Shown: positions 1 to 37,079 of the stretch, piece by piece
Numbering within the stretch: the first letter of the stretch is position 1
How the letters are laid out: the number at the start of each line of letters is the position of its first letter
Origin: Gemmatimonadota bacterium
Lineage (GTDB): Bacteria > Gemmatimonadota > Gemmatimonadetes > Gemmatimonadales > GWC2-71-9
NCBI GenBank assembly: GCA_022566515.1
Contig: JADFIT010000016.1
Location: forward strand, 1 to 37,079
Direction of reading: 5' to 3'
DNA: 37,079 nucleotides
The notes under the pieces: model-generated
Seen by the model: only the letters and a program-made list of their open reading frames with translations
Databases searched by the model: none
What the model was told of the DNA's origin: nothing
Position numbers and translations under genes: made by a program

Positions 1-307
1 CGTATACCTCGCGCCCGAGTTCGTCGGTGCCGAGCCAATGCTCGGCGCTGGGCGGCAGCAAGCGGTCGGCGAGATGCTGCTCGAGGCCGTTGCCGCTGGT
101 CAACAGCGGCGCGAATGTAGCGATCAGCACCAGCGACAAAATGATGATAAAGCCCGTCATGGCGATCGGGTTGGCGCTGAAGGCTATCCAGCTCAAATAG
201 AGACGTTGACAGCGGGCATGATACATCGAGCCCGGTGAATCCGACAGCAGCCAGGATTTCAATCCCGGTTTCTTACCCCGTGGAGCAGTGGTGGTGTTAT
301 CGCTCAT
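1..307 (-). CDS. ABC transporter permease, DppC/OppC type (3' end outside window)
   Basis: This is the second permease of a peptide/nickel-type ABC importer. The first 102 codons are visible and the gene continues past the left edge. The protein has a short hydrophilic N-terminus, then a membrane segment around residues 44-65 (FIIILSLVLIATFAPLL). After it comes the family's hallmark, in which a loop leads into H-W-L-G-T-D-E-L-G-R near residue 95. That motif is typical of the OppC_N region. The ATG overlaps the stop of the upstream permease gene as ATGA, so the two are translationally coupled and form one heterodimeric membrane channel. The substrate cannot be told from this fragment. Confidence in the family is high. 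Confidence 0.93.
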   Translation of the reverse strand, partial: MSDNTTTAPRGKKPGLKSWLLSDSPGSMYHARCQRLYLSWIAFSANPIAMTGFIIILSLVLIATFAPLLTSGNGLEQHLADRLLPPSAEHWLGTDELGREVY

Positions 308-1401
308 CGCCGCGCCCTGGGATCGACCATGCGGTAGAGCACATCGGAGAACATATTGATGCCGACGAAGCCGATGCCGACCACCACCGTGCCGCCGATC
401 ACCGCATTCATATCGGCGTTGAACAGGGATTTGGTGATGTACTGGCCGATGCCCGGCCAGGCGAAGATGGTTTCGGTGAGCACCGAACCTTCGAGCAAGG
501 ACGCATAGGTCAAACCGATGATGGTGATGAGCTGGATCAGCACGTTGCGGAAGGCGTGACGCCAGATCACCGCGGTCTCCGTGAGACCCTTGACCCGGGC
601 GGTGATGATGTATTCCTGACTGAGCTGATCGAGCATGAAGCTGCGCGTCATGCGCGCGATATAGGCCAGCGCGTAGGTCGCCAGCATGGCGGCCGGCAGG
701 ACCAGGTGGGAGAATGCGTTTTGAAATATCTCCCACTCTCCCTGCATGGCGGAATCGATCAGGATGAACCCGGTGACCGGATCGACGATGCCGTCGTAAT
801 AGACCTCGATACGGCCCGGTCCGGGCAGCCAGCCGAGCTTGGCGTAGAAGATCAGCAGGGCGACCATGCCGAGCCAGAAAATCGGCACCGAATAGCCGAA
901 AAGCCCGATGACGCGGACGATATGATCGATCAAGCGGCCCTGGTGGACGGCGGCGGCAACCCCCATGGGAATGCCGAGGAAGATGCCGATGAAGGTGGCG
1001 ACGGAGGCCAGTTCCAGGGTCGCCGGAAAATAGGTGATGATATCGTCGAGCACCGGCCGAGTGGTCATGATCGACTTGCCGAAATCGCCCTGAACGACGT
1101 TGGTCAGATAGATCCAGTATTGCTGAAGCAGCGGCTTATCGAGCCCGAGCTTAAGGTACATGGCCTCGTAGACGTCCTGCGACGCGCGATCGCCGACGAT
1201 CGCCAACACCGGATCGGCGGGCATCACGCGACCGATGATGAAGGTGATGGCGGTGAGGCCGAGAATGGTGACGACCATCGTGAACAACACGTTCGCGGGC
1301 TTGGCGATCGCCGACCCGAAAAGCGCAATTCTAGCGGCCAACGAATGCGGGGACGAGCCTTCGCCCGTCCCCGACACCGTCGTAAAATTACCCTCTACCA
1401 T
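304..1401 (-). CDS. ABC transporter permease, DppB/OppB type
   Basis: This is the first inner-membrane permease of a peptide/opine/nickel-type ABC importer, 365 residues. It has an N-terminal membrane segment near residues 37-58, the periplasmic DPVLAIVGDRAS-type loop, then a block of about five further membrane segments. The ATPase-contact (EAA) loop reads ARVKGLTETAVIWRHAFRN, close to the family consensus A-x-x-K-G-x(7)-R-H-A-x-R-N. The C-terminus ends in a typical Y-R-x-V-D-P-R. It is about 25 residues longer at the N-terminus than usual, so a later start is possible. It sits between the binding-protein gene, 27 bp upstream, and the partial second permease, overlapping it by 4 bp. This is standard operon order. 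Confidence 0.95.
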   Translation of the reverse strand: MVEGNFTTVSGTGEGSSPHSLAARIALFGSAIAKPANVLFTMVVTILGLTAITFIIGRVMPADPVLAIVGDRASQDVYEAMYLKLGLDKPLLQQYWIYLTNVVQGDFGKSIMTTRPVLDDIITYFPATLELASVATFIGIFLGIPMGVAAAVHQGRLIDHIVRVIGLFGYSVPIFWLGMVALLIFYAKLGWLPGPGRIEVYYDGIVDPVTGFILIDSAMQGEWEIFQNAFSHLVLPAAMLATYALAYIARMTRSFMLDQLSQEYIITARVKGLTETAVIWRHAFRNVLIQLITIIGLTYASLLEGSVLTETIFAWPGIGQYITKSLFNADMNAVIGGTVVVGIGFVGINMFSDVLYRMVDPRARR

Positions 1402-1428
1402 AGGATTCTGGTACCGAGGGACTCAGGC

Positions 1429-3036
1429 TTACTTGGTTATCGTCCGATAGAAGACGAGATCGAAGTTGGCGCCGCTGACATAGCCCTTCACGTTGTTGCG
1501 CAGCGCCGTCTGTTCGCTTTTCTGGAACATGATGGTGAACGGCCCGATCTCCTGCATCCGCTTCTGGAGCTTGAGATAGATCGCCAAACGCTTGGCGGGA
1601 TCGGCTTCACTGGCCCCGGCTTCCGTCATCGCGTTGATTTCGGGATTGAAGAAGGATGTCCGCCACGCCACCTTGCCGGTCAGGCTGGCTTCCAGCCGGT
1701 TGTCCGGGTTGTGGGCGAATGCATCGGCGTTGGAATGCGGGTCGACATAGTCGGGCGACCACTGAGCGACGATGAGCTCATGCTTGCGCGCCCGATACAT
1801 GGGCCACAAGGTTTTGCCCTCGGCCAGGGTGATCTGGGACTCGACACCGATCTTCGACAGGCTCTGCTGAACCGACTGGGCGATCTCGGGGTAGGGCGAC
1901 TTGGTCAGGGTATCGATCCTGATCTTGAAGCCGCCGCCGGGATAGCCGGCCTCGGCGAGCAGCGCCCTGGCCTTGTCGAGGTCGAGCGAGAACGGCGTCT
2001 CGTCATAGGACGCCCACAGGCCGGACGGCCAGAAGGCCTGATGGATCTTGAACTGGCCGGCGAGGAACGAATTGACCATGCCCTCGTAGTCGACGATGTA
2101 GCGAATCGCCTCGTTGACCTTGGGATTGCCGAGGATCGGATGCGCCTGATTGGCCGCCATGTAGATCAGCGCCGCCTTGGGGTCGTTGGCGATGACCACG
2201 TCCACGTTGCCTTCCAGGCCCTTGATCAGATCGGGCGTCAAGTCACGCGCCATGTCGACGTCGCCCTTCTCGATCAGCAGGCGCTGGGCGGCCGCCTCGG
2301 GAACGTGACGCAGGATGATCCGCTTCATGGCCGGTTCGCCGTGGCGATAGTTCGGGTTGGCCTCGAGAATGACGATCTCGTTCGCCTTGTAGGTCTTGAG
2401 CGAGTACGGACCAGACCCGGCGCTATGGGTCTTCAGCCATTCGTAGCCGAGGTCGCCGTCGACCTCGTGGCTCATCACCAACTTCATGTCGATGACCGCG
2501 CCGACGCCCGCGGACAGGGCGTTCAAGGCCAAGGCCGGCGACAGATCGGAGTTCAGCTTGAGGACGACCGTCTCGTCGTCGGGCGCCGTGACCAAGCCGT
2601 CGACGTTGTCGGCATTCCAGCCGAACTGGGTGAAGATGAAGGCCGGCGTCTTGTTGAGCTTGATGACCCGGCGGAGCGAAAAGGCCATGTCGGCCGCGGT
2701 CATCTTGTTGCCCGAATGGAACACCTGATTGGGCCGGAGCTTCAGGGTGATGGTCTTGCCGTCGTCGCTGATGGTGTAGCTCTCGGCAGCGCCGCCGACC
2801 AGGGTGGTGAGGTCTTCGGCCTCGAACATCATGACCCGGTCATAGATGTTGGCGATGACCTCGCCGCCGGTGAATTCGAACACCTCGGCGGGATCGAGGA
2901 CGATGATGTCGTCGATGTTCTTGGCCATAATCAGCGTATCGTCCGGCGTGCCGGCCTGGACCGGTCCTACCGCCGGCCCCGCCTGGGCCGCGACGAACGC
3001 GAAGCCGGCAAGCAGGGCGAGTTGTTTCAAGCGCAT
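1429..3036 (-). CDS. ABC transporter periplasmic binding protein, family 5 (SBP_bac_5)
   Basis: This is the extracytoplasmic solute-binding protein that feeds the two permeases, 535 residues. I chose the ATG at 3036 because GGAGG lies 8 bases before it and the protein then opens with a clean signal peptide (MRLKQLALLAGFAFVAAQA, cleavage near residue 28). A 25-codon upstream extension is open but would bury the signal. The mature part shows the family layout: a Y-D-x-V/L segment, F-H-S-G about a quarter of the way in with T-A-A-D-M-A-F-S following, then G-S-G-P-Y, then Y-I-V-D-Y-E-G-M and A-R-A-L-L-A-E-A-G-Y-P-G-G. The family binds peptides, glutathione, nickel chelates or sugars. The ligand is not readable here. 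Confidence 0.93.
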   Translation of the reverse strand: MRLKQLALLAGFAFVAAQAGPAVGPVQAGTPDDTLIMAKNIDDIIVLDPAEVFEFTGGEVIANIYDRVMMFEAEDLTTLVGGAAESYTISDDGKTITLKLRPNQVFHSGNKMTAADMAFSLRRVIKLNKTPAFIFTQFGWNADNVDGLVTAPDDETVVLKLNSDLSPALALNALSAGVGAVIDMKLVMSHEVDGDLGYEWLKTHSAGSGPYSLKTYKANEIVILEANPNYRHGEPAMKRIILRHVPEAAAQRLLIEKGDVDMARDLTPDLIKGLEGNVDVVIANDPKAALIYMAANQAHPILGNPKVNEAIRYIVDYEGMVNSFLAGQFKIHQAFWPSGLWASYDETPFSLDLDKARALLAEAGYPGGGFKIRIDTLTKSPYPEIAQSVQQSLSKIGVESQITLAEGKTLWPMYRARKHELIVAQWSPDYVDPHSNADAFAHNPDNRLEASLTGKVAWRTSFFNPEINAMTEAGASEADPAKRLAIYLKLQKRMQEIGPFTIMFQKSEQTALRNNVKGYVSGANFDLVFYRTITK

Positions 3037-3201
3037 TGATGCATCCTCCAAGATTCCGAATACGATTTGTCGTTGACGTGTTGATTGTCGAGACCACCGC
3101 CTGCGTGGCAAATCCAGCCAGTGGTCACGCCACCGTACCCTATTCGAATTTGCCGTACTCAGGAAGCAGTGGATGCGGTCGGTAACAAATAACCCGTCGC
3201 G

Positions 3202-3612
3202 TCACCCCTCGAGCGGGACGTCGGGCACCCAAAGATAGCCGTCCGCGTCGACGATGTAGACCTCGCGCAGGCCGTGCGGCTTGTCGGCGGCGCCGTCGAG
3301 CACGGTGTAGCCGAGCTCGCGCGCCACCGCTTCGGCGGCGTCCGGGTCGCGGCCGTGCAGCCTGATCTCGGCGCCGATGCCGCGCGCGATGTCGGGGCCC
3401 AGGCTGCCGTGCAGCGGGTGGTCGCGATAGGTATGGTCGGCGTGCAGCATCCATTCGGCGTCGCCGCGCCGGACGACCGCGAAATCGGCGTCGTCGTAGA
3501 CCACCTCGGCGTCGAGCACCGCGCGGTGGAAGGCGAGCGCCGCGGCGACGTCGCGCACCAAGAGGTTGATCGTCAGGCCCTTGAGCGAGCGCCCATAGTC
3601 GGGCGCCGGCAT
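3202..3612 (-). CDS. VOC-fold (glyoxalase/bleomycin-resistance-like) protein
   Basis: A 136-residue protein with the vicinal-oxygen-chelate pattern. The first beta-alpha unit is G-L-T-I-N-L-L-V-R-D-V-A-A-A-L-A-F-H-R-A-V-L. A middle segment carries two histidines (H-A-D-H-T-Y). The last unit ends in the characteristic E-V-Y-I-V-D-A-D-G-Y-L-W. I start it at 3612, where AAAGGAG lies 7 bases upstream of the ATG. An ATG nine codons earlier lacks a ribosome site. The enzyme activity is unknown, since VOC proteins include dioxygenases, glyoxalases and antibiotic-binding proteins. It lies downstream of the Sel1-repeat gene on the same strand but is separated from it by two inverted repeats, so it may have its own promoter. 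Confidence 0.85.
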   Translation of the reverse strand: MPAPDYGRSLKGLTINLLVRDVAAALAFHRAVLDAEVVYDDADFAVVRRGDAEWMLHADHTYRDHPLHGSLGPDIARGIGAEIRLHGRDPDAAEAVARELGYTVLDGAADKPHGLREVYIVDADGYLWVPDVPLEG

Positions 3613-3669
3613 CCACGACTCCTTTGTGCTGAGTTTCATCGGTGGGGCTCGCTGTCGAGCGCGGGTAGA

Positions 3670-3705
3670 GCATAATTCGATCGATGGAAGCCGGTCGAAT
3701 TATGC
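3670..3705. repeat. 11-bp perfect inverted repeat upstream of VOC gene
   Basis: Arms GCATAATTCGA (3670-3680) and TCGAATTATGC (3695-3705) are exact reverse complements separated by 14 bp. The repeat lies about 60-90 bp upstream of the VOC gene start. There is no T-run after it on the minus strand, so an operator or other DNA-binding site is more likely than a terminator. Confidence 0.6.
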
Positions 3706-3713
3706 CAGGCCGC

Positions 3714-3780
3714 GCCAACCTTATTGGGACAAGAGGGGGCCCGCCGACCGTTCGGCCACCCTTGATCCCATAAGATTGGC
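3714..3780. repeat. Imperfect 67-bp inverted repeat, possible hairpin/terminator
   Basis: The left arm starts GCCAACCTTATTGGGACAAG. The right arm is its imperfect reverse complement and ends CCCATAAGATTGGC. Arms are about 24 bp with a few mismatches or single-base gaps. It lies 60 bp beyond the stop of the Sel1-repeat gene and could end that transcript, or it may be a dispersed palindromic repeat. Confidence 0.5.
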
Positions 3781-3838
3781 ACGCGCGGCGATTGAGCGCA
3801 GGTCGGCTTCACAAAGTGAAGGTGACCGCACATTTGGT

Positions 3839-4330
3839 CTAGTTCTTCGGCTGCCAGTCGTCGGCGAACGCTTCCGCCGCGGCGATCTGATCCTTGGAAA
3901 CCAGCTTCTCGATCAGGCCGTAGACGTCCATCGCCCGATTGGCGACCGTGATGTCCTCACCGGTGACGACCAGGTAGAGCCACTTGTACGCCTCGCCATA
4001 ATCCTGCTTCACGCCGATGCCGTCGACGTACATCGAGCCGAGCGCAACCTGAGCGACCGCGTCGCCACGATCGGCGGCCTGCTTGTACCACTTGATCGCC
4101 TCGGCATCGTTCTTCACGCCGCTCTCGGGGTCGGAGTATATCCGGCCGAGCATCTGCTGCGCGCGCGCGTCGCCCTTCCCCGCCAGCGCCTTGAAGCCCT
4201 TCACCGCCTCGGCGACCTTGCCGTTCGAATAGGCCTCGAAGACCTTGTCGAACCCTTGGGCGAGGGCGCCGGTCGCGATGCCCGCGACCAAGGCGCCGAT
4301 CAGCGCCACCCGGCGTGCCAGCTGCATCAT
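3839..4330 (-). CDS. Secreted Sel1/TPR-repeat protein
   Basis: A 163-residue protein with a signal peptide (MMQLARRVALIGALVAGIATGALA, cleavage near residue 25), so it acts in the periplasm. It is followed by Sel1-like helical repeats: A-V-K-G-F-K-A-L-A-G-K-G-D-A-R-A-Q-Q-M-L-G, then A-I-K-W-Y-K-Q-A-A-D-R-G-D-A-V-A-Q-V-A-L-G-S-M-Y, then a partial one at Y-G-E-A-Y-K-W. Such repeats are protein-protein contact scaffolds. No partner is evident. GGAGG stands 8 bases before the first of two adjacent ATGs, which supports this start. Its promoter would lie in the 18 bp after the upstream membrane-protein gene or further up, so the two may be cotranscribed. Confidence 0.88.
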   Translation of the reverse strand: MMQLARRVALIGALVAGIATGALAQGFDKVFEAYSNGKVAEAVKGFKALAGKGDARAQQMLGRIYSDPESGVKNDAEAIKWYKQAADRGDAVAQVALGSMYVDGIGVKQDYGEAYKWLYLVVTGEDITVANRAMDVYGLIEKLVSKDQIAAAEAFADDWQPKN

Positions 4331-4348
4331 GACGACTACCTCCGGAAC

Positions 4349-4612
4349 CTACTCTAGTCCGGATTTCTCGCTGTGCACAGGCGCGTCACCGGGCCCACGG
4401 CGGCGACGCAGCCACCACGACTGAACGCGGCGGCGCCGGCGGCGCAGCCACGGGATGTCGTCCGAGATCAGGACGAGGCCGAGCGGCAGCATCCAGAATC
4501 CGAGGATCGGCAGGAAGCCGAGAATGCCGCCGACGATCAACAGGGCGCCAGCGCCGCGCCTGATCCAGGCGTTCGGGTGGCGCTTCAGTCGGCTGAACAA
4601 TTCGCTCGGCAT
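4349..4612 (-). CDS. Small PGPGW-like membrane protein
   Basis: An 87-residue protein with a short cytoplasmic head (S-R-L-K-R-H-P-N-A-W-I-R-R-G), one hydrophobic hairpin (A-L-L-I-V-G-G-I-L-G-F-L-P-I-L-G-F-W-M-L-P-L-G-L), then an arginine-rich tail (L-R-R-R-R-R-R). This is the pattern of small alphaproteobacterial membrane proteins often labelled PGPGW or hypothetical, with G-F-W-M-L-P-L-G-L as the strongest feature. The function is unknown. The positive tail suggests cytoplasmic anchoring of that end. Ten bases upstream of its start lies the left arm of the inverted-repeat element at 4622-4885, so its native promoter has probably been displaced or is carried by that element. Confidence 0.75.
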   Translation of the reverse strand: MPSELFSRLKRHPNAWIRRGAGALLIVGGILGFLPILGFWMLPLGLVLISDDIPWLRRRRRRVQSWWLRRRRGPGDAPVHSEKSGLE

Positions 4613-4621
4613 TGCCGGCCT

Positions 4622-4885
4622 ATACCAAGGAACAGCGATAAAGGCCCCTAGAGATCGCGTCCGCTTTTCGCCGGGTAGGCTGCCTGACGCCCTCCGGCGA
4701 TAAGCGGACGCGACCCGCCGGGCGGCTTGCCGTGGCTCTCGGCCGCTATCAGCTTGGCGGACGTCGTTGCGCCCGCCTTGCGATGCCCCTTCTATTACAA
4801 TATATGGGCATCGCCGCGACGGGCGCGCCTAGCCGAGAACCACGGCAAGCCGTCTCTAGGGGTCTTTATCAATGCTCCTTGGTAT
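4622..4885. mobile_element. MITE-like element: 33-bp terminal inverted repeats with nested hairpins
   Basis: The two ends, 4622-4654 and 4853-4885, are inverted repeats matching at 29 of 33 positions (outer end ATACCAAGGA). Inside are three further inverted repeats: 4656-4674 with 4694-4712 (18 of 19), 4723-4743 with 4832-4852 (20 of 21), and 4780-4789 with 4805-4814 (9 of 10) nested within the second. No credible gene is inside. The layout fits a miniature inverted-repeat transposable element or a highly structured dispersed repeat. I could not find a clear target-site duplication. It occupies most of the otherwise gene-free stretch between the small membrane gene and tetR. Confidence 0.7.
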
Positions 4886-4924
4886 TACTCTAGCCCGGAC
4901 TGCCCACCATGGACAGGCGCGGCG

Positions 4925-4972
4925 TTGACACGGACAGCGCGCGCGCCCATGTTTAATGGACCAATCAGTCCG
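4925..4972 (+). promoter_or_regulatory. Probable tetR promoter and autoregulatory operator
   Basis: A perfect -35 hexamer TTGACA lies at 4925-4930. Candidate -10 sequences are CATGTT at 4948, at 17-bp spacing, or TTTAAT at 4952. The dyad TGGAC-CAATCA-GTCCg at 4957-4972 follows, 27 bp ahead of the tetR start codon. A dyad over the promoter is the usual arrangement for a self-repressing TetR regulator. Confidence 0.5.
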
Positions 4973-4998
4973 AAACCGAGCCGAGGCACCCCGCGAAC

Positions 4999-5985
4999 AT
5001 GGCCCGACCCCGTGAATTCTCGACCGATGACGCGCTCGGCCAAGCGATGGACGTGTTCTGGTCCAAGGGCTACCAGGCGACCACGCTGGGCGACCTGACG
5101 CGCGCCCTGGCCGAGAAGCACGGCTGCGAGCCGGAAAACATCGTGTTGGGGGCGGGCTCGGGTGAGATCCTCAAGAACGCGGCGCACGCCTTCACCAACC
5201 GCGACCACCACTTTGTCACCGGGACCCCCTCCTACCTCCAGCCGAGTCGCGTGGCCCGGTATCTGGGTGCCACGGTCGTGTCGATTCCGGTCAACAGAGC
5301 CGACGGGAAGCTGGACCTCGATGCCATGGAGGCCGCCGCGCGTGGTGCGGGGCTGATCTTCCTCTGCAACCCGAACAATCCGACGAGCACCGTGCACACC
5401 GGATCGGACGTGCGGGCGTTCGCGCGAACCGTGCGGCGCAACTCACCGAACACCGTGATCCACTTCGACGAGGCCTACCACGAGTACGTCACGCATCCGG
5501 ACTACGAGCCGGCGCTGGAGCTGGCGCTCGAAACGCCCAAGGTCTTTGTCACCCGTACCTTCTCGAAGTTGTTCGGGATGGCCGGCATGCGGATCGGCTA
5601 CGGCGTCGGTCATCGCGATACGATCGCAACCCTGCGGCGCTACTCGCTCACCGTCAACACGAACGTCCCGGGTCTCGCAGCGGCGTACGCCGCGGTGCGG
5701 GAAACCGATTTCGTCCACACCGAGCAGCGCCGTAACACCGAGGCCAAGCAATTCACGGTCGATTTCCTGGCTCGGCATGGGCTTGAATGCTACAACTCTC
5801 AGACGAACTTCATCTTCGTGGAGCTGGGCCGGCCGGCAGCGGATTTCCGGGCCGCTTGTCGGGAGCACGGCGTATCGGTGGGCCGCGACTTCCCGCCGAT
5901 GGAGCGGACTCACGCCAGGATCAGCATCGGAACGATGGACGAGATGAAGCGGGCTTGCGAAGTCTTTGAGGAGGTGCTGGCATGA
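4999..5985 (+). CDS. TetR N-terminus joined in frame to a 5'-truncated HisC-like aminotransferase (chimeric ORF)
   Basis: The 328-codon frame has two unrelated parts. Residues 1 to about 35 (MARPREF...DALGQAMDVFWSKGY...TLGDLT) are the first helices of a TetR-family DNA-binding domain. They stop before the recognition helix. From about residue 36 it is a fold-type I PLP aminotransferase like the next gene: G-A-G-S-G-E, N-P-N-N-P-T-S (near 124-130), F-D-E-A-Y (156-160), PLP lysine K190 in R-T-F-S-K, and M-R-I-G-Y. The partner's first ~95 residues (Tat signal, N-E-N-P-L-G-P) are missing, so neither half should work. The joint lies at about 5098-5115, between T34 and E39. The stop overlaps the next gene's start as ATGA. 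I read this as a misassembly or recombination joint and not as a functional fusion. Confidence 0.8.
   Translation: MARPREFSTDDALGQAMDVFWSKGYQATTLGDLTRALAEKHGCEPENIVLGAGSGEILKNAAHAFTNRDHHFVTGTPSYLQPSRVARYLGATVVSIPVNRADGKLDLDAMEAAARGAGLIFLCNPNNPTSTVHTGSDVRAFARTVRRNSPNTVIHFDEAYHEYVTHPDYEPALELALETPKVFVTRTFSKLFGMAGMRIGYGVGHRDTIATLRRYSLTVNTNVPGLAAAYAAVRETDFVHTEQRRNTEAKQFTVDFLARHGLECYNSQTNFIFVELGRPAADFRAACREHGVSVGRDFPPMERTHARISIGTMDEMKRACEVFEEVLA
5098..5115. other. Breakpoint between two unrelated sequence blocks
   Basis: Homology to TetR proteins ends at the D-L-T motif, and homology to a HisC-like aminotransferase begins within a few codons (A-L-A-E-K). Everything left of here looks alphaproteobacterial and everything right looks like a different phylum. 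This is the best single candidate for an assembly joint in the window. Confidence 0.7.
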
Positions 5986-7196
5986 AGACGCACGAGAGAA
6001 TCGATGGGATGCGGAACGGCGTCTCGCGCCGGTCATTCGTCAAGAGCGTCGGCCTGGGTGCGTCGGCCGCCGCCATCATGTCGTACGACGGGCCGCGCGC
6101 GTGGGCGCGCGCCATGTCGCTGTCGCTTCCGGTGCAGGAGCGTCCGTTGCTGCTTCACAACAACGAGAACCCGTTGGGCCCGGGCACCCGCGTGATCGCG
6201 GCGATGAACGAGGCGCTGGAAGGCGGTCCGAGGGCCGGCCGCTATCCCGGCGGCGCCATCGGTGAGTTGGTTGAGGCGATCGCCAAGATGAACAACATCC
6301 CGGCGGATTACGTGATGGTCGGGAACGGGTCCACCCAGTTGCTGCGCTCGGCGACCCAGGTCTTCACCTCGCCGACCAAGCATCTGGTCACGGCGTCGCC
6401 CTCGTACGAGGAAGTGCGGGACTACGCCACCCTGAACGGCCACCCGGTGGAGGCGCTGCCGCTCAAGGACATGTCGCTGGACTTGACCGCCATGGCCGAC
6501 GCGGCGAGGGGCGCGGGACTGGTCTTCGTCAACAACCCCAACAACCCCACCGCCACGCTGCACAGCGGTGATTCCATCGGGGCGCTGATCGATCGGATCT
6601 TGAGCGAGACCGACGCAATGATCATGGTGGACGAAGCGTACCACGACTACGTCACGGACCCGGGGCACGAGACGCAGATACCGCGCGCCGTGAAAGAGAA
6701 GCGGGTGATCGTTGCCCGCACGTTCTCGAAGGCACACGGCATGGCGGGCATGCGTATTGGCTGGGTGGTAGCGCATCCGGATGCCATCGCCAGGATGCGC
6801 GAGTGGCACTACGGGCTGAGTCTCAACATCCCGTCGCTCCTCGGGGCGAGGACCTCGATACTGAACCCCGACCGCATCGCGCGTGAGGCCGAGCGCAACA
6901 CCGCTGCCCGCCAGTTCACGCTCGATTGGTTTGCCTCCAGGGACATCGCGACGACTGACTCGCAGGCCAACTTCATCTTTGCGAGAACGGGTATGCCCGC
7001 CGGCGACTTCCGGGCTGCCAACGAGCGGCGTGGCATCTTGGTAGGGCGCGACTTTCCGCCGTACGAGCGGGAGTGGGCGCGCATCTCCATCAGCACGATG
7101 GATGACATGCGGCGCGCGGTGGACGTGTTCGGCAGCGTGCTCCCCGTGGCCACCGAGCAATCCAACGGACGTCGTTCGGACGCGGCGGCGGCCTGA
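5982..7196 (+). CDS. Tat-exported HisC-like PLP aminotransferase
   Basis: A 404-residue class I/II aminotransferase of histidinol-phosphate-aminotransferase type. The N-terminus carries a twin-arginine signal (S-R-R-S-F-V-K at 15-21, then a hydrophobic stretch ending A-W-A-R-A), so the enzyme is probably exported folded with its cofactor. Family motifs are N-E-N-P-L-G-P (61-67), G-N-G-S-T (114-118), N-N-P-N-N-P-T (184-190), V-D-E-A-Y (216-220), PLP lysine K250 in R-T-F-S-K, and M-R-I-G-W with R258. True HisC is cytoplasmic, so a role in histidine synthesis is unlikely and the substrate is unknown. It is translationally coupled (ATGA) to the truncated homologue before it, so the two were once a tandem pair. 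Confidence 0.9.
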   Translation: MKTHERIDGMRNGVSRRSFVKSVGLGASAAAIMSYDGPRAWARAMSLSLPVQERPLLLHNNENPLGPGTRVIAAMNEALEGGPRAGRYPGGAIGELVEAIAKMNNIPADYVMVGNGSTQLLRSATQVFTSPTKHLVTASPSYEEVRDYATLNGHPVEALPLKDMSLDLTAMADAARGAGLVFVNNPNNPTATLHSGDSIGALIDRILSETDAMIMVDEAYHDYVTDPGHETQIPRAVKEKRVIVARTFSKAHGMAGMRIGWVVAHPDAIARMREWHYGLSLNIPSLLGARTSILNPDRIAREAERNTAARQFTLDWFASRDIATTDSQANFIFARTGMPAGDFRAANERRGILVGRDFPPYEREWARISISTMDDMRRAVDVFGSVLPVATEQSNGRRSDAAAA

Positions 7197-7200
7197 TTGG

Positions 7201-7226
7201 GACGGTCTAAGACGGTCCGAGACGGT
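7201..7226. repeat. Three GACGGT repeats at 10-bp period
   Basis: GACGGT occurs at 7201, 7211 and 7221, exactly one helical turn apart, just after the aminotransferase stop codon. The spacing may be functional (protein binding) or remnants of slippage. Confidence 0.4.
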
Positions 7227-7238
7227 GTCTCAACAGAA

Positions 7239-7268
7239 GGCTGGGGGGTCGGAAGAGGTCCCCCAGCC
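7239..7268. terminator. Bidirectional hairpin between convergent genes
   Basis: Arms GGCTGGGGG (7239-7247) and CCCCCAGCC (7260-7268) pair perfectly around a 12-base loop. It lies between the stop codons of the convergent aminotransferase and NirK-like genes. There is no strong T-run, so termination is inferred from position and stem strength. Confidence 0.6.
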
Positions 7269-7286
7269 GGGTGAGAGTACGAGCAA

Positions 7287-8312
7287 CTATTGAGTTGTCG
7301 GATCTTCGCTCGCTGTCACCACCGGTGACCGCACCTGGATGAGTCCCACAGCACCCTTCTCGGCGTCGGCGAACGCGTGTGTCACGAAGGGATAGAGACC
7401 CACACCGCTCGCGCCTTCCTCGAAAACCGTCTCGAACACTGCGCCACCGCCTGCCGGAACCGTGTACGTCTGCACACCTTCCAGCACGTTGAGGGGGTTT
7501 CCGTCGGGGTAAACCCGATCGAAGATCGCGCCGACTATGTGGAAGTCGCTGCGGAACGAAGGGCCGGCGGCGACTACGAATAGCCGGACTCGGTCGCCCA
7601 AGTCGACTTGCAGCGGGTTAGCCTTGTACTGGAATGCCTTGCCGTTGAATACCACGTACTTGGCTCTCTTGTCCATCGCGGATACGAAGTCTGCTTGCAG
7701 CGGCCGACCGGCATCGTTGGGTTGGGCGTAGAATTCGCTTTGAACGATCACGAATTCCTTGTCGACCTCCGTTCCCCATCCCTCTTTCGGATCCACGATA
7801 ATCGCGAGGTACATCCCTTGCATGATGTGGAGCGTCACGGGTGGGGTTCCGCAGTGTACCAGGTATACACCAGGGTCGCGTGCGGTGAATTCGAAGCTCA
7901 ACTCTTCGCCCGGCATGATGGAGCGGTATGCCACGTCCCACGGAATCCGCGCTGAGTGAAAGTCGATCGAGTGCGGCATCGGTGACTCATTAACGAGCTT
8001 GATCCGCACTAGGTCCCCTTCACGAACCCGAATCGTAGGACCCGGCACCGTTCCCCCGAAAGTCCACCCTTCATACGTGACACCGTCCGCGATCTCGATG
8101 GTTTCATGGGTAATGGGAATGCGGAATTCCTTGATCCGGGCGCTTGACGGCGGCTGGACTTCAGCCCGAAAGGCGGGGCCGACCGGAGTCTTAGTTGAAC
8201 CAAAATCCGTGTATTGCACAGCTGCGCTGTCGGGCTGGCCCTTCGCGCCAATGGCGACTATGGCGATTCCGACTGCAGCAATCGAGCTGGTGAAAAGCTT
8301 TCTATGAGTCAT
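7287..8312 (-). CDS. NirK-like two-domain multicopper protein, catalytic His missing
   Basis: A 341-residue exported protein of the copper nitrite reductase fold: signal peptide, then two cupredoxin domains. Type 1 copper ligands are readable as H114, C154, H162 and M167 (H-C-G-T-P-P ... L-H-I-M-Q-G-M). Type 2 ligands are H119, H153 and, from the second domain, H312 (V-T-H-A-F). The catalytic aspartate is present as D117 in H-S-I-D-F-H. The second catalytic residue of NirK, the last histidine of the family's H-L-I-G-G-H, aligns by eye with Ile263 (H-I-V-G-A-I), so nitrite reduction is doubtful. It may instead be an electron carrier or another oxidase. GGAG lies before the ATG. A dyad site at 8401-8416 stands 89 bp upstream, and copper-type sensor genes are next door. 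Confidence 0.82.
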   Translation of the reverse strand: MTHRKLFTSSIAAVGIAIVAIGAKGQPDSAAVQYTDFGSTKTPVGPAFRAEVQPPSSARIKEFRIPITHETIEIADGVTYEGWTFGGTVPGPTIRVREGDLVRIKLVNESPMPHSIDFHSARIPWDVAYRSIMPGEELSFEFTARDPGVYLVHCGTPPVTLHIMQGMYLAIIVDPKEGWGTEVDKEFVIVQSEFYAQPNDAGRPLQADFVSAMDKRAKYVVFNGKAFQYKANPLQVDLGDRVRLFVVAAGPSFRSDFHIVGAIFDRVYPDGNPLNVLEGVQTYTVPAGGGAVFETVFEEGASGVGLYPFVTHAFADAEKGAVGLIQVRSPVVTASEDPTTQ

Positions 8313-8400
8313 TTACGGCTCCATCTTCTAAGCGAAAAATTCACGATAGCAGTGCTAAGTAAAGAAACCCTCATAGTCCTGATTTTCTGGCGAAATCGGC

Positions 8401-8416
8401 ATGAAGACATCTTCAT
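8401..8416. promoter_or_regulatory. Dyad ATGAA-N6-TTCAT upstream of NirK-like gene
   Basis: The sequence ATGAAGACATCTTCAT is an almost perfect palindrome. It starts 89 bp ahead of the NirK-like start codon. Related dyads occur at 25963, 26010 and, degenerate, at 10697. It is a candidate binding site for the adjacent response regulator. Confidence 0.5.
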
Positions 8417-8507
8417 AACTCATCATCGGGGTCATGTACGCTGCGAAGAGTTCGCGCGCCGCTGGATCCTCCGATGATTGGGCTCTCCGGGAACTTCAGT
8501 TCATCTT

Positions 8508-9932
8508 CTACGAAGTTCGGCCGCCTGCGTGCTCTGTGTGGAGGGGGGCTTCGGAAGAGGACGGCAAGTGCAACGAGATCTTGAGGCCTCCCATTTCACT
8601 TCTCGTTGCATGGACGGATCCGTTGTGCGCTGCAGCGACGGCCGCAGTGAGGGAGAGTCCGAGGCCGGGTCCGCTGTCGCGCGTCCGTGCCGGGTCGGCC
8701 TGCCAGAATCGGTCGAACAGGTGGGGCAGCACGTGTTCTGGAAGACCGAGGCCATCATCTTCAATGGTTAGCACGAAATCGGTGTCGTTGCACTTCGCTG
8801 CCACACGCACATGTGTTCCTGGCGGCGTGTGCTTGATTGAGTTGTCGAGCAATTGCTCGACAACGATCTGGAACAGCTTGGAATCTCCTGGCACGCTAGA
8901 GATACTGCCGTCGGGGGCGAACTCGAAGGTGTGGGTCGGATCGTTCGCCCGGGCGCGGGAGATGGCGTGCTCGACTACGTCGCACACCGGTATCGGAAGT
9001 GGCACGGTCTTGTGTTCTCCGGCGTCGAGGCGTGCCAGAAGCAGTAAGGTTTCATTCATGGCGCTGAGATGCTCAGCTTCTTCGAGGCAACTGTGGAGGA
9101 CTTCGCGGTACTCATCGGGCGTGCGATTTCCCCGGAGTGCGATTTCGAGTTCTCCCTGTAGGGCAGTGATCGGCGTGCGTAGCTCATGGCCCACGTCGGC
9201 GATGATGCGCCGTTGTGCCGCGAGTGCCCGGTCTAGTCGCTCGAGCATCGAGTTGAGCACCGCCACCAGGCCGTGGAACTCCACAGTGTCGGCATGTGCC
9301 GATATTCGCTTGCCGAGTGTTCCGGCGTCGATGGCCTCGGCTCGTCGGGTGATTTCGGCTACCGGTGCCACCGCGGACTTGGCCAGCCAACCGGCCCCTA
9401 CGGCGGTCATGGCAGTGGCCAGGATCACGATCCCAATCACGAGGAGCAACACGGCGCGATCGGTTTTTGCGAGCGGATCCAGCGATGCAGCAACCTGAAC
9501 GATGGCGAATCCCGGATGGCTTCCTGTGGGGACGCGGGAGTACAGTGAGCGAACCAGGCCGGGTCCCCATCGATCGGTCGACCGGGCCCGCTCTCCATTC
9601 ATTGCCCGTCCGAACATCGCGCTGTCGAGCGGGAGGTCGTGAGCCAGCGGTGTGTTGGCGACGACAACTTGTCCCGCCGCGTCGCGGACGACGACGAAGC
9701 GATTGATTTCTTCCACAAAGGTACTGAAGTCATCCGGTTCGGCATGCCGTGCCACTGACAGACCGCGAGCCAGGACGTCTGACACGAGCTCGAGCGCGGA
9801 GGCCAGGGATGCGTCGGTCGAGTGGCGCAGCGTGCGCCTGACACCAAAGAACGCCCCCATGCCAATCAGCGTGAGGGCGGCGAACATGGTTATGGAAAAC
9901 CGCACGCTGAGCGTGCGGCGCAGGGAATACAT
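8508..9932 (-). CDS. Sensor histidine kinase, CusS/CopS-like
   Basis: A 474-residue membrane kinase. Segments in order: membrane helix about 12-32, a periplasmic sensor domain of ~125 residues, membrane helix about 160-183, HAMP (A-V-A-P-V-A-E-I...), HisKA with the phosphorylated H249 in G-H-E-L-R-T-P, and an ATPase domain with N-box (L-L-D-N-S-I-K-H), D-D-G-L-G-L and G-P-G-L-G-L-S-L. The HAMP-HisKA region closely follows heavy-metal sensor kinases (CusS/CopS type). The periplasmic domain would sense the signal, perhaps copper ions, though no clear His/Met metal cluster stands out. Its ATG overlaps the response-regulator stop as TGATG, so the two are made together. Confidence 0.92.
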   Translation of the reverse strand: MYSLRRTLSVRFSITMFAALTLIGMGAFFGVRRTLRHSTDASLASALELVSDVLARGLSVARHAEPDDFSTFVEEINRFVVVRDAAGQVVVANTPLAHDLPLDSAMFGRAMNGERARSTDRWGPGLVRSLYSRVPTGSHPGFAIVQVAASLDPLAKTDRAVLLLVIGIVILATAMTAVGAGWLAKSAVAPVAEITRRAEAIDAGTLGKRISAHADTVEFHGLVAVLNSMLERLDRALAAQRRIIADVGHELRTPITALQGELEIALRGNRTPDEYREVLHSCLEEAEHLSAMNETLLLLARLDAGEHKTVPLPIPVCDVVEHAISRARANDPTHTFEFAPDGSISSVPGDSKLFQIVVEQLLDNSIKHTPPGTHVRVAAKCNDTDFVLTIEDDGLGLPEHVLPHLFDRFWQADPARTRDSGPGLGLSLTAAVAAAHNGSVHATRSEMGGLKISLHLPSSSEAPLHTEHAGGRTS

Positions 9933-10618
9933 CAGGCCGGAGTAGCCTCCAGCCGCTTCAGGCAGAAGCCCACCCCGCGGACCGTCTGAATCAGACCGTC
10001 ACACCCGGCTTCGCGAAGTTTGCGGCGGAGGTTGCCCACGTGTACGTCCACGACGTTGCTCCCCGGGTCGAAATGCATATCCCACACTTTCTCGAGCAAC
10101 TCCGTCCGGCGGACGACTTCTTCGGTATGGAGCAGGAAATGCTCGAGCAAGTTGAACTCGCGCGGCGTGATATCGAGCAGCACCCCGTTGGCCCGAGCCT
10201 GGTGCTTGAGCCGATCCAGCTCGAGCGGCCCATACGACAGCCGCTCCAGACGGGCGGCGCCGCCTCGACGGAGGAGTGCTCGGATCCGGGCGAGCAACTC
10301 GTCGAACTTGAACGGCTTGGTCAGGTAGTCGTCAGCGCCTGCGTTGAGGCCGCGCACGACATCCTCCGTCGCATCTCTCGCTGTGAGCATGAGGATCGGT
10401 GTGTGCCTCCCCTCGCGACGAAGCTCCGTGGTTACCTGAATGCCGTTCTTCTTGGGTAACATGAGGTCGAGCAGGATAGCGTCATAATCATTGACGTGGG
10501 CGAGCATCGTTGCCTCATCACCGTCTCTGGCGACGTCCACCGCGTAGCCTTCCTCGCGAAGGCCCAGTTCAATGAATCCCGCGACCTTACGGTCGTCCTC
10601 CACAACAAGAATCTTCAT
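9932..10618 (-). CDS. OmpR-family response regulator, CusR/CopR-like
   Basis: A 228-residue two-domain regulator. The receiver domain has acidic D8/D9, phospho-acceptor D51 (L-L-D-L-M-L-P), the T in M-L-T-A-R-D and K in L-T-K-P-F. The C-terminal winged helix reads T-P-R-E-F-N-L-L-E ... V-W-D-M-H-F-D-P ... N-V-V-D-V-H-V-G-N-L-R-R-K-L. The W-D-M-x-F-D...N-V-V-D-V pattern is characteristic of heavy-metal regulators such as CusR and CopR. It heads the operon with the kinase. A degenerate copy of the dyad seen at the copper-protein promoters lies 79 bp ahead of its start, consistent with autoregulation. The ribosome-binding site is weak. Confidence 0.93.
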   Translation of the reverse strand: MKILVVEDDRKVAGFIELGLREEGYAVDVARDGDEATMLAHVNDYDAILLDLMLPKKNGIQVTTELRREGRHTPILMLTARDATEDVVRGLNAGADDYLTKPFKFDELLARIRALLRRGGAARLERLSYGPLELDRLKHQARANGVLLDITPREFNLLEHFLLHTEEVVRRTELLEKVWDMHFDPGSNVVDVHVGNLRRKLREAGCDGLIQTVRGVGFCLKRLEATPA

Positions 10619-10696
10619 AATGTGTCACTTTGGATCGAGGGTTTGTACGTATTGAATAGAATATTGTTTCTTAAGTTATCCTTGATTGAAGGGATC

Positions 10697-10712
10697 ATGA
10701 AGGTCTCTTTAG
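10697..10712. promoter_or_regulatory. Degenerate dyad upstream of the two-component operon
   Basis: ATGAAGGTCTCTTTAG matches the ATGAA-N6-TTCA(T/G) pattern except for one base of the second half (TTTA for TTCA). It starts 79 bp ahead of the response-regulator start, similar to the 77 and 89 bp at the other two operons. Confidence 0.35.
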
Positions 10713-10717
10713 AGAAC

Positions 10718-10742
10718 TTTCAGTATTGTTTCAAACTGAAAC
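10718..10742. promoter_or_regulatory. Overlapping dyads in the divergent kinase promoter region
   Basis: GTTTCA-AAC-TGAAAC (10728-10742) is a perfect dyad, and TTTCAG/CTGAAA (10718-10723, 10736-10741) is a second, overlapping one. They sit between the divergent response-regulator and GAF-kinase genes, in an A+T-rich stretch that probably holds both promoters. Confidence 0.4.
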
Positions 10743-10874
10743 AACCGGGCCTTGGCGCTGAATTTTCAACATGGCTAACTTACGGGCGTTGTTGAGCTTG
10801 CCTGAAGTTTACGTTGCAGCGGCGGTGCGCTCGTCGCACGTTTCGTAAGTCCTAAAGAGGAGAGGGAGAGTCCA

Positions 10875-12575
10875 GTGCGGAACGAGCTGGAAGACAAGCC
10901 CCCGGATATCGGATCGTTCGCCCTCGACCTCTTCGAGATCGTTTCCGATCCCGACACCTCATTTGAGCGGAAGGTGCAGGATTTCCTCTGCTTGGGGTGT
11001 GAGTGGTTCGACCTCGAGATAGGCATCCTCGCCGAGATCGAGAACAACACGTACACCGTGCGGCACGTGTGCTCCCCTTCCGATTCGTTGCAGCCGGGAC
11101 AGTCGTTCGACCTGGCTGGCACTTGCTGCGAGCAGACCCTTACCGCCGCCGGGCCCATCGGATTCAGCCATCTCCTGAATACGGAACCGCAGCGACATCC
11201 GGCCTACAAGTCCTTCCGGATGGAGGCATACCTGGGGGTCACCGTACGGCTGGAGGATCGGGCGTACGGGACATTGAGCTTCTCGAGTCGTGGCGCGCGT
11301 CCGGACGATTTCACCGAACATGATTTCACGCTCGTTCGGCTGATGGGGCGATGGATGGAGCGTGAATTGACGCGTCAGCGAACGGAGGAGGCGCTTCGCC
11401 GGAAGGACCGACAGCTGGAGCGGCTCCTCGAGGCGACGAACCGGATGCATACCGATCTCTCTCTCGATCGGGTTCTGAGCCAAGTGACGGACAGCGCGAT
11501 AGAGCTTCTCGGATGTCGCTATGCGGCGCTGGGCGTCTTGAATCCTGAAGGGAAAGGGCTCGTCGAATTTGCGTCCAGTGGAATAAGCGATGAGTTGCGG
11601 CGGCAGATTGGTTCGTTGCCGGTCGGGAAGGGTCTGTTGGGGTTAGTCATCGATGATCCTTGCCCACATCGGGTGGCCGATATTGCAGAACATGCGAAAT
11701 CCGTGGGCTTTCCGGAGCATCACCCGCCCATGAAGTCGTTTCTTGGCGTTCCGATTCTGGGTGCGAAGGGGCCCATTGGGAATCTGTACTTTGCAGACAA
11801 GCTCGAGGCCGACGAGTTCAATACGGAAGACGAGGAGATTGCCCAAGGACTGGCCACGGAAGCCGCAATCGCGATTGAGAATGCCCGCCTCGTAACGAAG
11901 CTGCGAACGCTGCAGGTTACGAGGAACCGCTTCTACGCTATGGTGAATCACGAACTTCGCAATGCGTTGACTGGCGTGTACGGATGGGCCGAACTGCTGC
12001 TGCGGAAGGCGGGTGACAACCCCCCACGGGCGGCAGTGGAAACGATGGAGTCTGCCGAGTATTCGCTCGAATTGCTCAACGATCTGCTCGACCTGAGTCG
12101 CTTCGATGCCCAACGGATCGAGCCGGAGGTTGTCGAGGCCGATGCGCTCGAGATCGTAAAGGATGCGGTTGCGACGGTACAGCCCTCGGCGCGCGATGCG
12201 GGTGTCAAGATTGAGATCGTTAAGCCGAAGCATTTGTCGTGTCGCACCGATCCGAAGCGCATACGCCAGATCTTGGTCAACCTGTTGAGAAATGCGGTGT
12301 GCCATAGTGGAGATGACTCAGTTGCCATCGAGATGGACGGCGGTGATTCGCGGCTCGTCTTTTCGGTGGTGGACCACGGGGAGGGCATTAGTCCCGAGCA
12401 GCAGGAGGTCATTTTCGATGCGTTTGCGCGGGCCAATTCCAAAGTCGGTGGGGGTACTGGACTGGGGCTCACACTGTCTCGCCGGCTTGCGGTGATGTTG
12501 GGTGGAGACATCAACGTGCAGAGTGCGCTGGGTGAGGGCGCGCGTTTTACCGTCACGATAGGGCGGTACTTGTAG
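10875..12575 (+). CDS. Soluble GAF-GAF histidine kinase with a DevS/DosT-like GAF
   Basis: A 566-residue cytoplasmic kinase with a GTG start preceded by a purine-rich GAGGAGAGGGAGAG. Layout: GAF 1 about 20-165, a short coiled linker (about 168-190), GAF 2 about 195-340, HisKA with H359 in V-N-H-E-L-R-N, and ATPase with N-L-L-R-N-A and G-G-G-T-G-L-G-L. GAF 2 closely tracks the first GAF of mycobacterial DevS/DosT: L-P-V-G-K-G-L-L-G-L-V-I-x-D-P, S-V-G-F-P-E-H-H-P-P-M-K-S-F-L-G-V-P. In DevS the His before P-P-M (H149) is the haem ligand, and it is kept here as H283. Oxygen, NO, CO or redox sensing is therefore possible. Unlike DevS, its HisKA is the classical type. No regulator gene is adjacent on its strand. 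Confidence 0.9.
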   Translation: MRNELEDKPPDIGSFALDLFEIVSDPDTSFERKVQDFLCLGCEWFDLEIGILAEIENNTYTVRHVCSPSDSLQPGQSFDLAGTCCEQTLTAAGPIGFSHLLNTEPQRHPAYKSFRMEAYLGVTVRLEDRAYGTLSFSSRGARPDDFTEHDFTLVRLMGRWMERELTRQRTEEALRRKDRQLERLLEATNRMHTDLSLDRVLSQVTDSAIELLGCRYAALGVLNPEGKGLVEFASSGISDELRRQIGSLPVGKGLLGLVIDDPCPHRVADIAEHAKSVGFPEHHPPMKSFLGVPILGAKGPIGNLYFADKLEADEFNTEDEEIAQGLATEAAIAIENARLVTKLRTLQVTRNRFYAMVNHELRNALTGVYGWAELLLRKAGDNPPRAAVETMESAEYSLELLNDLLDLSRFDAQRIEPEVVEADALEIVKDAVATVQPSARDAGVKIEIVKPKHLSCRTDPKRIRQILVNLLRNAVCHSGDDSVAIEMDGGDSRLVFSVVDHGEGISPEQQEVIFDAFARANSKVGGGTGLGLTLSRRLAVMLGGDINVQSALGEGARFTVTIGRYL

Positions 12576-12693
12576 TAGTGTCTTGGGCGTTCTGCGCACG
12601 CTCTGGTGGGGTCGTTGGTGGCTACGCTCTAAGAATCGCTTGAATCCCGGCCCCGAACCGATCCGTGCCAATATGGTGTACTCGCGTTACTCG

Positions 12694-13137
12694 TCAGGAG
12701 CTTGAAACCGCTTCGGTCTCTTCTACCAGATTTGTGAGGACTCTTTCGAGCCGCTGACGAACGTCGTCGGCAACGGATGCTAGCTCCGCATTTCCGGTAA
12801 TCCCCAATTGAACGACGGGATCGATGGCCACTACGTTAGTGTTGTCTGGAGTATCGCCGGCATAGACGATCACGTTGCACGGTAGGAGCAGGCCGATGTC
12901 AGGCTCTGCTGAGAGCGCGCGATGGGCCAGAGGCGGGTTGCAGGCGCCAAGGATCACGTATGGCCGAAAGTCTACGTCTAGTTTCTTCTTGAATGTCGCC
13001 CGAATGTCTATCTCCGTCAGAATTCCAAAGCCTTCCTTGCTCAACTCCTCCCGCGCACGCTCGACCACTACCTCATACGGCAGAGCGACCTGGATATTGA
13101 GACCGTACGGTGTCTTCTGCTCTATGTTGTGCATCAT
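12694..13137 (-). CDS. DUF302-family protein
   Basis: A 147-residue protein recognisable as DUF302. The first half has Y-G-L-N-I-Q-V-A-L-P-Y-E-V-V-V-E-R-A-R-E-E-L-S-K-E-G-F-G-I-L-T-E-I-D (listed residue by residue as the family signature), then D-F-R-P-Y-V-I-L-G-A-C-N-P-P-L-A-H-R-A-L and L-L-P-C-N-V-I-V-Y. The two cysteines (G-A-C-N-P and L-L-P-C-N) are family-conserved. No signal peptide is present, so it is cytoplasmic. The molecular role is unknown. These proteins often occur near redox and metal-stress genes, as here. AGAGG lies 6 bases before the ATG. The gene is convergent with the GAF kinase, and the 118 bp between them shows no clear hairpin. Confidence 0.9.
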   Translation of the reverse strand: MMHNIEQKTPYGLNIQVALPYEVVVERAREELSKEGFGILTEIDIRATFKKKLDVDFRPYVILGACNPPLAHRALSAEPDIGLLLPCNVIVYAGDTPDNTNVVAIDPVVQLGITGNAELASVADDVRQRLERVLTNLVEETEAVSSS

Positions 13138-13212
13138 GTTGAACCTCTGATGTTAGTCGTTGTGCGTCATATTGTTGCGCTATGAGTTGTCGTGGTCTCG
13201 TCGAGGTCAGCG

Positions 13213-14040
13213 CTACAGAAACCGGCTAACCACGACCGTAATGTTATCGAATCCCCCACCTCGCAGGGCAGCATCCACGAGACGGCGACAGGCGCTCTCA
13301 GCAGATCCAGCCGTCGTCAAGCATTCGAGTATGTGCGGTGCGTCAAGGTGCTTGGTAAGCCCATCGGAGCAGAGAAGGAGCGTGTCACCAACTTCAAGAT
13401 CGAGTTTCGTGGTGACAGGTGAGATATCCATGCCGACGGCGCTGGATAGCACGTCGCCGAAAGGAGATTGCTCCGCCTCCTCGGGAGTAAGATGTCCGCT
13501 ATCCAACAGTCCTTGAGCGACGGTCTGGTCTTTCGTGATCTGGGTCAGAGTGGATCCACGTTTGTGATAGCAGCGACTGTCGCCAACCTGGACAATGTAG
13601 GCGCGGGGCCACAGGATATGGACGACGGTTAATGTCGTTGCCATGCCGGCGTCAGCGGCGTTCTCCCGTGCTGCGGACAGAACGGCTTCATGGCTCTGCC
13701 GTGCCAACGACGCCAATTCTGTCAGGATATCATCCCGATGCTCAAGGTCCATGTTGTAAAAGCACTTCATCGTCTGCCCGACATAGCTAGCCACTGCTGT
13801 CACGGCGAGACCGCTGGCTCTTTCGCCGGCGACGCTGCCACCGACGCCGTCGGCCACGAGAAGGAGGCGGGCCATGGTGCCGCCATGCGAGAGGATGCGC
13901 TCCGCATCTGGCACACTAGTGTGTTCGATGTCCAGCGTCTTGTGCATGGAGGCGATGAGGAATTGATCCTGGTTGACGGATCGAACCTTGCCCGTGTGGG
14001 TGAGGCCAAACGAATCCTGTGGCGGGCCGTGTAACATCAT
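13213..14040 (-). CDS. PP2C-family serine/threonine phosphatase
   Basis: A 275-residue metal-dependent protein phosphatase. Signature pieces in order: G-K-V-R-S-V-N-Q-D (first metal site), V-A-D-G-V-G-G, G-M-A-T-T-L-T, V-G-D-S-R-C-Y, T-K-D-Q-T, L-L-L-C-S-D-G-L-T-K-H-L, and G-G-F-D-N-I-T-V-V-V. All the metal-binding aspartates are in place, so it should be active. It would remove phosphate from serine/threonine, typically opposing a Hanks-type kinase, but none is seen in this window. Two adjacent ATGs are possible starts, with AGGA just upstream. It follows DUF302 and precedes stress genes, which suggests a signalling or stress role. Confidence 0.93.
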   Translation of the reverse strand: MMLHGPPQDSFGLTHTGKVRSVNQDQFLIASMHKTLDIEHTSVPDAERILSHGGTMARLLLVADGVGGSVAGERASGLAVTAVASYVGQTMKCFYNMDLEHRDDILTELASLARQSHEAVLSAARENAADAGMATTLTVVHILWPRAYIVQVGDSRCYHKRGSTLTQITKDQTVAQGLLDSGHLTPEEAEQSPFGDVLSSAVGMDISPVTTKLDLEVGDTLLLCSDGLTKHLDAPHILECLTTAGSAESACRRLVDAALRGGGFDNITVVVSRFL

Positions 14041-14305
14041 GGGTCCTATTCCGTCCAGGCGGCAGGGAGGACTGCCACCTGCTAGGCCGTCTGTACTTAA
14101 TGTACCTGAATCTATAGAATAACGGATAGGCCTAGAATGAAAAAGCCTTGTCGGAGTGTATCTCGATAAACCAATCTATCGTCGATAGCATTCCGGCCCC
14201 GGCGTGACGCCGCTGCGGTTTTCTTGCCCCTTCTGAAACCGGTTGCGCAAAGGTGGCAATTGCGGCAGTGTGGAGGGGCGGTGCTCGGCGCGAGGTGGCG
14301 ACAAA
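14041..14305. promoter_or_regulatory. Divergent intergenic region, PP2C / universal stress protein
   Basis: This gene-free stretch should contain both promoters. It is A+T-rich around 14095-14150. A 13-bp palindrome CGGCGTGACGCCG followed by CTGCGGTTTT lies near 14200-14220 and might act as an operator or weak attenuator. I see no other structure. Confidence 0.4.
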
Positions 14306-15259
14306 ATGTCAACAACGACGGTTCTCGTCCCGCTGGACGGTTCGCGGTTCGGCGAATTTGCTGTTCCTGCGGCAATGAGCGTAGCCCGCGAATTGCAAGC
14401 TCAGATTGAACTTATTTCGGTGTTCGAGGAACAGTCTGTCCTCGCAGGATCGGAACCTACCACTCAACAGTTCAAGGAGTGGCTCTATGCGTATCTGGAG
14501 GAGATCGGCGCACATATCACAGAACTGTCGGGTGTGCCAACGTCGTGTACGATAATCGATGGTTCGCCAGCCGATCGGCTAACCGAATACGCCCAGCGCA
14601 AACGGGTTGATCTCATTGCCATGTCCACCCACGAACGCGGCCCGGTGAGCAGAGCGTGGATGGGCAGCGTGGCCGACCGGGTGATCCACCACGTCGATGT
14701 GCCAGTGCTCTTGATCCGGGCCGAAGAGGAGTCGGCGGTAGATCTGGCCCAGGAAGCCGAGTTCAAGAGGATTCTCGTGGCGCTCGACGGATCGTCGCGT
14801 GCGGAAAAGAGCTTGGAACTGGCGACTCAAATTGCGAAGGTTACGGGCGCGACGCTGATCCTTTTGCAGGCCGTGGAGCCCCCGGTTCCTTTTTCGTCTC
14901 CTTATCTCCCTCACGCCATGCAGGACACCCAGGCCGCGCTCGAGGAGGGACGCAAGGCTTCGGTCAATTACCTGGACGAGGTGAAGGATGGTCTGGAGCG
15001 GCAAGGCATCGATGTCGAGACGGAAACGCTCTTGGGGGTACGTCCAGCGCCTGCGATTTTGCGGTACGCTGAGGAGCATGCGGTGGACCTGATTGCCGTG
15101 GCCACTCACGGGCGGGGTGGTCTGCCGCGGCTCGTGTTGGGAAGTGTTGCCGACAAGGTTTTGCGGGCTGCGACTGTTCCGGTTCTCGTAGTGCGTCCGG
15201 CAACGCTCAAGAATCTCGATAAGGAGACAGCCGAAGATGACTCGCAGTCGTATGGATGA
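14306..15259 (+). CDS. Tandem-domain universal stress protein (UspA family)
   Basis: A 317-residue protein made of two UspA domains, about 1-145 and 150-300. Each ends in the ATP-binding signature G-x2-G-x9-G-S: T-H-E-R-G-P-V-S-R-A-W-M-G-S-V-A-D-R-V, and T-H-G-R-G-G-L-P-R-L-V-L-G-S-V-A-D-K-V, both followed by V-P-V-L-(L/V)-(I/V). Both domains should bind ATP. I chose the ATG at 14306 because the Usp fold begins right there (T-V-L-V-P-L-D-G-S) and GAGGTGG precedes it. The 21 extra upstream codons are not Usp-like. The end overlaps the LOG-type gene by 23 bp, so they form one unit. Such proteins support survival under starvation, hypoxia or oxidative stress. Confidence 0.94.
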   Translation: MSTTTVLVPLDGSRFGEFAVPAAMSVARELQAQIELISVFEEQSVLAGSEPTTQQFKEWLYAYLEEIGAHITELSGVPTSCTIIDGSPADRLTEYAQRKRVDLIAMSTHERGPVSRAWMGSVADRVIHHVDVPVLLIRAEEESAVDLAQEAEFKRILVALDGSSRAEKSLELATQIAKVTGATLILLQAVEPPVPFSSPYLPHAMQDTQAALEEGRKASVNYLDEVKDGLERQGIDVETETLLGVRPAPAILRYAEEHAVDLIAVATHGRGGLPRLVLGSVADKVLRAATVPVLVVRPATLKNLDKETAEDDSQSYG

Positions 15260-16016
15260 GGGCCGAGCGGGGGACGAGTTGGCTCGCAGGAGCTCCAGAA
15301 CCTCTTCCGGGGCAGATTCGCGCCCCGCTAGCTCCGAACGCTCGCCACGGACCGAGGACGAGCATCTCTTCCAAGCTCCTTCACCGCAGCGGTCGCGAGA
15401 CATGCTTGGCGAGCCATGGCGCGTCATGCGAATCATGGGCGAGTTCGTTGAGGGGTTTGAGAGCCTCTCCGATGTGACCCGTGCCGTGTCGATGTTCGGA
15501 TCCCACCGCCTGAGCGAAGGCAGCCAATGGTACGATCTGGCCCGAGAGACCGCTCACCAATTTGCGCTGGCAGATTGGACGATCATGACAGGCGGTGGTC
15601 CGGGTATCATGGAAGCCGCCAACCGAGGAGCGGCCGACGGAGATGCCCTGTCGGTTGGCCTGAGCATTGAGCTGCCCGAAGAGGAGTCCCATAACCGCTA
15701 CGTCAATCGGGGGATCAACTTCCGGTACTTCTTTGTCCGGAAGACGATGCTCGTGAAATACTCTTCGGGATTCGTGTTCTTTCCCGGAGGGTACGGTACG
15801 CTCGATGAACTCTTCGAGGCGTTGACTCTGATCCAAACCGGGAAGATCCATGACTTCCCGGTGGTTCTCATGGGCGCCGCATTTTGGGGGGGGTTGATCG
15901 AGTGGCTACGACGAGAGTTGGTCGGGGGAGGAACCATCGGCGCAGCGGATCTCGATTTGTGCTACATCACCGACGATCCGAAGCAGGCACTGGAATATGT
16001 GACGCGTAGGTCGTAG
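15237..16016 (+). CDS. LOG-family Rossmann-fold protein (TIGR00730 type)
   Basis: A 259-residue protein of the LOG/lysine-decarboxylase-like nucleotide-hydrolase family. The diagnostic motifs are both present: G-G-G-P-G-I-M-E-A-A-N-R-G-A and P-G-G-Y-G-T-L-D-E. Characterised relatives cleave nucleoside monophosphates to base plus ribose 5-phosphate (cytokinin-activating or PpnN-like nucleotide hydrolysis). The substrate here is unknown. The first ~55 residues are polar and low in complexity (R-S-S-R-T-S-S-G-A-D), an extension not needed for the fold, so a start further in is possible. GGAGAC precedes the chosen ATG, and the gene overlaps the stress-protein gene by 23 bp. Confidence 0.9.
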   Translation: MTRSRMDEGRAGDELARRSSRTSSGADSRPASSERSPRTEDEHLFQAPSPQRSRDMLGEPWRVMRIMGEFVEGFESLSDVTRAVSMFGSHRLSEGSQWYDLARETAHQFALADWTIMTGGGPGIMEAANRGAADGDALSVGLSIELPEEESHNRYVNRGINFRYFFVRKTMLVKYSSGFVFFPGGYGTLDELFEALTLIQTGKIHDFPVVLMGAAFWGGLIEWLRRELVGGGTIGAADLDLCYITDDPKQALEYVTRRS

Positions 16017-16049
16017 GGTGAAGTTGTGCCACGCCGATAGCCGTCGCTA

Positions 16050-16595
16050 TTATCCTCCTGCCAACGGAGCGACCAGTGCCCCGACCGCGTACGACACCGT
16101 CGCCGCGAGCACGCCTACGGTAAGCATCTCAACTCCATTCTTCAGCCAACCGCCCTCGGCTACGGTTGCTCGCAAGGCGCCAACAACGAACAACGCGACA
16201 AGCGTGAGCACCACTGCCGCCTGGAACGAAGCTGTGCCCAGGTCGATCACGTAGGTCAGGAGAGGGATGGCACCTGCAAGGACAAAGGCCGCAAACGTTA
16301 CTGCACCGTGCCGCACTGGAAACGGCTCGGCCAGAGCCAGGCCGTCCGCACGCCGTATGGATTCCACTGATCGAATGGAGAGGAAGTTGCTCGCTCCCAT
16401 CGAGAATCCGTCTGCGAGCAGGTTGGCAATGCCGAGAATGAGAATAATTCGCGGGTGGAGCGATGCACCGGTTACAGCGGTCACGACGGCGAACGTCGTG
16501 ATGATTCCGTCACTGGCTCCATAGATGAGGTCTCTCATATAGTGCTTCAGAAGACCTCGTGCCTCGCGCGGTTCGTGATAGAGTGTGTGATCCAT
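16050..16595 (-). CDS. VIT1/CCC1-family membrane transporter
   Basis: A 181-residue membrane protein of the vacuolar iron transporter family, which exports Fe(II)/Mn(II) to limit metal toxicity. It opens with the cytoplasmic R-D-L-I-Y-G-A-S-D-G-I-I-T-T-F-A-V-V, followed by I-A-N-L-L-A-D-G-F-S-M-G-A-S-N-F-L-S, both strong family motifs in the first two helices. Three further helices follow after residue ~100. The usual long cytoplasmic metal-binding loop between helices 2 and 3 is short here, as in several bacterial members. The ATG at 16595 is preceded by AGGA. Upstream codons are open but unlike the family. It converges with the LOG gene, leaving 33 bp. Confidence 0.9.
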   Translation of the reverse strand: MDHTLYHEPREARGLLKHYMRDLIYGASDGIITTFAVVTAVTGASLHPRIILILGIANLLADGFSMGASNFLSIRSVESIRRADGLALAEPFPVRHGAVTFAAFVLAGAIPLLTYVIDLGTASFQAAVVLTLVALFVVGALRATVAEGGWLKNGVEMLTVGVLAATVSYAVGALVAPLAGG

Positions 16596-16828
16596 CAGGC
16601 CGTCCTGTCTGTGGTATCGTGGGGGTGCGGAGCTCCGCTTTGCCGCTGGTCGGGAAGGAATATGGTTCTTCCGGTAATTTCGGGGCAAGTGATTGCAGGG
16701 ACGATTCTCGGCCCTTCCACCCAGCGCCGGATGGCCATTCACTCCGGGCGCGGCGTGTGTCGCTGCTCCACGAGAGGGTTGAATCTCGACAACGCCGTGA
16801 CGACCTTTGTGGTCCACGAAGACCCAAC

Positions 16829-19060
16829 ATGATGCCCAACCCACTCTTCCTCCCGCGGAGCCGGATCGCCTTGATCGTAGGCTCGCTTCTCCTGTCGTCG
16901 GTCGGCGCAAACCAGGTAAGGGCACAAGACGGGGCGACGCTGCCGCCGGCAGTGGCGCGCCACATGGCCTCCTCCGATCGCATACAGCTCGACGGTCTCC
17001 TCGACGAGGCGGTTTGGCAGGCCGCACCGGTTTCCTCCGGATTTCGCCAGCAGGAACCCGATGAGGGCGCACCGGCGACGGAGCGGACCGAGGTCAGGGT
17101 TGTCTACGATGAAACGACGCTCTACGTGGGGATAACGGCGTACGATTCGGATCCCGATGCCGTAATCGCCAGGGTCTTGCAGCGGGACAGGGTGATGCGG
17201 GGAGCGGGCTTTGGGCGGTTCAACTTCACCACCGACGACGGCGTCGCGATCCTGTTCGACACATTCCACGACCATCGTAACGCGATGGTCTTCGCCACAA
17301 ATCCCAACGGCGCCGAGTTCGATGCGTTGATCTCGGATGAGGGCGGCGAGGTGAACGTCGACTGGCGCGGCGTGTGGCGTGTAGCCGCAAAGCGAACGGC
17401 CGACGGTTGGTCGGCGGAATTCGCGATTCCGTTCCGCACGCTGCGATATCCTTCGGACGCCGCTGCCGCCGTGTGGGGTTTCAACGTGTTCCGCAGCATC
17501 CGCCGTAAGAACGAGGACGTGCTGTGGCGGTCCTGGTCGCGGAACAACGAGGGGTTTAACCGCGTGAGCCGTGCAGGACACCTGGAGGGGCTCGACGATC
17601 TGCCGCGCACAGGCGTGAACTTGGAACTCAAACCGTACGTACTGGGCGGCGCGGCGCAGGCAAGGAACGGCCTCGGAGGGCTCGATGCCGACGGGCAGCT
17701 CGATGTGGGATTCGACGCAAAGTACGAGATCCGGCCCGGACTCGTGCTCGATGCCACGCTCAATACCGACTTCGCACAGGTAGAGGCCGACGACGAACAG
17801 GTGAACCTGACGCGATTCAGTCTCTTCTTTCCCGAGAAGCGGGATTTTTTCCTGGAGAACTCTGGAATCTTCGATTTCGGGGAGCGGGGCTTCTTCGGGC
17901 CTCCGCCCTATCTGCTGTTCTTCAGCCGCCGCATCGGCATCGCTCCGGAGGGGGAGGTGCCGGTGTTGGGCGGGCTGCGTTTGACGGGGCGGGTGGGCTC
18001 GCAGCGTGTGGGGGCGTTGAACGTCGTAACCGACGATGCGTTTGGCCGACCGAAGACGAACTTCGCCGTGGTCCGTGTGAAACGTGACATCGGGACGAAC
18101 AACTTTATCGGCGCCCTCGTGACCGATCGTCGCACGTCCGAAGGCTGGAATACCACGGGCGGAGTCGATTGGTCGTTCTGGCCCACATCGCGGCTCGTGT
18201 TCCGGGGTTTCGCATCTGCGACGGCTACATCGGGAGCGGGTGGAGAGGGAAGTGCCTTTCAGGGACAGCTCGATTACACCAGCAATCACTTCGGATTCAA
18301 CATAGCGCACCTGTCAATCAGCCCAAACGCCAGGGCTGACATGGGGTTCATCACGCGGACTGATGTCAGGCAGTCGACGGCGTTTTTCCGCGTCACGCCG
18401 CGTCCCCATGCTGTTGGCCTCCGTAAGGTGGACTTCTTCTGGTCCAACCGGCTGATCACACGCACCGACGGCACGCTACAAGATTGGTCCATCGGTCCAT
18501 CGTTCTCGCCCCAGTGGAACAGCGGCGAGAGCATGCGCATCGAGTACGAGGTTGGATTCACACGGTTGGATCAGGGCTTCGAGATCGGTGAAGGCGTACC
18601 GGTGCCGGCAGGCGACTACGATACCTGGCTTATCAGCGCGAGTGCCGAAACGAGTTCGAATCGCCCAGTTGTGCTGCAAGGTAACACGCGGTTTCAGAGC
18701 ATTTACGACGGGCATATCAGCACGGTTGGTGGGTCGCTGACACTCAGCCCCAGTGCTAACCTGTCCACAGTCCTCAGTTACACACACAATCGCGTGGACG
18801 TCCCCAACGGAGCGTTCGACGCGGACATCGGGAGTCTGCGGCTTACGCTGGCCTTCACCACGCAAATCACCGCCAACGCTCTGATTCAGTACAACGAGCG
18901 GGACGACGAGCTTTCCGCCAATATACGGTTCAACTTCATCCACACCCCGGGCAGCGATCTCTTTATCGTCCTCAACGAACAGCGTGGCACATCGGAATCG
19001 CTGTGGGATCTCAATACCAGGTCGACTGTGGTGAAGGTTACGTACTTGGCGAGGCTATAG
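16829..19060 (+). CDS. DUF5916 outer-membrane protein with N-terminal carbohydrate-binding-like domain
   Basis: A 743-residue exported protein with a signal peptide ending A-N-Q-V-R-A-Q (about residue 32). Residues ~45-230 form a CBM9-like domain: I-Q-L-D-G-L-L-D-E-A-V-W, D-E-T-T-L-Y-V-G-I-T-A-Y-D, then W-S-A-E-F-A-I-P-F-R-T-L-R-Y. The rest is the DUF5916 beta-barrel region, starting V-N-L-E-L-K-P-Y-V and including N-T-D-F-A-Q-V-E-A-D and F-P-E-K-R-D-F-F-L-E-N-S, ending in an aromatic-rich barrel pattern with a C-terminal L-A-R-L. This architecture is common in Gemmatimonadota, Acidobacteriota and Bacteroidota. Its function is not established. The start is preceded by only a weak GAAGA. The gene is divergent from the VIT1 gene, with 233 bp between them holding the promoters. 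Confidence 0.9.
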   Translation: MMPNPLFLPRSRIALIVGSLLLSSVGANQVRAQDGATLPPAVARHMASSDRIQLDGLLDEAVWQAAPVSSGFRQQEPDEGAPATERTEVRVVYDETTLYVGITAYDSDPDAVIARVLQRDRVMRGAGFGRFNFTTDDGVAILFDTFHDHRNAMVFATNPNGAEFDALISDEGGEVNVDWRGVWRVAAKRTADGWSAEFAIPFRTLRYPSDAAAAVWGFNVFRSIRRKNEDVLWRSWSRNNEGFNRVSRAGHLEGLDDLPRTGVNLELKPYVLGGAAQARNGLGGLDADGQLDVGFDAKYEIRPGLVLDATLNTDFAQVEADDEQVNLTRFSLFFPEKRDFFLENSGIFDFGERGFFGPPPYLLFFSRRIGIAPEGEVPVLGGLRLTGRVGSQRVGALNVVTDDAFGRPKTNFAVVRVKRDIGTNNFIGALVTDRRTSEGWNTTGGVDWSFWPTSRLVFRGFASATATSGAGGEGSAFQGQLDYTSNHFGFNIAHLSISPNARADMGFITRTDVRQSTAFFRVTPRPHAVGLRKVDFFWSNRLITRTDGTLQDWSIGPSFSPQWNSGESMRIEYEVGFTRLDQGFEIGEGVPVPAGDYDTWLISASAETSSNRPVVLQGNTRFQSIYDGHISTVGGSLTLSPSANLSTVLSYTHNRVDVPNGAFDADIGSLRLTLAFTTQITANALIQYNERDDELSANIRFNFIHTPGSDLFIVLNEQRGTSESLWDLNTRSTVVKVTYLARL

Positions 19061-19114
19061 GGGAGAGGGGAGAGGGGAGAGGGGGCGGTAACTCCTCCCT
19101 CCTCCCTCCTCCCT
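19060..19114. repeat. G-rich tract facing C-rich tract between convergent genes
   Basis: From 19060 the plus strand reads four G4/G5 runs separated by AGA (GGGGAGAGGGGAGAGGGG and on to 19085), a textbook G-quadruplex pattern. It begins inside the stop codon of the DUF5916 gene. From 19092 to 19114 the plus strand is a CTCCCTC-type pyrimidine repeat. The two tracts can also pair with each other as a long G-C hairpin. It may serve as a bidirectional terminator, and it is also a slippage-prone simple repeat. Confidence 0.65.
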
Positions 19115-19136
19115 GGTGGGTTGAGAAGGGTAGGGA

Positions 19137-19877
19137 CTAGCCCTTCGACCCGTCCTTGTCCTTGTCCTCGAATGCCTCGATCGAGGCCTTGATGTTGTCC
19201 CTCACGAGGTTCTCGTTGTTCCCGCCCTTGTTGGCGCTGTCGGGATCGATCAGGTTGCCCTGAGCATCAACGAACCAGGTCGCCAGGTCGAGAACGATGG
19301 TCAAGTTGGTACTGGCCGTGTTCTCGTCGATCACGAGAGTCGGTACCAAGCTGAACTCCTGCTCCTCGTTCAAGTCGGTGACGTAAGTGAACGCCACGCC
19401 GTTGAAGGTTCCCTGCACCCGGATGCTGGTGTCGAGCAGATCGGGATGCGCGGCGCGGAACGCTGCGTCCTCGGGATCGTCGTTGCTCACCTTGTGGATA
19501 TCGAACTCGATCTCGGTGTAACTACCCGGATCGATCTCGATGGTGATCTGCGTCGACGTGGTGCCGTCTAACGGCAAGGTGATCAACACCGGTCCGACCT
19601 CGAATTTCTCGCAACCATCGGGCTCGGGTATCACGTCGCAGTCGACGACCTCGACCCGTCTTAGCTCGATCTCCCGCAAGACCACCTCGGCCTTGGTGAT
19701 CTCGAGGACGTTGGCGCCGGCGGAAATCGACGGAGCGCTGAGGAATCCGAGGTTGGCGGACGAGATCCCCGCTCCACCCGAGAAGGAGAGCGAAATCTGC
19801 GATCCCGGGCCAACGCCGTCGCTGCACCCGGTGAGGAGTGCCGCAGCACTCATTAACGAAAGGATGGTGCGTTTCAT
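19137..19877 (-). CDS. Lipoprotein of unknown function
   Basis: A 246-residue protein with a clear lipoprotein signal: M-K-R-T-I-L-S-L-M-S-A-A-A, then lipobox L-L-T-G-C with the lipidated cysteine at residue 18. It is anchored to a membrane facing the periplasm or outside. The mature part is beta-rich and acidic (L-E-I-T-K-A-E-V-V-L-R-E-I-E-L, I-E-I-D-P-G-S-Y-T-E-I-E-F-D-I), and resembles DUF4382-like extracellular domains by eye only. The end is charged (F-E-D-K-D-K-D-G). I start it at 19877 because GGGAG lies 8 bases upstream. It converges on the DUF5916 gene across the G/C-rich tracts, so it is unlikely to share a promoter with it. Confidence 0.8.
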   Translation of the reverse strand: MKRTILSLMSAAALLTGCSDGVGPGSQISLSFSGGAGISSANLGFLSAPSISAGANVLEITKAEVVLREIELRRVEVVDCDVIPEPDGCEKFEVGPVLITLPLDGTTSTQITIEIDPGSYTEIEFDIHKVSNDDPEDAAFRAAHPDLLDTSIRVQGTFNGVAFTYVTDLNEEQEFSLVPTLVIDENTASTNLTIVLDLATWFVDAQGNLIDPDSANKGGNNENLVRDNIKASIEAFEDKDKDGSKG

Positions 19878-19950
19878 GTCTAAGCTCCCTTTTAACGATG
19901 TCTGTTGGCGAATCTTTACATTCTCTGGCACCGTCTAAGAGCAAAAGCGG

Positions 19951-19977
19951 GACCACTCTAACCGTCCGCTAGTGGTC
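19951..19977. repeat. Small hairpin upstream of lipoprotein gene
   Basis: GACCACT (19951-19957) and AGTGGTC (19971-19977) are perfect inverted repeats. They lie 74 bp ahead of the lipoprotein start on the minus strand and are followed there by CCGCTTTTGC. It could be an operator or a 5'-leader hairpin. Confidence 0.4.
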
Positions 19978-20087
19978 TCGTAACTCGTTGTATTAGTTAG
20001 AGTTAGATTCCTGGTGAGCTAGGTCACTGGGCATGTGGCTGGCATAAAACGGCGCACGGCCGTATCGATTTGGTGCAGACCTCTCTC

Positions 20088-20126
20088 TCCTTCCATCCTT
20101 CCGTCCTTCCGTCCTTCCGTCCTTCG
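20088..20126. repeat. 8-bp tandem repeat TCCTTCC(G/A)
   Basis: Three exact TCCTTCCG units (20096-20119) are flanked by a TCCTTCCA unit and a partial copy. It lies about 110-145 bp upstream of fadE in the 356-bp gap 19878-20233. Apart from this repeat and the hairpin at 19951, I see nothing definite in that gap. Confidence 0.7.
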
Positions 20127-20233
20127 CCAAGTAGCCGTGATTGGAACACTGCCGTACTATGTAATCGTTTCAGGTACGAGCATCCGGCCCGACGCGCCGG
20201 AGCCCTACTCATGTATGTGAAATTGGAGTTCCC

Positions 20234-22654
20234 ATGACCTTGGCTATAATTGCCGCTCTTGTTGCAGTCGCAGCGACTCTGCTGTATAACCGCCGTTCCT
20301 ACTGGGCGTGGGTTGTTCCCGGTGGCCTCGCCTTCCTGTGGTGGGGGATGAGTGTGGGTTGGGAGCCACCCGTATACCGGGTGGCCGCCGGGGCCTTTCT
20401 CGTGGCGGCGTTGCTGCTCGGATTTCGGCCGTTGCGGCGCTTCTTGGTGACAGTGTGGGTGATCAAGCTCATCAAGCCGCTGCTTCCTCGCATGGGAGAG
20501 ACTGAGCGGGTCGCCCTCGAGGCAGGAACGGTGTGGTGGGACGGAGACTTGTTCTCAGGCGATCCGGATTGGCGCAAGCTCCTCGACTTCAAGATTCAGG
20601 AGTTGTCCGAGAAGGAGCGGGCCTTTTTGGACGGGCCGGTGGAGGAGCTGTGCGGCATGGTCAAAGAGTGGGAGGTGGTCCAGCATGGCGACCTGTCCGA
20701 CGAGGCGTGGAAGTTCCTCAAGCAGCACGGCTTCTTCGGCATGATCATCCCGGAAGAACACGGCGGGTTGGGTTTCTCCGCGGCAGCACACTCGGCGGTG
20801 ATCGTCAAGCTGGCGAGCCGCAGCATTACGGCGTCGGTGACCGTGATGGTGCCCAACTCTCTGGGACCGGCGGAACTCATTCTGCACTACGGTACCGACG
20901 AGCAGAAAAAGCATTACCTGCCACGTTTGGCGTCCGGCGAGGAAATCCCGTGCTTTGCGCTCACGGGTCCGGAGGCGGGAAGCGACGCGGCCGCCACCCA
21001 GAGCGTGGGCATCGTATGCAGGGGGACGTTCCGAGGCGAGGAGGTGTTGGGCATGCGTCTCAACTGGCGCAAGCGGTACATCACCCTGGCGCCGGTGGCG
21101 ACGGTGGTCGGCCTAGCGTTCCGGCTGCGCGATCCCGATGGAGTGTTGGGTGACAAAGAGGATCTTGGCATCACATGTGCCCTGATCCCGGCCGACCTTC
21201 CGGGAGTCGAAATTGGAGAGCGACACGATCCCATGGGTGTTCCGTTCCACAACGGCCCGACCTGCGGCTACGACGTGTTCGTTCCACTGGATTTCATCAT
21301 CGGAGGGAGGGCCCGGGCGGGTGAGGGGTGGCAAATGCTCATGGCCAGCCTCTCCGCCGGTCGCTCCATTTCTCTCCCCGCGTTGGCCGTGGCATCGGCC
21401 CAATTCGCCACGCGCCTGGTGGGTGCGTACGGGACCGTGCGGGAACAGTTCGACACTCCGATCGGACGGTTCGAGGGCATCGAAGAACCGCTCGCACGGA
21501 TCGGCGGGCTTACGTATCTCATGAACGCGGCGCGAACGATGACCGCGGGCTCCGTCGATGCGGGAGAGAGTCCGGCCGTCCCGTCGGCCATCGTGAAAGC
21601 GTACCTCACCGAGTGCATGCGTGTCGTGGTAAACAACGCGATGGATATTCGGGCCGGCGCTGCCATCTGTCGCGGGCCACGCAACGTGCTCGCCACGGCG
21701 TATCAAGCCGTGCCGATCGGGATCACCGTCGAAGGGGCGAACATCCTCACGCGGTCGATGATCATCTATGGCCAGGGCGCTATGCGATGCCATCCGTTTG
21801 TGCAGGATGAGATACGTGCGGTGGCTGAGGGCGACATTGCCACGTTCGATCGTGCGTTTTTCGGACACGTCGGCCACGTGTTCGCAAACGCCGCCAGGTC
21901 GTTCCTCCTTGGCGTGACGAACGGGCGCCTCGTCCGGCCCCCGGTTCGTGGCAGAGCGAAGTTACTCTTTGGGAAGTTCACGCGCATGAGCGCGGCGTTT
22001 GCGCTGATTTCCGATGTGGCGATGGGAACGCTGGGCGGCCGCCTCAAGCGACGAGAGAAAATTACCGGGCGGTTGGCTGACGCGCTGGCGTGGATGTATC
22101 TGGGGTCTGCAGCTCTCAAGCGGTTTGTCGATGAAGGCCAGCAAGCGCGGGACTTCTGCTTCGTACAATACGCTTGCACCGATGCCCTCTACAGGGTTCA
22201 AATGGCTTTGGCCGGTGTGCTGGAAAATCTGCCGAATCGATTTGCCGCTTGGGCGGTACGCCCCATCGTGTTCCCACTGGGTGCGCGATACAAGGTTCCC
22301 AACGATAGGCTCGGAGGTTCGGTGGCGCGCGGCTTGCTGGAAGATCGCGAAGCGCGATTGCATCTCACTACCGATATCTACATTCCACCTGCCGACGAGC
22401 CGGGGTTGGGACGTTTGGAGCATGCGTTGGACCATGCGGTGGCTGCGCTCAAGGTCGAGACCAAAATTCGTGACGCCGTTCGCGCCGGACTTCTCGACCG
22501 GGCGCCGGGCGACGTGCTGCTGGAACAGGCCCTTGCTGACGGTGTGATCACGCGTGAAGAACGCCAACAGGTGCTCGATGCCGACGAGGTTCGGGATGAG
22601 GTGATTCAGGTGGATTCGTTCAGCCCGGAAGCGTTTCAGGCGCTACGCGGATGA
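20234..22654 (+). CDS. fadE: Long-form acyl-CoA dehydrogenase (FadE)
   Basis: An 806-residue enzyme of the FadE type (E. coli FadE is 814 residues), which carries out the first step of fatty-acid beta-oxidation with FAD. The N-terminus is two or three membrane helices (about 3-15, 27-42, 50-66), followed by the W-I/V-x-K-x-P-L-L-P segment. The dehydrogenase core shows F-G-M-I-I-P-E-E-H-G-G-L-G-F-S, F-A-L-T-G-P-E-A-G-S-D-A and G-I-T-V-E-G-A-N-I-L-T-R-S, all FadE hallmarks. The long C-terminal domain ends in the family's P-x-E-A-F. GGAG lies 5 bases before the ATG. It appears to be a single-gene unit, with no fadBA partner in this window. Confidence 0.95.
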   Translation: MTLAIIAALVAVAATLLYNRRSYWAWVVPGGLAFLWWGMSVGWEPPVYRVAAGAFLVAALLLGFRPLRRFLVTVWVIKLIKPLLPRMGETERVALEAGTVWWDGDLFSGDPDWRKLLDFKIQELSEKERAFLDGPVEELCGMVKEWEVVQHGDLSDEAWKFLKQHGFFGMIIPEEHGGLGFSAAAHSAVIVKLASRSITASVTVMVPNSLGPAELILHYGTDEQKKHYLPRLASGEEIPCFALTGPEAGSDAAATQSVGIVCRGTFRGEEVLGMRLNWRKRYITLAPVATVVGLAFRLRDPDGVLGDKEDLGITCALIPADLPGVEIGERHDPMGVPFHNGPTCGYDVFVPLDFIIGGRARAGEGWQMLMASLSAGRSISLPALAVASAQFATRLVGAYGTVREQFDTPIGRFEGIEEPLARIGGLTYLMNAARTMTAGSVDAGESPAVPSAIVKAYLTECMRVVVNNAMDIRAGAAICRGPRNVLATAYQAVPIGITVEGANILTRSMIIYGQGAMRCHPFVQDEIRAVAEGDIATFDRAFFGHVGHVFANAARSFLLGVTNGRLVRPPVRGRAKLLFGKFTRMSAAFALISDVAMGTLGGRLKRREKITGRLADALAWMYLGSAALKRFVDEGQQARDFCFVQYACTDALYRVQMALAGVLENLPNRFAAWAVRPIVFPLGARYKVPNDRLGGSVARGLLEDREARLHLTTDIYIPPADEPGLGRLEHALDHAVAALKVETKIRDAVRAGLLDRAPGDVLLEQALADGVITREERQQVLDADEVRDEVIQVDSFSPEAFQALRG

Positions 22655-22662
22655 CTGGGTGA

Positions 22663-22697
22663 CTAGTACTCTGGGTCGTAATTGCGGTAACGTATTC
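22663..22697. repeat. 35-bp dispersed repeat, copy 1
   Basis: It is identical base for base to 36990-37024 (starts CTAGTACTCTGGGTCG, ends GGTAACGTATTC). It lies 8 bp after the fadE stop, between convergent genes. Copy 2 likewise follows a gene end. Confidence 0.9.
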
Positions 22698-22766
22698 ACC
22701 GCTTCAATTCGGCGCAAAGGTCGAAGTGAAGCGAAAAGTACAGGAGTTCAGGAGAGAACGACCCGT

Positions 22767-22784
22767 TTATCCTGTCATCCTGTC
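22767..22784. repeat. 18-bp inverted partner of window-end repeat
   Basis: TTATCCTGTCATCCTGTC is the exact reverse complement of 37057-37074. This short sequence resembles widespread dispersed intergenic repeats of environmental genomes. The rest of the gap 22655-22896 shows only this, the 35-bp repeat and a doubled GACGTGTAC near 22850. Confidence 0.75.
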
Positions 22785-22896
22785 AAGAAGGGCTTTGCTC
22801 ACTTCTCATAGGTCATCGCGATCTAGTAGCGCCAATCTGAAGTTGCGACGTGTACGACGTGTACGGATGGGCAGCTGTTGCGCCCAAGACTGCAAT

Positions 22897-24276
22897 TCAA
22901 AAAGCCAAGTGAAGGGCGACGCGCGAGAATTTCTCGAAGAGCGGTAAATTGGGCGCCGATCGGCCACTCCACGTCGTTCCGATCATCAACATTGTGTTCG
23001 AGGCCAGCAACATCAACAGATCCGCGGAGTAGCGCTCGAAGCTCGTGGCCATGCCGGCTGGATAACCGTCCACATCTACCCGTTCGTAGCGGAATCCCGG
23101 CACCAACGCGGGGAGGATGTAGAGCTGGGCTTCAGCTGTGGTAACAATCGCAGAAGGATTGTTGAGCATGGATCTCTCTAACTTGTCATTGAAAAACTGC
23201 ACCGATGTGAGCAGGGACAAGTATCCGTTCTCCTGATCCCAGCGAAGGTCAAGCCCCCAGCGGTCGAAGTCATTCCCGTCATTCACAAATGACTCCGGCT
23301 CTGCCGGATCCATCAGAAAGCCGGATTTACCACTGTACACGAACCCTCCAAGAGAAAGGGCGCCGTGAAGCCACGTGTTGTAGTTGAGACGCGCATAATA
23401 GTCTTTGCTGTTGTTGAAATCATATTTACCACCGGACTCCTCGTACGCCTCCTCCAATGCGTGTACTACGTCGGCTACTGGCCCGCTTGCATCCTCGAGG
23501 GCCTCGAACGCTCCGCCTGGCTCTCCGTTGATCAGGCCGATGCTGTAGTCAAATTCCCCCGCGCCGCCAGGGCCTGTAATGCGGCCAAACGCTTCGATCC
23601 CCTTCTGATTGGGCGAGAATCCAAAGAAATTTTGCGCAGGTACGATGGGAAGAACGCCGTTCAGATAGGGCGTAATCCGGAGCAACCGGCGATGGTTCGA
23701 GAATGGGATGGCCCTCGGCTCGAACTGGCCGACGCGCAGGTTCAGTCCCAACGACTGGTTGTATTGCAAGAACAGCCGATCGATGCCCTCGAAACGACCA
23801 TCTTCGACCAGGGCGATGTTGCCAAAGAAAGAAAACTTCTCTCCCATTGCCCCACCGAAGATCAGCCCCACCGAACTGATTCCGGTAAACTCGTTTGTCA
23901 CTTCCTCGTCGCCGCGATAGATATAATCAGCGGTCACCTGAAAGGAGGCCACGGAGGTAGCGGGGATATCGATCCAAGGGATCCCACTAGGCTTTTTCGC
24001 TCCCGGTCCTCCGGCCCTTGGCCCTAACCGCAGAGGTTCTTCACCAGCGACCGTTGGCTCGGCACCTGGTAGACGGTAGCCCTTTGCCCGGAAAAGTCTG
24101 CCGTATTCAGTGAGCGCCGGAAACACCGTGTGGCAGGTGCTGCAGCTCAGCCCATAGCGACGCGCAAAGCTTGGGACTGGACCATCGGATTCCGTTCGTG
24201 CGGCCATCAACAACGGAGACATGACGAGTAACATGAGGCTCAGGGCGACTGAGCAGACAATTCTCACTCTGTTCAC
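22897..24276 (-). CDS. Cyc2-like monohaem cytochrome c-porin fusion
   Basis: A 459-residue outer-membrane protein with a GTG start preceded by AAGGA. Signal peptide about 1-26. Next is one c-type haem site C45-S-T-C48-H49 within P-S-F-A-R-R-Y-G-L-S-C-S-T-C-H-T-V-F-P-A-L (given residue by residue), then T-E-Y-G-R-L-F-R-A-K-G-Y. Then ~380 residues of beta-barrel porin with alternating aromatic strands. This N-terminal haem pattern plus barrel is the architecture of Cyc2, which moves electrons from extracellular Fe(II) through the outer membrane, and of related cytochrome-porins of unknown substrate. It is last in an operon with a dihaem cytochrome c and a cupredoxin. Iron oxidation is inference. 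Assignment to a Cyc2 clade needs a tree. Confidence 0.82.
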   Translation of the reverse strand: MNRVRIVCSVALSLMLLVMSPLLMAARTESDGPVPSFARRYGLSCSTCHTVFPALTEYGRLFRAKGYRLPGAEPTVAGEEPLRLGPRAGGPGAKKPSGIPWIDIPATSVASFQVTADYIYRGDEEVTNEFTGISSVGLIFGGAMGEKFSFFGNIALVEDGRFEGIDRLFLQYNQSLGLNLRVGQFEPRAIPFSNHRRLLRITPYLNGVLPIVPAQNFFGFSPNQKGIEAFGRITGPGGAGEFDYSIGLINGEPGGAFEALEDASGPVADVVHALEEAYEESGGKYDFNNSKDYYARLNYNTWLHGALSLGGFVYSGKSGFLMDPAEPESFVNDGNDFDRWGLDLRWDQENGYLSLLTSVQFFNDKLERSMLNNPSAIVTTAEAQLYILPALVPGFRYERVDVDGYPAGMATSFERYSADLLMLLASNTMLMIGTTWSGRSAPNLPLFEKFSRVALHLAF

Positions 24277-24335
24277 GGCGAGCTTCCTTTTGTTGTTAGT
24301 TGGACTATCGACCAGACAGCTGTTGGCTAACCAGC

Positions 24336-25088
24336 CTATTGCTGGATGATCGACAATAAGTAGTTCGTCAGATCCCAGATTTGATCCGCGGTCAACGCAT
24401 CCTGCCAGCTTGGCATCGGAGTGCCTCCGATTCCGACGGTGATGCTTCGGAAGATGTCCTGGGGCCGATTCCCCCCACGCCAGTTACGCGAAACAGTGAG
24501 GTCTGCTGGCACAATTGGATAATTCCAGTCGTCTGTTAATGTAGGGGAGGACGGACCATCCCCTTTCCCCAGCATGCCGTGACATTGCCAGCAATCGGCC
24601 TCGAGATAGAGCCGCCGGCCGCTTGCGACGCTTTCAGGGTACGGGAGCCTGGGTGCTCCAATAAGAATAGGTTCGAGCCGCTCTTCCTGGAACTTGCTTG
24701 ACAGTGTTTTCATGTACGCGACCAAGTTCCACCGGTCAGTTTCCTTCAAATTCGACCAGGACGGCATGGTCGTGCCAGGAAGGCCGCGAGTCAGGGTATC
24801 AAAGAGATCCTGGTCTGTGGGAAGGCCGCCAGTAGGCGTCGAGCGGATCTTGAAGATCCCCAAGCTCAGATCTCTGGGTTTCGGAAAAACGTAACGCGCT
24901 ACCGCTCCATCTCCCCTTCCGTTGGAACCATGACAAAAGACACACTTTCTGCGGTAGAGTCTCTTGCCGGCCTTTGCCGAGGAGGCCTCCAACAGCGGTG
25001 TGTCTGTCGGGACCTCCTGTCCCAGTGTGTCCGGGACCCCGACAGAGGCGAGCATTATCAGAGCGATAAAGGGGGCTTGTTTTCCCAT
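24336..25088 (-). CDS. Periplasmic dihaem cytochrome c
   Basis: A 250-residue exported cytochrome with two class I haem domains. Signal peptide about 1-23. The first haem site is C49-V-F-C52-H53 (with G-S-N-G-R-G-D-G after it), with probable axial ligand M108 in T-T-M-P-S-W. The second is C166-W-Q-C169-H170 (G-M-L-G-K-G-D-G), with axial Met in T-P-M-P-S-W. I start at 25088, where AGGAG precedes the ATG by 8 bases and the signal peptide begins. An ATG 11 codons earlier is less likely. It lies 63 bp after the cupredoxin gene and 59 bp before the cytochrome-porin gene. It is well placed to shuttle electrons between the outer-membrane protein and an inner-membrane oxidase. Confidence 0.93.
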   Translation of the reverse strand: MGKQAPFIALIMLASVGVPDTLGQEVPTDTPLLEASSAKAGKRLYRRKCVFCHGSNGRGDGAVARYVFPKPRDLSLGIFKIRSTPTGGLPTDQDLFDTLTRGLPGTTMPSWSNLKETDRWNLVAYMKTLSSKFQEERLEPILIGAPRLPYPESVASGRRLYLEADCWQCHGMLGKGDGPSSPTLTDDWNYPIVPADLTVSRNWRGGNRPQDIFRSITVGIGGTPMPSWQDALTADQIWDLTNYLLSIIQQ

Positions 25089-25151
25089 AGAAGGCACTCC
25101 TGGAACTCCGGTACTGCCCATTGCATTGTTATTTGATCTATATGGACAAAC

Positions 25152-25886
25152 TCACTGCGCCGGTGCGTATTCTACGTCCACCTTGGCATCGCTACCGGTG
25201 GCGACAACTACCTGTCGCGTTTGCATCCCGAGCGTCTCATGCCACAAGTTTAGGGTATATGTTCCCGGTGGAACGTCTTCCAACTCAAATGTTCCGTTCT
25301 CGTCGGTCACCGCGTAGTATGGATGAGCGGCAACGGCGATCCACGCCTCCATCCAGTTGTGAACGTCGCACCGCACGCGTATGATGTCGGGACGGCGGAA
25401 CGTTATGTTGAGCCGCTTCAGGAGCCTGGGTTGTGCCTTGTTGATTGGCCGGTTTTCTGAACTCTTCGTGTGGATGTTGTGAAGGATGCCGTCAGTGTTT
25501 ACGATGTGAAACGTTTCCCCCACGGGGACGATGAGCACGTGGGGATCGAACCGGCAACCGATCTGGTTGAGTTCTGTGGGATCACCTTCCTCCCACGCCT
25601 TACCCTCCGTGATGTCGCTGAGCCAGGCCACGACATTCTGTAATCCCGCAGTCCCGGTGGCGACGATGAGGCTCTCTTCAAACTTTGGTTCCTGGTCGCA
25701 GACCTCCAGGTCGTGTGCGACAACCAGCTCCTTTGGAGACGGTGCCTCGCCGGCATACGTCACGTGGCCGGTAAGAGCCACGCCATCCGTGACCGACCGC
25801 GCTACATAAGCTCCGAATTGCTGCGACACGCTCAACGATGGCGTGGCGCTAATCACCGGCAACAGCAACAAAATCCACCCTCGCAT
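25152..25886 (-). CDS. Cupredoxin-like copper protein with carboxypeptidase-regulatory-like tail
   Basis: A 244-residue exported protein, the first gene of the redox operon. After a signal peptide (about 1-21) comes a beta-rich domain with plausible type 1 copper ligands: H136 in I-L-H-N-I-H, then C173, H176 and M179 in R-C-D-V-H-N-W-M. The C-terminal ~50 residues (H-P-Y-Y-A-V-T-D-E-N-G-T-F ... V-P-P-G-T-Y-T-L) are a carboxypeptidase-regulatory-like fold. This pairing is found in MauL-type proteins and many environmental bacteria. Spacing between ligands is shorter than in plastocyanin (Cys-x2-His-x2-Met), so the copper site may be atypical. Two dyad sites stand upstream. GGGAG precedes the ATG. 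Confidence 0.85.
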   Translation of the reverse strand: MRGWILLLLPVISATPSLSVSQQFGAYVARSVTDGVALTGHVTYAGEAPSPKELVVAHDLEVCDQEPKFEESLIVATGTAGLQNVVAWLSDITEGKAWEEGDPTELNQIGCRFDPHVLIVPVGETFHIVNTDGILHNIHTKSSENRPINKAQPRLLKRLNITFRRPDIIRVRCDVHNWMEAWIAVAAHPYYAVTDENGTFELEDVPPGTYTLNLWHETLGMQTRQVVVATGSDAKVDVEYAPAQ

Positions 25887-25962
25887 TGAGCTCTCCCAGA
25901 GTTGAGATTGTTTTCGTCATGAGATCATTAGTATTCTCGAAACAAATGTTGGTGAAGTTTTC

Positions 25963-25978
25963 ATGAAAGTGTTTTCAG
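25963..25978. promoter_or_regulatory. Dyad site 1 upstream of redox operon
   Basis: ATGAA-AGTGTT-TTCAG starts 77 bp ahead of the cupredoxin start codon. With TTC just before it, it shares TTCATGAA-N6-TTCA with site 2. See the matching site at 8401 ahead of the NirK-like gene. Confidence 0.5.
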
Positions 25979-26009
25979 GTGATGGGGAATTTTTCGTGGG
26001 AGCACCTTC

Positions 26010-26025
26010 ATGAATAAGGCTTCAT
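26010..26025. promoter_or_regulatory. Dyad site 2 in the same divergent region
   Basis: ATGAA-TAAGGC-TTCAT is a perfect 5-bp inverted repeat 47 bp from site 1. It lies between the divergent cupredoxin and GIY-YIG genes and could regulate either. Confidence 0.5.
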
Positions 26026-26092
26026 GGTGTTTCTTGGAGTTGATTCTACGATCGTGACCACTGCGAGAGTGACATGCTCGGGGGGAGGCGAT

Positions 26093-26542
26093 ATGATCGG
26101 GTCGAGACGCGGTACTTATTCGCTGATTCTATCATGCCGGACGAATCCCATCATCCAGGTCGGACAACTGGGTGGGCTCCGGCTTCAGCCGGGATTCTAC
26201 GTGTACGTCGGCAGCGCTCTTGGGCCGGGAGGGATCGCCGCACGAGTGGCACATCACGAGAGAGTCTCACGGCGACCGCGGTGGCACATCGACTACCTCA
26301 GGGCACACACACAACTCGGCCAAGTATGGTACACGTGCGATCCGGTACGCCGCGAGCACCAGTGGGCCGACGTGTTCAAGCAAGCCCGCGGCGCGTCGAT
26401 ACCCATGGTGGGTTTCGGATCGTCGGACTGCAATTGTATGTCGCACCTCTTTCGGTTCGAAACCCGGCCATCGCCAGGTAGCTTTTGGCGGCGGCTCGGA
26501 ACGACGGGAATGCCACCAGTGAAGCGTTTGGTCATCACGTGA
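26093..26542 (+). CDS. GIY-YIG nuclease-family protein (DUF123/Uri type)
   Basis: A 149-residue protein of the DUF123 (COG1833, Uri superfamily) group: G-T-Y-S-L-I-L at the start, G-F-Y-V-Y-V-G-S-A-L-G-P-G-G-I-A-A-R-V-A-H-H, and R-W-H-I-D-Y-L-R. The Y-x-Y-V-G-S pattern and the catalytic-type arginine (A-A-R) match the GIY-YIG fold. The later P-M-V-G-F-G-S-S-D-C-N-C-M-S-H-L is the family's Cys-rich segment. I start at 26093, where GGGGGAGG precedes the ATG. An ATG 23 codons earlier lies inside dyad site 2. The family may act on DNA or nucleic-acid repair, but its role is not settled. Confidence 0.85.
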   Translation: MIGSRRGTYSLILSCRTNPIIQVGQLGGLRLQPGFYVYVGSALGPGGIAARVAHHERVSRRPRWHIDYLRAHTQLGQVWYTCDPVRREHQWADVFKQARGASIPMVGFGSSDCNCMSHLFRFETRPSPGSFWRRLGTTGMPPVKRLVIT

Positions 26543-26677
26543 TGGAGCCTAGTGGAGGTCATTCCGCATGTCCGCAGGTCCCTCTGGGATGGATGTGGTA
26601 GGGTTGTAAGATGTAGTATTCGTATCAGAGGAAAGGCACGATGACGAGTTAGGCGGGCGTCACCTTCCGGGCGTCGT

Positions 26678-27937
26678 ATGGAAAGGTCCAAGTCTCATAC
26701 AGTAGTTGTCGGCGGCGGCGTGATAGGCGTGTGTTGCGCCTATTACCTGGCAAAACGTGGGGCCCGCGTCACCGTGTTGGAGCGAGACGAAATCGGCAGC
26801 GGCGCGTCTTTCGGCAACGCCGGGACCATCGCGCCCGGCCACGCCCCGATGACCAAGCCAGGGCGCGTGAAGCAGGCTCTCAAGAACATGATAGATCCGA
26901 CCAGCCCGCTGTACATCGCCCCGAGGTGGGATCCGGCGTTGATGAAGTGGTTGTGGGTTTTCCGCAGGCACTGTACGGAGACCCACCTGAAAGCGAGCAT
27001 GGAGGCGCTGGCGCCCCTCGGGCATGACACTCGAGAGTTGTTCGACCAGTTGGTGGACGAGGAAGCGCTCGAATGTAACTACACCGCTGAGGGGTACTAC
27101 GACGTGTTCCTGACGGAGCCGGGGTTGGCGAACGCCACGAACGAGGCGTCGCTCATGTGGACCCACGGCTACCGTCCCATGTTGCTGCCCGGTGAGGAAC
27201 TGCGGGAGCGCGAACCCGCCCTGAGGCGGGGTGTGCGAGGCGGCATCTTTTATCCCGAGGCGGCCACCTTGAACCCGCACAGCTTTCTGCGGGAGATGGC
27301 CGATCGGATGAGTCGTCTTGGGGCAGCAGTCCGTATAGCTGCAGATGTGTCGGAACTCTTGACGTCAGCGCATCGAGTGACCGGCGTTCGGCTGCGCGAT
27401 GGGGAGGTTCTCACTGCCGGCACAGTTGTCCTGGCGACGGGAGCCTACAGCCTGGAACTTGCCGCCAGCGTTGGCTATCGACTCCCTATCCAGGCGGGGA
27501 AGGGGTACCACCGAGACCGCAACCTGGGTGCCGGAGGCACACCGTCGCTCGAGATCACGTGCATGCTGGGCGAGCATTCCGTTTTCTGCACGCCCATGGA
27601 CGGTTTTGTTCGGTACGCTGGCACTATGGAGTTTTCCGGACTCAATCACGAGATTCGCCGGCCGCGACTGGAACAGCTCACTCGGGCGGCAAATCTCTAT
27701 CTCACCGGCGTCGGCGATGTGGAGTCCCGGTCGGAGTGGTGTGGTTTGCGGCCGTGCACTCCTGACGGCTTGCCGATCGTCGGGCCGGTGCCTGGTTGTG
27801 AAGGGCTGTTCATTGCGACGGGGCACGCCATGTTGGGTCTCACGCTCGGTCCCATCACCGGCAAGCTGGTTGCCGAGATGGTGCTGGATGGTGCGCCGTC
27901 GAGGAACATCGATGCGCTCCGGGTGAACCGGTTCTGA
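26678..27937 (+). CDS. FAD-dependent amine oxidoreductase, DadA-like
   Basis: A 419-residue flavoenzyme of the D-amino-acid dehydrogenase/glycine oxidase family. The N-terminus has the FAD-binding V-V-V-G-G-G-V-I-G-V-C-C-A-Y-Y-L-A-K-R-G and the acidic strand end E-R-D-E, followed by G-S-G-A-S-F-G-N-A-G-T-I-A-P, typical of DadA. The C-terminus shows G-L-R-P-C-T-P-D-G-L-P-I-V-G-P and A-T-G-H-A-M-L-G-L-T-L-G-P. It removes hydrogen from a C-N bond of an amino acid or N-methyl amine, and the substrate is not readable. The ribosome site is weak. Its stop lies 2 bp from the stop of the convergent methyltransferase-family gene. Confidence 0.9.
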   Translation: MERSKSHTVVVGGGVIGVCCAYYLAKRGARVTVLERDEIGSGASFGNAGTIAPGHAPMTKPGRVKQALKNMIDPTSPLYIAPRWDPALMKWLWVFRRHCTETHLKASMEALAPLGHDTRELFDQLVDEEALECNYTAEGYYDVFLTEPGLANATNEASLMWTHGYRPMLLPGEELREREPALRRGVRGGIFYPEAATLNPHSFLREMADRMSRLGAAVRIAADVSELLTSAHRVTGVRLRDGEVLTAGTVVLATGAYSLELAASVGYRLPIQAGKGYHRDRNLGAGGTPSLEITCMLGEHSVFCTPMDGFVRYAGTMEFSGLNHEIRRPRLEQLTRAANLYLTGVGDVESRSEWCGLRPCTPDGLPIVGPVPGCEGLFIATGHAMLGLTLGPITGKLVAEMVLDGAPSRNIDALRVNRF

Positions 27938-27939
27938 CC

Positions 27940-29088
27940 CTACGACTTGGGAACCTCTTTCCTTGGATCGACGAAGGGTTTCGGAACCACGGTAGCTTGG
28001 CGGTCTCCCGCTGGCGTTGCCACGGTCAGTGTGGATCCGGTCTCCGAGGACTCAATCGGCACCATTGCATAGCCGATGTTCTTTTCGAGGCGGGGTGAGT
28101 ACACGGCTGATGTCACACGTCCCACCTCCCGTCCGTCCACACTTACACTCCAAGGTGTCATGTTGAGATCGAGCGGGTCTCCCGCAATCTCCACTCCCAC
28201 CAACTTGCGCTTGGCACCCTTTGCCTTGATGCGCCTCAGAGCCTCTTTGCCGACGAAGTCGGCCTCCTGCTCCAAATCCACCAACCACCCCAAGCCCGCT
28301 TCGTAGGGGTTGGTGTCCAGCGTGACGTCGATGCCGTAGTTGAGGATTCCCGCCTCGATGCGGCGGATGTCCGACGGACCGGTGGCTGAAATGTTGTATG
28401 GTTCGCCGGCGGCCATCACGCGGTCCCACAGCTCTTCACCCCGACTGCCGTCGCGCAAATAGATCTCGAACCCGACCTCGCCGGTCCAACCCGTGCGGGT
28501 AACGATGACCGGGATGCCGTCCAGGTCTCTCTCCAGGAAATAGTAGTACGCCAGTTCCAAGACTTCGTCTCCGAACAGCGATTGCATGACGAGTTTTGAC
28601 TTGGGTCCCTGAATCTGCATGGGCGAGACATCGGGCTCGCGGATCTGGACGTCCATGCCGGAATTGTGGGCGATTCCCATGGCCCACAAGAGCAAATCAC
28701 TGTCGGCGACGGCCAGCCAAAAGTGGTTTTCTCCGAGACGGAGGAGGACCGGGTCGTTGATGATGCCTCCGTCATCCGCCGTGATGACTACATACTTCCC
28801 TTGACCGACCTTGCACTTGGTGAGGTCCCGGGGCGTCAGCAAGTTGGTGAAGGCAAAGCCGTCCGGCCCTGTTATCTCCACTTGGCGCTCGACGCTCACG
28901 TCCCACACCGTCACATCGTTCAGCAGCTTCCAATATTCCTTCTCCAGATCGTCGTATGCGGTGGGGAGGAGCATGTGGTTGTACACCGTGTAGCTGGAGC
29001 ACCCGCCTTCGAGCGTAGCGTTGAAGAACGGTGACCGGCGGAGGCGTGCTCCACGCTGAATCTTTGCCATGTCGAACAAAGTCGTCAT
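27940..29088 (-). CDS. DmdA/GcvT-family tetrahydrofolate methyl- or aminomethyltransferase
   Basis: A 382-residue protein of the glycine-cleavage T family, closest by eye to the DMSP-demethylase (DmdA) branch: S-Y-T-V-Y-N-H-M-L-L-P-T near the start, V-W-D-V-S-V-E-R-Q-V-E, L-L-T-P-R-D-L, L-A-V-A-D-S-D-L-L-L-W, D-V-S-P-M-Q-I-Q-G-P-K-S, and G-W-T-G-E-V-G-F-E-I-Y. Such enzymes pass a methyl or methylene group to tetrahydrofolate. DMSP is only one possible donor, as many DmdA-like paralogues act on other compounds. The ATG at 29088 follows GGGGAG, and earlier codons are unlike the family. It follows the Mo-oxidoreductase/desulfurase gene by 73 bp, probably as one transcript. Confidence 0.87.
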   Translation of the reverse strand: MTTLFDMAKIQRGARLRRSPFFNATLEGGCSSYTVYNHMLLPTAYDDLEKEYWKLLNDVTVWDVSVERQVEITGPDGFAFTNLLTPRDLTKCKVGQGKYVVITADDGGIINDPVLLRLGENHFWLAVADSDLLLWAMGIAHNSGMDVQIREPDVSPMQIQGPKSKLVMQSLFGDEVLELAYYYFLERDLDGIPVIVTRTGWTGEVGFEIYLRDGSRGEELWDRVMAAGEPYNISATGPSDIRRIEAGILNYGIDVTLDTNPYEAGLGWLVDLEQEADFVGKEALRRIKAKGAKRKLVGVEIAGDPLDLNMTPWSVSVDGREVGRVTSAVYSPRLEKNIGYAMVPIESSETGSTLTVATPAGDRQATVVPKPFVDPRKEVPKS

Positions 29089-29161
29089 TCTCTCCCCTTG
29101 GCCGTGGGCGGGCTGATCGTGTGGTGACACGCTTGAAGGTACGCTTGATCTGCGGGCCTGG

Positions 29162-32100
29162 CTACTTGCACGGCAGGAACCGGACTGTGGTTTCCAGTTC
29201 CAGTAGGACTTGGGCCAGAGCGGTGACCGTGTCGTCGATGTCTCTCTGGCTGGTGTCGTGAGCCAAGGAAAACCGCACAGAACAGTGTGCCTCGGTTTCG
29301 CTCCGTCCCATGGCGAGGAGCACATGCGTGGGCTGGGGAGAACCAGATTTGCATGCCGATCCCGAAGACAGCGATACACCGTGCTGATCCAGTGCGACGA
29401 CGAGGGATTCGCCCCTCAGTCCCGGCAATGTCAGATTGAGTATGTTGGGAGTGCGGTCCTCGGGATGGCCATTGAGGTGTGCTTCGGGTACGAGTTCTCT
29501 GATGCCGGCTTCGAGCCGGTCACGGAGTCGTTTCACCTCATACCAATTCTGGAGGTTGTGCCTAGCGAGTTCGGCAGCCTTGCCCAAGCCTACTATCGCA
29601 GGAACGTTTTCCGTCCCAGCTCTCATCCCACTTTCCTGGGCCCCACCGTGTACCAACGCTTCGAGTCGGACGCCCTTCTTTACGTACAGCGCGCCGACAC
29701 CCTTTGGGCCGTGAAACTTGTGCCCTGAGAGCGTGAGCAGATCGACATCGAGATCGTCGGTGTCGACCCGAATCTTGCCCACGGCCTGTACGGCGTCGGT
29801 GTGGAACAGAACTCCCCGCTCGTGCGCGATTTCACACAACTGGCGAATAGGCTGTATCGTTCCCACCTCGTTGTTCGCCATCATGATGGAAACGAGTATC
29901 GTGTCATCGGTAATGCTTGCGGCAAGGTCCGTCGGATTCACCATGCCGACCTCGTCCACCGAAAGGTATGTAATGCAGTAACCGGTCTGCTCGAGAAACT
30001 TGCAGGTCTGGAGCACAGCCGGATGTTCGATTGTGCTGGTCACGATGTGATTGCCCCGGTCCCGGTACGCGCTTGCTATTCCTTTGAGGGCCATGTTATC
30101 CGATTCCGAGCCACCACCGGTAAAGATGAGCCTGCGTGGTCGGCAGTTGATCAACTTCGACAAGTGGCGGCGCGCGGTTTCCAGCGCCTCCCTTGCGCAC
30201 CGCCCCGCGCCGTGGATGCTGGATGGGTTGCCGAGTTGCTCGGCTAGGTACGGCTGCATCGCGTCGCGAACAGCCGGATCCACGCGCGTAGTGGCGCTGT
30301 TATCGAGGTAAATACGCCGTTGTGGCGGGAGCGGCTCCTGCGCCACTGCTCGGTTGAATGTCACGCGCTTTTCAGCCGTACGGCGTGATTCCTCTGTGCC
30401 GTCGCAGATCTTCACCACGTCGCAAAGCAGGGCCTTGTAAACCGGAAACCCTGAGATTTCGTCGTAGTTGGAGAGGTCGGTGAGTAGATTCACGTTCCAC
30501 TGCTGCCAGGCATCGGATCCGACCGGCGTGCCTCCTCCCATGCTACACTCGACCGATCCTGGTGCGATGTCCTCCGTGACCCGCGCACGAAACGGGACTG
30601 TCCCTCTGGGGGTGCGCACCTCAACCAGATCTCCATTTTGGATCCCTCGAACGTCAGCGTCATCATTGTTTATCTCTACGGTCGGCTCGGGATGATCTCT
30701 CGTCAGGCCTTCGATCCCGTGATGCTGCGATCGGAAGTCGGTGTGCGGGCGCGCGCCCGAGTTGAACACCAAGGGGAACTGTTGCAAAAGCTCCGGGCTG
30801 TTCAGCGGGCCCTCGCGTGGTTCAGTGTACTTGGGGAGAGGTTCGTAGCCGTAATCGGCGAGTATGGTGGAGTGGATCTCGAACTTGCCGGTCGGCGTAT
30901 CAAAACCCGGTGCGCCGTCCGAGCGAAGACCGCCTTTCTCCCACTTCCGATACTCCATCATCGGTGCGGGTAGCTTGACCGATCCACCGGCCGCCCTGAC
31001 ATCCTCGAGACTGTAACCCGATCCCTGGAGCGCCTGGCGGATCATTTTCTCTTCGGTCTGGGGAAATCGGTCGCCGTAACCCAACCTCTTGGCGAGTTCC
31101 GCCATGATGAGGTAGTCGTTACGCGCTTCGCCCACCGGATCGATCAGGGCTTGGCGCAATTTGAAGATCGGACCGTATGTTACGTACGAATTGATCTCGA
31201 ACATGGTGGTTGCCGGTAGCACGATGTCTGCATAGGCGGCGTCTGCAGTGAGTTGCCGGTCAATGCATACCAGAAAATCCAGTGTCGCCAGCGTTTCCCG
31301 CCATATGGAAGTTTGCGGCCACGAGGTTAGGATCGACGCTCCGTGGATAATCAACGCACGAATTCGGTACGGTTCTCCTTTGAGGACAGAATCTACCAAT
31401 CCGCTTGCATGGGATTCACCTCTGTAATCGCTATAGAGGGGAAACTTGTCGCGAGCGATGGCGCGATCGATGGCTGGGTTCGGGACGTTGCAACCATGGT
31501 TGATCGGGAATTGACTGCCTTGCATCGCGAGACCGATTCCTCCCGGCACGTCGAGCTGCCCGGCGAGGGCGAACAGCGTGAGTACGGCGCGGATGGCCTG
31601 AATGCCACTGTTGGAATATTCCAGCCCGGTGTACATGATGGGGCAGGCTCCGGTGGCGTTGCTGATGCGCCGAGCAAGCTCCCGAATCGTTTGTTCGGGT
31701 ACGCCGGTGATGTCCTCGACGACTTGCGGGCGGAAGTGTTGCACGTAAGCCGTAAACTCGTCGAACCCGTGGCACCAGTTTTCCGCGAAGCGCTCGTCGT
31801 ACAGGTCTTCCTCGATCATCACCTGCGTCATTCCCAGGGCCAGTGCTGCATCTGTGCCCGGCCGGATGGGGATCCACTTGGCGTTGGTGCGGCGCGCCGC
31901 ATCGGTCCGCCGGGGATCGATGACGATGACCTCGGCGCCGCGTTTCGCTGCCGCCTCTAGCCGATGCATGTCCAAGGGTGGTGAATCTGTTGCTGGATTG
32001 GCTCCCCAGACCAGGAGTAGTTCGGCACTCTCGATGTCTGTGAACATATTGACCAGCATCCGCCCCATCGTCACATGCGGCGCAAGCATGGCGAAAGAGA

Positions 32101-32572
32101 CATAGCACAACGCACCGACGCCCATCGTGTTGGGGGAACCGAAGGGAAAGAGGACGTTCGATGCCGATGAGACGGCTACACCCTCGGGCTTGTACATGTC
32201 GCACAGTGACAACTCGAACGCGCCCCTGCCCGTGTAGATGGCGACGGCTTCCGGTCCGGATTCCTGCTTGATCTCAGTCAGTTGCTGAACGATACACTCG
32301 TAGGCTTGGTCCCAGCTGATTCGCTCGAATTCGTGTGTCCCCTTTGGACCGGTTCGCCGCAAGGGATAGCGGAGTCGATGTTCGGAGTGTACGATTTCGG
32401 GAGCGTACCGACCTCGGTGGCAGAGCATTCCCAACGGATGCCCATGGTCGGCCTTTATACTGACCAGCCGTCGTTCTTGGACACCGACCTCCACCCAACA
32501 TCCGGCCGGACAGATGCCGCAGATGCCTTTCGCGAACTCGGTCGCGGGGAGTTCACTCACTGGTTTTCCCAC
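29162..32572 (-). CDS. Molybdopterin oxidoreductase fused to NifS/IscS-type cysteine desulfurase
   Basis: A single 1,136-codon frame. Residues 1 to ~720 are a molybdenum bis-MGD oxidoreductase: the [4Fe-4S] site C18-x2-C21-x3-C25-x25-C51, F-G-S-P-N-T with C156 as likely Mo ligand, V-W-G-A-N-P-A-T-D-S-P, D-P-R-R-T-D, and the C-terminal dinucleotide-binding domain. After a ~30-residue linker, residues ~752-1136 form a full cysteine desulfurase: Y-L-D-N-S-A-T-T, H850 in I-E-H-P, PLP lysine K952 in S-G-H-K-F-H-G-P-K, and catalytic C1074 in S-S-G-S-A-C-K-S-G. All key residues of both halves are present. IscS supplies sulfur to formate dehydrogenase's cofactor through FdhD, so the tail may do this in cis. 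The start is GTG with a poor ribosome site. No partner subunit is nearby. Confidence 0.9.
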   Translation of the reverse strand: MGKPVSELPATEFAKGICGICPAGCWVEVGVQERRLVSIKADHGHPLGMLCHRGRYAPEIVHSEHRLRYPLRRTGPKGTHEFERISWDQAYECIVQQLTEIKQESGPEAVAIYTGRGAFELSLCDMYKPEGVAVSSASNVLFPFGSPNTMGVGALCYVSFAMLAPHVTMGRMLVNMFTDIESAELLLVWGANPATDSPPLDMHRLEAAAKRGAEVIVIDPRRTDAARRTNAKWIPIRPGTDAALALGMTQVMIEEDLYDERFAENWCHGFDEFTAYVQHFRPQVVEDITGVPEQTIRELARRISNATGACPIMYTGLEYSNSGIQAIRAVLTLFALAGQLDVPGGIGLAMQGSQFPINHGCNVPNPAIDRAIARDKFPLYSDYRGESHASGLVDSVLKGEPYRIRALIIHGASILTSWPQTSIWRETLATLDFLVCIDRQLTADAAYADIVLPATTMFEINSYVTYGPIFKLRQALIDPVGEARNDYLIMAELAKRLGYGDRFPQTEEKMIRQALQGSGYSLEDVRAAGGSVKLPAPMMEYRKWEKGGLRSDGAPGFDTPTGKFEIHSTILADYGYEPLPKYTEPREGPLNSPELLQQFPLVFNSGARPHTDFRSQHHGIEGLTRDHPEPTVEINNDDADVRGIQNGDLVEVRTPRGTVPFRARVTEDIAPGSVECSMGGGTPVGSDAWQQWNVNLLTDLSNYDEISGFPVYKALLCDVVKICDGTEESRRTAEKRVTFNRAVAQEPLPPQRRIYLDNSATTRVDPAVRDAMQPYLAEQLGNPSSIHGAGRCAREALETARRHLSKLINCRPRRLIFTGGGSESDNMALKGIASAYRDRGNHIVTSTIEHPAVLQTCKFLEQTGYCITYLSVDEVGMVNPTDLAASITDDTILVSIMMANNEVGTIQPIRQLCEIAHERGVLFHTDAVQAVGKIRVDTDDLDVDLLTLSGHKFHGPKGVGALYVKKGVRLEALVHGGAQESGMRAGTENVPAIVGLGKAAELARHNLQNWYEVKRLRDRLEAGIRELVPEAHLNGHPEDRTPNILNLTLPGLRGESLVVALDQHGVSLSSGSACKSGSPQPTHVLLAMGRSETEAHCSVRFSLAHDTSQRDIDDTVTALAQVLLELETTVRFLPCK

Positions 32573-32691
32573 TGTGTGGCAGGTTAGATGGCAAGTTCGT
32601 AGGTGACGTATGCGCCGGAATTCACGTGGAAGAGTGACCGACTCACCTCATCGACGAGTCCGACTGGAAAAGGATGGCAGGTGGCCGGCGT

Positions 32692-34353
32692 CTATTGGTT
32701 GGTGAGGTCGCAGAAGGTCGGTGGTTCGTAGGTCCAGCCGCGACGCAATCTACGCGCCTCACGCCGCAACCGGAACCGAATATACCGGCCCACAAGAGGC
32801 CCTGCTACACGGGCCTTGAGCCCGAATTCTCGGTAGAGATCTTTGAGAACTCGCGTAACCTTGGGATTGATGATCGGATCTGATTTGAACCACCGTCGCG
32901 CTGCCCAGACCGCTCCTGCAAAACTGAACGACAGACCGCGCGCCTCCCACCTAAACCGCCTGCGTATCCGCCGGTCGGGGTGGTTCTTGTATCGCTGCCA
33001 TCCTTGCAGCGTGGTGCGCACGACTCTCACGATACTCGGTCCGTTGATCTTGAAATCGCGATTGAACGCCCTCAGCAGGAATTCTGTCTCCTGCCCATTC
33101 TTGATGTGGGGATGCCGGTGGGCGAACTTGAACTGGCCGTGGTGGTCGGCGGGAGGGGCCTCGACTGAGTCGAGGAGGGTGCCCTTTTGTAAATGTTCCT
33201 CGTACAAAGGCGTACCCGCGATTGGGGTGTAGAGCATGAACTGATGAAACTCGGTGTCGTAGCTGACCGCATGCTCGATGGCAGCGTCGATGTTTTCCGG
33301 CGTATGTTCTTCTAAGCCGATGATTGTTGAGCCGAGGACACGAATTCCGTGCGACTGCAACGTACGCACCAATTCTCGTGTGTTGATACCTTTGAGTTTT
33401 GCGTAGTGCGCGTCATCGCCCTCGAGCCCCATCCAGACCCAGGAAACTCCCAGGCTGACGAGTTGCTCGATAGTGTATCGGCGCAGGATGTTGGCCGAGC
33501 TGAACAGATACAGAGCCCAAGACTTATCGTGTTCCTCCATGAGTTCCAGCAGTCGGAGGGCCCGCTTGCGGTACGCCAGGAAATTCTCGTCCATCACGAA
33601 GAAAGACTTGACGTGCAACGCCGCCTCGAGTTCGCACATGACGTCGAACAGCTCATCCCCTGTTTCATAGAAGTGGACGAACTTTCCCTTGCCGCCAAAC
33701 ATTGCCGAAGTCGCGCAGAAGTTGCAGCCCAAGGGACACCCGACTGTAGGGATGAGAGTCGCCGCGGTGCTGCCACGCTTTTCCCGGATGGTCACCCCCA
33801 TTGAGCGTCCGCCGATCCCTGACAGCACATGAGGATGGCGAATGGGCTGGTCCTCGTCTTCGGAAAGGAAGCGGCGCATCCAGCGCACACCTTCACCTTT
33901 CACGATGTAGTCGGCGTCGATTATTTTGTCCAACCCAGGCGTGTTTGCAACATGCCCACCCACCACTATGGTGGCTTCGGGGAGGTGTTCACGAACCAAC
34001 TCGCACATCTTCTTTACTTTCCCGACGTTTGGCTGGATGGCACCGATCCCTACGATGTCGTACTTGTTCGCAACGAGTTCTTGTACGAATCGGTCCATCG
34101 ACGGGAAATCGAGCAATGTGCAGGGAGCGTCGATATTCCGTTGGATCAGCATGAGGCCCCAGGAGCGATGGAACATTCGCAGGGAGAATACATGTTGCGC
34201 TCGAGTGACCTGATTGTGGTAGAGTTCCATCGGGTTCATCGCCCGACTTCCGTACTCGTCATCCTGTGCGTAGGGGCCGAACACGCTGCTCAATAGGACC
34301 CGTGCACGGGATGCGAGGGGATGTCGGGGGTGGTCGACCAAGCGGGTGATCAC
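32692..34353 (-). CDS. B12-binding-domain radical SAM enzyme
   Basis: A 553-residue enzyme if begun at the GTG at 34353. The N-terminus (L-L-S-S-V-F-G-P-Y ... M-E-L-Y-H-N-Q-V-T-R) is family-typical, so the later ATG at its M-N-P-M would cut it short. Residues ~60-165 form a cobalamin-binding-like Rossmann domain (Y-D-I-V-G-I-G-A-I-Q-P-N, V-V-G-G-H-V-A-N-T, V-K-G-E-G), lacking a clear D-x-H-x-x-G. The radical SAM cluster cysteines are C206, C210 and C213 (C-P-L-G-C-N-F-C). A basic C-terminal region follows. This class methylates unreactive carbons or does other radical chemistry. The substrate is unknown. It starts 4 bp after the stop of the SPASM-type gene. Confidence 0.87.
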   Translation of the reverse strand: MITRLVDHPRHPLASRARVLLSSVFGPYAQDDEYGSRAMNPMELYHNQVTRAQHVFSLRMFHRSWGLMLIQRNIDAPCTLLDFPSMDRFVQELVANKYDIVGIGAIQPNVGKVKKMCELVREHLPEATIVVGGHVANTPGLDKIIDADYIVKGEGVRWMRRFLSEDEDQPIRHPHVLSGIGGRSMGVTIREKRGSTAATLIPTVGCPLGCNFCATSAMFGGKGKFVHFYETGDELFDVMCELEAALHVKSFFVMDENFLAYRKRALRLLELMEEHDKSWALYLFSSANILRRYTIEQLVSLGVSWVWMGLEGDDAHYAKLKGINTRELVRTLQSHGIRVLGSTIIGLEEHTPENIDAAIEHAVSYDTEFHQFMLYTPIAGTPLYEEHLQKGTLLDSVEAPPADHHGQFKFAHRHPHIKNGQETEFLLRAFNRDFKINGPSIVRVVRTTLQGWQRYKNHPDRRIRRRFRWEARGLSFSFAGAVWAARRWFKSDPIINPKVTRVLKDLYREFGLKARVAGPLVGRYIRFRLRREARRLRRGWTYEPPTFCDLTNQ

Positions 34354-34357
34354 CAGG

Positions 34358-35608
34358 CTACTCAGTGTGTTGCAGCGTAACGAGGTCGGGCTGCTCGTGC
34401 TGTGGAATGGCATGCTCCTTGGGCACGGTTCGCATGAATTGCCCGTAGTGGATGCACTCCTCCAGCCGACAGGACCAGGCCAACTCACCGTTCCAGACCG
34501 TCATGTCCGGGCAACCGTCGCACATGTCCTGACGTCCATCGTCTAGCACTTCGACGGGCGTAATTACCATGATCGACTGGATGTAGAGGCGACGGAAGAG
34601 GAGACTTGGGGAGCGCAGGGCGCGCCAAAGCATCCGGCGGAGGCCGCGATCGAAGGGCCACAGCAAGAGCATGGATCTACCACGCCGGACCATCGCCGGC
34701 GGCGCATACGCCATGTACCTACCCGTGGTGAGATGATTCCACACCTGGGCCATCTCTACCATCTTGTGGCCGAGATAGCCGTAGATGCGCTTGCGGGTCC
34801 CCACCCGGACCGTCAAGAGCCACTTGAATGAATCAGGTCTCTCGGTGCCGTTGAGATATGCGGCTGGTGCAAAATCCGGCCAACGCTCCCGGATCTTGGC
34901 CACGACGTCGTGGGCCGAAATATCGACCCTCTGGCCGGTGTCTTCGTACGTGAGAGCGCTTACGTCCACCTTGCGTGCGCCGGCGTAATAGTCGAATCGT
35001 TTTGGATCGGCGGGTTCGCGGTAGCAGATGAAAACCATCACGTGAACGATGTCGATGTGCTCCTGTGCCCAGGCAACCAGATCAGGGATGCTGTCTAGCG
35101 TGTCCTCGTAGATGGTGGAGTTGAAGGAACAGGTGAGACCTCCCACCCGCGCGACCATCTCGGCAAAGTGGAGCCTCAAGGCGTTGTGTTCCTGTTCTGT
35201 CTTGTTCTTCCACTTTGGACGATGCTGCTTGCTGTCGATGTGGAAGGTGAGCCCGAAGAGGCCGGCACGCTTCATTTCACGGAGGAGATCCTCGGTGAGG
35301 GCGAGGCCGTTTGTGTTGAGGATGGGCTTCCAGCCACGATCGGCCACCATCCGTACGATGTCCACCACTTGTGGGTGAGTGAGGGGATCCCCACCGGCTA
35401 TGGAAATGCCGTCTATCTTGCGGTAACGCTCGAAGACGTCGAGGTCTTTCCCTATCTCTTCGAGCGACTTGTGTTCGTTTATGTTCGCCCGGTAACACCC
35501 TTCGCACGCGAGGTTGCACTTCATCGTGGGCTCGAGCCAGGCGATGGCGTTGTCCGAGAGGTTCCACGGAAGTCTATACAGTTCTCGGTGGTCGAGTGCT
35601 GCCGTCAT
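34358..35608 (-). CDS. Radical SAM enzyme with SPASM-like C-terminal cysteines
   Basis: A 416-residue radical SAM protein. The cluster motif is C31-N-L-A-C35-E-G-C38-Y-R (CX3CX2C), followed by G-G-D-P-L-T-H-P, the S-adenosylmethionine-binding G-G-x-P step, and L-N-T-N-G. The C-terminus has C-D-G-C-P-D and S-C-R-L-E-E-C, which look like ligands for an auxiliary iron-sulfur cluster. Between them is a hydrophobic/basic stretch (R-S-M-L-L-L-W-P-F-D-R-G-L-R) that may contact a membrane or lipid substrate. GAGG lies 7 bases before the ATG. It is the first gene of a two-gene operon with the B12-type enzyme, and divergent from the sugar kinase. The product is unknown. Confidence 0.88.
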   Translation of the reverse strand: MTAALDHRELYRLPWNLSDNAIAWLEPTMKCNLACEGCYRANINEHKSLEEIGKDLDVFERYRKIDGISIAGGDPLTHPQVVDIVRMVADRGWKPILNTNGLALTEDLLREMKRAGLFGLTFHIDSKQHRPKWKNKTEQEHNALRLHFAEMVARVGGLTCSFNSTIYEDTLDSIPDLVAWAQEHIDIVHVMVFICYREPADPKRFDYYAGARKVDVSALTYEDTGQRVDISAHDVVAKIRERWPDFAPAAYLNGTERPDSFKWLLTVRVGTRKRIYGYLGHKMVEMAQVWNHLTTGRYMAYAPPAMVRRGRSMLLLWPFDRGLRRMLWRALRSPSLLFRRLYIQSIMVITPVEVLDDGRQDMCDGCPDMTVWNGELAWSCRLEECIHYGQFMRTVPKEHAIPQHEQPDLVTLQHTE

Positions 35609-35759
35609 TGAAATTCCTCGATTCGCGTTTATGGTGATGGGTCGGTCGATTGGATCGCGCTGCCGCTCGATCCGGGTGTGGCGAAGGAACTTGGGTTCTG
35701 CAAGACCTCAAGATCGATTCACCCGGGGATAAAAACAATTAAGGAAGGGCAAAGGAAGC

Positions 35760-36977
35760 GTGAAAAAGTCTTCACAGACGAGTCTCAGCCTCTTCGTCCA
35801 GCACTTCGGACCGGCGGAACCGAAGCATCTCACACGGGCCCCAGGACGGGTGAATCTGATCGGCGAGCACACCGACTACAACGGTTTGCCCGTCTTTCCG
35901 ATGGCCCTCCAGCGGGGCGTGTCCATCCTCTTCGCGGAGCGGGACGACGCCACGGTTCGGTTGGCCAACCTCGATCGCCAATTCCCGGCGTGCTCGTTCG
36001 AGCTATCAGACGACATCGAGCCCGATGCTCCGGGAGCCTGGGCCAACTATGTCAAGGCTGCCGCCCAGGCGCTGTGCCGGCGTCACGGTTCGCTCCAGGG
36101 TTTCGATGGGGTGGTGTCGTCCGATCTCCCCGTGGCTGCTGGGTTGAGCTCGTCCTCGGCCTTGACCGTCGCCGCCGCGCTCTCACTCCTGCACCGTAAC
36201 GATATTCACATGGAGCCGCTGGAACTCATGGAGCTGGTGGCCCGGGGCGAGCGATACGTAGGCACAGAGGGCGGAGGAATGGATCAAGCTATCTGCCTGG
36301 GTGGCCGGCCGAACACGGCGCTCAAGATTGACTTTGAGCCCCCGCCCCTGAGACTCAACCCAACCCCCGTGCCGTCCGATTGGCAGTTCGTTGTGGCGCA
36401 CAGCATGGTGCGGGCAGAGAAATCAGGGGCTGCACGAGATACGTACAATCAGCGGGGTGCAGAGTGTCGGGACGCCTTGAGGCGGATGACCGAGAGGCTC
36501 CCTGAGGCTGCCGGAGCGTCGCGTTATGCGGATCTGATGGCTCTGGTTTCGTTGAAGACACTTGTGGCGGCGGCCGATAGCGTGCTGGAAGATCCCCAGC
36601 GGCAGCGCTTTCGGCACGTGATAACCGAAGCCGACAGGGTCGAGAAGGCACGAGAGGCGATGGTGGCAGGCGATATCGAAGTTTTCGGGCGGCTCATGTG
36701 CGAGTCACACGAGAGCTTGCGGAACGATTACGAGGTCAGCTGCAAGTCTCTGGACGAGCTGGTGGATATTGCCATGTCGTCGGGAGCTAAGGGGGCGCGC
36801 CTCACCGGGGCCGGTCTGGGGGGATGCATCGTGGCTCTGTGCGCCGCGGAGCAGACTACGGCCCTCGTCGAGGCGCTGAGCCGGGAGTTCTACGCCCCGA
36901 GAAATGTGAGCGATCCACAGGCCGAGCACTTGATCATCGCGGAGCCCTCGGGAGGTGCGTCCGTAATACGGCTGTGA
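35760..36977 (+). CDS. GHMP kinase, galactokinase/GALK2 type
   Basis: A 405-residue GHMP sugar kinase. Motif 1 is G-R-V-N-L-I-G-E-H-T-D-Y-N-G (sugar-contact E36, H37, D39), motif 2 is L-P-V-A-A-G-L-S-S-S-S-A-L (ATP loop), and motif 3 is L-T-G-A-G-L-G-G-C-I-V-A-L. The catalytic-aspartate segment reads G-T-E-G-G-G-M-D-Q, which matches human GALK2 (N-acetylgalactosamine kinase) better than classical GalK (G-I-M-D-Q). So the substrate could be galactose, GalNAc or another C4-axial sugar. The start is GTG with AAGGAAG upstream. The 151 bp before it hold the promoters for this gene and the divergent radical SAM operon. No galT, galE or transporter is in the window. Confidence 0.9.
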   Translation: MKKSSQTSLSLFVQHFGPAEPKHLTRAPGRVNLIGEHTDYNGLPVFPMALQRGVSILFAERDDATVRLANLDRQFPACSFELSDDIEPDAPGAWANYVKAAAQALCRRHGSLQGFDGVVSSDLPVAAGLSSSSALTVAAALSLLHRNDIHMEPLELMELVARGERYVGTEGGGMDQAICLGGRPNTALKIDFEPPPLRLNPTPVPSDWQFVVAHSMVRAEKSGAARDTYNQRGAECRDALRRMTERLPEAAGASRYADLMALVSLKTLVAAADSVLEDPQRQRFRHVITEADRVEKAREAMVAGDIEVFGRLMCESHESLRNDYEVSCKSLDELVDIAMSSGAKGARLTGAGLGGCIVALCAAEQTTALVEALSREFYAPRNVSDPQAEHLIIAEPSGGASVIRL

Positions 36978-36989
36978 TCCGGTTGCCGC

Positions 36990-37024
36990 CTAGTACTCTG
37001 GGTCGTAATTGCGGTAACGTATTC
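36990..37024. repeat. 35-bp dispersed repeat, copy 2
   Basis: It is identical to 22663-22697, in the same orientation, and lies 12 bp after the sugar-kinase stop. Confidence 0.9.
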
Positions 37025-37056
37025 CAAGCAGACCGCGGAGGACGCAGAGGTTTTTG

Positions 37057-37074
37057 GACAGGATGACAGGATAA
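37057..37074. repeat. 18-bp repeat at window end, inverted relative to 22767-22784
   Basis: GACAGGATGACAGGATAA is the reverse complement of 22767-22784. It is preceded by GACCGCGGAGGACGCAGAGG, a phrase that looks like widespread dispersed intergenic repeats. The window ends five bases later. Confidence 0.75.
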
Positions 37075-37079
37075 GGAAA

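Follow-up and report, generated by a model that had tools for sequence, protein, structure and literature searches.

What a protein does that joins a molybdenum oxidoreductase to a cysteine desulfurase in one chain is the question raised by a gene in the window, the whole 37,079-nucleotide stretch of contig JADFIT010000016.1 from a Gemmatimonadota bacterium that was analysed here. The first-pass annotation had described this gene as a single uninterrupted frame, which was borne out by 1136 open codons and by a Pfam domain search that placed a bis-MGD (DMSO-reductase-family) domain before a NifS/IscS-type desulfurase (Molybdop_Fe4S4 at residues 13-63, Molybdopterin at 66-496, Molydop_binding at 608-714, and Aminotran_5 at 754-1113). 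The cluster cysteines, C156, K952, and C1074, likewise reported as intact, were all present and invariant wherever homologues covered them. The features are given below, with conservation counted over the homologues covering each position; MES stands for metallopterin-dependent ergothioneine synthase.

29162..32572 (-), MES-type fusion protein, 1136 aa, GTG start, stop codon included in the coordinates
30425..32572 (-), N-terminal bis-MGD/[4Fe-4S] domain, residues 1-716 (PF04879, PF00384, PF01568)
30317..30424 (-), inter-domain linker, residues 717-752, whose sequence and length differ among homologues
29165..30316 (-), C-terminal NifS/IscS-type cysteine desulfurase, residues 753-1136 (PF00266 and NifS/IscS models)
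32420..32521 (-), cluster cysteines C18, C21, C25, and C51, invariant in 46/46, equivalent to Cys14, 17, 21, and 48 of Caldithrix abyssi MES
32105..32107 (-), C156, predicted Mo/W ligand, invariant in 46/46, equivalent to Cys153 of C. abyssi MES
29717..29719 (-), K952, PLP lysine, invariant in 44/44
29351..29353 (-), C1074, desulfurase persulfide cysteine, invariant in 42/42
29282..29284 (-), C1097, MES-conserved cysteine, Ser in homologue L046
29168..29170 (-), C1135, penultimate residue in the 'VRFLPCK' tail, near-invariant in MES, putative second stop of a persulfide relay

Judged from its sequence, the window protein is very probably an MES, a kind of enzyme that has already been described; matching domains, residues, conservation, and an association with EgtD support this reading, from which we infer the same function for the window copy. 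Beliaeva and Seebeck (2022) identified the same fusion from C. abyssi as an enzyme that moves sulfur from cysteine onto trimethylhistidine to yield the antioxidant ergothioneine without oxygen (PMC9516567), so that this order of domains, for which the first-pass annotation knew of no described enzyme, was already on record. The C. abyssi enzyme was active in E. coli, where K952, C1074, C1135, and the Mo ligand C153 were each required, C153S abolishing activity, whereas C1097 was dispensable with a two-fold effect only (PMC9516567). Sulfur transfer was limited to a single chain, with the fused desulfurase supplying the Mo centre of its own polypeptide, and a desulfurase-dead variant still swapped sulfur between ergothioneine and trimethylhistidine, indicating that the sulfur is a substrate (PMC9516567).

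By the same scheme, a persulfide would form on C1074 when the C-terminal PLP desulfurase of the window protein draws sulfur from L-cysteine. The mobile tail cysteine C1135 would then carry that sulfur, without leaving the polypeptide, to the bis-MGD centre, in which C156 holds the Mo (or W). From the metal centre the sulfur would pass to the imidazole C2 of N-alpha-trimethylhistidine, supplied by an EgtD encoded elsewhere in the window genome, giving ergothioneine. The Mo-bound sulfur is most likely a substrate of every turnover rather than a one-time maturation that replaces FdhD. The first-pass proposal of self-sulfuration was thus right in that the desulfurase feeds the Mo centre of the same chain (PMC9516567) and wrong in that the sulfur leaves as ergothioneine instead of staying as a permanent Mo=S ligand.

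The fusion itself is real and widespread. A search with the Mo domain alone against GTDB species genomes returned 51 relatives, and the homologue set combined relatives with >50% identity and copies taken from genomes of the same family. The two-domain order recurred in 38 further full-length homologues from unrelated assemblies, each running in one frame from the Mo domain into the desulfurase and across the linker, which rules out an assembly chimera or a frameshift as its origin; of the remaining homologues, L068 is frameshifted and the others are truncated where their contigs stop. The hosts span many phyla of bacteria as well as some archaea, including Gemmatimonadota, Latescibacterota, Calditrichota, KSB1, Chloroflexota, Acidobacteriota, Planctomycetota, Bdellovibrionota, Thermodesulfobacteriota, Nitrospirota, Pseudomonadota, methanogens, and others. 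The window copy groups with the other Gemmatimonadota copies (72-77% identity), and L109, from the Calditrichota phylum (as genome G066), carries all eight published MES residue positions exactly and shares 61% identity with the window protein. The V-R-F-L-P-C-K/R tail is conserved at the ends of fused homologues and was absent from 26/26 stand-alone desulfurases of relatives; in this comparison, the C1135 tail is specific to the fused proteins. Both C1135 and the EgtD link had been overlooked in the first-pass annotation.

Profile and structure comparisons described the two halves further. Among NCBIfam entries, the desulfurase half scored best against the models for IscS and NifS, the latter at 505 bits with a cut-off of 531. 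For the Mo half, the best Mo-family NCBIfam model was TIGR01591 (Fdh-alpha), yet at 294 bits against a cut-off of 666, and other DMSO-reductase-family models also scored weakly. Acetylene hydratase (2E7Z) was the top Mo-enzyme match to the window protein in the PDB by phmmer and ranked first in Foldseek for its AlphaFold model; it is the nearest fold of the MES Mo domain in the published account also (PMC9516567). The PDB copy searched yielded no solved structure of a full-length MES. The AlphaFold model (mean pLDDT 81.5, pTM 0.63) has low pLDDT in the linker at 737-749 and values <50 at the C1074 loop and C1135 tail, so that it cannot place the docking of the relay cysteine. The protein lacks a Tat-like N-terminus, suggesting a cytoplasmic location.

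Ergothioneine synthases act on trimethylhistidine, which is produced by the histidine-specific methyltransferase EgtD. A Methyltransf_33 gene was the sole recurrent neighbour of the fusion across 22 homologous loci, and 4/4 sampled neighbours of this kind scored above the EgtD equivalog cut-off TIGR03438. EgtD was found in 39/46 homologue genomes; the seven in which it was not found are mostly incomplete metagenome-assembled genomes, with one exception, the Neomarinimicrobiota genome of L046, whose assembly is titled as a chromosome. No EgtD is present in the genomes of the two partial relatives L071 and L075. The window genome (G000) encodes EgtD on a separate contig, not adjoining MES (G000:C45:169-1074, 307.6 bits against the TIGR03438 cut-off of 290.9), and also the O2-dependent EgtB (G000:C51:14532-15746, 560.8 bits, cut-off 360). 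Ergothioneine could therefore arise there without the window MES, which counts against the reading. The published trend that MES genomes hold no other trimethylhistidine-sulfurating enzyme, a trend and not a strictly defining property, does not extend to this genome. Across the comparison, EgtB occurred in 4/43 EgtD-positive genomes with MES versus 17/21 EgtD-positive relatives without it (Fisher p about 2e-8, uncorrected for shared ancestry; 3/17 lie below the EgtB cut-off). The scarcity of EgtB beside MES fits MES standing in for EgtB. All three genes occur together in G000, G060 (Bdellovibrionales), G061 (Thiohalomonas denitrificans), and G085 (an Actinobacteria bin).

These data bear on two other accounts of the protein. 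Its Mo half could belong to a formate-dehydrogenase-like oxidoreductase whose built-in IscS sulfurates the Mo cofactor, so that the IscS-FdhD route is bypassed, as first proposed; the rank of the Fdh-alpha model would agree with this, and sulfur passing from a desulfurase to Mo has precedents in FdhD and Aba3/MOCOS (PMC9516567). The score, however, falls far under the model's cut-off, no electron-transfer partner subunit directly adjoins the gene, and both the EgtD association and the published family function point elsewhere. The Mo ligand is followed by an invariant Tyr157 in the homologues, whereas the ligand Cys/Sec of E. coli FdhH is followed by the catalytic His141. The expected loss of fdhD did not appear either: the gene is present in the window genome and in 24/46 homologue genomes, neither consistently absent nor consistently present, so that replacement of FdhD was rejected. 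This account is accordingly extremely improbable. Scarcely more credit is due to an MES-like enzyme of the same mechanism that sulfurates a different heterocycle in the Gemmatimonadota lineage. It would make sense of an EgtB already in the window genome and an EgtD distant from MES, and the authors of the C. abyssi study suggested that other Mo enzymes may sulfurate heterocycles (PMC9516567). Against it, identity to the other Gemmatimonadota copies is high, the catalytic cysteines and lysine are unchanged, and the same-family genomes G008, G009, and G023 contain MES and EgtD and no EgtB, showing that the enzyme fits ergothioneine synthesis in close relatives.

With ergothioneine synthesis as the favoured reading, the setting of the enzyme can be reconsidered. 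MES was published as confined to anaerobes (PMC9516567). Haem-copper oxidase genes were present in 28/39 MES genomes tested, including the window genome, as counted with Pfam COX1, which can include NO reductases. The terminal oxidases and EgtB in MES genomes call the published restriction into question, and judged from the genomes MES is not confined to anaerobes, with the caveat that most of these genomes are metagenome bins. A desulfurase-free form of the Mo half also exists: three alphaproteobacterial genomes, of the order of the Kiloniellales bin G083, encode relatives of 731-765 aa with 52-55% identity that end without a desulfurase and keep the cluster cysteines and the G-V-G-x-L-C-Y motif.

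L120:3498-5795 (-), stand-alone Mo-module relative
L121:8706-10943 (-), stand-alone Mo-module relative
L122:399-2594 (+), stand-alone Mo-module relative

Unrelated genes surround them; those that could be identified are mostly of the housekeeping kind, and mutS and glnD are examples of the flanking genes. We tentatively suggest, with some doubt, that MES may act beside EgtB in oxygen-exposed bacteria, placing O2-independent and O2-dependent routes in one cell, and that the alphaproteobacterial Mo branch may use another sulfur donor or substrate. The present analysis corrects the function from cofactor self-maturation to ergothioneine synthesis in a characterised family, and extends published MES in its range across Gemmatimonadota and many phyla, in oxidase-bearing genomes, and in the four genomes with EgtB, which are a place to ask why one cell keeps two routes.

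The surroundings of the gene were also considered.

27940-29088 (-), DmdA/GcvT-like aminomethyltransferase (DMSP demethylase model 392 bits, cut-off 410)

This gene has the same orientation as MES and begins 73 bases downstream of it; it was set aside as an operon clue to MES function because G043 and G003 have it on other contigs. An HpnH-like radical SAM gene lies near MES in three Gemmatimonadota (window 34358-35608 (-); L033 6646-7860; L035 5268-6518). Synteny extends in G043 to a cytochrome c gene and neighbours from window 22897-25886. The contig is unlikely to be a bin contaminant, since it shares short dispersed repeats with many other G000 contigs and has a stretch 89-93% identical to the same-genus G003. 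The repeats (about 40-100 bp; window 36990-37073, 16660-16763, 20080-20130, and 22660-22820) have many copies across the genome's contigs, and those at 20080-20130, 22660-22820, and 36990-37073 occur too in the same-genus G002 and/or G003.

Judged by published architecture, length, and residue positions, the window protein resembles C. abyssi MES in domain order, in length, in K952, C1074, C1097, and C1135 at identical numbers, in four cluster cysteines, in a Cys Mo ligand (C156 versus C153), and in the EgtD association. It differs in that its genome also encodes EgtB and haem-copper oxidases, with EgtD on another contig. Acetylene hydratase (2E7Z) shares the N-terminal fold, the Cys ligand, and one [4Fe-4S] cluster, whereas identity is ~25%, the desulfurase is lacking, and a different reaction is catalysed. 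The EgtB and EanB routes share the product and the EgtD-made substrate with MES, although EgtB (O2-dependent non-haem iron) and EanB (a rhodanese-like polysulfide enzyme) are unrelated proteins. The IscS-FdhD-formate dehydrogenase and Aba3/MOCOS systems resemble MES in that a cysteine desulfurase supplies the sulfur of a Mo cofactor. In those systems the sulfido ligand is put in place a single time, during maturation, whereas every turnover of MES uses it up and the transfer stays inside a single chain.
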